From Candidatus Methanoperedens sp. (GTDB lineage: Archaea; Halobacteriota; Methanosarcinia; Methanosarcinales; Methanoperedenaceae): a stretch of 64,000 bases of DNA. How positions within the stretch are numbered: the first letter of the stretch is position 1; each line of letters opens with the position of its first letter. The stretch lies in assembly GCA_023249105.1 (NCBI GenBank), contig JAHFDG010000016.1, forward strand, positions 1 to 64,000. Direction: 5' to 3'. Shown piece by piece: positions 1 to 64,000 of this stretch. The position numbers were made by a program, and so were the translations under genes. The notes under the pieces are model-generated. The model did no database searches and was not told the origin of the DNA. It worked only from the letters and a program-made list of their open reading frames with translations.

Positions 1-475
1 AATCGGAAAGCATATATTCTCATTAGGGATTATCTCATATGTCCTCAGTTTTTTTTGGTATTTCATCAATAACAAAGATGCTGAGGACTATCATATTATT
101 TACCCTGTCAAACTCAGGTTATTACTCAAACGATCTTAACATATCCCTTTGATCAAAGACGAAGGAATGGACACTGTCGTTTGTGCTGATTTCGCCTCTC
201 ATTCCTGTGGCAATCGCCGCCGCTTGCTATCAAAAAAGTCTCTCAAAAACATGCTTTCGTTGAAACACATTTTATTTTTACTGATGAGATATAAATAAAA
301 AATCTGATTTGAGGTTAAATATAGTTTGTCAAATATATTCATTCGGAACTATGATTAATCGGAAGTACTGAATGGACAGAAAAATATATAAATTTGTACT
401 GTGTTAAAATCACAATACGGGAAAGTATTAACAATGGTCAAATGCGAGTTAAATGAGGATGGAATTAAATAATTT
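1..475. other. Left-edge region without a recognised gene
   Basis: No open frame here resembles a known protein. A short plus-strand frame around 150-300 has no start signal or recognisable motif. A 12-codon ORF (434-472) ends 3 nt before the methyltransferase start and could be a leader peptide, but it may be chance. The region is AT-rich towards its right end and probably holds the promoter of the methyltransferase gene. Confidence 0.4.
383..393 (+). promoter_or_regulatory. Putative TATA box of the methyltransferase gene
   Basis: The stretch AAATATATAAA fits an archaeal TATA box. A transcript start about 25 nt downstream would leave a leader of roughly 65 nt that includes the 12-codon ORF at 434-472. 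There is no experimental support. Confidence 0.35.
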
Positions 476-1654
476 ATGAATTACATTGATTTATTTGCTG
501 GTGCTGGTGGACTTTCAGAAGGATTTGTTAGTTCTGGATTTACACCTATTGCACATATTGAAATGGATGGTCATGCGTGTAATACTTTAAAAACAAGAAT
601 AGCTTATCATAACTTAAAGGCAAATAAACAAATCGATATTTATAACAATTATTTGCAGGAAAAAATTACAAAAGAAGAATTATATTCTGCAATACCTCAG
701 GAACAACTTGATACCGTTATTTGTGAGAAAATTGAGAGTTCAACAATTGATGCTATTTTTGAGAAAATAGATGATTTGAAGAAAAATAAAAAAGTTGATT
801 TAATAATCGGTGGTCCTCCATGTCAGGCTTATTCACTTGTTGGTCGTTCGAGAGACTCCAACAGAATGAAAAATGACACCAGGAATTACTTATTTAAATA
901 TTATGCTGATTTTCTCAAAAAATATAAGCCGAAATATTTTATATTTGAAAATGTAACTGGTTTGCTTACTGCCAGTAATTATTTTGAACAAATGAAGACT
1001 CTATTTGAAAGTAAAGATGTTGGATATAGTATTTCCTGGCAAGTATTAGATGCTATGGATTATGGTGTGTTGCAAAAAAGAAAACGGGTCATCGTTATCG
1101 GCAGAAGAGGTAACAATAAATTCCAATTTCCTGAACCTGAAAAAACGGTTAATGAATGGAAAATAAAATCTGATTTATTTGCTGATCTACCTGCTTTAAA
1201 ACCAGGAAGCGGTGAAAAAATAATGCAATATAAAACTGGTTCAACAAATTATCTGGATAGATTTGAAATCAGGAATGGAGCTGAATTTGTAACCCAGCAT
1301 ATCACCAGACCCCATAATGAAAGAGATCTTTCAATTTACAAGATTGCAATACAAAAATGGTTGAAGAATAGTGAAAGATTAAAGTATCCAGATCTCCCAG
1401 AGAATCTTAAAACACATAATAATCAAAAATCTTTTTTGGATAGGTTTAAAGTTGTTGATCCAGATGGATATTCTCATACAGTGGTTGCTCATATATCTAA
1501 AGATGGACATTATTATATTTATCCTGATTTAAAGCAAATTCGTTCTTTATCCATTCGTGAAGCTGCAAGAATTCAGTCATTTCCCGATGATTACTATTTC
1601 GAAGGTGGTAGAAGTGCTGCATTTCGACAAATAGGTAATGCAGTACCCCATTGA
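476..1654 (+). CDS. C5 cytosine DNA methyltransferase, 3' end frameshifted
   Basis: The gene encodes an AdoMet-dependent 5-methylcytosine methyltransferase. Conserved motifs appear in family order: motif I DLFAGAGG (residues 5-12) for AdoMet, motif IV GGPPCQAYS (about 111-119) with the catalytic Cys, motif VI ENV (about 157), motif VIII QKRKRV (about 200), then the variable target region, motif IX around RSLSIREAARIQSFP and motif X GNAVP at the end. The frame stops right after GNAVPH. One extra C in the run at 1646-1649 would restore GNAVPPLMAVAA and end at 1671, so a one-base deletion or read error is likely. It is followed by a small unknown gene and a PLD-helicase, so it probably is the modification arm of a defence system. 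The target sequence is unknown. Confidence 0.93.
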   Translation: MNYIDLFAGAGGLSEGFVSSGFTPIAHIEMDGHACNTLKTRIAYHNLKANKQIDIYNNYLQEKITKEELYSAIPQEQLDTVICEKIESSTIDAIFEKIDDLKKNKKVDLIIGGPPCQAYSLVGRSRDSNRMKNDTRNYLFKYYADFLKKYKPKYFIFENVTGLLTASNYFEQMKTLFESKDVGYSISWQVLDAMDYGVLQKRKRVIVIGRRGNNKFQFPEPEKTVNEWKIKSDLFADLPALKPGSGEKIMQYKTGSTNYLDRFEIRNGAEFVTQHITRPHNERDLSIYKIAIQKWLKNSERLKYPDLPENLKTHNNQKSFLDRFKVVDPDGYSHTVVAHISKDGHYYIYPDLKQIRSLSIREAARIQSFPDDYYFEGGRSAAFRQIGNAVPH

Positions 1655-1718
1655 TGGCAGTAGCAGCTTAAAATTATATTAAATATAAAATTATAAACTA
1701 AAAGAATACCGTAACTAA

Positions 1719-2087
1719 ATGAAAACAATGGAGCTAAAGAATAAAATGAATAAAGAATATTTCAAAAATAAAATCGAGGAATTAAAATCACAAGCAATTT
1801 TATATCAAAAAGGAATTAAATCGAATATGATTGAGAAATGTTCATTTATTGTTGAAGTTGGAGCTTTAACTATTGGAACTGATGACGAAGGAAACGTAAT
1901 TACACAGAATACAATTACTCCAACTCAATTTTCTCAAAAAGCTGTTGATGAAATTATGACTATTCGTTTTCAAAGTTGTAGTGGTAAAAAAGTTATCCCG
2001 AAAGTTTATGGCAGAAATGAATGGTATAGAAGTAGGTTGGATATGGTTAATGAAACTTTAGAATTGTTGGGAGAAATTGCATCTTAA
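1719..2087 (+). CDS. Unknown 122-aa protein between methyltransferase and PLD-helicase
   Basis: No family is recognised. The protein is small, lysine-rich at the N-terminus and soluble, with no signal peptide, membrane segment or Cys motif. The C-terminal half holds the segment YGRNEWYRSRLDMVNETL. The start is uncertain: the ATG at 1746 (MNKEYF) has a GGAG 12 nt upstream, whereas 1719 has no clear ribosome site. The next gene begins 3 nt after its stop, so the two are probably co-translated. A specificity, regulatory or adaptor role in the defence system is guilt by association only. Confidence 0.7.
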   Translation: MKTMELKNKMNKEYFKNKIEELKSQAILYQKGIKSNMIEKCSFIVEVGALTIGTDDEGNVITQNTITPTQFSQKAVDEIMTIRFQSCSGKKVIPKVYGRNEWYRSRLDMVNETLELLGEIAS

Positions 2088-2090
2088 ATT

Positions 2091-5000
2091 ATGTTTGAAC
2101 AAGGCATATACGAGGAGCTAATAAGCAAAATAGTTGCATCAAAATTAGAAACAGTAAATAAAGAGCAGTTCTTTGTTAAGGCATCCAAAATAGAAAAATC
2201 AGAGGCAGCTAAAGTAATTAGCCAATATTTGAGTGAAGTAATAAACTTTGCTTTGGGCTTGTTTACAGATGAAAACAGCATTGATCAGCAAATAGAAGTT
2301 TCAAACAAAATTATTCGACTTTTAAAGGATGAGTTAAAGCAGATAGATTTTGAAGATGATTTGATAGCCGTAAACGGACAGATATTGAATGCGATTTTTT
2401 CAAAATTGGATTCAAATGTCGTAAATTTTGAAGACCATTTGAAAAAAATTACACCATTCACACGGCTTACTCAAAGCGAATTATTTACAGGTTCAAACAT
2501 TGGTATTTCATTGGAAAGTGAATTGAAGAAAGAAATCCTTTCATCAGATAAAATTTATTTCTTAGTTTCGTTTATAAAATGGTCAGGTATAAGGATTTTT
2601 GAAAACGAATTGAGAGAGTTTACCCAAAAGGGAAACAAATTGAAAGTCATAACAACTTCATATATGGGAGCAACCGATTTGAAAGCAGTTGAGTTTCTCT
2701 CAAGTTTGCCAAACACTGAAGTGAAAATTTCATACAATACAGAAAATGAAAGGTTGCATGCCAAATCTTATCTTTTCTTTAGAAATACAGGATTTCATAC
2801 CGGATATATTGGTTCCTCGAATATTTCAAGAAGCGCTTTGACGAGTGGTTTAGAATGGAATTTAAAAATAACCACAAAAGAAATTGGGCATATTATTGAT
2901 AAATTTGCCAAGACATTTGAGACATATTGGCAGGATAACGAGTTTGAAACTTTTATCAAAGAAGAACATATTCAAAAATTACGTGCAGCTTTAAAAAAAG
3001 AAAGAAAAGATGATAGAACTGAAGCATCATATTATTTTGAGATAAAACCATTTCCATTTCAACAGGAAATACTTGAAAAATTAGAAGTTGAAAGAACCAT
3101 TCATAATAGAAATAAAAATCTTGTAGTAGCTGCAACAGGAACAGGTAAGACCATTATTTCAGCTTTTGACTTCAAATATTATCTGCAGAAGAATCCGAAG
3201 GCAAAATTTCTTTTTGTTGCTCATAGAAAAGAGATATTGAATCAAGCTAAAGCAGTATTTGCAGGTGTATTAAGAGATAATAATTTTGGTGAACTATGGG
3301 TAGATGGAGATGAGCCAACTAATTATGAGGCTGTATTTGCGTCTGTTATGACATTAAATAATCGATTAGGTAATTTACAATTAACAGAAAACTTTTATAA
3401 TTATATTATTATTGATGAAGTTCATCATATAGCAGCAAATAGTTATAGACCCATTTTAAATAAATTTAAACCAAAAATATTATTGGGATTAACCGCAACT
3501 CCTGAAAGAATGGATGGTGCAAATATTTTAGATGATTTCTGTAATACTATCGCTGCTGAAATTAGATTACCGGAAGCATTAAATCGAAAACTTCTTTGCC
3601 CATTTCAGTACTTTGGTATTAGTGATAGCGTTGATTTGTCAAATGCAAGTTGGAAAAATGGCAGATATTTGCCCAGTGAACTTACAATGCTTTATAAAAA
3701 CGATTTGAGGGTTGGGGAGATAATTCAGAAATGCAAAAGCTATTTTAGAGACTTTGAAGATGTTCGAGCCATAGGATATTGCGTAACAAAAGAACACGCA
3801 TCCTTTATGGCTGAAAAGTTTGTCTTAGCTGGTTTAAAAGCTGATTTTATTGTCAGTGGAAGTGGTAGGGATGAATTAAGAGATAGCATTAAATCGAAAT
3901 TTCAAAAGAAAGAGATCAATTATTTATTTGTTGTTGATATTTTCAATGAAGGTATTGATATCCCCGAAATAGATACCGTTTTGTTTTTAAGACCAACTGA
4001 AAGTTTAACTGTTTTTTTGCAGCAATTAGGAAGAGGGTTGAGGTTAGCTGAGAATAAAGAATGTTTGACTGTATTGGATTTTGTTGGAAATGCAAGGCCA
4101 GAATATGATTTTGAAGGAAAATTTAGAGCACTGATCGGAAAAACAAACTCATCAACTATAGAAGAATTAGAAAGAGAATTCCCTCATTTGCCATTAGGCT
4201 GTTCAATCGTTTTAGAGAAGAAAGCCAAAGAATATATCATCGAAAATATTAGGAACGCCACACAACTGAATATAAATCAGTTAATCAATAAAATTGTCAA
4301 TTTTAGACATCAGACTTCTCTAACCTTAACATTGAAAAACTTCTGCGAATTTCATCAAATTCCCATTCAAGCAATTTATAAAAGAGGGAATTGGAGCAGG
4401 TTATGTCAATTAGCAAATCAAAGGGCTGACTTTTCTAATATTAATGAAAAAGAAGCAAATCGAGCCATTTTGAAAAAATGGATTCAATGTAATTCATACA
4501 GTTATTTAAAGTTCATATTGGAACTTGCAAAAAATAATTTTATTATTCCCGCAGCATTAACTGAAAATGAAAAACTAATGTTAGTTATGTTGCATTACGA
4601 TTTTTGGTTAACCGCAGCAAATTTTGAAAGTATAGAAATAAGTATAAAAAAAATTGGAGAGAATCAAATTTTAACACAGGAAATAATAGATACCTTAGAG
4701 TTTTTAATTGACAGAATATCTCATAAAGAACTTGATATTGATCTGCCTTATCCTCAGCCTTTAAAATTACATAGTCGATATACAAGAGAGCAAATTTTAG
4801 CAGCGTTTGGCGCTAGCACTTTTCAAAGACAATCAACTAACAGAGAGGGAGTTGTTAATTTGGACTCAAAGAATTCCGAATTGCTTTTAGTCACGTTAGA
4901 AAAAACAGAGGAAAACTATTCGCCAACAACTATGTATAACGATTATGCGGTAAGCGAAAAAATATTTCATTGGCAATCTCAAAACTCAGCAAAACCTGAA

Positions 5001-5231
5001 ACAGGTAAAGGTTTATCATATATTACCCATAAAGAAAATGACAAATCAATTTTACTTTTTGTAAGAGAAAAAAATAAAGATGAATTTGGAAACACAATGT
5101 CTTATGTTTTTCTGGGAGCTGTAGACTACTTGGAACACACTGGCTCAAAGCCAATGAGTATTAAATGGAGTTTGCAGGTACCGATCCCCCCTTACATCTG
5201 GAAAGAAACTGCCAAAATGGCTGTAGGCTAA
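2091..5231 (+). CDS. PLD-nuclease/SF2 helicase fusion with DUF3427 C-terminus
   Basis: A 1046-aa three-part protein. The N-terminal third is a phospholipase D-like nuclease domain with HAKSYLFF (about residue 222) and GSSN (about 245), one HxK site as in restriction-type PLD nucleases. The middle is an SF2 helicase with AATGTGKT (about 345), DEVHH (about 442), TATPERMDG (about 468) and QQLGRGLR in the second RecA domain. The C-terminus (about 880-1040) matches the DUF3427 type, ending in the FLGAVDYLEH and WSLQVPIPPYIW segments. This architecture recurs in defence contexts, and with the C5 methyltransferase it plausibly is the ATP-dependent restriction arm. It meets the truncated glycosylase gene tail to tail with a 4-bp overlap. 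Confidence 0.88.
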   Translation: MFEQGIYEELISKIVASKLETVNKEQFFVKASKIEKSEAAKVISQYLSEVINFALGLFTDENSIDQQIEVSNKIIRLLKDELKQIDFEDDLIAVNGQILNAIFSKLDSNVVNFEDHLKKITPFTRLTQSELFTGSNIGISLESELKKEILSSDKIYFLVSFIKWSGIRIFENELREFTQKGNKLKVITTSYMGATDLKAVEFLSSLPNTEVKISYNTENERLHAKSYLFFRNTGFHTGYIGSSNISRSALTSGLEWNLKITTKEIGHIIDKFAKTFETYWQDNEFETFIKEEHIQKLRAALKKERKDDRTEASYYFEIKPFPFQQEILEKLEVERTIHNRNKNLVVAATGTGKTIISAFDFKYYLQKNPKAKFLFVAHRKEILNQAKAVFAGVLRDNNFGELWVDGDEPTNYEAVFASVMTLNNRLGNLQLTENFYNYIIIDEVHHIAANSYRPILNKFKPKILLGLTATPERMDGANILDDFCNTIAAEIRLPEALNRKLLCPFQYFGISDSVDLSNASWKNGRYLPSELTMLYKNDLRVGEIIQKCKSYFRDFEDVRAIGYCVTKEHASFMAEKFVLAGLKADFIVSGSGRDELRDSIKSKFQKKEINYLFVVDIFNEGIDIPEIDTVLFLRPTESLTVFLQQLGRGLRLAENKECLTVLDFVGNARPEYDFEGKFRALIGKTNSSTIEELEREFPHLPLGCSIVLEKKAKEYIIENIRNATQLNINQLINKIVNFRHQTSLTLTLKNFCEFHQIPIQAIYKRGNWSRLCQLANQRADFSNINEKEANRAILKKWIQCNSYSYLKFILELAKNNFIIPAALTENEKLMLVMLHYDFWLTAANFESIEISIKKIGENQILTQEIIDTLEFLIDRISHKELDIDLPYPQPLKLHSRYTREQILAAFGASTFQRQSTNREGVVNLDSKNSELLLVTLEKTEENYSPTTMYNDYAVSEKIFHWQSQNSAKPETGKGLSYITHKENDKSILLFVREKNKDEFGNTMSYVFLGAVDYLEHTGSKPMSIKWSLQVPIPPYIWKETAKMAVG

Positions 5232-5710
5232 TCAAATATGAGCTGAGCTTGAACGGGAGTGTTGTCAACTATCCACTCCTTTTCATTAAATGCTATGGAT
5301 AACACGGCGCCTGCTACATAATCTCCCACCCCGGGCAGCTTAATAAGTTCATCCCTTGTTTTAGGAACCTTTCCGTTGAATTTTTCCTGTATCTGCTGCG
5401 CCACTGAAATAATTGAAGGAACACGCCATCTCAATCCAAGAGGATAAAGGATTTCTTCAATGTCTTTTTTATCAGCTTTTGAGATTGAATATGAGTCAGG
5501 ATATTTATTAAATAACTCAATATAAACATTTTTAACCTGATCGGCATTGGTACGCCGGAGCATAATCTCTGCTACTAAGAGTCTGAATGGGTCATCGGTT
5601 TCTCGCCATGGATAATTTCTTTTATTTTTTTCAAACCATTTTAAAATACAAGTTCTAAATTTATAAATTTCTTTCTCAGATGGTATGTTTTTGAAAAAAT
5701 CAGGGGTCAT
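5228..5710 (-). pseudogene. Truncated HhH-GPD DNA glycosylase (MutY/Mig type)
   Basis: The first 145 residues are a base-excision glycosylase of the endonuclease III superfamily: NYPWRETDDPFRLLVAEIMLRRT, then the helix-hairpin-helix LPGVGDYVAGAVLSIAF, then the catalytic Asp in IVDN. Full-length relatives run to 210 residues or more and usually end in a 4Fe-4S cluster loop. This one stops at residue 160, and after IVDN the sequence no longer fits the family. The break coincides with the 3' end of the adjacent helicase gene, so arrival of the defence island probably removed the C-terminal half. The Tyr after GVGD occurs in both adenine and G:T mismatch glycosylases and does not settle specificity. 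It lies 18 bp behind the PHP gene in the same operon. Residual activity is doubtful. Confidence 0.8.
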
Positions 5711-5728
5711 AAAGCCACTGCAATGGCA

Positions 5729-6373
5729 CTAAAGCCTTTTTATCAAATTCCGCGGATTCGCGCCCGTAGCCTTCTTTGCGCCTTTTTCATCAAGACCTGC
5801 GCCCAGTGCAATCGTGAATGCAGTCTCATCTGAAATCAGGTCGTGCGGCGAATGCGAATCGGTATCGACAATCAATATTGCACCCGTCTCATTTGCAATT
5901 CTAACCACATGACCGTTAGTGCGATTGTGCCCGTTGCGTGAGGTTATCTCAAGCGCTATCCCGTTCTCTCTTGCAAGTTCAGCGTCCTCAACGGTTATAA
6001 GACCGGGGTGAGCCAGGATATCGATATCAAGCGATACTGCCATGTGGTTGGTTCCCGGCGGCACAGGTTCAACCGTGGTCTCGCCATGAACCACGACAAT
6101 CTCGGCGCCGAGTTTACGCGCCTTCTCAACAAGGGACGGCATTTTTCCGGGCGGGACATGGGTCAATTCCACGCCTGTAAAGATTCTGATATCATAATCG
6201 CCTTCAAGGGATTTTACTTTTTTCACGCACGACAGGATATGCTCAATGTTTGTGAAATCTGCATGGTCGGTTATTGCTATTGCAGTATAACCCTGGAAAA
6301 CTGCGCGGCGCACGAGTTCGCTGGGTATCAATTCACCGTCGCTGAACGTTGAATGTGTATGGAGGTCTATCAT
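5729..6373 (-). CDS. PHP-domain phosphoesterase
   Basis: A 214-aa metal-dependent phosphoesterase of the PHP family. The first metal motif is MIDLHTHSTFSDGEL, followed by ITDHADF, VHGET, a central DILAHPG and the C-terminal DTDSHSPHDL, all typical metal ligands. It belongs to the histidinol-phosphatase-like/PolX-type group of single-domain PHP proteins; the substrate cannot be read from sequence. Its ATG overlaps the SRP19 stop (ATGA), indicating translational coupling, and the truncated glycosylase follows. Confidence 0.85.
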   Translation of the reverse strand: MIDLHTHSTFSDGELIPSELVRRAVFQGYTAIAITDHADFTNIEHILSCVKKVKSLEGDYDIRIFTGVELTHVPPGKMPSLVEKARKLGAEIVVVHGETTVEPVPPGTNHMAVSLDIDILAHPGLITVEDAELARENGIALEITSRNGHNRTNGHVVRIANETGAILIVDTDSHSPHDLISDETAFTIALGAGLDEKGAKKATGANPRNLIKRL

Positions 6374-6663
6374 TTTTGTCCCCGTGTTTTATTTATCTTC
6401 TGGGCTATCTGTTTTACTACTATTGATTTAGGACCTTTTTTATCCACGAGCACCCTGCCGCTCACCACCCACCATGATTTTGGGTGGGCTTTATCGGCTT
6501 CAACAACCGGCGCCATGCTCAATTCCGAAGCCGCTCTCTCAATCTCTTTTAAAACAGGGGATTTCACAGAATCTTTCATAGAAAGAATCCTCCCTTCAGC
6601 CCTTGATTTGGTTGCATCCAGATACACCGGCCAGATGACAAGCTTGGTCTTATCCTTTAACAT
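6370..6663 (-). CDS. srp19: Signal recognition particle 19 kDa protein
   Basis: A 97-aa protein with the archaeal SRP19 pattern: VIWPVYLDATKSRAEGR near the N-terminus, VKSPVLKEIERAASEL in the middle, and a basic C-terminal tail. SRP19 binds helices 6 and 8 of 7S RNA and allows SRP54 to dock. The length fits archaeal homologues. It is the first gene of the SRP19-PHP-glycosylase operon, and it supports an archaeal host. Confidence 0.93.
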   Translation of the reverse strand: MLKDKTKLVIWPVYLDATKSRAEGRILSMKDSVKSPVLKEIERAASELSMAPVVEADKAHPKSWWVVSGRVLVDKKGPKSIVVKQIAQKINKTRGQK

Positions 6664-6708
6664 TATACTTCTGACATAGTTTTAAAACTAATAATACTTT
6701 TCTAAAAA

Positions 6709-7719
6709 TCAAAAGAAGGTTCTCATTATTAAATACGTAGATGCGGAAATAAGCGCAGCCGCAGGTATTGTCAGAATCCATGCCCCCACAATCTTCCGCG
6801 CGATACCCCATCTCACCGCTGAAAGCTTATCGGTTGCCCCGACGCCCATTATCGAGGAGGATATTACGTGTGTGGTGCTGACAGGGATTCCCATGGCAGC
6901 CATGCTCGCAAGCACGATGCCACCTGATGTTTCGGCACAAAAACCCTGATAAGGTCTTAGCTTTGTTATCCTTTGCGCCATTGTTTTCACTATTCTCCAC
7001 CCGCCAAAAAAAGTGCCAAGCGATATGGATATGTGAGCTGCAAGTATAACCCATAAAGGCACCTTGAAAGTTGTAAGAGAACCGTATGCTACAAGCAGTA
7101 CCGTGATTATCCCCATCGTTTTTTGGGCGTCGTTAGTGCCGTGCGTGACCGAATAAAAAAAAGCTGAAAACAACTGAAGGCGTCTGAAATATTTGTTAAT
7201 CTTTGAAGGAGCGACCCTGTAGAATAGTCTGATAACAATTGTTGTCAGAATGAATGCAGCAACCATCCCGATAATAGGCGATATAACCATGAACGCAACT
7301 ACTTTTTCAACCCCGGCAGGATTAACAGAACTGCTCCCGATTGCAGCTAATCCTGCGCCTACAAGCCCGCCAACTAACGCATGGCTGCTTGATGTCGGAA
7401 GTCCCAGATACCATGTAATCAGGTCCCAGATGATAGCCCCGGCCAGTGCAGAAAATATCATTAAAACAAGAATCTCATTGTTAGGAGCCAGTTCTATATT
7501 CAGTATCCCTTTTCCAATAGTCGCAGCAATAGCGGTAGAGAAGAAAACGGGTCCAATCAGGTTTCCCACAGCAGCCATGCCGACTGCTCTTATTGGCGTC
7601 AATACCTTGGTGGCTACGACTGTTGAAATCGCATTAGCTGAGTCATGAAAACCGTTTATAAAATCAAAAAACAGAGCTAATACTACAGTAAAAATTATGA
7701 ATTCCTGCAAAAATAGCAA
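6709..7719 (-). CDS. pit: Low-affinity phosphate permease, Pit family
   Basis: Inorganic phosphate transporter of the PiT family (sodium- or proton-coupled), a polytopic membrane protein with about 10 segments. The two inverted signature repeats are seen as DFINGFHDSANAISTVVAT at the N-terminus and SVTHGTNDAQKTMG in the middle. The frame is open from 7782, but TTG at 7719 is preferred: it has AAGGTGG 4 nt upstream and starts the protein as MLFLQEF just before the first membrane helix. It follows the DUF47 gene by 11 bp, the usual partner arrangement. Confidence 0.92.
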   Translation of the reverse strand: MLFLQEFIIFTVVLALFFDFINGFHDSANAISTVVATKVLTPIRAVGMAAVGNLIGPVFFSTAIAATIGKGILNIELAPNNEILVLMIFSALAGAIIWDLITWYLGLPTSSSHALVGGLVGAGLAAIGSSSVNPAGVEKVVAFMVISPIIGMVAAFILTTIVIRLFYRVAPSKINKYFRRLQLFSAFFYSVTHGTNDAQKTMGIITVLLVAYGSLTTFKVPLWVILAAHISISLGTFFGGWRIVKTMAQRITKLRPYQGFCAETSGGIVLASMAAMGIPVSTTHVISSSIMGVGATDKLSAVRWGIARKIVGAWILTIPAAALISASTYLIMRTFF

Positions 7720-7730
7720 AATACCACCTT

Positions 7731-8360
7731 TTAGCTGTTCTTCACAACTATGTCGCTGATAACATTTGCAGCGTCCTCGCACTTATCAGTTGCAAACTCA
7801 AGGCGCTCGTACACCTCTTTCAGTTTCATTATCTCTATTGCATCTTTCCTTTTGAAAAGCTGCGCCACCGAAGTCTTATAAATATCATCTGCAACATTTT
7901 CAAGTCGGTTGACCTCGATACACCTTGTTTCTATTTCTTTGGGATTCTTAATGTTGCGTAAACCGGAAAGAGCAGTATTCAACTCAGTGGCTTGCTTCAC
8001 AAGCACTTCGGCTAATTTTATCATGCCTTCTTCCGGTTTTTCAATTTCATACAGGACAAGGCGCGTTGCGGTGCCGTCTATGTAATCAAGAACATCATCA
8101 AATGCCGAGGCAAGGGCGGATATGTCCTCATGGTCAATAGGAGTTATGAATGTCTTGTTGAGCTCTTCAAAAATCTCATGGACAAAATCGTCACCCTGGT
8201 GTTCTATGTCCTTTATTTTATGCTGCTTTTCCTTAATGTTTTCATAATTTTTGAGCATGTCAAGGAATGCAATCGACCCAACAAGCACATTTTGAGATTC
8301 GTTCTCCAGCATATTGAAAAAGTGTTTATCCTGTGGAATTATCCATTCTTTAAATCCCAT
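7731..8360 (-). CDS. DUF47/PhoU-like Pit accessory protein
   Basis: A 209-aa all-helical PhoU-related protein of the DUF47 (TIGR00153) family. The pattern IEHQGDDFVHEIFEELNKTFITPIDHEDI is characteristic. Such proteins sit upstream of pit genes and are thought to modulate the permease. Here it lies directly upstream of pit in the same operon. A 110-bp AT-rich gap separates it from phoU of the Pst operon, so it may have its own promoter. Confidence 0.9.
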   Translation of the reverse strand: MGFKEWIIPQDKHFFNMLENESQNVLVGSIAFLDMLKNYENIKEKQHKIKDIEHQGDDFVHEIFEELNKTFITPIDHEDISALASAFDDVLDYIDGTATRLVLYEIEKPEEGMIKLAEVLVKQATELNTALSGLRNIKNPKEIETRCIEVNRLENVADDIYKTSVAQLFKRKDAIEIMKLKEVYERLEFATDKCEDAANVISDIVVKNS

Positions 8361-8471
8361 ATTTCAATCGTCCTTTTTTATCAAACGTAATAACACTCTT
8401 GCTATTATGTTTTTCTATTTTATCTGGCAAATCTTCTTCTTATTTTATATGGATTGAATATATAGTGATAT

Positions 8472-9134
8472 TTAATTTAATTCGACTCGTTCCCCAGTAA
8501 CCATGAATACCACATTTTCACAGAGATTCGTTATGTGGTCTCCTATCCTCTCAAGATATCGCGCTACAAAAGTCAGATGTTGGGCGCCAGTTATCTTTTT
8601 TGGATCCTCGATCATATAGGAAATCAGCTCCCTTCTTATCTGGTCAAATAGTGCATCAATCTCATCATCTCTCCTTGCGACTTGCCTTGCAACCTCAACA
8701 TCCTTGTTTTCAAAGGCGCTCATGGTATCCGCCAGCATTTGCTGACATATCTCTGCCATTCTCGGTATGTCTATGAGGGGCTTTACAGGAGGCACATTCG
8801 CTGTCATCTTTGTAATAACCGCAATTTCCAGGGCAAGATCTCCCATCCGTTCAAGGTCAATAGACATTTTTAATACTGAGATAATGAGCCTCAAATCCCT
8901 CGCCATAGGCTGCTGGAGTGCAAGAAGGCGCATGCAATTCTCTTCAATGCTGTGATCAAGGGCATCGATCTCATTATCAATGTCAATGACCTTTTGAGCC
9001 ATCTCAACATCGCGATTCTTGAGAGATAGTACAGCATCTCCTATCGTCCTGCCTACAAGGTTTCCCATGATAACTATTTCTTCCTTCAACCTGTGAAGGT
9101 CTTTGTGATACGCTTCCCGAACCATATTATCCAA
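8472..9134 (-). CDS. phoU: Phosphate-specific transport system accessory protein PhoU
   Basis: A 220-aa PhoU with two three-helix repeats, each with the metal-binding pattern ([24 protein letters not shown] and [19 protein letters not shown]), and the conserved end [23 protein letters not shown]. PhoU links PstB activity to the phosphate response. It is the last gene of pstSCAB-phoU and overlaps the pstB stop by 8 bp. Confidence 0.95.
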
Positions 9135-9885
9135 ACCTCCCGACTATATAATCTTCAGTGCTCTTCTCCTTTGGTTTCTTAAATATCTGATCTGTTTCTC
9201 CAAACTCTATGAGCTTTCCATACAGAAAGAAAGCCGTATAATCGCTTACCCTTGCTGCCTGCTGCATATTATGCGTTACTATTACAATTGTATATTTTTC
9301 CTTCAGTTCTAACATTAAATCTTCTATCTTGCTTGTAGATATGGGATCTAAGGCTGAGCAGGGTTCATCAAACAGGATGATTTCAGGCTCAACCGCTAAT
9401 GCCCTTGCTATGCAGAGGCGCTGCTGCTGACCGCCCGATAAACTCACGCCCGATTTATTAAGGTCATTCTTAACTTCATCCCAGAGAGCAGCTTTTTTTA
9501 AGCTCTCCTCACTGATGGTATCAAGCGTCTTTTTATTCTTTATTCCGCTTAGTTTCAATCCAGCCACAACATTATCTCGTATGGACATTGTCGGAAATGG
9601 ATTGGGCTTCTGGAATACCATACCAATGCGCCTTCGTATATCCACCGGGTCGATATCACTATCGTAGATATCCGTGTCGTCAACCAGCACTTTCCCTGAG
9701 GCTTTTGCTTTAGGCACAACTTCATGCATTCTATTGAGGCATCGAATAAATGTGGATTTCCCGCATCCTGAAGGACCAATGATGGCTGTTATCATATTTT
9801 TCGCAATTCCAATATCGATGTTATGCAGTACCTGTTTGGCTCCAAACCATGCATTGAGATTTTCTACTGTGATCTTATTCTGCAT
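9127..9885 (-). CDS. pstB: Phosphate ABC transporter ATPase PstB
   Basis: A 252-aa ABC ATPase, close to the 250 aa usual for PstB. Walker [10 protein letters not shown] (about residues 37-45), Q-loop VFQKPNPFP typical of PstB, signature LSGGQQQR, Walker B IILFDEP and the switch His in IVTHNMQQA are all intact. It energises the PstCA permease at the cytoplasmic face. Confidence 0.96.
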
Positions 9886-9899
9886 TTATACTCCTTATA

Positions 9900-10736
9900 T
9901 TATACTCCATATTTTCTTCTAGTTACGAACCTCACTCCAATATTCAATATGAGAATCAAAATGATCAGGACAAGAGCTCCTGCCCACGCTTTAGCATGCC
10001 AGTCAGGGAAGGGTGTTATTGCATATGTATAAATTTGTACTGGCATGGTAGATATTGGTTTATCTAAACCGTTAGCCCAGAACATGTTGCCAAAAGAAGT
10101 AAACAAAAGAGGTGCGGTCTCACCTGATATCCTTGCAATAGAAAGTAAAGCGCCTGTTATTATGCCGCTTCTTGCGGTGCCAAGAACGATGTATAATGTT
10201 GTCTTCCACTTCGGTATCCCAAGCGCCAGGGAAGCTTCTTTAATTGAACCGGGAACAAGCCTGAGGGATTCCTCAGTAGTTCTTGTAACAATTGGTATCA
10301 TCAAAACCGACAGCGCCACCCCGCCTGCTATGGCAGAAAAACTTCCGAAATACAGGACTATGAAAGTATAACCGAACATCCCTGCCACTATTGAGGGTGT
10401 GCCAGTGAGTACATCAGCAACAAAACTTACAAAACGTCCAAATTTGTTCTGTCCATATTCGCAAAGATATACACCAGCGAGGATGCCCACAGGAAGCCCG
10501 ATTAAGCAGGCAATCCCCACGACTATGAAGGTCCCCTGGATAGCATTCCCAAGTCCACCTCCGGCTTCACCAACAGGTTTGGGGATCTGTGTAAGAAAAT
10601 CTATATTAACCGCTGATATCCCATTGATGGTTACCGTGTAAAGGATGCTCAGCAAAGGGATTATGGCAATTGCAACGCAGGCAGCTGTAAGGATTGACAT
10701 AACCCTGTCTATTATTTTTCTTTTATTCCATATCAC
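9900..10736 (-). CDS. pstA: Phosphate ABC transporter permease PstA
   Basis: A 278-aa membrane protein with six predicted segments and the ABC permease EAA-like loop (EASLALGIPKWKTTLYIVLGTARSG). The start GIYLCEYG-type region and the end NPF-like TYAITPFPDWH fit PstA. It overlaps pstC by 4 bp (ATGA) and precedes pstB by 14 bp. Confidence 0.95.
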   Translation of the reverse strand: MIWNKRKIIDRVMSILTAACVAIAIIPLLSILYTVTINGISAVNIDFLTQIPKPVGEAGGGLGNAIQGTFIVVGIACLIGLPVGILAGVYLCEYGQNKFGRFVSFVADVLTGTPSIVAGMFGYTFIVLYFGSFSAIAGGVALSVLMIPIVTRTTEESLRLVPGSIKEASLALGIPKWKTTLYIVLGTARSGIITGALLSIARISGETAPLLFTSFGNMFWANGLDKPISTMPVQIYTYAITPFPDWHAKAWAGALVLIILILILNIGVRFVTRRKYGV

Positions 10737-11686
10737 GTCACCCCACCACCTTCAACTTTAAGCAGTTTCCACACTAAAATCCTGGCTGCAATATTGATTA
10801 TGAAAGATATCACGAGGAGCAAAAACCCGATCTCAATAAGAGATGAAATGTAAAGCTTTGAGGTGGCTTCTGTGAACTCATTTGCAATAACCGAGGCCAT
10901 TGTGTATGATGGTGAGAAAAGCGATGCCGAGATCCTGGGACTGTTCCCGATGACCATGGTCACTGCCATTGTTTCCCCGATGGCGCGCCCAAAGCCAAGG
11001 ATTACAGCCCCGAATATCCCTGACCTGGCATAGGGAAGAACTGCAATCCGTGTGGTCTCCCATCCTGTAGCGCCGAGAGCAAGGGCTGCTTCCCTCTGAT
11101 GTGTGGGCACTGTCATGATGACTTCCCTGGATATCGATGAGGTTATAGGGATTATCATAATAGCGAGTATCACGCCGCCGGTGAGCATGGACAGACCGTA
11201 CATTGGACCCTGGAAGAGCGGCAGGAAACCAAGGTAAGTCGAAAGCGGCGGCGCAAGATAGTCGCGGATGAAAGGGGCGAGAATGAATATGCCCCAGAGC
11301 CCGATAATGACACTTGGAACTGCCGCCAGCAATTCTATGATGAAAGAGAGGGGTGTCCTCAGCTTTTCCGGGGCGAGTTCTGAGAGAAATATCGCTATCC
11401 CGAGGCTGAAGGGGACAGCTATAAGCAGGGCAAGGAATGACGAAACAATAGTACCGAAAATGAAAGGAAGAGCGCCGAATACCTCATTCACGGGATTCCA
11501 TGTTGATGTGGTCAGGAAACCCAAACCAAAAGTATTCCTTGAAAGTTGAGACTCTATAAAAAGCTCCCTGAACAATAAAAATGCAAGGACTATTACGCCC
11601 AGGGCAAATAAGCCGACTAAAGCTTCAAAAATAAAATCGCCGGAGAGTTTACTCCGGCCGAAAATGGAATATTTTATCTTATTCAT
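10733..11686 (-). CDS. pstC: Phosphate ABC transporter permease PstC
   Basis: A 317-aa permease with about six membrane segments; the cytoplasmic loop REAALALGATGWETTRIAVLPYARSG is the ABC-coupling helix, and RAIGETMAVTMVIGNSP is the conserved PstC segment. It forms the channel with PstA. Five bases separate it from the pstS stop. Confidence 0.95.
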   Translation of the reverse strand: MNKIKYSIFGRSKLSGDFIFEALVGLFALGVIVLAFLLFRELFIESQLSRNTFGLGFLTTSTWNPVNEVFGALPFIFGTIVSSFLALLIAVPFSLGIAIFLSELAPEKLRTPLSFIIELLAAVPSVIIGLWGIFILAPFIRDYLAPPLSTYLGFLPLFQGPMYGLSMLTGGVILAIMIIPITSSISREVIMTVPTHQREAALALGATGWETTRIAVLPYARSGIFGAVILGFGRAIGETMAVTMVIGNSPRISASLFSPSYTMASVIANEFTEATSKLYISSLIEIGFLLLVISFIINIAARILVWKLLKVEGGGVT

Positions 11687-11691
11687 CCCTT

Positions 11692-12813
11692 CTATCCCTG
11701 AATGAATGGTTGTCCATTGTAGTTCATAAGTTTTATGGTTCTTTCATTCAGGCTAACTACCTCGTCTGGAAGTGGCACGTATAACAGGTCAGAGGAATAT
11801 TTCTGACCATCGTGTACTGCCCACCAGATGAATTCTGCGAGCATTTTACCTTTTGTCTGATCTACTTGATTTTTGTAGACAAGAAGATAGGTGAAACTGC
11901 TTATGGGATACGAATTATCTCCCTGAGCATCAACAATACTCACAGATGCCCAGCTCACATCACCAGCAGGCAATATCGACACTGCGCCAGCAGCAGCGTT
12001 TGCAGTTGTTTCAAGTGTGGGCTCTATGAACTTTCCTGCTTTATTCTTGATATATGCGTATGAGATGTTCTGGAGTTTAGCATAAGCCAGCTCGATATAA
12101 CCTATAGAATAAGGGTTCTGGTTTAGGAGACCTGCAACACCTTCATTGCCTTTCCCGCCAAGACCTACCGGCCAGTTAACTGATTTACCCTTTCCCACCT
12201 TTGATTTCCAGTCAGAACTGACCGCAGAAAGATAATCCGAGAAGACGAAGGTTGTGCCGCTACCGTCGCTCCTGTGTGCCACTATAATGTCTTTTGCAGG
12301 GAACTGGATGCCAGGATTTAGCGAAACAATCTTTGGGTCATTCCATTTTGTGATTTTCCCGAGGAAAATATCAGCGATCACATCGCCGCTTAGCTTTACT
12401 CCCTTCTGTATGCCAGGAAGATTATACGCCACAACCACGGCGCCTATAGATTCTGGTATTTGCAGGATTCCGGAGACATTTGCATATTCCTGCTCTGTAA
12501 GAGGCGCGTCACTTGCGCCAAAATCTACCGTTCTTGCTGTTATCTGCTTTATACCAGCACCGCTTCCAACGCTCTGGTAATTAATCTGGATGTTTGTTTT
12601 TATTTTGTTATATTCCGAACTCCATTTTGATATAAGGGGATATGGGAATGTTGCTCCTGCGCCGTTTAATGTTACGGTTTCCGGGGCTTTTGTGGGCTGC
12701 ACGGTTGCTGTCGGTTGTACTGTAGGCTGTACTTCGGAAGGCTGCTTGCTTACGCATCCGGCTAACAGCACGCCTGCCAGAATCAGAATTAGTATTATCT
12801 TTAATCGATTCAT
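11692..12813 (-). CDS. pstS: Phosphate-binding lipoprotein PstS
   Basis: The 373-aa binding protein of the Pst system. The N-terminus is a lipoprotein signal with lipobox LAGC (Cys20), followed by a Thr/Pro/Gln-rich linker. The mature protein starts TLNGAGATFPYPL, the classical PstS phosphate-binding start, and HRSDGSGTTFVFSDYL supplies more ligands. The N-terminal Cys would anchor it outside the membrane. The gene follows pho element 1 and heads the operon. Confidence 0.96.
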   Translation of the reverse strand: MNRLKIILILILAGVLLAGCVSKQPSEVQPTVQPTATVQPTKAPETVTLNGAGATFPYPLISKWSSEYNKIKTNIQINYQSVGSGAGIKQITARTVDFGASDAPLTEQEYANVSGILQIPESIGAVVVAYNLPGIQKGVKLSGDVIADIFLGKITKWNDPKIVSLNPGIQFPAKDIIVAHRSDGSGTTFVFSDYLSAVSSDWKSKVGKGKSVNWPVGLGGKGNEGVAGLLNQNPYSIGYIELAYAKLQNISYAYIKNKAGKFIEPTLETTANAAAGAVSILPAGDVSWASVSIVDAQGDNSYPISSFTYLLVYKNQVDQTKGKMLAEFIWWAVHDGQKYSSDLLYVPLPDEVVSLNERTIKLMNYNGQPFIQG

Positions 12814-13015
12814 TTTGTTTCATCACCAGCAGGAATTTTAGCACCAGATAATATATAGTTTCCCCCAAGAATCTATAGAGACTATAGAAAATCAGTAAAA
12901 ATTTTAAAAATTCAGAACTTTTTTCCTCTGCCTCATGAAATTCTCTTTCTGCTGTGAGAATTTCATTAATCCTCTTTGCTTTCTCTGGCTCGATGTAAAC
13001 AACTCTTGCTTTCAT
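12608..13015 (-). CDS. Doubtful 135-aa ORF overlapping the pstS start
   Basis: The ATG at 13015 lies 7 nt behind the TIM-barrel gene stop, with a GGGGG ribosome site. The first 40 residues (MKARVVYIEPEKAKRINEIL then a charged helix) look protein-like. The frame then runs through pho element 1 and 206 bp of pstS in another frame, where the sequence looks accidental. The real product may be short, or the gene may be a remnant whose 3' end was replaced by the pstS promoter. No family is recognised. Confidence 0.3.
   Translation of the reverse strand: MKARVVYIEPEKAKRINEILTAEREFHEAEEKSSEFLKFLLIFYSLYRFLGETIYYLVLKFLLVMKQNESIKDNTNSDSGRRAVSRMRKQAAFRSTAYSTTDSNRAAHKSPGNRNIKRRRSNIPISPYIKMEFGI
12850..12897 (-). 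promoter_or_regulatory. Pho element 1 (pstS promoter)
   Basis: First of three 48-bp elements with the same anatomy. Read towards pstS: ACTGAT box, A/T-rich middle with TATAGATT, TTGG and purines, and a TATATATT box 37 nt from the start codon. On the plus strand AATCTATA (12870) and ATCAGTA (12891) lie exactly 21 nt apart, as in elements 2 and 3. It is probably the BRE/TATA promoter with an upstream operator. Confidence 0.75.
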
Positions 13016-13022
13016 TTTCCCC

Positions 13023-13910
13023 CTAAACGCATACCACAGCAGGCCTAACGTCACAGGTTATTATGGGAGACATTAAACCAGCTTTCAAATTGCGAAATTC
13101 TCTTATTTGTACAAGGCTTTTGATGATATCCTCTCTTGATGAGTGTTTAATTTCAAGAATCAGGTTCCTTGCATTAGTTTTTAAAATGTTTTTAAATACT
13201 CCCTTGAAGTTTATTTTTCCATGCCCTATAGGAAGGTGGCGGTCTCCAAACATTGCTTCTTCAGACTCCAGAATGCCAAAGTTATCATGAAGATGCATTT
13301 GATGTATGTAGTTACCTAATTCAAAATAATCTTCCAGAGATATCCCATAAGCATTGGAGGCAATAAATGCATGACCAATGTCCAGATTTATCTTTAAATT
13401 CTCAGAACCCACCATTTCAATTATATGAAAAATTTCCCGGGGGAATACACCAATTTTATTTCCTCCATCCCTGTCAAAAAGGTTCTCTAAGAGCAGGATG
13501 ACACCGTATTCTTCGGCGAGAGCACATAGGCGAATTAAATTAAGTATATTCAAGTTAAGACACTTTCTTTCGCCATTCTGACTACCTGGATGAACAACTA
13601 TGTATCCTGTTTCTATTTCTGCGGCAATCTTGAGGACTTTTTCCATAACAGTGAAATTTTTTCCATTGTTAGTTGAAAAATCTATCTTTATTCCCTCAAT
13701 TCTGGAATCAATGTGCGGGGCATGGATAGTAAATTCAGTGCCAAAAGATGAGGCAAGATATGTAGCTTTTGATAATAATTCTTTCTCTTTTTGTTCATCT
13801 AAAAAATCCACCCTGTCAAGACCAAGCTCAATAACTTCCACTTCCTGAGCATCGATTTCTCCTCCAAATTCTTTTATCCGGGGAGAGTTTATGCCTATTT
13901 TTGTTTTCAT
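13023..13910 (-). CDS. Sugar phosphate isomerase/AP endonuclease-like TIM-barrel protein
   Basis: A 295-aa protein of the xylose isomerase-like TIM-barrel superfamily (AP endonuclease 2 fold). Metal-site segments in order: FTIHAPHID, VVHPGSQ, ILLLENLF, NLDIGHAF, HQMHLHDN, PIGHGKINF and LILEIKHS. Whether it acts on a sugar phosphate or on DNA cannot be told. It has its own pho element 23 nt upstream, so it probably belongs to the phosphate regulon. It may use phosphorylated organics or repair DNA under starvation, but that is inference. The C-terminal 25 residues look unlike the family. Confidence 0.75.
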   Translation of the reverse strand: MKTKIGINSPRIKEFGGEIDAQEVEVIELGLDRVDFLDEQKEKELLSKATYLASSFGTEFTIHAPHIDSRIEGIKIDFSTNNGKNFTVMEKVLKIAAEIETGYIVVHPGSQNGERKCLNLNILNLIRLCALAEEYGVILLLENLFDRDGGNKIGVFPREIFHIIEMVGSENLKINLDIGHAFIASNAYGISLEDYFELGNYIHQMHLHDNFGILESEEAMFGDRHLPIGHGKINFKGVFKNILKTNARNLILEIKHSSREDIIKSLVQIREFRNLKAGLMSPIITCDVRPAVVCV

Positions 13911-13932
13911 ATAATGAAGTTGTACGTTAGAT

Positions 13933-13980
13933 ATTATATATTTTCTCCAAATAATCTATATATGCTAAAGAAAATCAGTA
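13933..13980 (-). promoter_or_regulatory. Pho element 2 (TIM-barrel gene promoter)
   Basis: Same layout as element 1. AATCTATA (13953) and ATCAGTA (13974) are 21 nt apart; the TATATATT box (about 13935-13942) lies 23-30 nt from the ATG at 13910, so the transcript is probably leaderless or nearly so. Confidence 0.72.
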
Positions 13981-14031
13981 TAAATATGAATTGAGTAAAT
14001 TCATCTCACAGGCAAAGAAATAAAATCGCAC

Positions 14032-14439
14032 CTAAACCTTCTCCGGCGAGTACCTGACAGCCAGCACCCTTATCACTCCAAGTACAAACAGCAGTGCTGA
14101 GAGGGCGAAAATTGTTTCAAATCCAAATGATCTGGAATAAAGCCCGACCGTGATCTCACGCATAGCTATTAAAATCGTGACATCGGTTATGTCGGTGAGC
14201 TTTATTCTTTCGTGTTTGGAATAGTCCGCAAAGGTCTTGAAGAACTCTATCACAATAAAAAGCGTGAGAACGTTAGTAACTATTTTGTTAAAACCGCCCT
14301 CAAGTGAATCTATCGCCACAGAGCGAAGATCTAATAAAATCCGCAGCATACCTGCAATAAGGGTCAACAGCAATACATACAGGATGATTGTAACAATGGA
14401 GTCGGTAACTTTTTTGAAAAATTTTGTGTGATCTATCAC
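14032..14439 (-). CDS. psiE: PsiE-family phosphate-starvation-inducible membrane protein
   Basis: A 135-aa membrane protein with four predicted helices, matching PsiE: an N-terminal helix after a short basic start, VIEFFKTFADYSKHERIKLTDITDVTILIAMREI in the middle (the conserved core), and a final helix. The role of PsiE is unknown, but its induction by phosphate starvation in E. coli fits this locus. The start is GTG at 14439, overlapping the stop of the 25-aa ORF (GTGA). Confidence 0.85.
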   Translation of the reverse strand: MIDHTKFFKKVTDSIVTIILYVLLLTLIAGMLRILLDLRSVAIDSLEGGFNKIVTNVLTLFIVIEFFKTFADYSKHERIKLTDITDVTILIAMREITVGLYSRSFGFETIFALSALLFVLGVIRVLAVRYSPEKV

Positions 14440-14513
14440 TTAACCACCATCCAGAGTGCAAATATGAGAAGAAGTAGTATCAGTAAAAATTCTATTTTGT
14501 TAAGGTTTTGCAT
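14436..14513 (-). CDS. 25-aa hydrophobic microprotein coupled to psiE
   Basis: The peptide starts MQNLNKIEFLLILLLLIFAL and continues with WMVVK: essentially one membrane helix with a basic tail. Its stop overlaps the psiE GTG (GTGA), and its ATG lies inside the last codons of the 86-aa ORF. The coupling on both sides argues that it is translated. A role as a PsiE partner is a guess. Confidence 0.5.
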   Translation of the reverse strand: MQNLNKIEFLLILLLLIFALWMVVK

Positions 14514-14760
14514 TCTCTTTATCTGTCCCGTTCAGTTCATTTATTCTTCCAGCCTGCACTTTGGAGATCAACGCCTGCAAGTCTTTGTTCAAAAGAGCTG
14601 GCTGCATTTGCTTTTCATCGATAGGAATATCTTGCATGCTTTTTTCAACCGAAATTAGTATTTTAAGTCTGCCCCTGCGCATGAAGAATAAACCTTCGGT
14701 GGCGCTACTGTAATCCCTGAACTCTGTATCTTCTTTTTCTGCATGTACCATTTTAATCAC
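14500..14760 (-). CDS. 86-aa unknown protein in the psiE operon
   Basis: No family is recognised. It has an acidic start, a basic centre FFMRRGRLKILISVE and a helical C-terminus. The start is either GTG at 14760 or ATG at 14751 (MVHAEKED), and neither has a strong ribosome site. It lies between a 42-aa and a 25-aa ORF and upstream of psiE, all downstream of pho element 3. Confidence 0.5.
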   Translation of the reverse strand: MIKMVHAEKEDTEFRDYSSATEGLFFMRRGRLKILISVEKSMQDIPIDEKQMQPALLNKDLQALISKVQAGRINELNGTDKENAKP

Positions 14761-14825
14761 TTGAAGTTCAGAAAAAAAAAATCCATTTGTAAGCTCTGCA
14801 TTTTAATTCGCTCCATCGCTATGTC

Positions 14826-14954
14826 TCACTTGGCTGCAAATCCGCCGCGCAGGAACAGATAAAGCTCCTGGTCTTCTTTTCCCAGTTCCTCAAATTCCTC
14901 TTTGAATGTGTTATGCTGCACACCGCCCGTTCTTCCAAGTTTGTTTTCTTTCAT
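14826..14954 (-). CDS. 42-aa microprotein, first gene after pho element 3
   Basis: Frame: MKENKLGRTGGVQHN at the start, an acidic helix TFKEEFEELGKEDQELY, then LFLRGGFAAK. ATG at 14954 lies 31 nt from pho element 3, the same spacing as pstS and the TIM-barrel gene, so it is most likely the first cistron of the psiE operon. No homologue is recognised. Confidence 0.5.
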   Translation of the reverse strand: MKENKLGRTGGVQHNTFKEEFEELGKEDQELYLFLRGGFAAK

Positions 14955-14984
14955 TCTATCACAAATAGATATTCATCCCATAAA

Positions 14985-15032
14985 AGTATATATTTTGTCC
15001 CAAGAATCTATATATAGTATAAAATATCAGTA
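14985..15032. promoter_or_regulatory. Pho element 3, divergent promoter
   Basis: Third copy: AATCTATA (15005) and ATCAGTA (15026) are again 21 nt apart. Leftwards, a TATATATT box (about 14987-14994) serves the 42-aa/psiE operon. Rightwards, CTATATATAG (15008-15017) could be the TATA box of the AbrB-PhoU gene, which starts 17 nt beyond the element. The regulator would thus share a control site with its targets. Confidence 0.72.
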
Positions 15033-15048
15033 TATTAAGGAGATAAAT

Positions 15049-16062
15049 ATGGAAACACGAAAAGTCTATGTAAGCGGCGGTTCGACCTATGTGCTCTCGC
15101 TTCCAAAGAAATGGGTCAAGAAAGCTAACCTGAAAGCTGGGGACTCACTGGTTGTAACTGAGCAGGGCAGTTCATTACTGATTGAGACCAGTGTAATTGA
15201 AAAAGAGTCGCAGGTAAAGGAGATTAAAATCTCACAAGTAACATCGAGCGATGCTCTTGAGCGCATAATAATCGCCTTCTATCTTGTTGGTTATGATACA
15301 ATCAAGATAAAACTGGACAGGAAAGACCATCTACCTTACAGAAAGAGCATACGAAAGGTTATGGACTACCTGATAGGCGTTGAGATAGTCGAGGATACCA
15401 ACGACTCGATGACTCTTGAGATAATGGTGGACTACAAACGCATGATGACCATGCAGATACTCCAGAGGATGTACTCCATCAACAGGTCGATGCTTCTTGA
15501 CTTAGGCAAAGCTTTGAAAACTACTGATATCGGGCTTGCAAAAGATGTAATCGTGAGGGAGAGGGAAATAGACAGGCTTTATTTTCTGGTTGTCAGGCAG
15601 CTCAAGAGCGCTGTGGAATACCAGCAGATTGCGGAAAAGCTGGGAATAGAAAACCAGAGGGATTGTCTCGGTTACAGGATTGCAGTCAAAGTGCTTGAGC
15701 GTATTGCAGACCACATTGAGAACATAGCAAAAAGTTATATTCAATTAATGGAGATACAAAAGGATGCGCAGCTTGAGGCTTTTATAAAACTTAACAACAG
15801 CATAGTCCTGACCTTCGAAAAGTCGGTTCACGCATTGTTTACAAGAAATCATGCAACTGCTGAGACAATTTTCCAGGAATTGAAGGAGATTAAAAAGTCC
15901 CACTCCGATATTTCAAATGAATTACTCCAGCCCAAAAATATCCAATCTGCTATCTTGCAAAAAACAATGCTGGACAGTTTCGAGAGAATAGCAAGTTACA
16001 GCGGGGATATTGCTGAGATAGCTATTAATATGTCTGCCGGCTCATTGACTTTTGATAAATAA
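15049..16062 (+). CDS. AbrB-PhoU fusion, probable phosphate-regulon regulator
   Basis: A 337-aa protein. Residues 1-45 form a SpoVT/AbrB swapped-hairpin DNA-binding domain (RKVYVSGGSTYVLSLPKKW, LKAGDSLVV); the rest is PhoU-like, with helices such as DLGKALKTTDIGLAKDVIVREREIDRLYFLV and ERIADHIENIAK. This archaeal architecture is commonly taken as a phosphate regulator. The frame is open from 14902, but ATG at 15049 has AAGGAG at optimal spacing and begins exactly at the AbrB domain. It is divergent from the psiE operon across pho element 3 and is the natural candidate to bind all three elements. Confidence 0.88.
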   Translation: METRKVYVSGGSTYVLSLPKKWVKKANLKAGDSLVVTEQGSSLLIETSVIEKESQVKEIKISQVTSSDALERIIIAFYLVGYDTIKIKLDRKDHLPYRKSIRKVMDYLIGVEIVEDTNDSMTLEIMVDYKRMMTMQILQRMYSINRSMLLDLGKALKTTDIGLAKDVIVREREIDRLYFLVVRQLKSAVEYQQIAEKLGIENQRDCLGYRIAVKVLERIADHIENIAKSYIQLMEIQKDAQLEAFIKLNNSIVLTFEKSVHALFTRNHATAETIFQELKEIKKSHSDISNELLQPKNIQSAILQKTMLDSFERIASYSGDIAEIAINMSAGSLTFDK

Positions 16063-16102
16063 TTATAAAAAATAGTTTTTTAAAAATTACTGTTGCAATG
16101 AC

Positions 16103-18142
16103 CTAACCCGTAAGCTTCGGCGGGTGCTGGATTACCGGTTCAGGCATTTTCGTTTCCACTTCAATAGTTGCAGGCTTTGAAGGTTCCTTAACCGGCAGCG
16201 AATCATTTACCGTCATCGCAGCACTGCCCGATAATCCAAGCTTTTCTCTTGCTTTTCGTATATGTTCCAATATCATCCGGGATGCTTCAATCGGGTCAGC
16301 TTCCACGATAAATTTCCCGCCGAATAATTCTTCTGATTTTTGGGTCAGTAAAGATACGATAGCAGGGCTGCCAAGAACAGGCGGCGCTACCCCGAGATGA
16401 ACCGTAATTCCCATGGCCATTGTTCCTGTCCCGATGGCTGCTGCTTTTTCTGTTACCCATTCAGCCGCCGAAGCTGCAACCGGGAGGTCTTTTATAGGCA
16501 CGCCCAGTTTTTCAGCCAATGCCGAGATAAGATTAATCACTCTTGAATTATCCACACAGCTTCCAAAATGCCATACCGGCGGAAGAGGATTGCCAAGACC
16601 TGAGATTTCCCCGAGCGCCCGCAATACGTTTATTAATTTATCGCCTGCGTATCTTTCGGCAGCATCGGGCGTGAGAAGCCCTGCCCGCGCGCATGACTGT
16701 GCGGCGCATCCGGTCGTAACAATGAGCACGTTATGTTTCAACAGTTCTATTGCAATGCTCACATGGTTTGCCTCGGAAACCAATGGATTGGTGCAGCCTG
16801 CCAATAAGACAATTCCATAGATATTGCCATTGTTTATGTTCTCGATTAATGGTTTTAAAGGATCGTCCTGATTTATTCTTGAGAGAAGCCCGACACAGGT
16901 TTCAAGTGAGAATCCCGCAATCATGTCCTTAGGTTCATCTTTCGGGAGGAATATCTTTTTACCTCTTTTTGGGAAATTCTCTATTGCAGCATTAAGGATT
17001 TTTTTCGCAGTTTCATCCGTATTCTCATCCTCGAACGGAATATGTTCTGCACTCTGGAACCTTCCTTCCTTCATGGTTGAGATGAGTTTAGTATGGAACT
17101 TCTTTACAACATTCTCAACATTCGGGAATATGCACTGCACATCTACGACAAAGGCTTCAACAAGTCCTGTTGCTATTACAAGTTCCTGGTTGATATTACT
17201 GCCAACAAGCGGGATACCGTGCCTCATCAATAATTCGTTCCCTGTACAGCAGCAGCCTACAACATTTATTCCCGAAGCCCCGAGGGACATGGCTTTTTTC
17301 AATAATTCTTCATCTTCTGAAAATTCAACAATCTTCTCCGAAAGGAGAGGAACATGACCATGAACAACCACATTCACTTTATCTATGTCAAGCACATTGA
17401 ATCCAATTTTAGAGAAAAACGGTATTGGTAAGCCAAATATTACATCCTGCAATTCCGTGCTTATTATAAGGGACGCAATGTCAGCCACCCCCATCCTTGC
17501 GGCATGCAATATGAGTGCCGTGTGGTCAGCCATTGTTCCCATGGAGGTTTCATGCCCTGCCTCTAAGAGTTCTTTTCCGACAGAGCCCGGAAAAACCCCA
17601 AGATTCTGGAGATTTTCGCTTACACTGGCAGGGTAATATGATGTGGCAAATTTCATCGTGGTTTTATCACTTAAGATGTCCGATATAGCCTGTGTCGCGG
17701 TCAGGACGGCCGTATTTTCTATTCCTTTGGAAGTATCGATTTTTATTTTCCTGGCGATAGATAGTAACTTTTGAGGGTCTTTTATCTTAAATGAGGTCGA
17801 ATTATGTGCGGTCTTAAGAAGGGTTGAGGCAATATGGAAGGCATGTGAGGAATGGGCGGCGGTGCCTCTGCTTACCATCATAAGTAAGTTTCTTGCTACG
17901 ATAGTATCCGCGTTTGCTCCGCATGAGCCGGTGTTTGACCGTTCGGATATCCTGCACGGTCCCATTATGCATTGCTTGCAGCAAACACCATTTGAACCGA
18001 AATTGCATTTGGATTTTGCCTGTTTATCAAAAACCGTTTCTATACCCAGGCTCTGCGCGTGTTTAAGCATTTCTTCTGTCGAATCATCGAAGATTTGTGG
18101 GTTCAAGTGCTCTTTTTCTGGGAATAATGATTGCATATCCAT
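16103..18142 (-). CDS. cooS: Ni-dependent carbon monoxide dehydrogenase catalytic subunit
   Basis: Anaerobic CO dehydrogenase (CO + H2O to CO2 + 2 e- + 2 H+), a homodimer with Fe-S clusters. The N-terminal B/D-cluster motif is C-x7-CC-x2-C-x4-C-R-I (Cys46, 54, 55, 58, 63), with Cys74 in SCGANAD. C-cluster ligands occur in VVHGHVP, GCCCTGNE, AGCTNP, GCAAQSC and FGSCVDNSR. The last 45 residues are a Pro/Glu-rich tail (after AREKLGLSGSAA) beyond the usual end. ATG at 18142 is preferred over TTG at 18148. No cooF, cooC or ACS gene lies beside it, so it is a stand-alone CODH, perhaps reducing ferredoxin. Confidence 0.95.
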   Translation of the reverse strand: MDMQSLFPEKEHLNPQIFDDSTEEMLKHAQSLGIETVFDKQAKSKCNFGSNGVCCKQCIMGPCRISERSNTGSCGANADTIVARNLLMMVSRGTAAHSSHAFHIASTLLKTAHNSTSFKIKDPQKLLSIARKIKIDTSKGIENTAVLTATQAISDILSDKTTMKFATSYYPASVSENLQNLGVFPGSVGKELLEAGHETSMGTMADHTALILHAARMGVADIASLIISTELQDVIFGLPIPFFSKIGFNVLDIDKVNVVVHGHVPLLSEKIVEFSEDEELLKKAMSLGASGINVVGCCCTGNELLMRHGIPLVGSNINQELVIATGLVEAFVVDVQCIFPNVENVVKKFHTKLISTMKEGRFQSAEHIPFEDENTDETAKKILNAAIENFPKRGKKIFLPKDEPKDMIAGFSLETCVGLLSRINQDDPLKPLIENINNGNIYGIVLLAGCTNPLVSEANHVSIAIELLKHNVLIVTTGCAAQSCARAGLLTPDAAERYAGDKLINVLRALGEISGLGNPLPPVWHFGSCVDNSRVINLISALAEKLGVPIKDLPVAASAAEWVTEKAAAIGTGTMAMGITVHLGVAPPVLGSPAIVSLLTQKSEELFGGKFIVEADPIEASRMILEHIRKAREKLGLSGSAAMTVNDSLPVKEPSKPATIEVETKMPEPVIQHPPKLTG

Positions 18143-18185
18143 TTCCAATTTAATATTACAGCAACTCTAACTTTGGGCATCTTCG

Positions 18186-18199
18186 TTATATATTTTAAA
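18186..18199 (-). promoter_or_regulatory. Putative cooS TATA box
   Basis: Read towards cooS this is GTTTAAAATATATAA, an archaeal BRE/TATA-like stretch about 45 nt upstream of the start codon. Confidence 0.45.
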
Positions 18200-18449
18200 C
18201 GATTTTAAAGAAAGTGAATAAATTATAAGGTTTCAAAGGTTTTGCAATATTTCAAAACTCTTGGAACCAGGTTTAAATTTTCCCTGGGAATCCAAGAAAC
18301 CGAAACCATAAACAATATATTGCTTGAACCAATATTAGCCAAATATTGCGGATGTGGTCCAGAACGGCCAGAGTCACGTATCTTCCGGGCGTGTCCATCT
18401 CGCCTCCGGCTCGATTGGACTAAAGCAATAAAACAAAGAAACAAACCAT
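18200..18449. other. Intergenic region upstream of tRNA-Gly
   Basis: No gene is supported. A tRNA-Gly 5'-like stretch (GCGGATGTGGTCCAG at 18348-18362) is followed by sequence that does not fold as a tRNA, so it may be a decayed copy. Open frames on the minus strand run antisense through the tRNA and are dismissed. Confidence 0.4.
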
Positions 18450-18550
18450 GCGGCTGTGGTCCAGCGGTTATGACAGGGGCTTCCCAACAGCCTTTTATTA
18501 TGAAAGGTGGGAAATAGCCTCTAACCCGGGTTCGAATCCCGGCAGCCGCA
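18450..18550 (+). tRNA. tRNA-Gly(CCC) with a 29-nt intron
   Basis: Acceptor arms GCGGCTG (18450-18456) and CAGCCGC (18543-18549) pair, and discriminator A follows. The T arm is CCGGG-TTCGAAT-CCCGG. The anticodon stem is GGGGC/GCCTC (18476-18480 and 18517-18521), with loop TTCCCA before and A after the intron. The intron runs about 18487-18515 at the canonical position 37/38. TTCCCA pairs with TGGGAA and CCTTT with AAAGG, giving the bulge-helix-bulge cut by archaeal splicing endonuclease. The 3' CCA is not encoded. Confidence 0.92.
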
Positions 18551-18666
18551 TAAGATTTTTTGCCTCCCTCGTTGCGCAGGTAAAAAGTGTTAAATAGCAA
18601 ACAGTAGATTAGAGGAATACCCGAAATCTTATTCTAAATGATGGATACAGCCATCATTCAAGATAT

Positions 18667-18752
18667 GACGAGATAGCCAAGCCCGGTATGGCGCAGGGTT
18701 GCTAACCCTGTGTTCCGCAAGGAGCTCGGGGGTTCAAGTCCCCCTCTCGTCG
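18667..18752 (+). tRNA. tRNA-Ser(GCT)
   Basis: Acceptor arms GACGAGA and TCTCGTC pair, with discriminator G. The anticodon arm is CAGGG-TTGCTAA-CCCTG with anticodon GCT. A long class II variable arm (TGTTCCGCAAGGAGC) and T arm GGGGG-TTCAAGT-CCCCC follow. Two more copies of its 3' end lie at 19347-19402 and 20085-20107, marking it as an integration target. Confidence 0.94.
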
Positions 18753-18784
18753 TTTGTTTTTCTCACTTTTTCGGTTAGTAAACA

Positions 18785-19249
18785 TTATTTTACTTTAAGT
18801 GCAGCCCAAATTACAGTAGTTAAGAATCCGAGATAAACAACAACCACGAGAAAATATGAAAGTAATGCCATGGAAAATGATGAAATGTTTTTGACCATGC
18901 TAATAGCCAGGATGCTTGATGGGATTGCAGAGAATGAAACTGCTACAAAAAACGATATTATATTTATGATTTTTTTTGTATTTTCATTTAATTCTTTTTG
19001 AATAAGAATATAATACATAATTGAAAATAAAGCAAAAAATATGAAAATCATTGTTACGGCGGTATCTTTTAAACCAATATATTTGCTGTACAAAGCTTCC
19101 GGGGTTTTAAAGGCAACTATTAAAGAACCGACTATTAACAGGATTTCAATTAATTTTGTTTTTTGGCTAATCTCATGTAAATAAAAAACATCTGATAATT
19201 TAGTATGAGTTACTTTTAACTTATTTATTTGATGATTCATTCCAGACAC
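18785..19249 (-). CDS. Four-helix membrane protein of unknown function
   Basis: A 154-aa protein with a soluble N-terminus and four predicted membrane helices (about residues 33-50, 62-82, 90-115, 124-150). No family is recognised. The start is GTG at 19249 or ATG at 19240; a TATA-like TTTATAATATAAG about 20 nt upstream suggests a leaderless transcript. It is the only gene between tRNA-Ser and the first extra tRNA-Ser fragment, so it looks like cargo of a small integrated cassette. Confidence 0.65.
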   Translation of the reverse strand: MSGMNHQINKLKVTHTKLSDVFYLHEISQKTKLIEILLIVGSLIVAFKTPEALYSKYIGLKDTAVTMIFIFFALFSIMYYILIQKELNENTKKIINIISFFVAVSFSAIPSSILAISMVKNISSFSMALLSYFLVVVVYLGFLTTVIWAALKVK

Positions 19250-19346
19250 AATTCTAAATTTATTCTTATATTATAAATCAGTTGTTGTGTTCAGAAACAA
19301 GAAAATCCCAGCAATTATACGCTAAGTTTAAACACGCCAGTCTCCG
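19250..19346. other. Spacer ahead of the tRNA-Ser fragment
   Basis: AT-rich. It holds the TATA-like promoter of the membrane-protein gene at about 19264-19276. Nothing else is seen. Confidence 0.35.
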
Positions 19347-19402
19347 AGTTGCTAACCCTGCGCTCCAACAAGGAATTTGGGGGTTCAAGTCCCCTCTCGT
19401 CG
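19347..19402 (+). pseudogene. tRNA-Ser fragment (anticodon loop to 3' end)
   Basis: From the anticodon loop (GTTGCTAACCCTG) through a diverged variable arm to GGGGGTTCAAGTCCCC-TCTCGTCG it matches tRNA-Ser(GCT) at 18667-18752, with one C missing in the T stem. The 5' half is lost or unrecognisable, so it cannot be a functional tRNA. It most likely is an attachment site left by integration. Confidence 0.75.
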
Positions 19403-19650
19403 CTTGTAATTATTAATATAATGATGTTTCTGATAATATATTCAGCATGCATTACGTCTGCGGATTATGTCCAGTTTCTAAGAGAGTTGAACGCTTATCC
19501 ATTTATTTCGATTCGTCTTTGATTTCACGTATATACATTTGTGCAGCCAAGCAGTATTACGGGAAGGAGTAGATATGCGCACGCTCCGGCTAAACAGATT
19601 CCATAATTTACTGGTTGTATATGTGTGAAACATTATTGTCCAGATGGTAA
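19403..19650. other. Intergenic region in the second cassette
   Basis: About 250 bp between the tRNA-Ser fragment and the 52-aa gene. No gene, tRNA or clear repeat is seen. Confidence 0.35.
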
Positions 19651-19809
19651 TTAATCATAAAAGGCAACTAAAATGAATGTAGCAATCGGGCCAAGTAAGA
19701 TTGAAAGAAGGAACCAATTAAGACCGCTTCTCTTCTTCCCCTGGGCGATTCCAGCATTAATTAATGCAAGTGTACCCCATCCGATGGCGTAATCTTGTGT
19801 TTGGATCAT
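19651..19809 (-). CDS. 52-aa small membrane protein
   Basis: It starts MIQTQDYAIGWGTLALINAG, then AQGKKRSGLNWFLLSILLGP and a second hydrophobic stretch ending VAFYD: two short membrane helices around a basic turn. The frame is open to 19884, but ATG at 19809 with a GGGGAG site upstream is the natural start; the longer version would overlap the zinc-ribbon gene. It lies 17 bp behind that gene, inside the second tRNA-bracketed cassette. Function unknown. Confidence 0.6.
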   Translation of the reverse strand: MIQTQDYAIGWGTLALINAGIAQGKKRSGLNWFLLSILLGPIATFILVAFYD

Positions 19810-19826
19810 AAAATGTTTGCTCCCCC

Positions 19827-20051
19827 CTAGTGAGGTCGGAATTCCTCTCCGATACCATCCACAAAGAGTTCTACACGACCACACTTTGGACAGACATAAA
19901 CATCGAAGTGCTCGCGGTTCACAAATAACTCACCCAGTTCTCCAAGGAAGCCCCATCTGGTTCCCTCATGGAACTTCCGGGTCCCGACATATTCAAGTTC
20001 AGTCTTACAACGATGACAACTCATCGGATTTGATTCTTGATCTACTGCCAT
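19827..20051 (-). CDS. Small zinc-ribbon protein
   Basis: A 74-aa protein with CHRC near the N-terminus and CPKCG near the C-terminus, forming one zinc ribbon. The central KFHEGTRWGFLGELGELFVNRE is typical of a widespread family of nucleotide/zinc-ribbon proteins without known function. The start ATG at 20051 has GGAGAGGG upstream; ATG at codon 10 is an alternative. With the 52-aa protein it forms the cargo between the second and third tRNA-Ser 3' ends. Confidence 0.8.
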   Translation of the reverse strand: MAVDQESNPMSCHRCKTELEYVGTRKFHEGTRWGFLGELGELFVNREHFDVYVCPKCGRVELFVDGIGEEFRPH

Positions 20052-20084
20052 TGTATTTTCCCTCTCCTTATGCCTTTTCAGCAG

Positions 20085-20107
20085 GGGGGTTCGAGCCCCC
20101 CTCTCGT
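20085..20107 (+). repeat. Third tRNA-Ser 3'-end copy (att-like)
   Basis: GGGGGTTCGAGCCCCCCTCTCGT repeats the T arm and acceptor 3' strand of tRNA-Ser(GCT), with A-to-G and T-to-C changes in the loop and stem. No other tRNA part precedes it. It lies 10 bp before the end of the S-layer gene and closes the second cassette. Confidence 0.65.
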
Positions 20108-20117
20108 ACCCTATTAC

Positions 20118-23100
20118 TTATTTTTTCACTTCTTCGATACCTTTCTTTCCAAATTTGCCAAGTAGGTTTCCAAGTATGCCCTTTGCTGTCAATAGATAAA
20201 TCGCTATTATCCCGAAAACAGTTACAATTCCTCCAATCAGATAGTAATTTGTGGGCTCCTTCCTAACTTCCAGTAATCCCTTCTGCCCTATGATTTCAAC
20301 AGTATAATTGCCGACCTGGGCTTCTTTAAATGTGAAGTTGACCGCCTTTATCTCACCGGGAGCCAGGGAAACAGACCTGTTATCCACCACAGTGCTGTTA
20401 ACTACCAGTTCAACCTGTTTTGTATCAGCTTTTGTTCCTGCATTTGTGATATTCGATGTGATAACTGTCTGGACATTTGCGAAAACCACAATCGGTGAAA
20501 TATTGATATCAAGTGCCTTATACTCGGAGAAGGGCATCCTGATGGAAATCTCCCTTACAACGCTTATGTATTTGTCCCTGGAAGCTCCGAGATTATGCGT
20601 CCCGCTAACAGTAAATGAATAATTCAATATCCCTTTGATATCTGTTGCCCCGATGACCGAATTATCCAGCGTAACACTTGCGCCGGCAATAGCTGTCCCG
20701 TTTGACTGGACCTTTATTGATACCGGCATTCCCTGGTCTATGATGGACGGAACCTCGATGGTCAACCTGTTATCCACCCATTCTGAAATCTGTATAGTCT
20801 TGACAGCTTTTTCGTATCCCAGCTTGGTAGCCGTGATATTATGTGTGCCGCTCCTTGTGAGAGTGTAATCAAGTTTGCCTGTGCTGTTGGTTGTCCCAAT
20901 ACTTGTATCATCTAACGTTACCGCAGCGCCATCAGCCGGAGATGAGCCTGCTGTTACTGCAATTGTTATTGTATCCTTTACACTCGGGTTCGAGGGTACG
21001 GAAATTGAAAGCTGGTTTGCTGCTGCGATATCGCCATTTACCATTATGTAGGGATAGAATCTGATATCGCTCGAATCTGCAACATGGAATTTGATATTTC
21101 CCATCACATCGATGATGCTGTTCTGGGTCAAGGTCACAGTAGAAGTACTATTCATCTGTATCCTGTTATCTGAGACTTCAGTCACTTTCATGATTCCATA
21201 CTGGTCATTGGTGGTGACCGCTGTTATGGCTTCAGATATCTGGAATATGCCTTTTATGAATGCTGCGTTAGCTTCTCTTCCAGAGAACACGGTTTCGATA
21301 TGGGCCGCGATTATGGGCAGGTCGCTCACTACCCCTACCCTCTTTGTATAAATGTATGTATTTCCAGCCTGGATAGCGGTAGTATCTACTTCATTACCGT
21401 CTTTTAATAATGAGACAAGTACTATCTTTCCACCTGTAATGTCAACATCCTTGACTTTCAGGACATATCCTTCACTCAATGTGAGTGTGCTTCCCGCATA
21501 TACTGCGCGCTGGGTATTGTCATCCGCCAGCACTTTATGGAGCTGCTTGCTGCTTATAGTGCTTATGCTGGTTGTTGATAAGCCGCCCGTGCTGCCGATG
21601 TATCCTGCAAAATACTTGTTAGCCATGAATCCTATGACTTTGTAAGTCCCGAAAGTCTTGTATTTGAAACTTACAGGCTGCGGCGAAGTCGTATAGACCA
21701 GATCCTTTTCATTAATTGTCCTGCCGCTCCTCGTCAGGGTTAATTTTTCAGAGCCCACGTCTTCATTTATATCATAATAGAAACCTTCGAAATTCAACGG
21801 GTTCCAATCAATTGTTGCCGGGTCTGTAGCCTGCGATATTGTGCCGCGCACTTCATAAGTCCCTGATTTCTTTATTGTGGGGGCGAAGCGCAATACACTG
21901 CTGTTATCGGCAACTATTATCTTCATATCGCCCATAAGGTCGTTAAGAGAGGCTGGAGATAATGAAAGGGCGTTCTTGTTTTTCATCTCTATTCCCGTAT
22001 CCGAAGCGCTTGTTATTTCCATTACGCCGTACTTGTTGCCTGTATTTATCGAGGTAAAGCTTTCAGATATCTGGAATATGCCTTTTAAGAAAGCTGCGTT
22101 TGCTTCACGTCCTGAGAATACCGTATCTATATGGACTGCGATAATCGGAACATCGCTTACCACGCCAACCCTCTTTGAGTATGTGTATGTATTTCCAGCC
22201 TGGATGGCGGTAGTATCTACTTCATTGCCGTCCTTTAACAGTGATAGCAATACTATCTTTCCGCCTGTGATATCCACGTCTTTTATCTTCAGGACATAAC
22301 CCTCGTTTAATGTGAGCGTGCTGCCTGCATATATTGCCCGCTGGGTATTGTCATCCATTAATATCTTGTGGAGCTGCTTGTTGCCAATGGTGCTGACAGG
22401 CGTGCTCGTTATGCCTTTCGAGCCTGCCGTATATGCGGCAAAATATTTCTCTGCCATGAATCCTATGACATTGTATGAGCCCCATAGTTTGTATTTGAAT
22501 GAAACATTGTCCGGCTTTGTGGTGTATATGATTGTATTTTCCTGCAAGTTCCTGTCGTCTTTGCTGTCAAGCTGAATTTTTAACGACTCATTGCCCACGT
22601 TATTATCTACATCGTAATAGAAGGCATAGAAACTCATGGGATTCCAGGTATATGTGAGGTTCATATCTTTGCTTGAATCCCATATCCGGTTGCCGGTCTC
22701 GTATGTGCGGGAGCGGACGGTCCAGTTCCAGTATGTTGAGTTGCTCAGGCCTGTGGTGGTGTTGGTTGCCGTCACGTTTACGTTATGCGAACCTGCCACT
22801 GGAGAAGAATTCGTATAAGTTGATCTGGTGCCGCTTGCAATTGAACCGTTATCGAAAACCAGTACATTATCAACTGTCCATGTAATGTTTGCTGTCTGGT
22901 CTGAATATGCTTTAAAAATACCTTGTTGCACTCCAATTGTTTGGTAATTCAAATCTGTTGGGCTATCTTTAAATATTGCAGGTCTTGGTTGTACGCCCAA
23001 TACAAATGTTGAAAAACTTGTCACATTTCCATACACTTTTGTTGAATCTCTTGATGTAGTTATGTTAGTCCATGAAGTCCCATCATAACGGTATAGGCGC

Positions 23101-24002
23101 AGGTCAGAATCTTGATATCCTAGTGGTGTCAATCCTGTATAAGTTAATCCGATTGTAACGTTCCCTCCAATTCCTGCTGTGGTAGTTACAGTATAAAACT
23201 TTCCACCAACACCCGTAAATAATGAACCACCATTTGGTGAAAAAGTCGTACTGTTTGTAATCGTTGTGGTTCCACTGCTAATAACATTTGAAAAATTTAT
23301 TGTTATATTTGAATCAGTCAATGTTACCTGTCCTGTAGGGGTATTGGAAAGGGTGCTGGATGTGTTGGTGGCACCGGTAGAGTTAACGTTTCCAGTTGTA
23401 TCTACCGAGAATATCGATATATTATGACTTGTGTTGGACAGAAAAGTTGCATTGAATAATTGAATCCCTTTTTGAACATTGCTTGTAAAAATGCTATCTA
23501 TAAAAACGCGCACATAGGAGAAATTGATATCTATAGGATCACTCCAAGTCCAATTAAGATACGTTTGCCCAGCATTTGCACTTAAATTAGTAACAGCGGG
23601 TGGTGATGTATTATCAAAAGTAAAAGTCCTTGTATCTGTTGCGATGTTGAGGTTTTCATTAGTAGCATTCACAGTAAGTGTATAATCACCATCTGCAAGT
23701 GCCGTGGTTAAAACGTAATAAAATGGTGTTCCTGTGCTTGAAGTATTAGCAGGGGGGCCACGAATATTTCCGCTACTGAAACTCCAGCCTACTGACGCAT
23801 TAGTGAAATCAAAAAAAACCCCTGTCAGGTTTTCAGTTGTATCAATAACGTTAGCAGAAAAATTAAACGTCCCATTGATGCGCGTTCCATTCGCCAGAGC
23901 CGTAATACTCACAGTCGGCGCCGCTGCAGCAATATTTATCAAAACAATACTCATCATCAATACTACAAAAGCGATACCTCTAATTGTTCTTTTCATCACC
24001 AT
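20118..24002 (-). CDS. S-layer protein with two tandem Methanosarcina-type domains
   Basis: A 1294-aa secreted protein. Order: signal peptide (about 1-25), Ig-like repeats (25-210), a PGF-pre-PGF-like region (about 210-330), a further Ig-like segment, then two tandem S-layer duplication domains of Methanosarcina type (about 437-714 and 734-997). These share long stretches such as ADDNTQRAVYAGSTLTLSEG and HIETVFSGREANAAF. Two carboxypeptidase-regulatory-like repeats (about 1000-1160), a CARDB-like domain and a C-terminal membrane helix with a Lys-rich tail follow. ATG at 24002 has an AGGGG site; the frame is open from 24026. Many NxS/T sequons suggest N-glycosylation. It probably is a structural or accessory S-layer protein anchored at its C-terminus. 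Confidence 0.9.
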   Translation of the reverse strand: MVMKRTIRGIAFVVLMMSIVLINIAAAAPTVSITALANGTRINGTFNFSANVIDTTENLTGVFFDFTNASVGWSFSSGNIRGPPANTSSTGTPFYYVLTTALADGDYTLTVNATNENLNIATDTRTFTFDNTSPPAVTNLSANAGQTYLNWTWSDPIDINFSYVRVFIDSIFTSNVQKGIQLFNATFLSNTSHNISIFSVDTTGNVNSTGATNTSSTLSNTPTGQVTLTDSNITINFSNVISSGTTTITNSTTFSPNGGSLFTGVGGKFYTVTTTAGIGGNVTIGLTYTGLTPLGYQDSDLRLYRYDGTSWTNITTSRDSTKVYGNVTSFSTFVLGVQPRPAIFKDSPTDLNYQTIGVQQGIFKAYSDQTANITWTVDNVLVFDNGSIASGTRSTYTNSSPVAGSHNVNVTATNTTTGLSNSTYWNWTVRSRTYETGNRIWDSSKDMNLTYTWNPMSFYAFYYDVDNNVGNESLKIQLDSKDDRNLQENTIIYTTKPDNVSFKYKLWGSYNVIGFMAEKYFAAYTAGSKGITSTPVSTIGNKQLHKILMDDNTQRAIYAGSTLTLNEGYVLKIKDVDITGGKIVLLSLLKDGNEVDTTAIQAGNTYTYSKRVGVVSDVPIIAVHIDTVFSGREANAAFLKGIFQISESFTSINTGNKYGVMEITSASDTGIEMKNKNALSLSPASLNDLMGDMKIIVADNSSVLRFAPTIKKSGTYEVRGTISQATDPATIDWNPLNFEGFYYDINEDVGSEKLTLTRSGRTINEKDLVYTTSPQPVSFKYKTFGTYKVIGFMANKYFAGYIGSTGGLSTTSISTISSKQLHKVLADDNTQRAVYAGSTLTLSEGYVLKVKDVDITGGKIVLVSLLKDGNEVDTTAIQAGNTYIYTKRVGVVSDLPIIAAHIETVFSGREANAAFIKGIFQISEAITAVTTNDQYGIMKVTEVSDNRIQMNSTSTVTLTQNSIIDVMGNIKFHVADSSDIRFYPYIMVNGDIAAANQLSISVPSNPSVKDTITIAVTAGSSPADGAAVTLDDTSIGTTNSTGKLDYTLTRSGTHNITATKLGYEKAVKTIQISEWVDNRLTIEVPSIIDQGMPVSIKVQSNGTAIAGASVTLDNSVIGATDIKGILNYSFTVSGTHNLGASRDKYISVVREISIRMPFSEYKALDINISPIVVFANVQTVITSNITNAGTKADTKQVELVVNSTVVDNRSVSLAPGEIKAVNFTFKEAQVGNYTVEIIGQKGLLEVRKEPTNYYLIGGIVTVFGIIAIYLLTAKGILGNLLGKFGKKGIEEVKK

Positions 24003-24098
24003 GTTTTTCCCCTGATCATACCTCAATTTTTTTCATCCTCGACCTGTCAATTATGCTGCAAAAATGCAGTGTAATCGACCGCATGTCATAAGAACTCA

Positions 24099-24110
24099 TT
24101 ATATAAATAA
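24099..24110 (-). promoter_or_regulatory. Putative TATA box of the S-layer gene
   Basis: Read towards the gene: TTATTTATATAAT. It lies about 100 nt upstream of the start, which implies a 5' leader of about 75 nt, as is often seen for S-layer genes. Confidence 0.4.
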
Positions 24111-24155
24111 TTTCTGTGACAAAAGCCAACTCGGTGAAGTTTAAAGAGACCTGAA

Positions 24156-24761
24156 CTATACTCCCTGGAATTCCCTGAGCGCCGCCACAACTTTCTCATA
24201 TTCTGCGCCTTTGCGTACGATTTTGCGGTTTACAATATCGACAACTGTTGAAGGCTCGCCCTTACACTCGCCGCCGTCAATGATATAATCCGCGCTTATT
24301 TTGATTTCATCGGCTTTAGCAGGCGGCGCCTCTCCTGAAATATTGGCGCTTGTCGAAGTGATAGGCACGCCCGCAAGTTCAATGAGCTTAATCGTGGTTT
24401 CATGGTCAGGATAGCGTATTCCCACGAGTCCCGAACCTGAAGTCAAAATGTCGGGAACTTTTTCTTTTTTCTTCAATAAAACCGTAACAGGCCCCGGTAA
24501 AAGTTTTTCAACAAATAGCCTTTCCTTCCTGCCCATTACCACAAGGTCGTCCATCATCTTAAAACCGGAAACAGCCACAGAAACCGGCTTGTCAATATCC
24601 CTTTTTTTTATTGCAAACACTCTTCTCAGCGCTTCTTCTGAAAAAATATTGGCGCCAATGCCATAAACGGTCTCCGTGGGATAAATGACGATACCGTTTT
24701 TTTTAATAATCTCCGCTGCTTTTTTGATATCCGTACCTATAAGCCCGCGATTACGGCGCAT
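24156..24761 (-). CDS. Threonylcarbamoyl-AMP synthase (Sua5/YciO/YrdC)
   Basis: A 201-aa YrdC-domain protein that makes L-threonylcarbamoyladenylate for t6A37 of ANN-decoding tRNAs. Family motifs: IVIYPTETVYGIGAN, the KKRD basic segment (KxR), GPVTVLLKK and the nucleotide-site ITSTSANISGEAPP. It is short, like TsaC, without the Sua5 C-terminal domain. It stands alone, with about 150 bp on both sides. Confidence 0.92.
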   Translation of the reverse strand: MRRNRGLIGTDIKKAAEIIKKNGIVIYPTETVYGIGANIFSEEALRRVFAIKKRDIDKPVSVAVSGFKMMDDLVVMGRKERLFVEKLLPGPVTVLLKKKEKVPDILTSGSGLVGIRYPDHETTIKLIELAGVPITSTSANISGEAPPAKADEIKISADYIIDGGECKGEPSTVVDIVNRKIVRKGAEYEKVVAALREFQGV

Positions 24762-24813
24762 CTTAAATCACATTGTAGGAAAAAACTAAACATTTTAAAC
24801 TGGTCTTTGCGGC

Positions 24814-24872
24814 CTTTGCGTTCTCTGCGGTGAATAAAATCAAACACCGCAAAGCACGCCAAGAACGCAAAG
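24814..24872. repeat. Hairpin repeat, downstream of the ferredoxin gene
   Basis: Arms CTTTGCGTTCT (24814-24824) and AGAACGCAAAG (24862-24872) pair, and CTGCGGTG pairs with CACCGCAA further in. The right arm has 9 nt more than the left. It is of the same family as the hairpin at 25256-25321 and of a type widely repeated in environmental prokaryote genomes. It may act as a terminator or be a non-autonomous mobile repeat. Confidence 0.7.
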
Positions 24873-24933
24873 TATTCATAAAAGTATCAAAAATCAGGTC
24901 TTACAATCAGCGTTTATTTCCAATTACTAAAAA

Positions 24934-25170
24934 TTAAACCGGAACAATCGCCAGTGACCCGACCGGGCAGTTACGGGTGCATATCCCGCAGGCGATACAC
25001 GCCATGTTATCTATAACCGCAGCACCATTGGAAACTGAAATCGCAAGTTTTGCTGTATTTTCATCAAAATCTTCCGCTTTTGCTAATTTCGTATTCGTGG
25101 GGCAAACCGTTACACATATTCCGCATCCATTGCAATTCTGTGATTGCACAAGCTTCTTATCTTTTGCCAT
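24934..25170 (-). CDS. 2[4Fe-4S] ferredoxin
   Basis: A 78-aa protein with two cluster motifs, CNGCGICVTVCP and CIACGICTRNCP, each CxxCxxCxxxC(P). The insert between them (about 30 residues) is longer than in clostridial ferredoxins. It is probably a low-potential electron carrier in the cytoplasm. It is monocistronic and sits between two related hairpin repeats. Confidence 0.92.
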   Translation of the reverse strand: MAKDKKLVQSQNCNGCGICVTVCPTNTKLAKAEDFDENTAKLAISVSNGAAVIDNMACIACGICTRNCPVGSLAIVPV

Positions 25171-25255
25171 GATGTTTGATACTGCCTGGGACGATATGAA
25201 TATTTCGCTTAATAGTGTGTGTAAAATCTTTTGGTGTTAAATTTCGCTTAAATAA

Positions 25256-25321
25256 CTTTGCGCTCTTGGCGTGCTTTGCGGTGCAGGATTTTCCACCGCA
25301 AAGAGCGCAAAGGACGCAAAG
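25256..25321. repeat. Hairpin repeat, upstream of the ferredoxin gene
   Basis: Left arm 25256-25283 (CTTTGCGCTCTTGGCGTGCT then TTGCGGTG) and right arm 25294-25321 (CACCGCAAAGAGCGCAAAGG then ACGCAAAG) pair around a 10-nt loop with a few mismatches. It shares its consensus with the repeat at 24814-24872, so the ferredoxin gene is bracketed by the two. Confidence 0.72.
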
Positions 25322-25356
25322 AATTTGCTCAACACCAAACTTTTTTACAGTCCCGC

Positions 25357-26454
25357 TTAATACTGGGGTTCAAGCCCCTCAAGCTTTTCTTTTATCCCCC
25401 TGTTTTGTTCGGCTACCTGTTCCCTCTTCTCTTTTTCTTTCCTGACCGCGTCAATCCCCATGGTAAATAATTTATTCAGTTCAGAAGAAGCGCCAATTGA
25501 TAAAACAGTAAGCACCCTTGGCATTTCACCATTGCGCAAAAGCACTCCTTTGAATATCTGCCCTATCTCGCTTGAAAGTTTCTCAACTTCAGTTGTAATA
25601 TCATTTATATTGAGATACTTTTTATCCCCTTCTATTATTATCATTGCCCTGTTCGCTTCTTTATATGGGTCAAGCTCAAAGAGAAGCCCTGCATGAGAAA
25701 GGCTGTGTTTTATGACCGCCTTTACTGAAAGGTTCTTGTCGCCTTCCCCGAAACCCATTGTTGCAAGCTTGGAACCTGCGGACATGACAGTTTTAAAATC
25801 GCCAAGGTCAGTGACCATCATCATCTCGCTGTCAAGCGACTTTAAAAGGAACAGGAACCGCTGCGCAACCGTCCTGTTTATCCCGTCGTACGCGCTTTTT
25901 ATATCCTTGCCAAGATGCTTCAGGAACTGGTTATCCACGATAATATTGCCATCCGAACTTCCGGCTATTATCTCTTTCAGGCAAAAAATCGAATTCTGGA
26001 GATATATCGAACCTTCTTCCCTGAAGGGAAGCACTATAATCCCGTAAACGCTGAATTTATATCGCTCTTTCAACGCTTCAATCAAAAGGGGTGTAAATGA
26101 TGAACCTGTCCCGCCTGAAGATGAAGCTATGACAAATGCCACATCAAAATCCCCGCGTTCCTCTATGGACCTGAGCAACAGTTCCTTATTATCCTCAAAA
26201 CATTGTTTCCCGATGTTCCTGTTCGCCCCGACCCCGTGAAGATAGGGTACGTGGATTCTGTCTTTTGCTTTGGTAAACCTTAATTCTTTCAGGTCATTCA
26301 TCGCCGTATTAATTGCGATGGTCTCGACATGGCTTGTAAATTTCTGCGTGCCGTAATATTTAGACAGCATGCCGCCGCCGAATGCTTCTTTGTTAATGGA
26401 ATCAAGTATCCTGTTACCGCACTGCCCTACTCCGATGATAAGTACATTCAACAT
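25357..26454 (-). CDS. Tubulin/FtsZ superfamily GTPase (CetZ-like)
   Basis: A 365-aa cytoskeletal GTPase. The N-terminus reads VLIIGVGQCGNRILD, where GQCGN (residues 10-14) is the tubulin-like form of the T1 loop. The T4 loop is SSSGGTGSSF (111-120) instead of the GGGTGTG of FtsZ. VDNQFL (about 173-178) is the nucleotide contact region, and the T7 loop is VTDLGDFKTVMSAG (about 215-228) with catalytic Asp216/Asp219. The C-terminal 30 residues are a charged helix. The SSSGGTGSS loop and tubulin-like start put it with CetZ or another noncanonical group, which in haloarchaea control cell shape rather than division. It lies 7 bp downstream of a surface-protein gene, implying co-expression. Confidence 0.85.
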   Translation of the reverse strand: MLNVLIIGVGQCGNRILDSINKEAFGGGMLSKYYGTQKFTSHVETIAINTAMNDLKELRFTKAKDRIHVPYLHGVGANRNIGKQCFEDNKELLLRSIEERGDFDVAFVIASSSGGTGSSFTPLLIEALKERYKFSVYGIIVLPFREEGSIYLQNSIFCLKEIIAGSSDGNIIVDNQFLKHLGKDIKSAYDGINRTVAQRFLFLLKSLDSEMMMVTDLGDFKTVMSAGSKLATMGFGEGDKNLSVKAVIKHSLSHAGLLFELDPYKEANRAMIIIEGDKKYLNINDITTEVEKLSSEIGQIFKGVLLRNGEMPRVLTVLSIGASSELNKLFTMGIDAVRKEKEKREQVAEQNRGIKEKLEGLEPQY

Positions 26455-26461
26455 TTGCCCT

Positions 26462-27649
26462 CTAATACGAATATTCCCTATGTCTTTTTATCGTAAATAA
26501 TACTATTCCAACCAGGATGATTATTATCGGACCAAGGATGTACAGGTAATTTCTTTCTTTTTGGGTTACGATGAGATTCTCCGATTCTGAAGATACACCA
26601 ATTAAATTGTCATTGTAAAATGTTATTAAATTTATTGAAAAATTCCCAGCTTCTGTTGCTTTTAAAGTTGCTCGATATTCTGTAGTTTCACCGGGATTTA
26701 GGACTGCATCTTCATAATCATGTTTCAAATCTCCCTCAACGACCTCCATGCCGAGCGGGGGTGTGCCTTTCACACGTATTGATTTTGCTATCGCATTTCC
26801 TGTATTATTTATTTTTATTGTAACCTTTATCTGCTCATCTGTATAAACATTTTTTTTATCTATGCCGATAACAGTTATCAGGTTAGATTTTTTCTGTAAG
26901 GGCTCAGCGACTATTATTGTAATTGGATTAGACTTGCTAGTTTTTGAGCCATATTTTACAATTGTAGGTTCAATATTAAATGTGCCAGATTCAACTGCCT
27001 TCACACCATAATATGGTTGGTCATCAATCTCTCCTGGATTCAGTTTATCTTTTATTACCGGTGTTCTTGAGGTTGGAGCAATTGTTAATCCATTGGGAAG
27101 CAGCGGTTCAATCAGTGTCAGATTATAAGCTGTACCATTTCCTTTGTTTTCTGCTATAATCTTAATTTGTAATACATCCCCCACATTTACATTTGTTTTA
27201 TCTACAGATTTTGTTAAAACGATGTTAGGTATTTCTACAGGAGCTACAGGTATGACTATCTGATATGGGTTAGGATGGCCCCATTCAACAGGAAGCTCTA
27301 TCATAATCAATGCTGATGCCTCAGTAATGGAAGACAATCGAAGGTCGATTTTATTAAATGGGTATGTAAGAAATGGATTTTCACTTTCATATAGACGATA
27401 AGATTTTGATGAACCACTGGTACTCAAATTGACTTTAACAAATTTGGGAGCATTATGACTGTTAATTTCAATAACTTCTACCATATAAGAACCATTTTCA
27501 AAATTTAAACCTGTATAATTTTGCATCGTAAAATTGAATGGTTTTGTTGAAGCTCCCGCGACCGGTGAAACCATTAATGAAATTAATAATAAAAAAACGA
27601 GTTCTTTTATCAAACCGTCTCCAGTTTTCAACTTATAGGTCATCAACAT
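26462..27649 (-). CDS. Secreted CARDB/NEW3-type surface protein with C-terminal anchor
   Basis: A 395-aa exported protein. Signal helix about residues 14-33 (LIKELVFLLLISLMVSPVAG), then three beta-sandwich repeats of the COG1361 type (VDKTNVNVGDVLQIKIIAENKGN, IDKKNVYTDEQIKVTIKINNTGN), then one membrane helix (ILGPIIIILVGIVLF) with the basic end KRHREYSY. The beta domains resemble those fused to S-layer proteins. Function unknown; the pairing with a tubulin-like GTPase suggests a role at the envelope. It is probably leaderless. Confidence 0.8.
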   Translation of the reverse strand: MLMTYKLKTGDGLIKELVFLLLISLMVSPVAGASTKPFNFTMQNYTGLNFENGSYMVEVIEINSHNAPKFVKVNLSTSGSSKSYRLYESENPFLTYPFNKIDLRLSSITEASALIMIELPVEWGHPNPYQIVIPVAPVEIPNIVLTKSVDKTNVNVGDVLQIKIIAENKGNGTAYNLTLIEPLLPNGLTIAPTSRTPVIKDKLNPGEIDDQPYYGVKAVESGTFNIEPTIVKYGSKTSKSNPITIIVAEPLQKKSNLITVIGIDKKNVYTDEQIKVTIKINNTGNAIAKSIRVKGTPPLGMEVVEGDLKHDYEDAVLNPGETTEYRATLKATEAGNFSINLITFYNDNLIGVSSESENLIVTQKERNYLYILGPIIIILVGIVLFTIKRHREYSY

Positions 27650-27666
27650 AAGTGTATTAACATACG

Positions 27667-27677
27667 ATTATATATAA
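27667..27677 (-). promoter_or_regulatory. TATA box of the surface protein/GTPase operon
   Basis: CTTATATATAA read towards the gene, centred 24 nt upstream of the start codon; this predicts a leaderless transcript and fits the absence of a ribosome site. Confidence 0.6.
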
Positions 27678-27692
27678 GCCTTATGAACTAAA

Positions 27693-29504
27693 TCACATCT
27701 CAATCCGCGATATAACACCATGAAGCTTTTCTGATGGAAGTTTATAAAACTGGACAAATGCAGGCGTAAGCTTCTTGATTGTTGAATATATCTTCCAGAT
27801 AATGTTGTCCGTTACAATGTCTTCAAGCCCGTAGAAGATTGTCTTTTCATCTATCCCGGACTCTTTCAATATCTCCTCTACATCAATCACTTCCATATAA
27901 CCCATCCGTATCTCAAATACCCTCAACCCGTCTGCAAGTTTGTCCTTGAAAGAACTTGTAACCCCAAAGGGTGCGTCCAATTTGACAATTGAAACAATGA
28001 CATTATCTTCATAAATGATATTGTTCTTGAACATGGTGTGTGCCATATAGGAGGGAATTTTTTGTATCTCTCTTGCAAAGAAAAGCGCTGTTCCTTTGAT
28101 TCGATTCATATTATTATATACATAGTTATATTCTTCAAGGAAAACAGCAAGAGGGACAGGCGTAAGCGCGCTGGAAAGCCGTTTCTGCCCTGCGGTATAT
28201 ATTACAATTACGCTAAACGGGATAGACGCAAGGATAATCGACCAGTAGCCCCCGGAAGGTATTTTGTGAAGGCTTGACAGAAGGAATGCAAAATCAACAA
28301 ACGTAACAAATAATGCGATGGTGAACTCAGACATTTTATTTTTCAAATAAAAAATCCAGGTCATCATTATGCCAGTAAGAGCCATAGTCCCTGTGACCGC
28401 CAGACCGTAAGCAGCCGCAAGGCGGTGAGATTCCTTAAATTCAAACATAATAAACAATACAGAAAAAAGCAGGAACCAGTTAGCTGTGCCTATGTATATC
28501 TGCGAACTCAATTTAGCCGATGTATAATCCACTTTAAGCATGGGCAAAACCCGGGTGGTAATTCCCTGATAAACAATGGAGAACATGCCGCTTATCATTG
28601 CCTGGGAGGCTATTATGGTAGCAAAGATGCTTAGAATGAGAAATGGTATGTATAGAATTTGCGCCTGCTGGAATATCATCTCGAAAAGCACATTTTTCGT
28701 ATCCTGATGTTGAATAATAAAGGCGCCCTGTCCGAGATAATTTAGTAAAAGAGCAAAAAATACAAAATACCAACCCTTGATGATGGGGAGTTTTCCCAGT
28801 TGCCCCATATCGGCGTATAACGCCTCGCCGCCCGTGGCGCATAGTATAACCTGGGAGAGCAAAAAGAATCCTGCAATACCATTTTCAAAGAGGAATGAAA
28901 AAGCATAATACGGGTTTATGGATTTTAATACGGATGGGAACTGAATAATCGAGACAATGCCGGAAGCTGCAATTGAAATAAACCACAGGAGCATCACAGG
29001 CCCGAATGCCCATGCAATTTTTTCAGTGCCTTTTTTCTGGATTGAAAACAGCGCTATTGCAATAATGGCTGCAATTATGACAAGCGTTTCCTGTGAGGTT
29101 CCTTCAAGCCCGGGAATAAGGACCATACCCTCAACTGCGCTGAGTATGCTTATAGCCGGAGTGATGACGCCATCGCCGAAAAGAAGGGATATGCCAATAA
29201 TGGAAAGCAGTACGACAAACGAGACCTTTCTTCCCGACTTTAACATTGGGATAAGTATTTCGCGAAGAACAATAGTGCCTCCTTCGCCTTTCTGACCAAG
29301 GCTCATGGCGAGCCATGCGTATTCCACTGTTACGATAATAATGAGAGTCCATATAATGAGTGAGAGGATACCCAGAACATTGGCTACTGTATGCTCTGTG
29401 AGAAGAAAAATGACAGTAAGGGTATAGATAGGACTCGTTCCAATATCCCCGAAAACAAGACCGAGGGATTTTATTATACCATTGAGGTTTTCTCTGCTGA
29501 GCAT
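27693..29504 (-). CDS. kup: Potassium uptake protein Kup
   Basis: A 603-aa KUP/HAK-type K+ transporter. About 12 membrane segments fill residues 1-445; the start GLVFGDIGTSPIYTLTVIF and the loop QKGEGGTIVLREIL are family signatures, followed by a cytoplasmic C-terminal domain of about 150 residues. Proton-coupled K+ uptake is the family function. The gene is monocistronic, with a gap of about 110 bp before the sulfate genes. Confidence 0.94.
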   Translation of the reverse strand: MLSRENLNGIIKSLGLVFGDIGTSPIYTLTVIFLLTEHTVANVLGILSLIIWTLIIIVTVEYAWLAMSLGQKGEGGTIVLREILIPMLKSGRKVSFVVLLSIIGISLLFGDGVITPAISILSAVEGMVLIPGLEGTSQETLVIIAAIIAIALFSIQKKGTEKIAWAFGPVMLLWFISIAASGIVSIIQFPSVLKSINPYYAFSFLFENGIAGFFLLSQVILCATGGEALYADMGQLGKLPIIKGWYFVFFALLLNYLGQGAFIIQHQDTKNVLFEMIFQQAQILYIPFLILSIFATIIASQAMISGMFSIVYQGITTRVLPMLKVDYTSAKLSSQIYIGTANWFLLFSVLFIMFEFKESHRLAAAYGLAVTGTMALTGIMMTWIFYLKNKMSEFTIALFVTFVDFAFLLSSLHKIPSGGYWSIILASIPFSVIVIYTAGQKRLSSALTPVPLAVFLEEYNYVYNNMNRIKGTALFFAREIQKIPSYMAHTMFKNNIIYEDNVIVSIVKLDAPFGVTSSFKDKLADGLRVFEIRMGYMEVIDVEEILKESGIDEKTIFYGLEDIVTDNIIWKIYSTIKKLTPAFVQFYKLPSEKLHGVISRIEM

Positions 29505-29616
29505 AATTTATTCCGGCTTACGAGCGTGTCAATCTTTCTCTGAAGATTCTCTTAATGGTTTTAAGGGTTTCTAATTGAGTAAGCCCTTGAAGCCCTATAA
29601 GGCGGAAGTAAATTAA

Positions 29617-30753
29617 CTATTCCACAAACGGTTTCCCCGATTTCAATATCACATCAGCAACCTCAGGGCGCATCAGGTCTGCCGTTGGTCGTTTCCCTGC
29701 TTCTATCATCTGCCTCATTTTCGTCCCGCTAAAATCAATCCTGTCGTTATGAGGACATACCTTATCATTGGTTATCCCGCCGCATTTGTTGCAGTAGAAA
29801 AACGACATGAAGAACATTGGTTCTATGCCGATGTCGGGGAATTCCTTGAAAATCTCCTGCGCTGCAAACGGATGATAATAATTCCCAACGCCTGCATGGT
29901 CTCTGCCGATGATGAAATGCGTGCAGCCGTAGTTCTTCCTGACGATTGCATGGAATATCGCTTCACGCGGACCTGCATAGCGCATCTCGGTCTGGAAGAT
30001 GCCAAGAACGACCCTGTCCTTTGGATAATAATTGTCAATGAGCACTTCGTAGCTTTCAAGGATTACATCGTCCCTGAAGTCGCCTTTCTTTTTCTTTCCG
30101 ATGACAGGGTTTATGAAAAGCCCGTCAACCATCGTGAGTGCGGATTTCTGGAGGTATTCATGACCCAGGTGCGCAACGTTTCGCGTCTGGAACCCCACGA
30201 CTTTTTCCCAGCCTTTTTCCTTAAAGAGCTTTCTTGTTTCTGCTGGTTTCATGGCGTATTTGAAATAAGGAGTTTCTGATTCATTTATCAGGCTTATTTT
30301 CCCGCCAAGCAGCGTATCCTTCATGGAGAAAGTTTTTGCAACGCCGGGATGGGCTGCATCGTTTGTACCATAAACCTTTTCAGCATACGTTTTCTTGTCA
30401 TAGCCATACACCTCATCGACCTGCATTACAGCTACAAGATGGCCATTGCTCTTGAGAAGAATCTCATCCCCTTCTTTTATATCGCTATTATCAGTATCAA
30501 GCACGATGGGAAGAGTCCACGGAAGACCGTTCGAGAGTCGCTTATTATGAAGGATGCTCTCGTAATCATCACGGTTGTTAAAGCCTTCAAGAGGGCTGAA
30601 CAGTCCTGAAGCGATATTTTCCACATCCTTCATGAGGTCAACGCTGATGGGCACGCTCTGGTACCCGGAAGCCTGCTCTATTATCTTTTTTCGTTTCTGT
30701 TCGGCAAGTGTCCTGTCGATTAACTTTCCGCCGTGAGGTTTTATTTGAGTCAT
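29617..30753 (-). CDS. sat: Sulfate adenylyltransferase (ATP sulfurylase)
   Basis: A 378-aa ATP sulfurylase of the monomer-type (Sat) family making APS from ATP and sulfate. Active-site motifs: FQTRNVAHLGHEYLQK (the QTRN-xxH-xxHE pattern), GRDHAGVG and TKMRQMIEAGKRP. CNKCGG-x5-CPH (about 317-328) is a zinc site found in archaeal and dissimilatory types. It is the third gene of the sulfite reductase-APS reductase-sat operon; with no apr or dsrAB nearby, assimilation is more likely. Confidence 0.94.
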   Translation of the reverse strand: MTQIKPHGGKLIDRTLAEQKRKKIIEQASGYQSVPISVDLMKDVENIASGLFSPLEGFNNRDDYESILHNKRLSNGLPWTLPIVLDTDNSDIKEGDEILLKSNGHLVAVMQVDEVYGYDKKTYAEKVYGTNDAAHPGVAKTFSMKDTLLGGKISLINESETPYFKYAMKPAETRKLFKEKGWEKVVGFQTRNVAHLGHEYLQKSALTMVDGLFINPVIGKKKKGDFRDDVILESYEVLIDNYYPKDRVVLGIFQTEMRYAGPREAIFHAIVRKNYGCTHFIIGRDHAGVGNYYHPFAAQEIFKEFPDIGIEPMFFMSFFYCNKCGGITNDKVCPHNDRIDFSGTKMRQMIEAGKRPTADLMRPEVADVILKSGKPFVE

Positions 30754-30780
30754 TCTTATTCCAACTAATCTTAAAAAAAT

Positions 30781-31500
30781 TTATTTCTTCACATTCCCCG
30801 CATGCAGCCCGCATTCCTTCTTTGTCGCATCCTCCCACCACCAGCGCCCTTCGCGTTCATGCTGTCCCGGAAGCACAGGTTTCGTGCAAGGCTCGCATCC
30901 GATGCTGACAAACCCTTTTTCATGCAGCTTGTTATAAGGAACATCGTTCTCCCGAATATAATCCCATACCTGTTTTGATGTCCAGTTGGCAAGCGGGTTG
31001 AATTTCACAAGATTGCCCGTCCCGAATGTGGGGTCTTTCTGTATTACAGGCACAGCAGCTCTTGTTCCAGGGCTCTGGTCTTTGCGCTGACCTGTTACCC
31101 ATGCGTCCACGGTGTTGAGAGCGCGCTTTAATGGGTCAACCTTGCGTGCGTCGCAGCATTCCTTATGACCATCTTTGTAGAACGAGAATAATCCTTTCTC
31201 CTTTACCAGTTTTTCAGTGGCGTCACGGTTTGCAAAGAACACTTCGATATTGATATTGTATTTATTCCTGACATCCTCGATGAACTGGTACGTCTCAGGA
31301 TGGAGGCGCCCTGTATCAAGGCTAAAAACCCTGAACGGTTTGCCTGTTTTTTTTGCCATTTCGATTAATACAACATCCTCTGCGCCGCTGAATGATATCG
31401 CGATATTCTTGAATTTCCCAAGCGCAAAATCTATGATTTCCTGCGGTAATTTATTCTCGTATTCCTTTGCCAATTGTTCAAAATTGAGTTGCTCTGACAT
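30781..31500 (-). CDS. cysH: APS/PAPS reductase (assimilatory)
   Basis: A 239-aa adenylylsulfate reductase. The PP-loop-like [14 protein letters not shown], then [12 protein letters not shown], the Cys pair in [11 protein letters not shown] and the second pair GCEPCTKPV. Two Cys pairs bind a 4Fe-4S cluster and mark the APS-using type rather than the PAPS-only type. The C-terminal catalytic Cys lies in KKECGLH. It reduces APS from the neighbouring sat product to sulfite. Confidence 0.93.
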
Positions 31501-31515
31501 TTAGTATCCTTATCC

Positions 31516-32376
31516 TTATGACTCTAATATCTGTTCCTTGAACTTTTCAAATCCAACACGGTCAATGCAGTCCCCGAACCGCTCCCCGATATTGGTGTTC
31601 TTCTTTGACCAGTTAATTATCTTCCTGAATATAGCGACAGCTTCCTCTGCGGATTTTGCATCAGTAAATTCCACTCCGAGTTTTGGATGCTTCCCGATTT
31701 TTCCGCCCACAAAGAGCTTGTAGCCTTTCCATTCCTCTGTAATAAGGTCTGTCGGGCACGCTCCCATGCATGCGCCGCAGAGGTTGCATTTGTCCCATAT
31801 GATTTTTGCTTTATCATCTTCTACGACTATGGCTTTCTCGGGGCACATGAAGGTGCATGTTCCGCAGCCTGTGCATTCTTCAGTATTGATAGCAGGCTTG
31901 AGTATCCCCATCACACCAAGGTCGTTTTCCTGCGGTTTTGCGCAGGCGTTGGGGCACCCTGTTACTGCAAATTTTATTTTTACAGGCATATCCTCGCCAA
32001 AAAATTCCTTATCAAGAATCCCTGCAAGGCCGTAGGTGTCTATGATGCCGTAATTGCATTCAAGGTTTCCCGGGCATGAAATGATATTGCGCACGCGCGG
32101 CCCGCATGAGCCGGGCGGTGTACCGTTATCTTCAAGCTCTTTTGTGATAGCGTCAAGGTTATGTATGTTCACATCAGGAATCTGCATCCCCTGGCGCGTG
32201 GTGATATGAATGTAGCCTGTGCCGTATTTTTTGGCGATACGGCTGATTCCATCAAGCTGAGGAGATGTAACGTTGCCGCATGGCATGCGCAGCCTGACCA
32301 CGAAGAGGTCTTTCTGCTTCTGCTTCATGTAACCGGATTTTTTTAAGAGAGCTATGTCAAGTTTTTCAAGCGTCAT
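31516..32376 (-). CDS. Siroheme sulfite reductase with built-in ferredoxin domain
   Basis: A 286-aa nitrite/sulfite reductase-like protein, about half the length of assimilatory CysI. N-terminal substrate domain, then the siroheme/4Fe-4S motif CPGNLEC (C-x5-C) and TGCPNACAK (C-x3-C). An inserted ferredoxin module follows, with CTGCGTCTFMCP and CNLCGACMGACP. This matches small single-polypeptide Dsr-like proteins of methanogens. Start ATG has AAGGAG upstream. Position in the operon supports a role in reducing sulfite to sulfide for biosynthesis or detoxification. Confidence 0.88.
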   Translation of the reverse strand: MTLEKLDIALLKKSGYMKQKQKDLFVVRLRMPCGNVTSPQLDGISRIAKKYGTGYIHITTRQGMQIPDVNIHNLDAITKELEDNGTPPGSCGPRVRNIISCPGNLECNYGIIDTYGLAGILDKEFFGEDMPVKIKFAVTGCPNACAKPQENDLGVMGILKPAINTEECTGCGTCTFMCPEKAIVVEDDKAKIIWDKCNLCGACMGACPTDLITEEWKGYKLFVGGKIGKHPKLGVEFTDAKSAEEAVAIFRKIINWSKKNTNIGERFGDCIDRVGFEKFKEQILES

Positions 32377-32527
32377 GATGCTCCTTGATATTCGGAAGGA
32401 TATTTAAATATGAGGTGTTTAACACAATCGAGACTTAAATATAACTGATGAATGCGGCAATATTTGTTAATAAAATAGCATATTATTTATCAGATTATTG
32501 CCATATTCTATAAAAAAGGGGTTTATT

Positions 32528-33514
32528 ATGGAAAATCAAATTCTCTGGCTCAACCGGAAAGAAGTGGAGTCGCTTCTGGATATGAAAGGAGCGCTTGCGG
32601 TCGTGGAAGAAGCATTCAGGCAGCATGGTCTTAAGAAAGTGCAGATGCCGCCCAAATTATATCTTTATTTCAAAAAGCACAATGGCGACCTGCGGACGAT
32701 GCCTGCGTATCTTGAAGAGCAGGACATTACCGGCGTCAAGATAGTGAACGTCCATCCAGACAACCCGAAAAAAGGTCTTCCGACTGTGATGGCTCTGGTA
32801 ATCCTGAACTCTACCGAAACAGGCGCGCCGGTTGCGGTAATGGATGGGACGTATCTCACGGATATGAGAACGGGCGCAGCAGGCGGGGTTGCTGTGAAAT
32901 ACCTGGCGCGGAAGAATGCGAAAACAGTGGGTTTTGTGGGGACGGGGAACCAGGCAAGGACGCAGCTTCTTGCGATAAATGAAGTGATAGATATTGACAA
33001 GGTAAAAGCCACAAGTGCATCCGAGAAAGGTACGCTTGCATTCAAGGACGATATGGAAATAATAATAGAATGTGAAATTACAGCTAAAAAATCCATTAAA
33101 GAGGTATGCGATTGTGATATCCTTGTTACAACAACGCCTTCAAGGGAACCCATAGTGATGAACGAGTGGATAGCAGAAGGCACGCATATCAATGCGATAG
33201 GAGCGGATGCAGCTGGCAAAGAGGAACTTGATCCATTGATATTGAAGCGCGCTAAAGTAGTGGTGGATGACCTCCCCCAGGCTTCGCATTCGGGCGAGGT
33301 AAATGTGCCCCTGTCAAAGGGATTGCTTTCGGAAAAGGATATTTTTTGTGAACTGGGCGAGGTAATTACGGGGAAGAAGAGAGCAAGAACTAAGGATTCG
33401 GATATTACGGTTTTTGATTCGACAGGGCTTGCGATTCAGGATGTGGCGACTGCGGATATGGTTTACAGAAAGGCGCTGGAAGCAAATATGGGGATAAAGT
33501 TGCAGCAGTTCTAA
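32528..33514 (+). CDS. Ornithine cyclodeaminase/alanine dehydrogenase family protein
   Basis: A 328-aa mu-crystallin-type oxidoreductase with a Rossmann fold (VGFVGTGNQARTQLLAI, NAD-binding) and conserved YLARKNAKT and DLPQASHSGEVNVPL segments. Archaeal members include an alanine dehydrogenase, and the substrate cannot be assigned here. The frame opens at 32498, but ATG at 32528 has AAAGGGG upstream and fits the family start. Its last 160 bp recur nearly unchanged at 35001-35167, beyond the ATPase gene. Confidence 0.85.
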   Translation: MENQILWLNRKEVESLLDMKGALAVVEEAFRQHGLKKVQMPPKLYLYFKKHNGDLRTMPAYLEEQDITGVKIVNVHPDNPKKGLPTVMALVILNSTETGAPVAVMDGTYLTDMRTGAAGGVAVKYLARKNAKTVGFVGTGNQARTQLLAINEVIDIDKVKATSASEKGTLAFKDDMEIIIECEITAKKSIKEVCDCDILVTTTPSREPIVMNEWIAEGTHINAIGADAAGKEELDPLILKRAKVVVDDLPQASHSGEVNVPLSKGLLSEKDIFCELGEVITGKKRARTKDSDITVFDSTGLAIQDVATADMVYRKALEANMGIKLQQF

Positions 33515-33522
33515 TCCTTCCG
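33356..33522 (+). repeat. Direct repeat, copy 1 (3' end of the dehydrogenase gene)
   Basis: About 167 bp nearly identical to 35001-35167, in the same orientation. It covers the last 53 codons of the dehydrogenase gene and a few bases beyond. The two copies bracket the ATPase gene at 33545-34948. Confidence 0.88.
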
Positions 33523-33544
33523 ATTATCCTTTACATATATAGCT

Positions 33545-34948
33545 TCATTTGCCCTGAAGCAGAAAAGGAGTGAAATCCCTGAGATCAAAAACAAGATAAC
33601 CCATACCCTTGAGTTTTTCTTTATCTTTGATGTCCTTTGCGATAATGCCATACCTTTCCATGCGCCGGGCATTATACCATTTCACAAGCGCTGCTTTGCG
33701 CTTCAATTCAGCCAATATTATCTGTGCCTCATCAGCATTCAATGAACTCCACTTACATTCGAAAAAGGATATTTCCCTTTTCTCTTTGTTCAAAGTAATG
33801 ATGTCTATCTCCTCATTTCTATGCCACCATCTGCCTATATCCATAAATTCAAAATCTGACAAACCTTTTCGGTTCATTTCTATCAAAAATTCGGCTGCCA
33901 GTTTTTCAAATGGCTTTCCAAAATAAGAATTAATATCTTTCGTGATTAATTCAAAAGCCTTCTCAGGATTGATTTCCAGCAAGCGTGAATTCCTGTAGAT
34001 GAACCTGAACCAAAAATTAAAAAAATTATCCAGAAGGAAATATCTGGTGTCCCTGGCGCGGCTCATTATAACAGGTTTTTCCCTGATTACTATCTCATAA
34101 TTATTTACAAGTTCGTAAAGGTATTTTGATACCGCGCCCGGTTGCAAACCGGTATAATCTGAAATCTCCTTCGGGGTTGCATTTCCAGATGAAATCGCTT
34201 CAAGGATCGAGAAATAGCTCCTGTGCTCAGAGCCAAACTCAAGTGTAAGGATATTTTTTCCTTCCTCTGCCAGTATCTTTGTATCTATGAATAATCTTTT
34301 AAAGGTCTCTACCGGGTCTTCCGTTCCCATCTGTCCGGCAAGAAGAAGATATTTGGGAACGCCGCCGAAAAGAAAATAGAACTTTGAAGCATCCTCTGTT
34401 TCTAAATCAAAAAAAGCCTTCAGGAACGCATAACTATCAAAAAAGTTAAATGGTTTCAGGTTAAAAAGCATCGTAGCTCTTCCAAACAGCGGTTCTTTAG
34501 CATCTTTGAATATTTTCTTTATCATTCCGACATACGAACCTATTATCAGGAACATATGCTGCGATTCATTATGATTTAAGTCCCAGTATTTCTGGAATTT
34601 TGAAAATATGCCCGGATTGACTTTACTCAGGTTCTGGAATTCATCGAACACAAAAATCAATTTCTCTTTCTGCTCAAAAACAAGACTGAAGAAATCATCC
34701 CAGCTATCTATCCGCGGTTTTATTTTGAGCATCTCTCCAAGCGATTCTTCCAGGTCTTTAAAGATCAGCGCTTCAGGTTTTATTTCTATAAATATATAAA
34801 CAGCCTTCTTTCCTTTTATGAATTCGCGGCTCAATTCGGTTTTCCCCACCCTCCGCCTTCCGTAGATTACGACGAGGGAGGATGAACCTGAATTGTAAAT
34901 CTCTTCCAGTATGCGAATTTCATTCTTTCGGTTAATGAAGCCTACCAT
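33545..34948 (-). CDS. Archaeal AAA ATPase with DUF234 nuclease-like C-terminus
   Basis: A 467-aa protein of the archaeal ATPase family often annotated ATP-binding protein/DUF234. Walker A YGRRRVGKTEL (about 29-39), Walker B LIFVFDEFQNL, then a winged helix (YTGLQPGAVSKYLYELVN). The C-terminal DUF234 region, with RWWHRNEEIDIITLN and EISFFECKWSS, has the D...ExK signature of a PD-(D/E)xK nuclease. Such genes are abundant and mobile in archaea; their role is not settled. It sits between two copies of the dehydrogenase 3' end, showing recent arrival. Confidence 0.85.
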   Translation of the reverse strand: MVGFINRKNEIRILEEIYNSGSSSLVVIYGRRRVGKTELSREFIKGKKAVYIFIEIKPEALIFKDLEESLGEMLKIKPRIDSWDDFFSLVFEQKEKLIFVFDEFQNLSKVNPGIFSKFQKYWDLNHNESQHMFLIIGSYVGMIKKIFKDAKEPLFGRATMLFNLKPFNFFDSYAFLKAFFDLETEDASKFYFLFGGVPKYLLLAGQMGTEDPVETFKRLFIDTKILAEEGKNILTLEFGSEHRSYFSILEAISSGNATPKEISDYTGLQPGAVSKYLYELVNNYEIVIREKPVIMSRARDTRYFLLDNFFNFWFRFIYRNSRLLEINPEKAFELITKDINSYFGKPFEKLAAEFLIEMNRKGLSDFEFMDIGRWWHRNEEIDIITLNKEKREISFFECKWSSLNADEAQIILAELKRKAALVKWYNARRMERYGIIAKDIKDKEKLKGMGYLVFDLRDFTPFLLQGK

Positions 34949-35000
34949 ATAGTAACATACTGTTCAGTTTGTATATATAATTTACGACTTAAACCAACAT

Positions 35001-35167
35001 GGCGAGGTAATTACCGGGAAGAAAAAGGCAAGAACTAAGGATTCGGATATTACGGTTTTTGATTCGACGGGGCTTGCGATTCAGGATGTGGCGACTGCGG
35101 ATTTCGTGTATCGGAAGGCACTGGAAGCAAATATGGGGATAAAGTTGCAGCAGTTTTAATCCTTTGA
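35001..35167 (+). pseudogene. Duplicate 3' end of the dehydrogenase gene
   Basis: It matches 33356-33522 with about ten substitutions and no obvious indels. It lacks a start and upstream part. It probably arose when the ATPase-bearing segment was inserted with duplication or recombined in from a relative. Changes such as TTCGTG for ATGGTT at codons near the end suggest it comes from a diverged allele, not a very recent copy. Confidence 0.88.
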
Positions 35168-35178
35168 ATTTTAGCAGA

Positions 35179-38100
35179 CTATACTTTGCCCTGGACAAAG
35201 TAATCTGCCAGTAACTCTGCCTGCTTCAAGACTGTATCAATAGCCTTTTGCTGCATATCCGGCGGATACCCGTATTTGTTTAAGGTTCTTTTTACAAGTA
35301 CCATCAACTTTGCCCTTGCACTTTCCCGAATTGTCCAATCTATTGTCGCATTAGCCTTTACCTTCTCTGCAACTTCAATTGCAATAATTTTCAATTTGTC
35401 ATCACCCAAGACCTGGATTGCTGAGTCATTTTCTGCAAGCGCATCATAGAAAGCCAACTCTTCTTTTGATAATCCCAACTGAGCTTCTCTTTCATCATGC
35501 TCTTTAATTTTCTTGGCAACTTCATCAACTAAAAACTGTATAATTTCTGCTGTTGTCAGCAACCCATTATTGTACTTCTTGATGGCAGTTTCAAGCATTT
35601 CAAGTAAGGCCTTACTTTTTACCAGGTTGGTTTTTGAACGGGTTCGGATTTCGTCATTGAGGATTTTCTTTAACAATTCAAGAGCAAGGTTCTGGTGCTT
35701 CATTCCCTTTATCTCCAACAGAAATTTCTCTGACAGAATAGATATTTCTGGCTTCTTTATGCCTGCCGCATCAAAAATATCTATCACCTGATCTGAACTC
35801 AACGCTTCATCAACTATCTGTTTTATGGCAGTTTCAATATCCACATCTGATCTGCCACCACCGTTGCCTATAAACTTTACAAGCCTTGCCTTTACAGCCT
35901 GAAAGAATGCAACCTCGTCTGTTATTGCCATTGCTTTCTCATTGGGTACAGATAATGCAAACGCCTGGCCAAGCATTGTGACTTCCCGGATAAAGCGGTT
36001 CTTGCCATCCTCCAAGCCTAAGATATGTTCCTCTGCCTGTAGGATGATTGAGAGCTTTTCTTGCGGCGAAACTGTGAAGAAACGCCTGTAATTAAAGCCT
36101 GTTCCGGGATACTTGTCATAATACGCAGCGGGTTCTGCAATAAGGATAGCTTCCTTTGCTTTGCTTTCTTGAAAGAACAACTGGCGTACTATTTCCAGTT
36201 TTTCCAGCATCGCAGCTACTGCCTTTTCCTGTCCTACTGCCGGGTCGCCTTTTCCGCCTGAATTAGAATAAAAAGATAATGCTTTTTTAAGGTCGGATGC
36301 AATGCCAAGATAATCAACAACCAAACCGCCGGGTTTGTCTTTGAATACCCTGTTTACCCTTGCTATTGCCTGCATCAGGCTGTGGTCTCTCATCGGCTTA
36401 TCAACATAAAGCGTATGAAGACAGGGCACATCAAAACCTGTGAGCCACATGTCTATGACTATTACGAGTCTCAACGGGTCTGCCGGGTCTTTCATTCTAT
36501 CTGATAAATCCCTGCGCTGCGATTTAGTGGTGTGATGCTTCTGCATGACAGGGCCGTCGGCACTGGATGCAGTCATAACGACTTTGATAGCTCCTTTTGA
36601 CAGGTCGTCATTATGCCAATCGGGTCTTAACTTGATGATTTCATTGTAAAGGTCAACCGCTATCCTGCGGCTCATCGCTACGACCATGCCCTTGCCCTCA
36701 AATCTGGCTGTCCGCTGCTCAAAGTGCGTGACAATATCCCTTGCCAGATTCTTTATCCGCTCCGGATTCCCGACAATGGCTTCAAGTTTTGCCCACTTTG
36801 CTCTAACTCTTTGCTTGTCAGTTATTTCTTCGTCTTCTTCAAGTTCTTTATCGAACTCCGCTATCAAGCGCCTGCCTTCTTCATCCAGATTGACTTTGGC
36901 AAGACGACTTTCGTAGTAAATCTTAACTGTAGCGCCATCAGCAACGGATTGTGAAATATCGTATATGTCAACATACTGCCCGAATACTGCCGGGGTATTT
37001 ACGTCCGTGCCTTCAATGGGCGTGCCTGTAAAACCAATGTAGGTCGCATTAGGCAGGGCATCTCTCATATATTTGGCAAAGCCGTAGGCTATTCGTTTGC
37101 CGATTACATCTTTGGTATATTTGTCTTTTACATCAACCAGTTTTGCTTCAAAGCCGTACTGGGTTCTATGCGCTTCATCTGCAATGACTACAATATTGGT
37201 TCTTTCTGAGAGCCGGTCGTATTCTGCCTTACCTGCTTCGGGTAAAAACTTCTGAATGGTTGTAAAAACTATACCGCCGGATGCAACATTCAACAGTTGT
37301 TTCAAATGCTCCCTGTCTTTTGCCTGTACCGGTTCCTGTCTCAGCAATTGCTTTGAGGACGCAAAGGTGTCAAAAAGCTGGTCGTCTAAGTCATTGCGGT
37401 CTGTGATAACTACAATTGTAGGGTTGTTAAGGCTTAATACCAGCTTAGCGGTGTAGAAAACCATTGAAATAGATTTACCGCTCCCCTGTGTATGCCATAC
37501 AACACCGCCTTTTCGGTTTCCACCTGCGGATGCGGCTTTGATCGTGTTTTCTACTGCTTTATTGACTGCATAGTATTGATGATAGGCAGCTAACTTCTTT
37601 TCAGTCTCAACCTGTGTGAGACCTGTTTTTGGGTCTTTCTTCTTTGATTTCTCAAATATTATGAAGTTGCGTACAAGGTCTAATAAGGTAGTGGGGTTCA
37701 GCATTCCTTTTATCAGGATTTCTAATTGTGGTATGAACCGTGATGCCTCTTTATTGCCATCTGCACTTTTCCAGGTCATATAGCGGCTAAAACCCGCAGA
37801 AACGCTTCCTGCCCTGCAATCCATTCCATCAGATATAATGCAGACCTCATTGTAGGTAAACAAACTCGGAATGGTGGCCTTGTAGGTTTGAATCTGTTCA
37901 AAGGCTTTCTTTATGGTGGCATTTTCATCTGCCGCATTCTTCAACTCAATCAGCACAAGCGGAATACCATTGATAAAGAGCAGGATATCAGGCCGCTTGT
38001 TCTGGTTGTTCTCAATAATCGTGTACTGGTTGACAACTAAAAATTCGTTGTTGCGGGGATGGCTGAAATCGACCAGTGCCACTTCATAACTTCGTTCATA

Positions 38101-38415
38101 GCCGTCCTGCTGATAGGGTATTTTTACTTTTTCAATTAAGAACTGGTGAAAGGTTTCATTGTTGTGCAGCAAATCGGGTGAATAAATACGCAGCACTTTT
38201 TGCACAGCCTGTTCCTGTGCATCCGCAGGAATATCTCGGTTTAAGCGTGCAACGGCTTCGCGTAAGCGCAGCGTTAAGATGATTTGCTCAAAACTTTCCC
38301 TCTCGGCAGTCTCGGCACCTGGAGCAAGAGCAAGGCCGTGAACATACTCCCAGCCCAATTTCTGAAGTACTTCGATGGCGAAGGTTTCTATGTTGCTTTC
38401 GGTGATGAGGGGCAT
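35179..38415 (-). CDS. hsdR: Type I restriction enzyme, motor/endonuclease subunit HsdR
   Basis: A 1078-aa HsdR. N-terminal nuclease domain with RPDILLFINGIPLVLIELKN (the D...ExK site), then the SF2 translocase: HTQGSGKSISM (Walker A), VVIADEAHRTQYG (DEAH), FTGTPIEGTD and ARVNRVFKDKPGG. A helical C-terminal domain that docks on HsdM follows. It cleaves DNA far from unmethylated target sites with HsdM2S. It is the last gene of the locus, separated from hsdS by about 6.5 kb of cargo. Confidence 0.95.
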   Translation of the reverse strand: MPLITESNIETFAIEVLQKLGWEYVHGLALAPGAETAERESFEQIILTLRLREAVARLNRDIPADAQEQAVQKVLRIYSPDLLHNNETFHQFLIEKVKIPYQQDGYERSYEVALVDFSHPRNNEFLVVNQYTIIENNQNKRPDILLFINGIPLVLIELKNAADENATIKKAFEQIQTYKATIPSLFTYNEVCIISDGMDCRAGSVSAGFSRYMTWKSADGNKEASRFIPQLEILIKGMLNPTTLLDLVRNFIIFEKSKKKDPKTGLTQVETEKKLAAYHQYYAVNKAVENTIKAASAGGNRKGGVVWHTQGSGKSISMVFYTAKLVLSLNNPTIVVITDRNDLDDQLFDTFASSKQLLRQEPVQAKDREHLKQLLNVASGGIVFTTIQKFLPEAGKAEYDRLSERTNIVVIADEAHRTQYGFEAKLVDVKDKYTKDVIGKRIAYGFAKYMRDALPNATYIGFTGTPIEGTDVNTPAVFGQYVDIYDISQSVADGATVKIYYESRLAKVNLDEEGRRLIAEFDKELEEDEEITDKQRVRAKWAKLEAIVGNPERIKNLARDIVTHFEQRTARFEGKGMVVAMSRRIAVDLYNEIIKLRPDWHNDDLSKGAIKVVMTASSADGPVMQKHHTTKSQRRDLSDRMKDPADPLRLVIVIDMWLTGFDVPCLHTLYVDKPMRDHSLMQAIARVNRVFKDKPGGLVVDYLGIASDLKKALSFYSNSGGKGDPAVGQEKAVAAMLEKLEIVRQLFFQESKAKEAILIAEPAAYYDKYPGTGFNYRRFFTVSPQEKLSIILQAEEHILGLEDGKNRFIREVTMLGQAFALSVPNEKAMAITDEVAFFQAVKARLVKFIGNGGGRSDVDIETAIKQIVDEALSSDQVIDIFDAAGIKKPEISILSEKFLLEIKGMKHQNLALELLKKILNDEIRTRSKTNLVKSKALLEMLETAIKKYNNGLLTTAEIIQFLVDEVAKKIKEHDEREAQLGLSKEELAFYDALAENDSAIQVLGDDKLKIIAIEVAEKVKANATIDWTIRESARAKLMVLVKRTLNKYGYPPDMQQKAIDTVLKQAELLADYFVQGKV

Positions 38416-38505
38416 GGTTTCAAAACATTAAGATTTTGTTCATCGGCGCTCTTCAATAATCGCATCGCTTTTTATTAATTATATCGTACAAGTATATAAA
38501 AAATC

Positions 38506-38556
38506 CTAATCCTTTAACCTTACCTCACCGCTCATCATCATTTTTTCCAGTAATGC
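38506..38556 (-). pseudogene. Relic of an hsdS 3' end
   Basis: In a frame different from the overlapping rhuM gene, the minus strand reads ALLEKMMMSGEVRLKD and stop. This matches the conserved HsdS end (the hsdS here ends LLPKLMSGEVSVF, the fragment at 42206 has LLSRLMSGEV). It lies just upstream of hsdR, where an hsdS would normally end, so rhuM seems to have replaced the rest of an older hsdS. The match is short. Confidence 0.5.
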
Positions 38557-39559
38557 GCTTTATCTCTTTATCAAAATCGGAGATGAAGTTTCTATCCTGT
38601 ATAACCCTGTATTTTTCAAATTCCTGTTCGGCTTTGAGCTTTGCTTCCAGGGCAGATACCCTTCCTTTATCCATGAGAATGGGATATTCGGACAGTTCCA
38701 GAAAGCCATGAAGCAACTGCACCCAGTCTTCCATTTTTGTTAATATCTGCCTTTGCGCACGATTTTCCGCCAGGTCAAGATATGCTGAAACAATTTGATT
38801 GAGTTCTTTTATATGCGCTATGTTCAGGTAATTTTTTGCAATAGACACATCTGACTTTATTACTTTCCCGTCAGGTGCCTGCTTCCAGTTAGTCAAACCC
38901 ATGTACATCTTTTTTGCATCTGCCGAGTCATAGATTATTTCCGCAGCGGTTTTGCCTGTTATCGCCCAATGCACCTTGTTTTGTACAGTGGCGAAAAACT
39001 CCTTTGTTATTGGGGCGTTTTTATCATAATCGGCGGCAAGCGCATAGATGTCAGTAATCTTCTGATAAAACCGCCGCTCACTTGCGCGGATGTCCCGGAT
39101 GCGCTCCAGGAGTTCTTCGAAATAATCCCTGCCAAAAACCCTGGTTCCCTGTTTCAGCCGCTCATCGTTCAGGACAAAGCCCTTGATGATGTATTCTTTC
39201 AGAAGCTTTGTTGCCCATATGCGGAACTGCGTGGCTTGATACGAGTTCACCCGGTAGCCGACCGCAATAATGGCATCGAGGTTGTAGAACTCCATTTTCC
39301 GGATGACCTCCCTATCTCCTTCTTTTTGAACTGTTTCCAAAATGGAAATAGTTGACTCTTTCCTCAATTCCCCTGTTTCATAGATGTTTGCCAGATGCTT
39401 GCTGATAGCAGGTACATTTACTCCAAATAGTCCTGCCATGGCTTTCTGGGTGAGCCAGACAGTTTCATCCTTCAGAAATACTTCTACATTCACGTCTCCC
39501 TTATTTGAGGTATAGAGGATGAAATCGGATTGTTGTTTTACGATATCGCCTTTGTTCAT
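38525..39559 (-). CDS. RhuM-family protein 1
   Basis: A 344-aa protein of the RhuM family (common in type I restriction loci; molecular role not established). N-terminal winged-helix-like part (ETVWLTQKAMAGLFGVNVPAISKHL), a variable stretch STISILETVQKEGDREV encoded by an internal palindrome, then the conserved FYNLDAIIAVGYRVNSYQATQFRIWAT and a C-terminal Fic/Doc-cofactor-like helical domain. ATG at 39559 overlaps the stop of the preceding fragment (ATGA), and upstream codons to 39634 are not family-like. Probably DNA-binding. Confidence 0.85.
   Translation of the reverse strand: MNKGDIVKQQSDFILYTSNKGDVNVEVFLKDETVWLTQKAMAGLFGVNVPAISKHLANIYETGELRKESTISILETVQKEGDREVIRKMEFYNLDAIIAVGYRVNSYQATQFRIWATKLLKEYIIKGFVLNDERLKQGTRVFGRDYFEELLERIRDIRASERRFYQKITDIYALAADYDKNAPITKEFFATVQNKVHWAITGKTAAEIIYDSADAKKMYMGLTNWKQAPDGKVIKSDVSIAKNYLNIAHIKELNQIVSAYLDLAENRAQRQILTKMEDWVQLLHGFLELSEYPILMDKGRVSALEAKLKAEQEFEKYRVIQDRNFISDFDKEIKRITGKNDDER
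39329..39353. repeat. In-gene palindrome, RhuM 1
   Basis: Arms AACTGTTTCCA and TGGAAATAGTT around AAA: 10 of 11 pairs. It encodes TISILETV in front of the conserved YNLDAII block. Confidence 0.85.
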
Positions 39560-39609
39560 ATACCAGCCTCTTGTTGCCCTAATTTTGTCTGGTATTCCTT
39601 GCCATCTTC

Positions 39610-39840
39610 GGCAGTATGTGCAAAATTTGCACATACTGAATCTTCCTGTAACTCATTGGAAGAGAATATATTCTGCAGATGCTTTGTAACAACGCTGCGG
39701 TCTACATCAAACAGTTCCGCAATTCGTTTTTGAGGCAGCCAGATATTTTCATTGGCATACAGCACTTCAATATTGATTTGCCCATCGGGCGTTTGATAGA
39801 CTGTTATCTGGTTGTCGGGGAGTTTTTTGTTTTGAGGCAT
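39610..39840 (-). repeat. Direct repeat A of the RhuM N-terminus
   Basis: 231 bp similar to 42332-42559 in the same orientation, differing by one codon deletion and scattered substitutions. Recombination between the two would delete or circularise the roughly 2.7 kb between them (RhuM 2, the 85-aa gene and ORF6N genes). Confidence 0.85.
39612..39638. repeat. In-gene palindrome, RhuM fragment A
   Basis: Arms CAGTATGTGCAA and TTGCACATACTG around AAT: perfect 12 of 12 (13 bp with a single-base centre). It encodes SVCANFAHT. Confidence 0.9.
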
Positions 39841-40868
39841 TACATTTTTCCTTCGTTGTCATCTTTCAATTTTTTAATAATTTTATCAAAATCGGATTCA
39901 AATAACCTGTCTTGTACTATTCGGTACTTCTCAAATTCACTTTCAGCGAATGCTTTTGCTATCTCTTGCGTTACCTTACCGGGATTATCTAATAATTCGC
40001 GATTATTGAATTTTAAAAAGACATTCAGTTTTTTCGACCAATCTTCCATTGTCATTGGAATATTTTGTTCTGCCTGGTCTTCTGCATAATCAAGGTACAT
40101 TGTAGTAATACGATCTAATGCTTTTATCTCTTTTTCTGAGAGATAATTCTTGGCAATTGATACATCTGGTTTTATGATTTTTCCATGAGGCGCATTTTTC
40201 CAGGTAGTTAAACCCATATGTACTTTATCACTGTTTGCACGCACCATTATCAGTTCAGCGGCGGTGTTCCCATGAGTGGCAAAATGTAATTTATTCTGTA
40301 CTGTCGCGAAGAATGTTTTTGTAATTTCACACTCAACATTATAATCAACAGCAGTGGCATATATGTCGGTTATTTTCTGATAAAAGCGGCGCTCACTTGC
40401 CTGGATTTCCCTGATGCGCTCGAGCAGTTCATCAAAGTAATCCTTACCGAAGCGTTTACCCTGTTTTAATCGCTCATCATCCAGCGCAAATCCCTTTATT
40501 ATAAATTCACGCAGCGTATTGGTTGCCCAGATGCGAAATTGTGTTGCTTGATAACTGTTCACGCGGTAACCTACAGCAATAATGGCGTCCAGATTATAGA
40601 AATCGACCTCGCGGGTAACCTCACGACCGCCCTCTTTTTGAACTATTCGAATTTTTCGAATAGTTGCCTCATCCTGTAATTCCTTGCTTTTGAAAATTTC
40701 TTTAAGATGATAGTTGACGGTATGCACCTCTACTCCGAATAATTCCGCCATCCGCTTCTGACTGAGCCAGAAGGTTTCATCATTAAAAAGCACCTCTACA
40801 TGAATGTTCCCAGCAGGTGTTGAATAGAAAATAATATCTGAAGATTGTGGGATTAATTTATTATTCAT
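39840..40868 (-). CDS. RhuM-family protein 2
   Basis: A 342-aa full-length RhuM relative of RhuM 1. N-terminal ETFWLSQKRMAELFGVEVHTVNYHL, variable TIRKIRIVQKEGGREV encoded by a perfect palindrome, FYNLDAIIAVGYRVNSYQATQFRIWAT, and a C-terminal helical domain with FATVQNKLHFATHGNTAAELI, which resembles Fic/Doc-associated parts. It follows the 85-aa gene with a 4-bp overlap, so translation is coupled. Probably a DNA-binding regulator; its effect on restriction is unknown. Confidence 0.86.
   Translation of the reverse strand: MNNKLIPQSSDIIFYSTPAGNIHVEVLFNDETFWLSQKRMAELFGVEVHTVNYHLKEIFKSKELQDEATIRKIRIVQKEGGREVTREVDFYNLDAIIAVGYRVNSYQATQFRIWATNTLREFIIKGFALDDERLKQGKRFGKDYFDELLERIREIQASERRFYQKITDIYATAVDYNVECEITKTFFATVQNKLHFATHGNTAAELIMVRANSDKVHMGLTTWKNAPHGKIIKPDVSIAKNYLSEKEIKALDRITTMYLDYAEDQAEQNIPMTMEDWSKKLNVFLKFNNRELLDNPGKVTQEIAKAFAESEFEKYRIVQDRLFESDFDKIIKKLKDDNEGKM
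40641..40665. repeat. In-gene palindrome, RhuM 2
   Basis: Arms AACTATTCGAA and TTCGAATAGTT around TTT: perfect 11 of 11. It encodes TIRKIRIV at the same alignment position as in RhuM 1 and fragments A and B. Confidence 0.9.
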
Positions 40869-41122
40869 AATGACTCCCTCATCACCCTTTGCAAAACAAC
40901 TGCTTTGAACGTATTTGTCTCTTCCTTATCAGGTGTTTGAAATTCACCATCATAGTACGGATTTTCAGGCTCATGCACCACGTTAATAATGCGTGGAGGA
41001 TAAATATTCTCAAAGCCACCTTCATAACCGCTGGTCAGAACTGGTAAATCCTGCGGCAGGGATTTTAAGATTTCAACTAACTGACCGACTGTGAAATGAA
41101 ATATTTCTTTTTGACCCGTCAT
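40865..41122 (-). CDS. Unknown 85-aa protein between ORF6N and RhuM genes
   Basis: A small soluble acidic protein with FTVGQLVEILKSLPQDLPVLTSGYEGGFENI as its best-conserved-looking part; no membrane segment or metal motif. It overlaps both neighbours by 4 bp (ATGA each), forming an ORF6N-85aa-RhuM unit with tight coupling. I do not recognise a family with known function; an adaptor or antitoxin-like role is only a guess. Confidence 0.7.
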   Translation of the reverse strand: MTGQKEIFHFTVGQLVEILKSLPQDLPVLTSGYEGGFENIYPPRIINVVHEPENPYYDGEFQTPDKEETNTFKAVVLQRVMRESL

Positions 41123-42021
41123 GATTCCTCCCCTTCGCTTTTTAACTGCGCCTCTAACCTTGTAATCATCTCAACCGCCCCGATATCCATCTTGGAGAAC
41201 GCAAACCATTTCTTTCCGAGGTCTTTTAAGGAAGCTCCGAAATGATAGACTGTGGTATTGTCGATGATTAAGAACCGATCATGCGAATTCTTGAACTCTT
41301 TTATCTCGATGGCTGGATACTGTTCATTATACTTTTTTACATCCAGAATCATTTGATTAGAGATGTGTTTTGTAAGAAGTATTACCCGTACATTTTTTTG
41401 TCTTTTTGTCAGAATGGTTATGACTGACTCATCGATATAATTATCAATGAGGATAATTGATTTTTGGGCTGTGCGAATAAGGTCTGCAACGAATTTGTAT
41501 GCATCAAAAATCTGGCCATCAAAGAAAATTCCTTGTTTAAGTTGAATTTCATTGCTTTCTATGGCATTCAGCACATAGTCAATTTTTTTGTCAGTTTCCA
41601 GTTGCTTTGTTTCAATTTTATCAAGTCTTTGAAAAATATATGCATTAGCAGTAATAAAGCGGCGCATTGCGACAAAGGCATTTATTATCCTTATACTAAC
41701 TTTAACGGCTGTTTCACTTCTTAAAACAGCCGAAAGCATGGCGATTCCCTGTTCAGTGAAAGCATACGGCAGATATCGTCTACCACCTATCGGGCTTGAG
41801 GTCACAATCTGTGACCTCAAACGGTTGAATTCATCATCAGTAATTTGAAACCTAAATTCTTCTGGAAATCTCTCGCTGTTCCTCTTAACCGCCTGATTCA
41901 AAACTTTCGTTTCAACCCCATAAAGCAATGCCAGGTCTTCATCCAACATTACCTGGACACCGCGGATGGTATGGATTCTGCTCTGGATTTCTTCTGGTTT
42001 TATCAGGTCAGTTCCACCCAT
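41119..42021 (-). CDS. ORF6N-domain protein with PLD-like C-terminal domain
   Basis: A 300-aa protein. N-terminal ORF6N domain (residues about 10-110): VMLDEDLALLYGVETKVLNQAVKRN, ERFPEEFRFQIT, LRSQIVTSSPIGGRRYLPYAFTEQGIAML. A coiled segment and then a PLD-like fold follow, with KSIILIDNYIDESVI, HDRFLIID (one HxK/R-type half-site) and FGASLKDLGKKWFAFSKM. ORF6N domains occur in phage and mobile genes and probably bind DNA. SQIVTS is encoded by a perfect 25-bp palindrome. Two shortened copies of its N-terminus precede it in tandem. Confidence 0.85.
   Translation of the reverse strand: MGGTDLIKPEEIQSRIHTIRGVQVMLDEDLALLYGVETKVLNQAVKRNSERFPEEFRFQITDDEFNRLRSQIVTSSPIGGRRYLPYAFTEQGIAMLSAVLRSETAVKVSIRIINAFVAMRRFITANAYIFQRLDKIETKQLETDKKIDYVLNAIESNEIQLKQGIFFDGQIFDAYKFVADLIRTAQKSIILIDNYIDESVITILTKRQKNVRVILLTKHISNQMILDVKKYNEQYPAIEIKEFKNSHDRFLIIDNTTVYHFGASLKDLGKKWFAFSKMDIGAVEMITRLEAQLKSEGEES
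41796..41820. repeat. In-gene palindrome, intact ORF6N gene
   Basis: Arms TTGAGGTCACA and TGTGACCTCAA around ATC: perfect 11 of 11. It encodes LRSQIVTS. Confidence 0.92.
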
Positions 42022-42028
42022 ACCAGGT

Positions 42029-42127
42029 TCACCGTCTCCTTAACCCCATTATGTCATTATTGGATATCACAATCTGTGATTTCCAATTCGAAAATTCTTC
42101 ATGTTTAATTAATCCAGTTTCGTCCAT
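42029..42127 (-). CDS. 32-aa micro-ORF, shortened ORF6N N-terminus
   Basis: It starts MDETGLIKHEEF, parallel to MGGTDLIKPEEI of the intact gene, jumps over about 50 residues of the ORF6N domain, and continues SNWKSQIVISNNDIMGLRRR before its stop. TGA lies 7 nt before the intact gene's ATG, with GGTGAA as a possible ribosome site; the same spacing joins it to the next micro-ORF. It is either a decayed duplicate or a cassette keeping the palindrome. Confidence 0.5.
   Translation of the reverse strand: MDETGLIKHEEFSNWKSQIVISNNDIMGLRRR
42061..42085. repeat. In-gene palindrome, ORF6N micro-ORF 1
   Basis: Arms TGGATATCACA and TGTGATTTCCA around ATC: 10 of 11. It encodes WKSQIVIS. Confidence 0.85.
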
Positions 42128-42134
42128 TCCGACT

Positions 42135-42209
42135 TCACCTTCTCTGTTTTGATATCACAAATTGTGACTTCAAACAATTGAAATCATCATCAGTATCGCT
42201 TTCGTTCAT
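42135..42209 (-). CDS. 24-aa micro-ORF, shortened ORF6N segment
   Basis: It reads MNESDTDDDFNCLKSQFVIS and ends KQRR. DDDFNCLKSQFVIS corresponds to DDEFNRLRSQIVTS of the intact gene. Its ATG overlaps the stop of the RhuM/HsdS chimera (ATGA), and its stop lies 7 nt before the next ATG. Probably a relic, but frame, start and coupling are kept. Confidence 0.5.
   Translation of the reverse strand: MNESDTDDDFNCLKSQFVISKQRR
42149..42173. repeat. In-gene palindrome, ORF6N micro-ORF 2
   Basis: Arms TTGATATCACA and TGTGACTTCAA around AAT: 9 of 11. It encodes LKSQFVIS. Confidence 0.8.
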
Positions 42210-42331
42210 ATACCAGCCTCTTCCTGCCCTGATTTTATCATGACTTCCCCGCTCATCAGCCTGGACAGCAGCGTATCGCGCAGGCGGGTGAGGGTGCGGA
42301 TTTGCTTGTTGTTTATTCCCTGATAATCTTT

Positions 42332-42559
42332 GGCAGTATGTGCATAATTTGCATATACTGAATCTTCCTGTAATTCATTGGAAGCGAATATATTCTTCAG
42401 ATGCTTTGTAACAACACTGCAGTCTACCTCAAACAGTTTCGCTATTCTTTTTTGAGGCAGCCAGATATTTTCATTGGCATACAGCACCTCTATATTGATT
42501 TGCCCATCAGGCGTATAGACGGTTATCTGGTTGTCGGGGAGTTTTTTGTTTTGAGGCAT
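42332..42559 (-). repeat. Direct repeat B of the RhuM N-terminus
   Basis: 228 bp matching 39610-39840. The internal palindrome has diverged from that of copy A, while the flanking N-terminal sequence is better kept. Confidence 0.85.
42334..42360. repeat. In-gene palindrome, RhuM fragment B
   Basis: Arms CAGTATGTGCAT and TTGCATATACTG around AAT: 10 of 12. It encodes SVYANYAHT. Confidence 0.78.
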
Positions 42560-42574
42560 ATTTTATGCATTCAT

Positions 42575-42649
42575 TTATTTGTTAGGGGCGATTTCGAGAA
42601 GTTGGATGTCGAATTTTTCTACGGCGGGTTCGCTGATTTTATATCTCAT
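42575..42649 (-). pseudogene. Relic of an hsdR start
   Basis: ATG directly follows the stop of the RloC-like gene. The 24-aa frame MRYKISEPAVEKFDIQLLEI resembles HsdR N-termini (the intact one reads ITESNIETFAIEVLQKLG) and then stops at APNK. This is where hsdR would be expected after hsdS and its partner, so an earlier hsdR seems to have been displaced by the RhuM/ORF6N segment. The match is short. Confidence 0.45.
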
Positions 42650-45001
42650 TTACATATTCTGCTCTAAAATTTCATAGTGCTTTGGGTCAGATTCTTTGAC
42701 TATATTCATCAAAATTTTTATTGCATCTTTACTTTCACTTTTTTCTTTATGTTCAATCATGCTTGTAGGGTCGGAATTATGTGAAAGTTCATTAACCAAT
42801 TTGTATGCTTTATTCCAATCCGAATCACTGATCTTTTCGTTTTCCTTCTTGCCTTCATTCAATTCTTTCACGATTGCCATCATTTTATTTTTTTGATCTC
42901 TTGAATCTGGAATTTTGAAATCTGCAAAAATATCAAAAAATCGTCTTGCTACATTTCCAATTGTATAGAAATCAGCATATTGCAAATCTTTATCTTTAAA
43001 ATTATTCAACAGGCTAAATAAAAAGTGATACTCCGATTTATATTTTCTCAAGGTTTTATCAAGTTCAACAATTTTTGCATTTCTTACATCTGAATCTGTA
43101 AAATTTTCAACCATGTAAAACTCACATAGTATTGGTTTTTCTTGCTGACCTTTCGTTAACGTTTTATTGCTTTTTATAATATCTTTGTTTTTATTGTTAA
43201 ACCACTCTTTTAATAGATTAAAAAGTTGGAAGTTATGTGTAGAAACAAAAAGTTGCCCCACTTCTTTGAAATGAGTACTTATCAAAGAAAAAGAATGATA
43301 AATGAAATTTGAATCAAAACTGGAAATCGGATCATCAATAAAAATAATGCCATTTTTGATATTAAATTCTTTTTCCTCAACCTTAACAATGAAATATGAA
43401 AATGCTATCGCTGTTTTTTCTCCCTCACTCAAATTTTTTGCTGGCTGTCCATCTCTTTTGATGATATAGCCCTTTTTATCATTATCTAACTCAAGTATTA
43501 TTTCCTCTCGGCCAAAAAATTCATTTAAGTGCTTATTAATCTTTTTTATAGCTTTTCCAATATTTGAAGTCTTTTTTTCTAGTTCTGATATGCCGGTTTT
43601 ATTCTTATTTACCGCTTCAAAAGCCTCTTTTTCTTTGGTTTCAGCATCTTTTAACTCATTTTTAATTTTTTTATAATCCTGATTTGTTACGGCAAAAGCA
43701 ATAGAATGCAATTCTAGTTTTTCTTTTGCTTTTATAACTTCTGAGGCGTGATTTTTTACCTTGCCATTATGATTTGTAACTATTTTATTCAATTCATCAA
43801 TAATCGCATTATAGTCTGTTAAAAAATCTCTTGGTTTTTCGGGGTTAGTAATAAGAATGAGTGGATTATTGTGTTTTTCATTTAATTTGGAGAATGCATT
43901 TTCAAGCCAAGTATTCAAATTTTCAATAATTTCGTTTAGAGCTTTTGCTTGAGTTTCATATCCTACTCTTAAGTCGGGATAAAGTTCCTCATTTTTTAGG
44001 GCGATTTTTTCTTTTTTTATTTTTTCAATTTCTCCTTTTAACTTACAGGTTGTGCTTTGTAAATCTTCATAATCCTTACTGAAATGTTTTGAGAGTGAAC
44101 TTAAAAAATCGCTATCAAATGGCTTTTGGCAAAACAGACACTTCTCAGTTTCTTCTTTCATTTTATGTAAATCAAAACCTTGTTTTACCCAATTATTCAA
44201 GTTTTGATCATTTTTTAGTCGTTCAAGTGTTTCAGAGACAACTTTTTTCCCAAGCAATGTTTGAATTTCCCAAAATATCTTTTCAAAATCATTTATTGAT
44301 TCCTGATTAAACAAAAAGTTGAATTGAAACTTTTGAAAAGGGTATTGGTTTTTCCCTGCCTCACTTTTGCTTATTGCCTCGTATTTTTTTTTGTCTTCAT
44401 CATCGAGTGTTTTATCGATAAAATTATCAATGCCAACAGTATTGATTTTGTTTTCAGCTTTTGTTTTATTGTAGGACTTATCAAAAAGAATATTTGCAAT
44501 TTCTCGCCCTATTCCAGTTAAAAAACCATTCTTTACTTCTTCCTTAGCCTTTTTATTATTTTTCGCGTCTTCGTAATTTTTATGCAATGTAATATTAACA
44601 ACTTTCAGTTGTTCGAGTTGTTTTTTGCTTTCTATATCCTCCTCGCTGACATAAACAATCGGATTGCAAGAGTTTGAAGGATCAAATGAAATATTGTCAT
44701 CAATAAAATCTTGATTGAAAACTTTGATCGGCAAATTATTGCTTGCGACATCGGTATTATTTATTGTTGTGCCATCGCTTGTTTTTATTTCAAACTCTCC
44801 ATTTTCGGGGTATTGCTTGAATTTATCTTTGTCATAAACGCATTTTTTCTCACAACTAGCAAAAATACGGGAAGCTGTTGTTTTTCCGCTTCTATTCCAA
44901 CCATAAATCAAATTGAATTTCCTGAATTCTGGAAGTTCTATTTTCCAAGAAAAATCATGAAATATGCCGAATTCTTTGAGTTTTGATATTTTATTTATCA
45001 T
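42650..45001 (-). CDS. RloC/PrrC-like AAA_13 ATPase inside the hsd locus
   Basis: A 783-aa SMC/Rad50-like ATPase. Walker A YGWNRSGKTTAS (about 33-44), coiled coils either side of a CLFC zinc-hook-like motif (about 288-291), ABC signature NLSEGEKTAIAF (about 523) and Walker B IIFIDDPISSFDS (about 550). The C-terminus, with RKYKSEYHFLFSLLN and NVARRFFDIF, is the region that carries tRNA anticodon nuclease activity in PrrC and RloC. Length and the zinc hook fit RloC better than PrrC (about 400 aa). Catalytic residues cannot be proved by eye. The ATG overlaps the hsdS stop, matching PrrC-type guard genes that sit in type I loci and act when restriction is disabled. Confidence 0.78.
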   Translation of the reverse strand: MINKISKLKEFGIFHDFSWKIELPEFRKFNLIYGWNRSGKTTASRIFASCEKKCVYDKDKFKQYPENGEFEIKTSDGTTINNTDVASNNLPIKVFNQDFIDDNISFDPSNSCNPIVYVSEEDIESKKQLEQLKVVNITLHKNYEDAKNNKKAKEEVKNGFLTGIGREIANILFDKSYNKTKAENKINTVGIDNFIDKTLDDEDKKKYEAISKSEAGKNQYPFQKFQFNFLFNQESINDFEKIFWEIQTLLGKKVVSETLERLKNDQNLNNWVKQGFDLHKMKEETEKCLFCQKPFDSDFLSSLSKHFSKDYEDLQSTTCKLKGEIEKIKKEKIALKNEELYPDLRVGYETQAKALNEIIENLNTWLENAFSKLNEKHNNPLILITNPEKPRDFLTDYNAIIDELNKIVTNHNGKVKNHASEVIKAKEKLELHSIAFAVTNQDYKKIKNELKDAETKEKEAFEAVNKNKTGISELEKKTSNIGKAIKKINKHLNEFFGREEIILELDNDKKGYIIKRDGQPAKNLSEGEKTAIAFSYFIVKVEEKEFNIKNGIIFIDDPISSFDSNFIYHSFSLISTHFKEVGQLFVSTHNFQLFNLLKEWFNNKNKDIIKSNKTLTKGQQEKPILCEFYMVENFTDSDVRNAKIVELDKTLRKYKSEYHFLFSLLNNFKDKDLQYADFYTIGNVARRFFDIFADFKIPDSRDQKNKMMAIVKELNEGKKENEKISDSDWNKAYKLVNELSHNSDPTSMIEHKEKSESKDAIKILMNIVKESDPKHYEILEQNM

Positions 45002-46185
45002 TTTGGTTTCTCCACGAAAACACTCACTTCCCCACTCATCAGCTTCGGCAGCAGCGTATCGCGCAGGTGGGTAAGGGTGCGGATTTGAAGTTGATTTTGT
45101 TTAATTTTAATAAAATTGGGGAGAGAAAATTGATGATATCGCTCCATCAATTCTTTTGAATATTTAATCTCATAATTTTTAAGAACTGATGTTTGAACTC
45201 TTTGCCGCCCAGAAGTTCCAGTCATGGAAAGAATTGCCGTATTTCTAAAGTCTATGTGTCTTGCTAGACAATATACAAAATAAGGGCTTATGCTATCTCT
45301 TGCCCTCATTACAATAAATTCTGTTGATCCTCTACCAATTTCGTCTTCTTCTAAATTTATCACAAAAGCCGTTTTACCATTTTCAAGACACGGTGTAATT
45401 TTTGCCATTAATATATCACCATTTCGAAATGATGAACCTGAATTAATTGTGCGTTTAATTCCTTCCGATATCATCATTGAGGACTCAGATAAACACTTCA
45501 TGTCGAAAAAAGAGTATTCAGTACTGTTGCTGATCTTTTCCCTTGGGTCAAAAACTATTAATTCTTCCAATGTCTTAGTTTCTAAGCCCTCCGCCTCCTC
45601 CACAAACCACTGCCTGAACAGCGTCTCTGCCAGTGCCTCTAGGGTTTTGTTCTGGCGGTACAGCAGGTCAATCTTGTCATCAAGGCTGCTGAGGATGGAG
45701 GCGATGGAGTGTTGTTCGGGCAAATCTGGAATTATTAAATCTAAATCCTCAAGCATTCCTTTTGTTAACGCTCTTCTCGTAGCACCAATTTCGGATATGC
45801 TTAGAAGGTACTCTTTTTTAGCTTGCAAAAAATAAAGCAAATAGTCGCTATCCAGATTTTTTTTATTGGTTCTAATGATTGCTACATGCTGGTTTACTCT
45901 CGCCGGTAAGACTTTTTCAGGGACTTTACAAACTCTTGCAACACTATCACCTGTGATATTTAGGAGGACATCTCCATTCTGTACAGTTACATTACGCAGT
46001 GCTTCTGCTTGCTCTTCATCAATAAATGCAAGACCATTATATGAAAATTGAAAATCAAGCACATTTTGACTTCTTATCAGCGATATCCCTTCTGATTTGT
46101 AGGCGTTATCACCTCCAGTCGGTGTAGCGCCGCTCCCTATCTTGGTAGTCAAATGCTTCAGCTTATATTCCTTCCACTCACTCAT
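44998..46185 (-). CDS. hsdS: Type I restriction specificity subunit HsdS
   Basis: A 395-aa HsdS with two target-recognition domains (about 1-150 and 195-350), each followed by a conserved helix: LPEQHSIASILSSLDDKIDLLYRQNKTLE and QNQLQIRTLTHLRDTLLPKLMSGEV. GDVLLNITGDSVARV and NGDILMAKITPCLENGKTAFV are the usual TRD cores. It sets the bipartite DNA target for HsdM/HsdR. Its 3' end is duplicated in relics at 42206 and 38506. Confidence 0.93.
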   Translation of the reverse strand: MSEWKEYKLKHLTTKIGSGATPTGGDNAYKSEGISLIRSQNVLDFQFSYNGLAFIDEEQAEALRNVTVQNGDVLLNITGDSVARVCKVPEKVLPARVNQHVAIIRTNKKNLDSDYLLYFLQAKKEYLLSISEIGATRRALTKGMLEDLDLIIPDLPEQHSIASILSSLDDKIDLLYRQNKTLEALAETLFRQWFVEEAEGLETKTLEELIVFDPREKISNSTEYSFFDMKCLSESSMMISEGIKRTINSGSSFRNGDILMAKITPCLENGKTAFVINLEEDEIGRGSTEFIVMRARDSISPYFVYCLARHIDFRNTAILSMTGTSGRQRVQTSVLKNYEIKYSKELMERYHQFSLPNFIKIKQNQLQIRTLTHLRDTLLPKLMSGEVSVFVEKPK

Positions 46186-46245
46186 TTCCCGCCGTCCTTA
46201 TTTCATTTAACCTTTTTCATTGATTTTTTTTCTTTATTGGGCTGA

Positions 46246-47133
46246 TCAATATATTCTAAATTTATCTCTCTGAGAAATAATATCTTCAGGTTCAGTGATT
46301 TCACCACGAAGCGCTCCATCAATTAGCCCATTTAGCTGTTTTATTCGTATTGCTATTTCTTCGAGTCTGTAATATAATGGTTTTACCCAATATATTAAAA
46401 TAAAAAATATAAAAACAATAACCAGACCAAATTTTACTTGAACTTCAAGAAGTTCGTAAGGAGGCCAATTTAAATCCTTTAATATCCAAATGATTGATAT
46501 CAAAAGAAAGAATTGATATACTCCACCTAATAAGAATATTTTGAACTTTTTTTCATCAATTTGATTCTTTTCAAATATTTTTAAAAATTTTCTTTCAAAA
46601 AATATTACCGAGAATGCCGAAATTGCATCCAAGGCAAAAAAGGATAATAAAAACCAATACGGTAATGAGTTGAGAACTTCTACTGGTATAGTATAACTTG
46701 AAAATAATAAAGGACTTAACCGCTGATAAAGAACTATTGAAAAAATAATTATTATTGGTATAAAATTAAAATAACCCGTTTTGGTTTTAGGTGCATTGAA
46801 TATTCGTAAAACACGTTCATCATATTTTATTACATATAACAATTCAAGTATTCGATACATTTGAAAACAAAGCACAATTATTAAAGATGCAAACACCACT
46901 TTGAAATAGAAGACGTTAGTTGAATTTAAATTAAATTCTATTTGACTTATTGATAGTTCGATTAAAAGCCAGATTGAAATAGCAATTGTTGTAATAAGAG
47001 CAATGAATTGTGTAGTAAGGAATCTTTTCTCCTCTTCTAAAGAATTGCATTCGTCCTTCATGAATTTAATCCACTCACAAATATTTAGAGCTGATGTAAT
47101 CTGTTTAGGTTCAGGATTTTGGCTCAAATTCAA
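46246..47133 (-). CDS. Polytopic membrane protein of unknown function
   Basis: A 295-aa protein with about six predicted membrane helices (about 45-65, 78-98, 122-140, 155-177, 198-218, 232-252) and a charged C-terminal tail. It probably starts at TTG 47133, 3 nt behind the zinc-ribbon gene. No family is recognised. Its place between doc and hsdS suggests a membrane effector or passenger of the defence locus. Confidence 0.65.
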   Translation of the reverse strand: MNLSQNPEPKQITSALNICEWIKFMKDECNSLEEEKRFLTTQFIALITTIAISIWLLIELSISQIEFNLNSTNVFYFKVVFASLIIVLCFQMYRILELLYVIKYDERVLRIFNAPKTKTGYFNFIPIIIIFSIVLYQRLSPLLFSSYTIPVEVLNSLPYWFLLSFFALDAISAFSVIFFERKFLKIFEKNQIDEKKFKIFLLGGVYQFFLLISIIWILKDLNWPPYELLEVQVKFGLVIVFIFFILIYWVKPLYYRLEEIAIRIKQLNGLIDGALRGEITEPEDIISQRDKFRIY

Positions 47134-47136
47134 TTA

Positions 47137-47325
47137 TTACACCCAGTTTAATGGCATATTGCAGTTTGGACAATTTCTGATTCCAGACTGTAAAGGATAA
47201 CTACAACGAGGACACATGGGGACATTTTGATTAGAGTTACCTTTAAGGAGTTTATACAATAAAATCGCTCCTCCAACAATTGCCGCTCCTCCAATGAACG
47301 CATCCCATGCAGAATCTTTTGCCAT
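47137..47325 (-). CDS. 62-aa membrane-anchored zinc-ribbon protein
   Basis: N-terminal membrane helix (AFIGGAAIVGGAILLYKLL) followed by a zinc ribbon CPRC-x11-CPNC. The small tethered zinc ribbon is typical of many unrelated archaeal proteins. With the membrane protein downstream (gap 3 nt) it forms a likely pair. Confidence 0.7.
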   Translation of the reverse strand: MAKDSAWDAFIGGAAIVGGAILLYKLLKGNSNQNVPMCPRCSYPLQSGIRNCPNCNMPLNWV

Positions 47326-47461
47326 ATAACTTTATCATTATGATTTTATTCGATATATGGTTTACTATTTGAAAATTCTCTCATTTTTAATTTTAAACAA
47401 CAAGCTGAATACACAAAGGTATATAACTATTTATTCTTATTTACAAATAGAGATTGATTAT

Positions 47462-47596
47462 ATGCTTGAAAAGAAAAATCAAGAGATTGCTTCAAGAGAC
47501 AGAATAACAGGTACTCTGACCGAGGAAGATGAAAAACATCTTGATGCCAGCATGAATCATAACGATAGTTTATTGATGCTACTCGCACGAATGTAG
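47462..47596 (+). CDS. Possible 44-aa ORF convergent with doc
   Basis: It starts MLEKKNQEIASRDRITGTLT, is acidic and protein-like, and has a TATA-like GTATATAAC about 40 nt upstream. It is the only plus-strand candidate inside the hsd locus, and its 3' end overlaps the doc 3' end by 18 bp. It could be a small antitoxin, an antisense transcript or chance. Confidence 0.3.
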   Translation: MLEKKNQEIASRDRITGTLTEEDEKHLDASMNHNDSLLMLLARM

Positions 47597-47953
47597 CGAT
47601 TGCGTGTTTCTTTTTAACCACCTGAAAATACGTTCTTCAGGACATTTATATTTTGCAATTTCAATTAAAACTTTGATGATTTCTTCATCTTTTGCATGTA
47701 TATGAACTCCTTCATGCCTCAGGAGGAAATCTGCCACTTCAAAAGCTGTCCTTTTGTTTCCATCCATAAAAGGATGATTTGTGATTATTCGATATAAAAC
47801 CATTGATGCTTTTTTGAATATGTCGTTATCCTTTTCAAGTAGGTAAATAAGGTATTCCACACTTCCTTCATTAAGAATCCCTTTTTGTCCTCCATATTTA
47901 TCTATGATTTTATCATGAATCATTAAGATTTTTTTGGACGTTAATTCAAGCAT
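47579..47953 (-). CDS. doc: Doc-type Fic-fold toxin
   Basis: A 124-aa death-on-curing protein. The Fic motif reads NHPFMDGNKRTAFEVADFLL, the canonical HPFxDGNKRTA with intact His, Asp, Asn, Lys and Arg. Doc phosphorylates EF-Tu in the P1 system, and Fic relatives AMPylate. No Phd-like antitoxin is beside it; the preceding gene is a DUF1016 N-terminal domain overlapping by 13 bp. Confidence 0.88.
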   Translation of the reverse strand: MLELTSKKILMIHDKIIDKYGGQKGILNEGSVEYLIYLLEKDNDIFKKASMVLYRIITNHPFMDGNKRTAFEVADFLLRHEGVHIHAKDEEIIKVLIEIAKYKCPEERIFRWLKRNTQSLHSCE

Positions 47954-48504
47954 ATTGTTTCATCCTTTTCCTGCATTTCCTCGATGACAGGCGCTTTGTT
48001 CCGGCTTTTAAGAAGACGTTCGTAATAAAGCGAGTTTATCTGGCGCTCTAACGCTCGGACGCTCCAGTTCTGCTCAACCGCTTCCTGGATATAATAGGAC
48101 AGAGCATCCTCATTCTCAACTCTCATGAGCAGTTTGTAGTGTGTCCATGTCAATTCTCTCCTCAATGCGGAGAGAATTGGAAACCTGAGGTAAAATAACC
48201 TCATGTTCCACAGGCTTTGTTCAGAGAAACCTTTTCCAAAATCCGCATTTAACTTAATTGAAATGTTTTTTATCTGATAGGTTCTATAGTCTGCCCTTTG
48301 CTTGCCTTTTTGTTCCTCCTCTACGATCAGCCTTCCAATGTTCCAATACGCCTCCACCATGGCAAAATTGGCGGCACGGTAAGCATTTTGCCGGGCAGTT
48401 TGAAGAATATCGACAATGTTTAGGTAACGTTCGCGTCGAACTTCAGGCTGATAGATATTCTTTTCTTTTTTTGTGGCTCGCTTTGGCAGGATACTATTTC
48501 TCAT
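47941..48504 (-). CDS. DUF1016 N-terminal domain protein without nuclease domain
   Basis: A 187-aa relative of YhcG (PDDEXK family) that holds only the N-terminal DUF1016_N part: ILQTARQNAYRAANFAMVEAYWNIGRLIVEEEQ, FGKGFSEQSLWNMRLFYLRFPIL, ELTWTHYKLLMRV, WSVRALERQINSLYYERLL. Full-length family members continue for about 150 residues with a PD-(D/E)xK nuclease, absent here. ATG at 48504 has GAGGA upstream; the frame to 48570 is not family-like. It may be truncated or act as an antitoxin to Doc, whose gene it overlaps. A palindrome encodes FPILSALRREL. Confidence 0.78.
   Translation of the reverse strand: MRNSILPKRATKKEKNIYQPEVRRERYLNIVDILQTARQNAYRAANFAMVEAYWNIGRLIVEEEQKGKQRADYRTYQIKNISIKLNADFGKGFSEQSLWNMRLFYLRFPILSALRRELTWTHYKLLMRVENEDALSYYIQEAVEQNWSVRALERQINSLYYERLLKSRNKAPVIEEMQEKDETICLN
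48151..48179. repeat. In-gene palindrome, short DUF1016 gene
   Basis: Arms CAATTCTCTCCTC and GCGGAGAGAATTG around AAT: 12 of 13, the outer 11 pairs perfect. It encodes PILSALRREL before the conserved TWTHY. Confidence 0.88.
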
Positions 48505-49642
48505 TTTCACTATCCTCAAAATTTGTAGCTTTTTCCTTGACCTTCTTATATTTCTTCCCCTCAGAAACAATTACCGCGGAATCCTCGTTAATTGAATTAG
48601 TGTCAAAATCATTTTCATTATCAAAATTGAAAGCCTGCAATTTCCGCGCAATGGTTTTCGCATCAGGCAATAAGTTCTTATAGCTTTCAGGCAGGGTAGG
48701 GCTGATGCTGTAAGTAGATACGCCAATAGGATGAACCGATGTCTTCAGGGCATATTCTACGATGGTGCGCTTTTTGTTCTTGCAGATAATTATGCCGACG
48801 CTGTCGTTTTCATGGGGCAGTTTCACCCTGTCGTTCAGCAGGTTAAGGTAAAATTCCATTTTGCCCTTGTACTCAGGTTTGAAATCACCGATTTTAAGCT
48901 CTATGGCTACAAGGCATCGAAGTTCACGATGATAAAGAACAAGATCAATAAAAAATTCTTCATCATCAACCGTAAGCCTGAACTGATTGCCCAGAAACGC
49001 AAAACTGAAGCCCATCTCACATAAAAAATTCCTGATATTCAAAATAAGGGCTTCCTCAAGCTGGTGCTCTGAGTGTTCATCTGCCAGTTCCAGGAAATCA
49101 AAGGTATAATGGTCTTTCACCGCAAGTTTTGCCTGATTCTTAATGGTGTCCGGAACGGTTTGATCAAAGTTGGTCTGGTTAAGGAGGTATTTCTCGAAAG
49201 ATTTATTTTCGATCTGGTGTTGCAAAATTCGCACCGTCCACCCAAATTTTTTTGAGGCGATCATGTAAAACTGTCGTTCATGGTCATCTTTGCATTTACT
49301 CATAATTACAGTATGATGAGTCCATGCAATTTCTCTAATCAATGATTGGAGAATTTCCTTGTCCTTATATTCTTCATAGAATTGTCGCATCAGCCAGAGA
49401 TTTGGAGCAGAAAAACCCCTTATTCCCGGAAATTCTGCCTGAAGATCTCCAGAAAGTTTTTCTACTACCGATTTTCCCCAGCCTGCATTCGTTTGTTTTT
49501 CAATAATAGATTTGCCGATGTCCCAATACAATGCGATCATTTCCGTATTGACCGCTTTTAATGCTTCATATTGAGCAGACCGGATTCTTTGTTTAATGTC
49601 TGCCAGTAATTCTAAATATCCACTGGGGGTTATATCGTTCAT
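48494..49642 (-). CDS. DUF1016 (YhcG-type) protein with PD-(D/E)xK nuclease domain
   Basis: A 382-aa full-length member. N-terminal DUF1016_N domain ([63 protein letters not shown]). The nuclease domain (about 215-340) has [29 protein letters not shown], with D and ExK in the catalytic arrangement. The last 40 residues are disordered and acidic. The ATG overlaps the hsdM stop, so it is translated with hsdM. Such proteins recur in type I loci, and a nuclease role is likely. Confidence 0.85.
49328..49356. repeat. In-gene palindrome, long DUF1016 gene
   Basis: Arms AATTTCTCTAATC and GATTGGAGAATTT around AAT: 11 of 13. It encodes [10 protein letters not shown] before the conserved AWTHH, the same place as in the short DUF1016 gene. 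Confidence 0.78.
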
Positions 49643-51234
49643 TTGTTCTCGACCTTAATTTTCGAAAGATTCTCCTGTATGAGTTTGTTAAGTCCGGATT
49701 CATCTGCTATCTGTTTTTCCAGTTCAGCCTTCAAGGAACTGAACCTCTCTACAAAATTGAAGTCATCTTCATCATCTGCTAACCCAATATACCTGCCCGG
49801 TGTCAAAACATTGTTCAGCGCTTTCACTTCCGCCAGTGTCGCCGATTTACAAAAGCCCTGTACATCCTTATATTCGTCTTCACCTGTTCGCCAATTATGA
49901 TAAGTTCCTGCAATCAATGAAATGTCTTCACCAGACAAATCCCTGTTCCTGCGGTTTATTAAAAAGCCCATATTGCGGGCATCAATAAACAAGATTTTGC
50001 CTTTGCGCTGTTGTTTGTTACGGCTCAAAAACCACAGACATGCGGGGATCTGGGTATTCAGAAATAGCTTGGTAGGGAGATTCACAATACAATCAATCAA
50101 ATCGTTTTCCACCATCGCCTTGCGTATTTCACCTTCATTATTGGTTTTAGTGGTCAGCGAACCTTTAGCCAGAACAAAGCCTGCTTGCCCGGTCGGCGCC
50201 AGATGATAGAGAAAGTGCTGTATCCAGGCATAGTTGGCGTTAGCTGGCGGCGGAGGCAGTTTCTGTCCTAACACGCTCCAGCGCGCATCATCACGGAGCA
50301 CCTCGCCGCTCCAGTCGCTGTCGTTAAAAGGCGGGTTGGCAATGATATAATCTGCCTTCAAATCCTTATGCATATCATTGAGAAAAGAGCCTTCATTGTT
50401 CCATTTTACATTGCTGCTATCAATGCCACGGATAGCTAAATTCATCTTGGCCAGGCGCCATGTGGTCTGGTTGCTCTCCTGCCCGTAAATTGAGATGCGG
50501 TCTTTAGGATCAATACTTAATTTCCGGCCATTATTAATTTTATAATGATCTTGATGCGCCTCTACAAACTTTTCACTCTGCACAAACATACCGCCAGAAC
50601 CGCAGCAGGGGTCAAAAACGCGCCCCTCATAAGGCTCAAGCATTTCAACCAGCAGCTTTACCACACTGCCTGGAGTGTAGAACTGGCCTCCCTTTTTGCC
50701 TTCTGCAAGTGCAAATTCGCCAAGGAAGTATTCAAATACCTTGCCCAGGAGATCTTTACCTTTGGCTTCCTTGGTACCCAATTCTGCGCTGCCTATAAGG
50801 TCAATCAAACCGCCAAGGCTCTGTTTGTCTAACTTCTCCTGTGCAAATACTTTGGGCAACACCCCTCTTAGTGAAGGGTTGTCCTTTTCGATGGCATCCA
50901 TTGCTTCATCTACGTCTTTGCCTATGGTGGGAAGTTTTGCACGACCCTGCAGCCAATTCCAGCGCGAAGAAGGGGGCACGTAGAAAACCTTTTCAGCAGT
51001 GTATTCGTTCTTATCTTCGGCGTCTGCACCTTCATAGGCGTCTTTGCCTTCTTTCAGCTTTTGATGAAGTTCGAGAAAGGCGTCAGAAATGTATTTCAGG
51101 AAGATTAAGCCCAATACAATATGCTTGTATTCGGCTGCGTCCATGTTCTTGCGCAACTTATCTGCTGCCTTCCAGAGTTTCTTCTCTAACGGTTCCTCGC
51201 TTTGGTTGTTTTTCTCTTTGTCGTTCCTGGCCAT
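49639..51234 (-). CDS. hsdM: Type I restriction modification subunit HsdM
   Basis: A 531-aa N6-adenine methyltransferase. Helical N-terminal domain, then motif [15 protein letters not shown], motif [17 protein letters not shown] (the NPPF catalytic tetrad), and a C-terminal helical tail. The [18 protein letters not shown] segment is characteristic. ATG at 51234 has GGAG 8 nt upstream; TTG at 51237 is the alternative. It starts the minus-strand defence locus. Confidence 0.95.
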
Positions 51235-51450
51235 CAATCAGTCTCCGAATAACTTTGGGGATATAGGCGTATTGTGTATATCTTCATTTTGGATATGTTG
51301 CTCTTAATTTATTTAAAGTCCATAATATCCAAAGGGATTTATAATTTTCCTTATAGCCGTGTTGCTTGCATGAGCATATGTCTCTGTTCTGCAAACCAAA
51401 ACCTTTAATCCCAAATAATAACACTTACCGATATTAGGAGAAAAAAAATC
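51235..51450. promoter_or_regulatory. Divergent promoter region hsdM / ferredoxin
   Basis: About 215 bp between two genes reading outward. AT-rich stretches on both sides could be TATA boxes, but no site stands out. It is the right border of the defence locus. Confidence 0.35.
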
Positions 51451-51663
51451 ATGGCAGTAAAAAAATATGATGGTCCATCCTTGACAATTGAAATAGATGA
51501 AGAAAAATGCAACGGCGACGGGGAATGCGTTAACGTCTGCCCGACCAATGTTTTTGAACTCGTAGATGGCAAATCAAAAGCTACACGCGTTGCAGACTGC
51601 ATCGAATGCTGCGCATGCGTGGATGCATGCCCCACAAAGGCAATCAAGCACAGTTCGTGCTAA
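51451..51663 (+). CDS. 2[4Fe-4S] ferredoxin
   Basis: A 70-aa protein with CNGDGECVNVCP and CIECCACVDACP. The first motif has Asp for the usual second-position Cys context (CxxDxxC pattern: C-NGDGE-C), so the first cluster may be altered or a 3Fe-4S type. AGGAG precedes the ATG at optimal distance, and a terminator hairpin follows. It is a monocistronic electron carrier. Confidence 0.9.
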   Translation: MAVKKYDGPSLTIEIDEEKCNGDGECVNVCPTNVFELVDGKSKATRVADCIECCACVDACPTKAIKHSSC

Positions 51664-51727
51664 GGGGTCACGGAAAAATAACGTATCCAATTTTATTCAT
51701 AAAGCGATACCTCGCTTTATGCGGTAT

Positions 51728-51756
51728 AGGGGTATGCAAAGCATACCCCTTCTTTT
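51728..51756 (+). terminator. Hairpin terminator after the ferredoxin gene
   Basis: AGGGGTATGC and GCATACCCCT pair perfectly (10 bp) around AAA, followed by TTCTTTT. It lies 65 nt behind the ferredoxin stop and may serve both converging genes. Confidence 0.7.
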
Positions 51757-51856
51757 GATAAAACTTTCGTAAAGTTTTTTCATAATACCTGACAACAAAT
51801 CTGCGTTTATCTGCGGTTTGATTTCTAAGATTCCGCTATCTTATTTTTGGGTAATC

Positions 51857-52534
51857 CTAAAACCCAATTCTCAGCCGTAAAGCGAGTTTTTCCGGAAGAT
51901 GTGCCGCAAGCATATCTTCAATTACTTTTTCAATATCATAAGCTGCTCTTTCAAGCTCGATTTTTCCTGATTCGGTATCAAGAACGGCAAACGCAGCGCG
52001 TGGATTCCCGTCCCTCGGCTGACCGACAGAGCCGGGATTTACGATTATGCCTTCAGGATACTCTTTTTTGAACTGGATATGGGTATGACCCAATACCAGG
52101 ATATCAGCATTTGCGGCAGATAGCATCTCAGGCATTACCTCTTCAGGATAAACATATTCATCAATATCATACGGGCTTCCATGAACAAGGACTATCCTTT
52201 TTTCATCAATGGTAATGGATTCAATATTTTTGAGCCCTTTAATGTAACCAGAATTATCCAGCGACACCTCATTTCTTGTCCATTCAAGCGCAGCCTTTGC
52301 ATACGGATTAAACCCCGAAGTATCTCCTGTAACCAAAGCCCTTTCATGATTTCCCATGATGGAAATTATCTTATTCCTTTTGAATAATTCAATCGTTTCA
52401 TCAGGATATGGATTATAACCAACAATATCGCCAGCATGCAATATTCTTTCAACGCCAGAATCAGCGAGAGCAGAAAGAACGGCTTTTAGCGCAACAGCAT
52501 TGGAATGAACATCCGCAATCAATCCGATTAGCAT
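51857..52534 (-). CDS. Calcineurin-like metallophosphoesterase (YfcE/MJ0936 family)
   Basis: A 225-aa phosphodiesterase: IADVHSN (metal 1), HAGDIVGYNP (bridging Asp), IMGNHER, VLVHGSP and LVLGHTHIQF are the five family motifs, in order. It starts MLIGLIADVHSN; the frame to 52651 is not family-like. Substrate unknown. It is divergent from the radical SAM gene with 40 bp between starts. Confidence 0.9.
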   Translation of the reverse strand: MLIGLIADVHSNAVALKAVLSALADSGVERILHAGDIVGYNPYPDETIELFKRNKIISIMGNHERALVTGDTSGFNPYAKAALEWTRNEVSLDNSGYIKGLKNIESITIDEKRIVLVHGSPYDIDEYVYPEEVMPEMLSAANADILVLGHTHIQFKKEYPEGIIVNPGSVGQPRDGNPRAAFAVLDTESGKIELERAAYDIEKVIEDMLAAHLPEKLALRLRIGF

Positions 52535-52574
52535 ATTAATAGATATACAATGATTTCCCAAATAGTTGTCCTTG

Positions 52575-53576
52575 ATGAAAAAAGTAAGAGCTTCGATGGG
52601 AACCCTGGGCGTCCTGGGACTTGAACTTGTGCAGATGGATACGCCGCCCACTACGGCTTATCTTCAGATTTATACTGAAAAACGCTGCAAGGCGAACTGC
52701 CAGTTCTGCGCCCAGGCAAAAAGTTCATCCGCCGATATAACCCATATTGCCCGCGGCATGTATGTGCCTTTTGACCTTGAATTAGTCGTGAACCGGCTTA
52801 AGATGGCTTACGAGCGGGGCTATCTTGCCCGCACCTGCATCCAGACAGCGCTTTATGATACATGGTGGGAGGATACGGTTCATTTAATCAAAAGGATACG
52901 CAAAGATTGCCGAATCCCGATATCGCTTTCGGTTTTCCCGCTAAGTACGAAGCAATATGAAGACTTGAAAAAAATGGAGATTAACGAACTTGTGATACCT
53001 CTTGATGCCTGTACACCGGAGTTATTTGACAGGATAAAAGGAAAAAGTGCTGGCGGCCCTTATTCATGGAAAAGCCATGTGGATGGGTTGAAACGTGCGG
53101 CCTGCATATTTGGAAAAGTGGGAACGCATCTCATGCTTGGTCTCGGTGAAAGCGATGAAGATGCGGTAAGGATTATTTCAAAATTAAACGGGGATAAAGT
53201 GAATATCGCGCTTTTTTCATATACATATATTCCAGGTTCCCAGGGCAATTTCCGAAGTGAAACCGAGGAAAAAATAATCAAACATTACCGAACTGTGCAG
53301 CTTGCACGGCATCTGATTATGGAAGGAATTGCATCTTATTCAGATATGCGATTCGAAAACGGTACACTCAAGGACTTTGGGGTGAGCAGCGATATATTGC
53401 TCTCGATTATTGAGAAGGGAGAGGCTTTCCAGACCTCGGGCTGCCCTGACTGCAACCGTCCCATGGCGAATGAGACTTTCTCAAAGATTTATAATTTCCC
53501 ACGAAAAACCAGTAAGGAAGAAATAACAAGCATAAAGAGGGATATGGGATTGGCTGGCCGGATACCACAATCTTAA
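52575..53576 (+). CDS. Radical SAM protein, biotin synthase-like
   Basis: A 333-aa radical SAM enzyme with the cluster motif CKANCQFC (CxxxCxxC, about 35-42) after YLQIYTEKR, and a C-terminal CPDCNRP that could bind metal. The SAM-binding GTHLMLGLGESDED segment is visible. It resembles biotin synthase/BATS-type proteins, but no substrate can be assigned. ATG at 52575 is preferred over the upstream TTG at 52566. Confidence 0.82.
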   Translation: MKKVRASMGTLGVLGLELVQMDTPPTTAYLQIYTEKRCKANCQFCAQAKSSSADITHIARGMYVPFDLELVVNRLKMAYERGYLARTCIQTALYDTWWEDTVHLIKRIRKDCRIPISLSVFPLSTKQYEDLKKMEINELVIPLDACTPELFDRIKGKSAGGPYSWKSHVDGLKRAACIFGKVGTHLMLGLGESDEDAVRIISKLNGDKVNIALFSYTYIPGSQGNFRSETEEKIIKHYRTVQLARHLIMEGIASYSDMRFENGTLKDFGVSSDILLSIIEKGEAFQTSGCPDCNRPMANETFSKIYNFPRKTSKEEITSIKRDMGLAGRIPQS

Positions 53577-53622
53577 TTTACAATCCAAACAAAGTTACAT
53601 TATCAACCGGGAGAGGAAATCA

Positions 53623-54732
53623 ATGGAAATTACTGAAAAAATATTCGAATTTGCAGATGAAATCGGGCCTGAAAAGATTATCCATCTGTACGAACCGAGA
53701 ACAAAAATGAAAGCCATTGTCGTTGTGGACAACGTGGCGGCAGGTCCTGCTATCGGGGGTGTGCGTATGGCGCCTGACGTGACCACGACAGAAGTCCGAA
53801 GGCTTGCCCGTGCCATGACCTACAAGAACATCATGGCAGGACTCCCACACGGCGGCGGGAAATCAGGAATTATAGCCGATCCGAGAATCGTAAACAAGGA
53901 ACAGATAATCAGGACATTTGCCAGGGGAATAAAGAATCTTCTGGAATACATACCCGGACCCGATATGGGAACCGATGAAGCATGCATGGCGTATGTCTAT
54001 GATGAAACCTCGCGCGCAGTCGGGCTGCCCAGAGAGCTTGGCGGGATTCCGCTTGACGAAATGGGCGCAACAGGATATGGAGTGGCTGTATGTACGGAGG
54101 TTGCGAAAGATTATATTAATCTTGACTTAAACGGTGCGCGGCTCACAATCGAAGGGTTCGGGAATGTGGGAAAACCTGCGGCGCGTTTTCTTTCAGAAAA
54201 AGGCGTAATACTCGTAGCTGCAAGCGACTCAAGAGGAACGATTTACAATTCAAACGGCTTGAATGTGGAAGAATTGATACGGATTAAAGAATCCACAGGC
54301 TCGGTTACAAATTACAAAGACGGGGAAGTTTTAAAAACCACAGACCTGTTGATGGTAAGCACCGATATTTTCATTCCTGCGGCGCGTCCTGATGTGATAA
54401 ACGAGGCAAATTCGGATGTTCTGGATGCAAAATTGATAATCGAGGGTGCAAACATCCCGATTACTGAAAATGCAGAGAAGATGCTCCACGACAGGGGCAT
54501 CCTGATTGTTCCTGATTTTGTGGCTAATGCCGGCGGTGTGATAACAGCATCAGTTGAATATCACGGCGGAACCGAGACTGTAGCGCTTGACAGGATAAAA
54601 AGCACCATTTCCAGGAATACTAAAGAGATTCTTGACAAAGTATATAGCGAAAAAACTTACCCCAGGGAAACGGCAGTCGATATTGCAAAACAAAGAATAT
54701 TCCGTGCTATGAAATACAGGGAATGGATGTAA
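53623..54732 (+). CDS. Glu/Leu/Phe/Val dehydrogenase family protein
   Basis: A 369-aa NAD(P)-dependent amino-acid dehydrogenase. The catalytic Lys lies in MAGLPHGGGKSGI, substrate Asp in PGPDMGTDE, and the Rossmann motif is GFGNVGKPAA. The length is nearer leucine or valine dehydrogenases (about 365) than GdhA (about 415), so the preferred amino acid is open. A ribosome site GGGAGAGG precedes the ATG. Only 3 nt separate it from the acyl-CoA synthetase gene, linking deamination to energy conservation. Confidence 0.88.
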   Translation: MEITEKIFEFADEIGPEKIIHLYEPRTKMKAIVVVDNVAAGPAIGGVRMAPDVTTTEVRRLARAMTYKNIMAGLPHGGGKSGIIADPRIVNKEQIIRTFARGIKNLLEYIPGPDMGTDEACMAYVYDETSRAVGLPRELGGIPLDEMGATGYGVAVCTEVAKDYINLDLNGARLTIEGFGNVGKPAARFLSEKGVILVAASDSRGTIYNSNGLNVEELIRIKESTGSVTNYKDGEVLKTTDLLMVSTDIFIPAARPDVINEANSDVLDAKLIIEGANIPITENAEKMLHDRGILIVPDFVANAGGVITASVEYHGGTETVALDRIKSTISRNTKEILDKVYSEKTYPRETAVDIAKQRIFRAMKYREWM

Positions 54733-54735
54733 TTA

Positions 54736-56115
54736 ATGCTTTCTTCGATATTCGAGCCGGAATCAATAGCAGTAATCGGTGCTTCTAACAACGAGACAAA
54801 GTGGGGAGGACGAATACTCAAGAATATATTGAGCGGTTTTAAAGGACAAGTATTCCCTGTAAATCCAAAGGAAAAGGAAGTGCAAGGAAGAACTTCATAT
54901 TCTTCTGTCCTTGATATTCCTTATGAGGTCACAATGGCAGTGATAGCAGTACCCGTGCAGCTTGTCCTTAATGCTGTTGAGGAGTGCGGGAAAAAAGGCG
55001 TTAAGGGACTTATTGTGGTAAGCGCAGGGTTTAGCGAGACAGGAAATGCAGGTTTAGAACTTGAACAAAAGCTGTTATCCATTGTGAAAAAGTACGGTAT
55101 GCGAATGATAGGACCGAATACGCTCGGGATAGTCAATGAACCTGTAAACCTCAATGCTACTGTCATAGGCAGGCTCCCGCGCCCGGGTACGATTTCTTTC
55201 ATTACACAGAGCGGAACGCTGGGTCTTGCAATAGCGGAGTGGACTATAGATATGGGACTTGGTCTCTGCAAAGTAATAAGCACAGGCAATAAAGCCGATA
55301 TCGATGATGTTGACCTGATAGAATATCTTGATAAAGACCCATCTACTGGTGTAATAGCAATGTATGCAGAAGGAATCAAGCGCGGAAGGAATTTTCTGGA
55401 GGCAGCGCGCCGCACTAAAAAACCAATAATCGCTATTAAGACAGGAAGGTCAAAAAGAGGCGCAAAAGCGGTTTTTTCACATACAGGTTCCATCGCAGGC
55501 TCGGATGAAGTTTATTCTGCGGCTTTCAGGCAGGCGGGAATTCTGCGGGTTGATACAATCGATGAGGTTTTCGATGCAGCGCTTGCATTTTCATGCCAGC
55601 CGCTCCCGAGGGGAAATAATGTCGCAATCCTATCAAATGGCGGCGGGGCTTCAATCGTAGCGACAGACGAGTGCGAGAGGCATGGCATCAACATAGTTGA
55701 CCTGGCAGAAGAAACAAAAGAAAAGATAAAAAAAGTAATCCCGGAATTTGCATCGGCTTCAAATCCCGTTGACACCGCCGGAACGTCTTCCTATACGGCT
55801 TACAGCGAGATTATTAAAGCGCTTCTTCTCGATAAGAACGTGGATGCCCTCATAGCGATTTACGTGCATACCCTGATGTCAGATGCGATACCGCCTGCCG
55901 AGGCAGTGGTCGAGATAAAACGAAAATGCCCAAAACCTGTAATAGCATGCTGGATGGGGGGGAAAGGAATCGAAGAAGGTGTTGATATCCTGAAGAACGG
56001 CTGCCTGCCTAACTATTCAGTTCCGGAAAGGGCTGTGAAAGCGCTGGCTGCGCTTATAAGGCACAGGGAGTTCCTTGAAACTGTAAAAACTAGAGCTGCA
56101 GAGGAGAGCGAATGA
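54736..56115 (+). CDS. ADP-forming acyl-CoA synthetase, alpha subunit
   Basis: A 459-aa subunit with a CoA-binding Rossmann domain (IAVIGASNNETKWGGRIL), a succinyl-CoA-ligase-like domain with the phospho-His loop region FSHTGSIAG, and a ligase domain with NPVDTAGTSSY. Together with beta it converts acyl-CoA, ADP and Pi to acid, CoA and ATP. Typical of archaeal acetate or branched-chain acid formation (Acd). It overlaps the beta gene by 4 bp. Confidence 0.9.
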   Translation: MLSSIFEPESIAVIGASNNETKWGGRILKNILSGFKGQVFPVNPKEKEVQGRTSYSSVLDIPYEVTMAVIAVPVQLVLNAVEECGKKGVKGLIVVSAGFSETGNAGLELEQKLLSIVKKYGMRMIGPNTLGIVNEPVNLNATVIGRLPRPGTISFITQSGTLGLAIAEWTIDMGLGLCKVISTGNKADIDDVDLIEYLDKDPSTGVIAMYAEGIKRGRNFLEAARRTKKPIIAIKTGRSKRGAKAVFSHTGSIAGSDEVYSAAFRQAGILRVDTIDEVFDAALAFSCQPLPRGNNVAILSNGGGASIVATDECERHGINIVDLAEETKEKIKKVIPEFASASNPVDTAGTSSYTAYSEIIKALLLDKNVDALIAIYVHTLMSDAIPPAEAVVEIKRKCPKPVIACWMGGKGIEEGVDILKNGCLPNYSVPERAVKALAALIRHREFLETVKTRAAEESE

Positions 56116-56765
56116 CAAAAATTCTTACTGAGCATGAGGCAAAAAAACTCCTTGCAAAGTACGGCATACCTGTGACGGAGGAACGTATTGCAGGGAGCTC
56201 AGATGAGGCTTTTGATATTGCGATGGAGCTTGGGATGCCTGTTGCCATGAAAATATCCTCGCCTGAAATTCCGCACAAAAGCGATGTGGGCGGAGTAGTC
56301 CTGAATGTGAAAGAGGACGAGATAAAAACAACATATTCCGAAATCTTATCAAGAGTTAAAAAAGCAGTTCCGGGCGCCAGTATCGAAGGTATCCTGGTGC
56401 AGCAGATGGCGCCTGCGGGTCATGAGACCATCGTGGGTCTGAAAAAGGATGCTCAGTTCGGTCATGCGCTGATGTTCGGGCTTGGCGGGATTTTTGTGGA
56501 GGTTTACAGGGATGTTTCTTTCAGGGTCGTGCCTATCAATAAGAGCGATGCGCTTTCGATGATTTCGGAGATTAAAGGCTATCCGATACTCAAGGGAATC
56601 CGGGGAAAAATGCCTGCTGATATTGATGCTATCGCAAGGGTGCTTGTCTCGGTTTCGGATATGGCTGAAAAGGAGAACATCATTGAGCTTGATATTAACC
56701 CGCTGATTGTGAATGAGAGCGGGGCGATTGCAGTGGATGCGAGGGCGATGGTGGAGGGAGTGTAG
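56112..56765 (+). CDS. ADP-forming acyl-CoA synthetase, beta subunit (ATP-grasp)
   Basis: A 217-aa ATP-grasp_5 subunit. VAMKISSPEIPHKSDVGGVVLN (nucleotide Lys and phospho-His region), LVQQMAPAGHETIVG and ELDINPLIVNE (metal Glu/Asn) are visible. It is the smaller subunit of the heteromeric archaeal enzyme. The ATGA overlap with the alpha gene indicates a fixed pair. Confidence 0.9.
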   Translation: MTKILTEHEAKKLLAKYGIPVTEERIAGSSDEAFDIAMELGMPVAMKISSPEIPHKSDVGGVVLNVKEDEIKTTYSEILSRVKKAVPGASIEGILVQQMAPAGHETIVGLKKDAQFGHALMFGLGGIFVEVYRDVSFRVVPINKSDALSMISEIKGYPILKGIRGKMPADIDAIARVLVSVSDMAEKENIIELDINPLIVNESGAIAVDARAMVEGV

Positions 56766-56805
56766 TATGAAGGAACATTAATTAAGCTAAGAAGTCAGTG
56801 AAGCT

Positions 56806-56826
56806 CCCCACAGCAGAGCTGTGGGG
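56806..56826. repeat. Hairpin 1 of an IS-like scar
   Basis: CCCCACAGC-AGA-GCTGTGGGG, a perfect 9-bp stem. The loop core GCAGAGC is shared with hairpin 2. Confidence 0.65.
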
Positions 56827-56870
56827 CATCTCCTGGTTCCTCGTTTTGTTGTTGCATTTCTGGGAGGCTG

Positions 56871-56898
56871 TACCCAACCGCAGCAGAGCTGCGGGGTA
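56871..56898. repeat. Hairpin 2 of an IS-like scar
   Basis: CCGCAGC-AGA-GCTGCGG (7 bp), extended by TACCC/GGGTA after a small bulge. Repeated subterminal hairpins of this type occur at IS200/IS605-like ends; no transposase gene is present here. Confidence 0.6.
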
Positions 56899-56948
56899 TT
56901 CCGATAAAATCAATTTTATGCCAATTCGATTTTATAACCACTATAAAA

Positions 56949-57278
56949 ATACTTGAACTTGTTGAGAAAAACCAACAGCCAAATACAGGTTATCCAAAAT
57001 ATGAAGCTTATCCTAATTTTTTAAGATTCGAAGGTTCAAGGATCAAAACTCTAATCCTCAGGTTAGAGCATAATGAATTTGCCCAAACTTTTTCACAATA
57101 TTTATTTAACGAAGATTACAGGATATTTCTTCCGAAACTGAAAGAAAGATTTACCCATATTATTGATTCTAATGATTCAAATAACCGAATAGCTCCGTGG
57201 GATGATTCTCGTGAATGGGTTTTTATTAAAAGCATTTTAGATAGAATATGTTCGGCAACACCTAAAATATTCTCATAA
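56949..57278 (+). pseudogene. 3' remnant of an unknown gene
   Basis: An open frame of about 110 codons without a start codon in its first part: ILELVEKNQQPNTGYPKYEAY, later FEGSRIKTLILRLEH and NRIAPWDDSREWVFIKSILD, stop TAA 57276-57278. The composition is like a real protein. No family is recognised. Its 5' part is missing, and the hairpins at 56806-56898 lie just upstream, so an insertion or deletion event probably cut it. Confidence 0.55.
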
Positions 57279-57343
57279 ACCAAAAGGTCATTGTAATATT
57301 ATAGCAACTCTTATCAAGTAGAAAGTGGAATGTAGAAAATACT

Positions 57344-57655
57344 ATGTCCTCCACCGCAAGCGTCAAAATAAGTTCCGACGCAAAAATGCTCCTCGACACG
57401 CTCCATCAGAAAATGCGAGCCATGGGCATGAAAGTCACAGAACAAAAGATTCTGGATACCCTGATAGAATACACAGATTTAACTCAAATCAAAAAACTCA
57501 TCCAGAAAGAAGAAAACGAAGCCCTTGCCATGCTCCAAAAACCTGTTAACTGGGGCGTTGAAGATTCTTCTGAGCATATTGATAAATACGTATATGGTGA
57601 AATTCATGAGCCTTCTACTCGATACCTCAGCGCTCGTCGCCGCAAGAAACGTTAA
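57344..57655 (+). CDS. Antitoxin of a VapBC-like pair
   Basis: A 103-aa protein with a ribbon/helix-like DNA-binding N-terminus (ASVKISSDAKMLLDTLHQKM) and an acidic C-terminal tail suited to cover a PIN toxin. It overlaps the toxin gene by 50 bp. It contains no recognised named domain; the assignment rests on pairing with the PIN protein. Confidence 0.72.
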   Translation: MSSTASVKISSDAKMLLDTLHQKMRAMGMKVTEQKILDTLIEYTDLTQIKKLIQKEENEALAMLQKPVNWGVEDSSEHIDKYVYGEIHEPSTRYLSARRRKKR

Positions 57656-58013
57656 AGACAGAAACCATAATAAAGCTTTGGAAGTAATGACTCCTGCACT
57701 TCAAGGCGAATATGGCAAGCTGTTTGTCAGCGACTATATCTTCGATGAGGCGATTACCCTTGCTTATGTCAGGACTGGCAGCAAGAAATTCGCTTACGAC
57801 ATAGGAAAATTTGCAAAAGCAAAACCCATAAACTTTCGCTTTATAGAGCCGATAGATTTTGATAAGGCGTGGGAACTTTTCCAGCAGTATGAAGATAAGC
57901 ATTTGAGCTTCACAGACTGCACAAATATTGCGCTGATGGAAAGGCTTGGTATTGAAACTATTTTTACTTTTGATGCAGAACTTAATGGATTGGTAAATGA
58001 CATCCTTGTATGA
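57606..58013 (+). CDS. VapC-like PIN-domain toxin
   Basis: A 135-aa PIN ribonuclease. Acidic active-site residues are seen in LLDTSALVA, DEAITLAYVR, LSFTDCTNIALM and TFDAELNG. ATG at 57606 has GGTGA 6 nt upstream and starts MSLLLDTSAL, the usual PIN start; the frame to 57525 lies inside the antitoxin gene. It cleaves RNA in VapBC systems. Converges with aspA. Confidence 0.85.
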   Translation: MSLLLDTSALVAARNVKDRNHNKALEVMTPALQGEYGKLFVSDYIFDEAITLAYVRTGSKKFAYDIGKFAKAKPINFRFIEPIDFDKAWELFQQYEDKHLSFTDCTNIALMERLGIETIFTFDAELNGLVNDILV

Positions 58014-58028
58014 TTCTGCTAACCATTG

Positions 58029-59459
58029 CTATGCTTTTTTCCCGTATCTCCTTATCTCCTCAATTATCTTCTTATCCACAATCCCCGGCTCAGTCATCTT
58101 CCTGGCATCAAGTATCTCGTTCAAGTACTTCTCAGGAATAATATCCCTCTCGACAAGCACCTGCCTCAACGATTTATTCTCAGAAAGCGCAGTCTTCACA
58201 AGCTGCGCCACAGCATCATAACCGATATAAGGATTAAGCACAGTCGCAAGGGCATGGCTATTCTCAAGAAGCTCGCCGCATCGCTTTTCATCCACTACCA
58301 GACCTGAAATACAATCTTCCCTGAGCATCTTTATGGTATTCGTCAAAAGTTCAATGCTCCACAAAATGTCAAATGCGATAAGAGGCGTCATCACATTCAG
58401 TTCCATCTGCCCCGCTTCTGCCGCCAGTGCAACCGCATGGTCGTTGCCCATGACCTGGAAGCAGACCATGTTCACCGCTTCAGGAATCGAGGGATTAATT
58501 TTCCCCGGCATTATTGACGAGCCGGGCTCAACTTCAGGCAGGATTATCTCGGCAATCCCAGTTTTCGGTCCTGAATTAAGGAGGCGCAGGTCGTTTGAGA
58601 TTTTGTTGAGTTCAATTGCCAGAATCCGCAACGCGCCGGATACATCCATAAAACCCGCCATGCTCCAGTGGAGCATAATGCTGTCCCCCTGATAAAACTG
58701 AAAACCTGTAAGTTTGCCCAGTTCCGAAATAATCGTCTTTTTGAAATCAGGATGCGTATTGATGCCTGTGCCGACGGCGGTCCCGCCGATTCCCAGCTCT
58801 AACATGCTGTTTTCCGCGGCGGCAATTCGCACGATACACTTCCCAAGCGATGCCGCATATCCGCCAAACACCTGGCCGTACCTTATGGGCACAGCATCCT
58901 CAAGATGAGTCCTTCCGACCTTGATAACATGGTCGTATTCTCTTGCTTTTGCAAGGAACCCGGCAAATATCTTTTCCAATTCCTCGATAAGAGGCGGCAT
59001 AGTGAGAAGCACGCTCAACCGTATCGTAGTTGGTATAACGTCATTGGATGACTGCGCCATGTTTACATGGTTATTCGGGTGAACGAGATGATAATCGCCT
59101 GGTTTTCCGCCAAGTTTTTTAATCGCTACGTTAGCGATGACCTCATTCATATTCATGTTAAAAGGCGTGCCCGCCCCTGCCTGGAAAACGTCGAGTATGA
59201 ACTGGTCGCTATATCTGCCTTCGATAATCTCATCCGCAGCTTTGACTATTGCTTTACCGATTTTTTCATCAAGCATACCGAGTTTCATATTTGCCAGTGC
59301 GGCTGCTTTCTTGATGATGGCAAGGGATTTTATGAAATCCTGTTTTGCCCGAAGCCCGCTTAGCCTGAAATTTTTAGAAGCGCGTGTTGTAAATGCTCCA
59401 TAAAGTACGTTTTCAGGGACTTCGATTTCACCCAGACTGTCCTTTTCAATCCTGCTCAT
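58029..59459 (-). CDS. aspA: Aspartate ammonia-lyase (aspartase/fumarase superfamily)
   Basis: A 476-aa class II lyase. Conserved AGAGTPFNMNMNEVIAN, HVNMAQSSNDVIPTT, the active-site TxxGRTHLEDAVP form GRTHLEDAVPIRYGQ, and the SS-loop GSSIMPGKINPSIPE. The IPE after the SS-loop and the end MTEPGIVDKK favour aspartase over fumarase; QSSN and GKINP are more fumarase-like, so the call is not final. It would release ammonia and fumarate from aspartate. Confidence 0.85.
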   Translation of the reverse strand: MSRIEKDSLGEIEVPENVLYGAFTTRASKNFRLSGLRAKQDFIKSLAIIKKAAALANMKLGMLDEKIGKAIVKAADEIIEGRYSDQFILDVFQAGAGTPFNMNMNEVIANVAIKKLGGKPGDYHLVHPNNHVNMAQSSNDVIPTTIRLSVLLTMPPLIEELEKIFAGFLAKAREYDHVIKVGRTHLEDAVPIRYGQVFGGYAASLGKCIVRIAAAENSMLELGIGGTAVGTGINTHPDFKKTIISELGKLTGFQFYQGDSIMLHWSMAGFMDVSGALRILAIELNKISNDLRLLNSGPKTGIAEIILPEVEPGSSIMPGKINPSIPEAVNMVCFQVMGNDHAVALAAEAGQMELNVMTPLIAFDILWSIELLTNTIKMLREDCISGLVVDEKRCGELLENSHALATVLNPYIGYDAVAQLVKTALSENKSLRQVLVERDIIPEKYLNEILDARKMTEPGIVDKKIIEEIRRYGKKA

Positions 59460-59762
59460 TTGAACCTCTTGATGTTACCTAATATTAATCGGATATTTTA
59501 AAATCTTATGTGTTAATGGAGTTATTATTTCGGGTGGAGTGTTATAACACTGTTTATGTTGTCCTTCACTGCCGGGCAGTTCAAGGGTGGAAAGTTCAGG
59601 AAATTTGATTCCCGCTAAGCGAGGCAATCACATATCTGATACAATTTTTCAAAATCATAAATAAATCCGGTGGAAAATCTTCCAAATTTAAAGCAAAATG
59701 ACCATTAATAGAGACATTACATAGCAGATGATACTATAAGATTCCTAAAGGAGAAAAGAAAA
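59460..59762. other. Intergenic region between aspA and the Cys-rich small protein
   Basis: About 300 bp without a gene. It contains the short palindrome GTGTTATAACAC (59538-59549) and a GGAG ribosome site near its right end. Nothing else is recognised. Confidence 0.4.
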
Positions 59763-59963
59763 ATGGATTGCTGTGGATCAAATAAACCGAAAGAACCAGA
59801 TAAAGATATAAAACAAGAACAAACAGGCACTGGAAAAAATCCAGTCGAAAAAGAGCAAGCCCATGGCGGAGGTTGCTGCGGTGGCGGCACCAAAGATATG
59901 TTGCTGCATATTGCGCTGATGATTATCGTAGTTGTAGTAATATCATATCTTACAAATAGATGA
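59763..59963 (+). CDS. 66-aa Cys-rich tail-anchored small protein
   Basis: N-terminal MDCCGS, a charged Lys/Glu/Gln linker, a GGGCCGGG motif (about 36-43), then one membrane helix (MLLHIALMIIVVVVISYL) and a short basic end. Ribosome site AAAGGAG. Two CC pairs could bind a metal or haem intermediate at the membrane. No family with a known role is recognised. It lies 480 bp upstream of the ccm genes. Confidence 0.7.
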   Translation: MDCCGSNKPKEPDKDIKQEQTGTGKNPVEKEQAHGGGCCGGGTKDMLLHIALMIIVVVVISYLTNR

Positions 59964-60080
59964 GAACTATGAAATCTATGCTGTAATCCCTATTTGGGAA
60001 CATGATTAACTTTAATTCCAAAAGTTATTAATGTAAAGTTAAAAATTTTAAAACAAGGAGTCTTTTTATTTACAGTATTT

Positions 60081-60114
60081 CAACCACAATTCACATTAAA
60101 AAGCAGGTTCTTAT
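60081..60114 (+). repeat. Direct repeat upstream of ccmE, copy 1
   Basis: It contains AACCACAATTCAC, TTAAAAAG and GCAGGTTCTTA. The same order, with a few changes, recurs at 60346-60377. Confidence 0.65.
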
Positions 60115-60193
60115 TGTAAAATAGTGGCCGGAAAAAAACACTATTTTTTCCCACTCCTATCTTCCGGCCACCTCTTTCCCCTTAATTGTGGTT
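60082..60193. repeat. Nested inverted repeat upstream of ccmE
   Basis: Outer arms AACCACAATT (60082-60091) and AATTGTGGTT (60184-60193), inner arms GTGGCCGGAA (60124-60133) and TTCCGGCCAC (60162-60171), all perfect. The central 28 nt are T-rich. This may be an RNA structure or a terminator, or the end of a mobile repeat. Confidence 0.65.
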
Positions 60194-60345
60194 ATAATAT
60201 CATTCAAGGATGCTGCCATCTGGTATCTGTATCAATTTATATTCATCTTCCAAATCCATCAAAAATCATTAGCGCAATTCTAATCGATTTTTTTGGAGTG
60301 GTTTTATAAATTTTAAGCAAGAATAGGCTAAATTTTGTTTTTATA

Positions 60346-60377
60346 AACCACAACCCACTTAAAAGGGCAGGTTCTTA
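60346..60377 (+). repeat. Direct repeat upstream of ccmE, copy 2
   Basis: AACCACAACCCAC, TTAAAAGG and GCAGGTTCTTA match copy 1. It ends 65 nt before the ccmE start, so it may be part of the promoter or leader of the ccm operon. The rest of 59964-60441 has no gene. Confidence 0.6.
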
Positions 60378-60441
60378 AATTGATTTAGTTTACATTTGTT
60401 GTAAAGCAGAGGTTGAATGAATGTAACTAAGAGGAACCCGG

Positions 60442-60852
60442 ATGAACAGAAAACATAAAAACATACTCGGCATTGGGATTGTGGCTATACTTATATTCTA
60501 TCTCGGTGCGCAGAGTTTCAGCAACGCCCTCTCATTTTACTATGAAGTTGACGAATTTGTCCAGAAGGCGGACACATTAAACGGTAAAGTTGTGAATGTA
60601 AACGGTACTATAGTAAAAGGCTCTACTATATGGGAACCTGAGAAAGCCAGGCTTACATTCAAACTGGGAGATAAAAACGCCACCATCACAGTGGTATCAA
60701 ACGAGGGAATGCCAGGTAATTACAAGGAGGGTATCCCGGCAGTAGTGACTGGATTTTTCATAAACGGCACTTTCCAGGCAACCCAGGTTGTCACAAAATG
60801 CCCCTCAAAGTACGGCGGAGACCTTGATCACGGAGACCATAACGAAACATAA
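60442..60852 (+). CDS. ccmE: Cytochrome c maturation haem chaperone CcmE, CxxxY type
   Basis: A 136-aa CcmE: N-terminal membrane helix (about 8-27), then an OB-fold (VVNVNGTIVKGSTIW, LTFKLGDKNATITV, PGNYKEGIPAVVTGFF). The C-terminal haem-attachment motif is CPSKY (Cys120, Tyr124), i.e. CxxxY in place of the bacterial HxxxY, as known for archaeal and some sulfate-reducer CcmE proteins. A His-rich tail follows (DLDHGDHNET). It carries haem on the outside of the membrane to CcmF. The operon continues with ccmF 12 bp on. Confidence 0.93.
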   Translation: MNRKHKNILGIGIVAILIFYLGAQSFSNALSFYYEVDEFVQKADTLNGKVVNVNGTIVKGSTIWEPEKARLTFKLGDKNATITVVSNEGMPGNYKEGIPAVVTGFFINGTFQATQVVTKCPSKYGGDLDHGDHNET

Positions 60853-60864
60853 AGGAGAATTTTA

Positions 60865-62874
60865 ATGGAATTAGGAGAGACAACATTAACTATTGCGTTA
60901 ATCTTGACCGCATATGCAATTTTTGCTCACATAATCGGAATATGGAAAAAGAAAAACGAGCTTATCGACAGCGGCAGGATCGCAATAATCGGGATCGCAA
61001 TACTGACCACAATCGCATCCATCTGGCTATTTAATCTCTTCATTACCCGTAATTTCCAGTATGAATATGTAGCGATTTACAGCAGCCTGGATTTACCGAT
61101 GGTATACACCATCTCGGCATTCTGGGCAGGCGCTGACGGTTCGCTGCTGCTCTGGGCGTGGCTCATCTCGATATATATTGCAATTATCGCAGCGCGGGGT
61201 AAATCCTACGACAACCTGATCAAACATGCAATGCCCATAGTCCTTATCACTCTTGCTTATTTCTTCTATATGCTGCTCACCGTATCCCGTCCTTTCAGGA
61301 TGCTTGATTTCATGCCTGTGGACGGGAACGGGTTAAATCCTTTACTTCAGGATCCTGGAATGTTATTCCACCCCACAACTCTTTTCTGGGGCTATGCAGG
61401 CGTGATTATCCCATTCGCGTTAATGGTCGCAGGCATTTATCTTGCTGATGATACCTGGACTTACCGCGCAAGGCGCTGGGCGCTGTGGGCATGGCTTGGT
61501 TTAGCTCTTGGCAACATGTTCGGGAGCTACTGGGCATACACAGTGCTTAATTGGGGCGGTTTCTGGGGCTGGGACCCGGTTGAGAACGCCTCGTTCCTTC
61601 CCTGGCTCACAATGACCGCTTTCTACCACAGCACCATGATAACGGAGCGTAAAGGCGGCATGAAGTTCTGGAATATCCTTCTTATCCTTTTCACATGGGA
61701 ACTCACAGTTTACGGAACGCTTCTCACACGCAGCGGGATAATTGCTTCTGTGCATACCTTCGGGGAGTCCGTCACCGCCCCATATTATATCAATTATATG
61801 ATAGTGGTGCTTGCAGCCACGCTGATACTTGTGGCATGGAAATACAACTCCATACAGAGCAAGAAGGTCTTTGAATCCTTCGTTTCAAGGGAGGCAAGCT
61901 TCCTCTACAATAACTGGATATTCATGGCCGCTACCGCATCCGTGCTCTGGGGAACCACATATCCCCTGCTCTCCGAAGCTTTCCGCGGCTACAAGGTAAT
62001 GGTCGGCCCGAGTTTCTATAACCAGATAAATGTCCCGCTTGGCATAGCGCTTCTTTTCCTGATGGCAATATGCCCCCTCATTGCATGGAGGAAAGCCTCG
62101 GTTCCCCATCTTAAGAGAAACTTTACTAAACCATTAGTGGCAGCAGTGATTGCCATGGTCATCGCCTTTGCGCTCGGTATCCGTGATTTCTATGCGCTCT
62201 TTGTTGCAGTTGCAGGTACTGTACTAGTAGTATCCACCCACCTTCTGGATATATCAAGGATAGTGAATAAGCAGAAGAAGCTTGAGGATGCGGGACCCCT
62301 AAAGAATATTTCAAAGGCGTTCTGGAATAACCGCCGCACTTTCGGCGGTTACATGTGCCATATTGCAATCCTGATGATAATCGTAGCCGCCGCGGGGGCT
62401 GTGGTGTATGAGCAGGCGCAGACCTTCAACATGAGAGTCGGCGGAACGTACAGCCTGGGCGATTACGACTTCAAGCTCACGAATATCGACCAATATGCCC
62501 AAAACAACAGAGATGTACAGGCTGCATATTTTGATGTATATAAGAACGGTGAGAAGATATTGACAAAAGCCGAAGCGCGCATGTACCATTATGCGAGGCA
62601 GGAAAGCACCAATGTCAAACCCATGGCTTACACCGTCGGAATAGATGACTTATATTTCTCAGCCCAGGCTATTACCGCCGACGGCGCCACTGTCAAGCTC
62701 AAGGTAATGCCTTTGATGTTCCTGATGTGGATAGGCGGGTTCTACGTGCTCATCCTCGGAATCCTGATATGCATATCAACAGTTGTGCCCATAAGGCAGA
62801 AAATACTATTTGATGATATAAATATAAACAAAAACATTAAAGAAATAACAACGGAGAATGTACATGAAATCTAA
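60865..62874 (+). CDS. ccmF: Cytochrome c haem lyase subunit CcmF
   Basis: A 669-aa polytopic membrane protein. The WWD-type haem-binding segment WGGFWGWDPVENASFLPW (about 230-247) is intact, flanked by conserved His in the outer loops (LLFHPTTLFWGY, ASVHTFGESV). About 14 membrane helices and a C-terminal extracytoplasmic domain (about 555-630) match CcmF. It ligates haem to apocytochromes. It overlaps the ccmH reading frame by 11 bp at its end. Confidence 0.94.
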   Translation: MELGETTLTIALILTAYAIFAHIIGIWKKKNELIDSGRIAIIGIAILTTIASIWLFNLFITRNFQYEYVAIYSSLDLPMVYTISAFWAGADGSLLLWAWLISIYIAIIAARGKSYDNLIKHAMPIVLITLAYFFYMLLTVSRPFRMLDFMPVDGNGLNPLLQDPGMLFHPTTLFWGYAGVIIPFALMVAGIYLADDTWTYRARRWALWAWLGLALGNMFGSYWAYTVLNWGGFWGWDPVENASFLPWLTMTAFYHSTMITERKGGMKFWNILLILFTWELTVYGTLLTRSGIIASVHTFGESVTAPYYINYMIVVLAATLILVAWKYNSIQSKKVFESFVSREASFLYNNWIFMAATASVLWGTTYPLLSEAFRGYKVMVGPSFYNQINVPLGIALLFLMAICPLIAWRKASVPHLKRNFTKPLVAAVIAMVIAFALGIRDFYALFVAVAGTVLVVSTHLLDISRIVNKQKKLEDAGPLKNISKAFWNNRRTFGGYMCHIAILMIIVAAAGAVVYEQAQTFNMRVGGTYSLGDYDFKLTNIDQYAQNNRDVQAAYFDVYKNGEKILTKAEARMYHYARQESTNVKPMAYTVGIDDLYFSAQAITADGATVKLKVMPLMFLMWIGGFYVLILGILICISTVVPIRQKILFDDININKNIKEITTENVHEI

Positions 62875-63286
62875 AATAATTGCAATAATGTTTTTCATGG
62901 CTGTATTTGCAGTGCCGGTACTGGCCGTGACGGAGGAAGAGATCACCGCAAACCTGAACTGCCCCGACCAGGGAGGGTGTACAATGATCGCTATTGATTG
63001 CACATGCCCGAGCGCACTTGAGTTAAAAGATAAAGTCAGGGCAATGCTCGATGAGGGTCTTTCTGAAAAAAAGATATACAACAAACTTATAGCGGAATAT
63101 GGAAAAGGCGTTCTTGCCACTCCGCCCAAAGAAGGATTTGACTGGATTGTGTGGCTTGCTTTGCCTGCTGGAGTAATTGTTGGAGGAGTTGTTGTCTATA
63201 AAATCAGCAGGAAGAGAATGGATGAGAATGAGGAATTTGAATTGGAATATGAAATGTTCTTGCAGGAGAAAGAAAAACATGAATAA
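62864..63286 (+). CDS. CcmH-like apocytochrome thioredoxin-type subunit
   Basis: A 140-aa protein with signal peptide (about 1-21), a CcmH-like helical domain (ELKDKVRAMLDEGLSEKKIYNKLIAEYGKGVLATPPKEG) and a C-terminal membrane helix. CcmH usually has LRCxxC; here the Cys region is LNCPDQGGCTMIAIDCTCPS (Cys33, 39, 46, 48), so it is expanded. ATG at 62864 has GGAG 7 nt upstream; 62858 is too close to it. It probably reduces or holds apocytochrome cysteines. Confidence 0.82.
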   Translation: MKSKIIAIMFFMAVFAVPVLAVTEEEITANLNCPDQGGCTMIAIDCTCPSALELKDKVRAMLDEGLSEKKIYNKLIAEYGKGVLATPPKEGFDWIVWLALPAGVIVGGVVVYKISRKRMDENEEFELEYEMFLQEKEKHE

Positions 63287-64000
63287 ATTATTGTCAATTT
63301 TTTTAATACTTGTCATTTTCGGAAGCGCAGCGTCTGCGGCTGAGATTAGCGGTAATGTTGTCTCTTTCGGGAAAAAGCTTGCCGATCAAAAGATTACGCT
63401 GAGCAGGGTAAATTCCACGCAGAGTGATGAAACGGGCGTGGTTTATAACTTTTTACCACTATCGGATACGACGACCGATAAAAATGGAAATTATGCCTTT
63501 AACGACCTCAATAACGGTATGTATCGTGTCAATGTAACCTACAACGGTATTACATACGGGGAAAATATCGGTCTTCAAGGGAAATCCGTAATAGATTTCA
63601 ATCTCTCGGAAAATATCGAGGGATATATACTGAAGACGAATAGAACACTTGAAGGGATACCGGTACGTCTCATGGATGAAACCGGGATCGAGGTAATGAG
63701 CACTGTTACCAATAATAGCGGGAAATATTCGTTTAGTAAGGTTAATGCAGGAAAGAGTTACCTTGTCGAAACCACTTATGCGGATGTACCATTCACGAAA
63801 CAGGTGAATGCTTCAGGAACTGCCGATTTCATCGTTTACGATTCCACGAAAGATGGGGATGCCCTCAGTGTAAGAATTGACCATATTGTCCTTTCCACAG
63901 CATCGAACGGGATAAAAGTGGATGAATACGTTGAATTTATGAATACCGGGGATAAGGTTTTCTTCAGTAAAGACCGTGCATTTGTAGGCATTTCAACGCC
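63279..64000 (+). CDS. Secreted carboxypeptidase-regulatory-like protein, cut by window end
   Basis: The frame starts ATG at 63279, overlapping the ccmH end, and stays open to the window edge. A signal peptide (MNKLLSIFLILVIFGSAASA) is followed by beta-sandwich repeats of carboxypeptidase-regulatory type (TTDKNGNYAFNDLNNGMYRV, TNNSGKYSFSKVNAGKSYLV). Its coupling to ccmH suggests a role in cytochrome maturation or the cell envelope. Confidence 0.72.
   Translation, partial: MNKLLSIFLILVIFGSAASAAEISGNVVSFGKKLADQKITLSRVNSTQSDETGVVYNFLPLSDTTTDKNGNYAFNDLNNGMYRVNVTYNGITYGENIGLQGKSVIDFNLSENIEGYILKTNRTLEGIPVRLMDETGIEVMSTVTNNSGKYSFSKVNAGKSYLVETTYADVPFTKQVNASGTADFIVYDSTKDGDALSVRIDHIVLSTASNGIKVDEYVEFMNTGDKVFFSKDRAFVGIST

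Follow-up and report, generated by a model that had tools for sequence, protein, structure and literature searches.

A 48-bp element that is almost unchanged across the Methanoperedenaceae is very probably the phosphate-starvation control site of this lineage, as judged from sequence comparison. The existence of the element and its association with phosphate genes are near certain. We read it as a lineage-specific archaeal Pho box with AbrB-PhoU, which joins an AbrB-type DNA-binding domain to PhoU repeats, as its likely regulator on positional and phylogenetic evidence, and we put the probability of this reading at about 0.8.

Three elements at phosphate promoters

The window, i.e., the whole stretch of DNA analysed, covers 64,000 nt of contig JAHFDG010000016.1 (assembly GCA_023249105.1) from the 3.28-Mb genome of Candidatus Methanoperedens sp. 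Its relevant genes and elements are, in order of position:

6709-8360: DUF47-PiT gene; the element is absent here but present in some relatives
8472..9134, minus strand: phoU, without a DNA-binding domain (TIGR02135), last gene of an apparent pstSCAB-phoU operon
9127..9885, minus strand: pstB (TIGR00972)
9900..10736, minus strand: pstA (TIGR00974)
10733..11686, minus strand: pstC (TIGR02138)
11692..12813, minus strand: pstS (TIGR00975; PF12849)
12850..12897, minus strand: candidate Pho element 1, before pstS; TATATA 12852-12857, AATCTATA 12870-12877, ATCAGTA 12891-12897
13023..13910, minus strand: TIM-barrel gene (AP_endonuc_2, PF01261); closest solved structure MJ1311 (3wqo)
13933..13980, minus strand: candidate Pho element 2, before the TIM-barrel gene; TATATA 13935-13940, AATCTATA from 13953
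14032..14439, minus strand: psiE, phosphate-starvation-inducible E family (PF06146)
14500..14760, minus strand: 86-aa ORF, in the same cluster as the 42-aa gene; conserved in some relatives
14826..14954, minus strand: gene for a 42-aa small protein, first behind element 3; conserved C-terminus ELYLFLRGGFAAK; conserved at 24 family sites
14985..15032, minus strand: candidate Pho element 3, between the 42-aa/86-aa/psiE cluster (minus strand) and AbrB-PhoU (plus strand); AATCTATA from 15005
15049..16062, plus strand: AbrB-PhoU (337 aa), with a MazE/AbrB DNA-binding domain, a middle alpha/beta domain and two PhoU repeats; proposed regulator

A preliminary description of this DNA had aligned the three elements without gaps, and the alignment is real: all pairs are 81% identical, and 35 of the 48 columns are identical across all three copies, whereas 20,000 random triples from the region averaged 3.2 such columns and never exceeded 15. 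The 21-nt spacing that it gave from AATCTATA to ATCAGTA is exact in every copy, with no mismatches, and its placement of the TATATA boxes 23-37 nt before minus-strand starts holds to within one base, the distances being 38 nt for pstS (start 12813), 24 nt for the TIM-barrel gene (13910) and 32 nt for the 42-aa ORF (14954). Element 3 likewise adjoins the AbrB-PhoU gene, ending 16 nt before the ATG at 15049. The genome scan that had been proposed found AATCTATA-N13-ATCAGTA exactly three times, all in 2.2 kb of the window, and the pattern search returned no one-mismatch match anywhere in the genome; there were 12 two-mismatch matches, scattered, and the reversed-pattern control likewise gave 12.

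On the target strand the element has the structure TACTGATTTT-N10-TATAGATT-N-TTGNGANAA-NN-TATATA, and the family consensus is TACTGATTTTaTATAGtATaTATAGATTcTTGgGAtAAaaTATATA. Because AATMTATA and ATCAGTA were forced by the family search (below), their conservation is not independent evidence; no such constraint applied to TTT, TTGNGA, AA and TATATA, which are near-invariant all the same. Within the element, dyad and repeat analysis found a direct repeat of 20 bp, TANNGATT, together with weak dyads spaced by about 10 bp. At type-A AbrB-PhoU genes (type B is a diverged paralogue, below) the motif reads ..CTATAAAATATCAGTA.., which places a TATA-like box some 30 nt upstream of the ATG, and the element thus overlaps what is probably the promoter of the regulator itself; in the window, the plus-strand TATA box of AbrB-PhoU is likely to be TATAAAATA (~15018-15026), inside element 3. 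About ten AbrB-PhoU genes that lack a divergent gene keep the far-side TATATA; this points to a single protein site spanning all 48 bp, and the TATATA may be part of this site rather than of a promoter.

Two other accounts of the element were rejected. It is not a candidate for a transcribed RNA element, since it lies upstream of TATA and hence outside the minus-strand transcripts; nor is it a generic BRE/TATA, given the genome-scan result and the near-confinement of the half-element to the family in a 393-genome sample of the phylum (below).

Distribution in the family and in distant archaea

A slightly relaxed pattern, AATMTATA-N13-ATCAGTA (M = A or C), occurred 92 times in 30 of the 34 Methanoperedenaceae genomes searched, and its reversed control did not occur in these 34 genomes; other genomes of the order gave only seven scattered matches. 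At the 92 distinct sites, tblastn on the fetched surroundings classified the gene that comes first on the TATA side as pstS in 26 cases, the 42-aa/psiE cluster in 26, type-B AbrB-PhoU in 13, the TIM-barrel gene in eight and DUF47-PiT in four, and type-A AbrB-PhoU adjoins the ATCAGTA side of 26 sites. A phosphate gene adjoins 89 of the 92 sites, counting pstS, the 42-aa/psiE cluster, DUF47-PiT, AbrB-PhoU A or B, and the TIM-barrel gene, which was classed here by its repeated co-location with phosphate genes and the element alone. Carriers of the element on other contigs include DUF47-PiT and the second AbrB-PhoU paralogue. This distribution, with a variant of the element before alkaline phosphatase genes, supports the Pho-box interpretation offered in the preliminary description: rather than standing at many unrelated promoters or being missing from other phosphate genes, the element lies beside the TATA box of pst operons (26 family pstS sites and distant ones), is common to other phosphate genes and is rare elsewhere.

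Spacing to the start codon is also regular. The pstS start lies mostly 32-38 nt from the core end and the TIM-barrel start 23 nt from it in six of eight cases; the type-A AbrB-PhoU start lies 13-18 nt from the element's other side, with one case at 7 nt. Thirty type-A AbrB-PhoU genes were examined, and each carries the element, or what can still be recognised as a remnant of it, ~7-18 nt upstream of its ATG. Three genomes with no exact match (G015, G028, G030) have near matches at AbrB-PhoU, and one (G033, only 67% complete) has neither element nor AbrB-PhoU. Wherever the element was found in the family, the same genome also has AbrB-PhoU (A or B).

Three sites have no adjoining phosphate gene. 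At L100 (3197; G009:C170) a PhaE-like ORF (PHA synthase subunit) begins 116 nt downstream of an exact element, and a link between phosphate limitation and polyhydroxyalkanoate storage is possible there. At L018 (3833) a gene for an S-layer protein (PF07752), beside a pst locus, follows an exact element at a distance of 152-171 nt. The third, L120, is an exact site with no clear phosphate gene nearby.

At 24 of the 92 family sites the element is followed first by the 42-aa ORF, a recurrence that marks this ORF as a real gene, for a small conserved protein of the presumed phosphate response. In this it recalls the small DUF1127 proteins, which act on bacterial PhoR (PMC12501420). Relatives often have a second small ORF (~52 aa, MNTLDILIYICEKREEF...) between the 42-aa gene and psiE (L113 5172, L027 9251 and others). 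No Pfam match was found for the 42-aa protein, the 86-aa ORF or this ~52-aa ORF.

Distant archaea, with AbrB-PhoU proteins that are only 48-57% identical, have related elements at AbrB-PhoU or pstS: L052 and L051 (SZUA-236, BMS3Abin16), L045 (a Hydrothermarchaeota MAG) and L044; at L174, in the same genome as L048, a related element precedes pstS. In several of these and L195 the element lies in a divergent pstS/AbrB-PhoU gap, and at L045, L051 and L052 the other side of the divergent gap holds pstS, or a small ORF and pstS. In a 393-genome sample of the phylum the exact half-element was confined to the family bar three matches, one of which (G326, L195) is in a pstS/AbrB-PhoU gap; this match is suggestive only, because the site is also a good BRE/TATA. 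Variant half-elements stand before phoA in five genomes (G004, G006, G007, G022, G024), and a variant element stands upstream of a PiT gene in G187 (L190). A subclass of the element, AATAATCTATATAATCTATATAAAATCAATA, occurs before phoA and before a small ORF (VKYTEGDTVKFKLKSGELLEGDVLF...) (L198, L221, L192, L209).

AbrB-PhoU as candidate regulator

The N-terminal MazE/AbrB domain (PF04014) matched residues 8-46 of AbrB-PhoU with 34 bits against a cut-off of 24.7, and keeps RK-GGST-SLPKKW; PhoU (PF01895) matched in two stretches with an E value of 2.8e-23. The predicted structure has a mean pLDDT of 87.6 and a TM-score of 0.80 to PhoU 1t72. Confidence in the AbrB part is low, as is to be expected when a swapped dimer is modelled as a single chain. 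Residues ~56-125 are modelled as an alpha/beta domain with weak structural similarity to DNA/RNA-binding Alba (1udv, E 0.52; 8xap). The protein's closest relatives come from Methanoperedens MAGs and reach 94% identity. The type-B paralogue, diverged to ~31% identity, is itself behind an element at 13 sites. In one genome (G007) type B is the only form, yet pstS, psiE, the TIM-barrel gene and the type-B gene all retain an element; the box is thus read either by both paralogues or by some other factor. A PhoB-type Pho system was also considered and rejected: the PhoB/OmpR-type domain PF00486 was not found in the genome, and was found in 10 of 14 controls.

In the mechanism that we propose, a long regulator site and the BRE/TATA would form one unit of constant spacing before pstSCAB-phoU, the TIM-barrel gene and the 42-aa/psiE cluster. 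AbrB-PhoU would most likely bind this site as dimers, via its N-terminal AbrB/MazE domain. Bacterial PhoU reads phosphate status from the Pst transporter; the PhoU domain of AbrB-PhoU would do likewise, probably from the same source. At low phosphate, AbrB-PhoU bound just upstream of BRE/TATA would help to recruit TFB/TBP, and with the element over the TATA region of its own gene it might also repress itself, thus controlling both phosphate uptake and its own level. That AbrB-PhoU binds, that the signal is phosphate and that the effect is activation, not repression, are inferences; toward activation, taken by itself, we lean only slightly.

The same Pho box and regulator might instead work by repression, AbrB-PhoU covering the BRE/TATA of all targets in high phosphate and being released by starvation. 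We regard this as a serious possibility, though we would incline against it. PhoU limits the bacterial Pho regulon, and the TTGNGANAA block overlaps the BRE, so that a repressor fits as well as an activator. Two further points favour repression: conservation continues without a break through the BRE and TATA box, whose spacing is fixed, and the element covers the TATA-box region of AbrB-PhoU itself. The strongest conserved blocks (TACTGAT, TATAGATT), however, lie ~12-40 bp upstream of TATA, which is the typical archaeal activator position. Loss of bacterial phoU2 raises expression of Pi transport genes, as discussed in PMC6267482; haloarchaeal pho-boxes are reportedly needed for upregulation (PMC6560208).

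It is unlikely that some other, unlinked phosphate regulator uses the element as its site, with AbrB-PhoU as only one of its targets. The AbrB-PhoU genes do carry the element like other targets, and G007 retains elements without a type-A gene; but AbrB-PhoU (A or B) is the DNA-binding protein present at element loci and co-occurring with the element throughout the family, the one genome without it (G033) also lacks the element, the element accompanies it into distant lineages, and no PhoB-type protein was found in the genome. We give practically no credence to the idea that the three copies stem from recent local duplication of one promoter and mean, in regulatory terms, only a strong BRE/TATA. 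The genes are adjacent with one element each, as duplication would have it, but the 60-bp flanks of the elements are only 25-40% identical, i.e., at background, and the three are therefore not one duplicated block. The same genes, moreover, own an element throughout the family, also on separate contigs, conservation extends 40 bp beyond TATA, and the pattern is absent from other promoters of the genome; unrelated flanks, genome scan and family survey together refute duplication.

The Pho box with AbrB-PhoU as its regulator may also be given a broader form, to which we give slightly less than even odds. AbrB-PhoU would be a one-protein replacement for the bacterial PhoU-PhoR-PhoB chain, its PhoU half sensing the state of Pst and its AbrB half switching the 48-bp box at phosphate genes and, reversed, over its own TATA; protein and box would form a cassette common to several deeply separated archaeal lineages.

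Known phosphate systems and significance

The likeness to the bacterial PhoB Pho box (PhoR-PhoB-PhoU) is that of a common cis element at pst, psiE, phoA and phoU-linked genes; the difference is that here the proposed DNA-binding domain is fused to PhoU, and no PhoB/OmpR-type domain was found in the genome. The N-terminal PF04014 domain resembles AbrB/MazE-type DNA-binding proteins; unlike those acting alone or as antitoxin, AbrB here is fused to an alpha/beta domain and two PhoU repeats. Among archaea, the kind of system is already known from haloarchaea. Pho-boxes in two Halobacterium salinarum pst promoters, attributed to PhoU regulators, are essential for upregulation, as reported in the available part of PMC6560208 (citing Furtwangler et al. 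2010). The present element shares with this pst1/pst2 pho-box (P-box) a promoter site at pst operons and, as far as that text goes, the implication of PhoU-type regulators; compared by description only, it differs in its 48-bp length and rigid TATA spacing, and in marking psiE, DUF47-PiT, phoA (variant), the TIM-barrel gene and the regulator gene too. In Haloferax volcanii, PhoU2 (HVO_2374) adjoins pstS1 according to the available part of PMC6267482, which describes no DNA site for it; it is set beside AbrB-PhoU by description. In Methanosarcina mazei, Pi starvation induces pstSCAB-phoU and phoA (PMC6864096). No publication on the present element was found in the open-access literature, and as far as that literature goes its sequence, rigid architecture, regulon and reach seem new.

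Phosphate control at the DNA level is little understood in archaea outside haloarchaea. For the ANME-2d methane oxidisers there is now a precise site and a regulon that takes in pst, psiE, PiT, phoA, two AbrB-PhoU paralogues, a TIM-barrel enzyme and small proteins. There is also a strong candidate regulator, the suspected role of AbrB-PhoU now being directly testable by one binding assay, and a promoter signature that can be used to find phosphate-regulated genes in uncultured archaea.

Follow-up and report, generated by a model that had tools for sequence, protein, structure and literature searches.

Two tandem cassettes behind a Candidatus Methanoperedens tRNA-Ser(GCT) gene are probably the decayed remains of serially integrated, most likely SSV-type, elements

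A stretch of 64,000 nucleotides of Candidatus Methanoperedens DNA (the window) carries two stacked cassettes of ~0.7 kb each directly behind a tRNA-Ser(GCT) gene. We conclude, with a probability of about 80%, that these cassettes are the remains of at least two elements, most likely of the SSV type, that were serially integrated at this tRNA gene, and that the gene in the first cassette was kept by selection. In the proposed mechanism, at least two mobile elements would have targeted the 3' half of tRNA-Ser(GCT) by site-specific integration. Each event would have rebuilt the tRNA with the 3' half of the element and displaced the previous 3' half, which stayed downstream as a remnant. The elements would most likely have been of the SSV (type I, 'suicidal') kind, in which the integrase gene contains the attachment site. 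Because integration breaks that gene, an element of this kind would be trapped once it had integrated; trapped elements would then decay by deletion until one or two small genes remained between tRNA scraps. The membrane-protein gene of cassette 1 would be one that selection retained.

The window is part of contig C47 of a 3.28-Mb genome in 134 contigs (G000 in the genus comparison). ARAGORN places tRNA-Ser(GCT) at 18666–18753 on the plus strand; relatives suggest that it was the integration target and now forms the tRNA-proximal attachment site (attL). A BLASTN search with this gene against a database of the window and 36 loci returned two further matches in the window at E ≤ 1, both downstream and both in the orientation of the tRNA, in agreement with the preliminary description of two additional copies of the tRNA 3' part. 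Remnant 1 (19348–19402, plus strand) is a decayed copy of tRNA positions 33–87, which span the anticodon loop through the 3' end (86% identity, E 6e-11), with homologous remnants in G009 and G041, and probably represents a displaced attachment site. Remnant 2 (20085–20107, plus strand) copies tRNA positions 63–85 near the 3' end (91% identity over 23 nt, E 0.002). Direct repeats of the tRNA 3' end therefore flank the inserts, the second repeat being short. In a genome-wide search at E ≤ 0.01, remnant 1 was the sole other tRNA-Ser match in the window's genome, and remnant 2 by itself did not reach significance. We accept remnant 2 as real because its outer junction with the adjacent S-layer gene recurs in G009 and G015, where it aligns over 41 nt at 88% identity (E 1.5e-6 and 5e-7).

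All genes of the two cassettes lie on the minus strand. Cassette 1, between the tRNA and remnant 1, holds a gene for a predicted membrane protein of 151 amino acids (18788–19240 without the stop codon). Cassette 2, between the two remnants, holds genes for a hydrophobic protein of 51 amino acids (19651–19806) and a zinc-ribbon-like protein of 74 amino acids (19827–20051). Beyond remnant 2 lies the convergent S-layer gene (20118–24026, minus strand; PF07752), a chromosomal neighbour. On the other side, just upstream of tRNA-Ser, a tRNA-Gly(CCC) gene with a 29-nt intron (18449–18551) was missed by default ARAGORN and found with the intron option. A 23-nt stretch at 18340–18362 is 83% identical to the start of the tRNA-Gly gene (18442–18464) and is perhaps another tRNA scrap. 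In 7 of 28 genomes tRNA-Ser is preceded by a conserved gene that the window lacks; its place is taken there by a prismane/CO dehydrogenase-family gene and the tRNA-Gly gene.

To compare the same site across the genus, we examined all 28 of the 31 genomes that gave a tRNA-Ser(GCT) match; in G004 and G019 less than 80 bp of downstream sequence was available. The contigs of these two loci (L024 and L031, respectively) end at that point, which may hint at mixed site states in those populations. An S-layer gene lies within 2 kb downstream of the tRNA in six genomes (G000, G001, G009, G022, G041, and G043). G022 presents the empty site, in which the S-layer gene abuts tRNA-Ser directly, ending ~10 bp or less from it. 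G043 was considered as a second empty site and rejected: an S-layer-like gene lies near tRNA-Ser, but another gene stands between them. In G009 and G041 the tRNA is followed by the cassette-1 gene, a single remnant, and the S-layer gene, and cassette 2 is absent. G001 has, behind the tRNA, an integrase C-terminal scar, a VapBC pair (PF02697 and PF01850), and a tRNA scrap of 17 nt, after which come the cassette-1 gene and the S-layer gene. As G009, G041, and G001 are all without cassette 2, its acquisition in the lineage of the window is more parsimonious than several separate losses, and we infer that it was gained there and not lost in the others. Further tRNA copies within 6 kb occur in six of the 28 genomes (two copies in G000; also G001, G003, G009, G041, and G046). 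Across the genomes, one site is thus found empty, with one cassette, with two, and stacked with integrase scars, which together make a natural series.

The site in G015 is divided between contigs, with tRNA-Ser on C8 and the outer junction on C20. We considered a large intact element between the tRNA and the S-layer scar and rejected it upon inspection of the flanking genes by eye; the genes beside both look chromosomal, which makes a rearrangement likelier.

Fragments of one tyrosine integrase family are located behind tRNA-Ser(GCT) in 6 of the 28 genomes (G001, G002, G003, G013, G020, and G046), and the other 22 yielded no integrase fragment there at the search thresholds used. Since Pfam models gave nothing useful on such short scars, we relied on a profile of integrases, trained solely on those at other tRNAs; at tRNA-Ser(GCT) it scored E 8e-13 in G002, 5e-15 in G013, and 2e-13 in G020. 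In a control set of 560 random 2-kb segments, 13 reached at least 8 bits, and nine of these, all above 21 bits, fall in loci with family members, so that the control contains true members. The second tRNA copy in G046 and in G003 is itself followed by an integrase scar, so that a newer insertion stands between the tRNA and an older one. N-terminal scars seen by eye in G004, G005, G008, G015, and G019 had unconvincing profile scores and were excluded from the count; an int(N)-like peptide left of the G041 remnant was too short to be included. At a different gene, in contig C65 of G005 (L160:6839–8857), ARAGORN pairs two halves of tRNA-Ser(TGA) across 1.9 kb, and the 3' half is followed by an integrase N-terminal scar.

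The cassettes themselves had been described as lacking an integrase, and this is borne out: the window has no fragment of the relatives' family at E ≤ 0.05, its genome has no family member at E ≤ 1e-6, and the four PF00589 matches in that genome all lie outside the window's contig. The G009 and G041 versions of the site likewise yielded no integrase fragment. Because no such fragment survives in the window, we can only infer that an SSV-type integrase made its cassettes, and because they have no split integrase gene of their own, we regard them as likely remains and do not file them as SSV-type members. The cassettes might instead have been left by integrations of a tyrosine recombinase of another kind (type II), one that keeps its gene intact upon integration and is unrelated to the SSV-type scars of the sister genomes. 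Such an origin would be consistent with the scar-free window and with the presence of other PF00589 proteins in every genome of the genus. However, the sole integrase scars seen at this tRNA, in 6 of 28 genomes, belong to the one family that was the target of the search, albeit with other families searched less thoroughly, and in G001 a scar of this family directly precedes the cassette-1 gene. A type II origin is thus improbable, though it is the most serious competitor of the SSV-type reading.

Two relatives with an intact integrase and perfect att repeats are located at other tRNA genes. In G012, tRNA-Ser(GGA) contains the start of a 294-aa frame, and tRNA positions 31–87 recur 7.5 kb away as a perfect 57-nt repeat. 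When the ends are joined, a single integrase frame runs across att, with ~45 residues upstream of att in the circle. An element of 5,265 bp (5.3 kb) on contig C83 of G005 is located at tRNA-Arg(CCG) and has a perfect 46-nt att repeat; in the circle the frame is preceded by TTG, which becomes TAG in the integrated form, with only the putative start codon lost. This element (L186:8219–13529) sits at the 5' half of the tRNA, on its upstream side, unlike that of G012. Judged from their sequences, both fit the SSV-type 'suicidal' design, with att located within the integrase gene or at its beginning. A Pfam scan covered the integrases of G012 and of G005 contig C100; the two proteins score 29.0 and 30.3 bits against PF16795 (Phage_integr_3; cutoff 27) and also exceed the PF00589 cutoff. 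The family, whole or in pieces, is found at Ser, Arg, Lys, Leu, Thr, Gly, and Met tRNA genes: 11 of its 18 loci lie 0–111 bp from a tRNA gene, and for the other seven no tRNA was found in the stretch examined. A search of viral_contigs for free elements with the window's att, using an exact 28-base pattern, matched 0 stretches; among 149 pattern matches in the same collection, alignment identified no integrase relatives, and phage records gave no integrase match. The genes of cassettes 1 and 2 were not found inside any intact element.

The gene of cassette 1 is a single open reading frame that starts with ATG at 19240. A four-helix membrane protein had been proposed; hydrophobic stretches and the four helices of the structural model agree with this, the model being of low confidence (mean pLDDT 54). 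Orthologs are present in 4 of 31 genomes (G000, G009, G041, and G001), all at this site, and two distant homologs are located elsewhere in G041 and G021. The dN/dS ratios of 0.10–0.27 (six pairs, two methods) point to purifying selection, and from these comparisons the gene is most likely a working one. Its dS of 0.24–0.53 (NG86) indicates that it diverges with the species.

For cassette 2, the preliminary description of a zinc ribbon and a 52-aa membrane protein stands in part: the 74-aa protein contains two CxxC pairs, but its zinc-ribbon matches are below cutoff, and the hydrophobic protein has 51 residues. The zinc-ribbon-like gene occurs in 4 of 31 genomes, one of the matches being partial, and the hydrophobic gene, patchily, in 8 of 31; G009, G015, G044, and G041 have neither. 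The neighbours of the zinc-ribbon-like gene in G003 and G006 are ordinary chromosomal genes, so that cassette 2 is not clearly the cargo of an element. A membrane or signalling role for the cargo proteins is a guess. Another cassette in the genus carries a 145-aa membrane protein with a COX1 domain (PF00115), the gene for which follows tRNA-Ser in two genomes (G003 and G021) and is located close to tRNA-Met in a third, G020 (loci L159, L023, and L032).

The chromosomal setting of the zinc-ribbon-like gene in G003 and G006, together with the likely rearrangement at the scar in G015 and the conservation of cassette 1 under selection, would be consistent with a scenario in which no mobile element was involved, the tRNA scraps having arisen by ordinary duplication or homologous recombination at the tRNA, with ordinary chromosomal genes between them. 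This scenario would not account for the extent of remnant 1, which begins at the anticodon loop and continues to the end of the tRNA like the perfect att of the G012 element, or for the integrase scars at the matching place in relatives, and we consider it very unlikely. Slightly less likely still are satellites that lack an integrase and continue to move with one supplied in trans by another element. Short units between tRNA 3' ends with no integrase would suit such satellites, as would the appearance of the COX1-domain cargo at two different tRNA genes. Against them, the attachment copies are decayed (86% identity in one, a mere 23 nt in the other), the cassette-1 orthologs are confined to one site, their divergence follows the species, and the window's genome has no member of the integrase family that could act in trans at the threshold given above.

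The cassettes are therefore most likely decayed serial integrations rather than active satellites. The preliminary description had allowed for either tiny satellites or the remains of two integrations at one site; the former is not supported, given the evidence just listed, and the latter is supported by the empty site in G022, the versions in G009 and G041 that have no cassette 2, the integrase fragments of relatives, and the stacking in G003 and G046. It had also named conserved, slowly evolving cargo combined with the lack of an empty site as an argument against integration: the cargo is indeed conserved in the case of cassette 1, but an empty site exists.

Allelic variation of the tRNA gene bears on the fate of its 3' half. 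tRNA-Ser(GCT) has two main 3'-half alleles, X and Y. The gene itself carries allele X in the window, G041, and G009, and the remnants beside it score nearer to the best Y allele than to X (43 vs 38 in the window, 41 vs 38 in G041, and 35 vs 32.5 in G009). Placed on a YrdC tree that covers 22 genomes (the allele being known for 21), the pattern of alleles needs four changes, at least three of which are forced by well-supported branches. These sequence comparisons suggest that the tRNA 3' half was replaced by that of an element and that the remnant is the displaced original; as the score margins are small and the tree is of a single gene, we hold this replacement to be likely at most. More tentatively, with the odds slightly against it, tRNA-Ser(GCT) may function as a one-way gene ratchet, in which suicidal elements time and again swap the 3' half for their own, are trapped by the breakage of their integrase gene, decay to one or two genes, and donate some of them, the present half being foreign and remnant 1 the original. 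If this were true, trapped elements would hand some of their genes to the host for good.

The data further indicate that Methanoperedens has a family of integrases that are associated with tRNA genes and probably suicidal, of which we found no report for this genus in the open-licence literature. Genetic tools, which this group is without, might be developed from the intact G012 and G005 elements.

Among known systems, the SSV-type (type I, 'suicidal') archaeal integrase elements described in PMC8371274, which include SSV1, pTN3, and pT26-2, are alike in several respects: the G012 and G005 contig C83 elements carry att within the integrase gene or at its beginning and have a tRNA target, and PF16795 matches above cutoff in the G012 and G005 contig C100 integrases. 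The same source mentions the pT26-2 integrase in Methanosarcinales. The differences are that the host here is a mesophilic methane-oxidising archaeon and that the window's cassettes have lost any integrase. The pT26-2 plasmid family, as presented in PMC6972569, uses type I integration at tRNA 3' ends, with an att that averages 58 nt in Thermococcales and often includes the anticodon; the elements analysed here share this mode of integration and an att of similar make-up, and the comparison with plasmid records covered the integrase, whose matches there are 23–25% identical. According to PMC9897764, integrated elements are marked at their far ends by partial copies of the tRNA, in which traces of subsequent rearrangements can be preserved. 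The window shows such copies at the far ends of its inserts as well, but the elements of that account span ~9–23 kb, compared with ~0.7 kb for each of the cassettes stacked behind tRNA-Ser(GCT).
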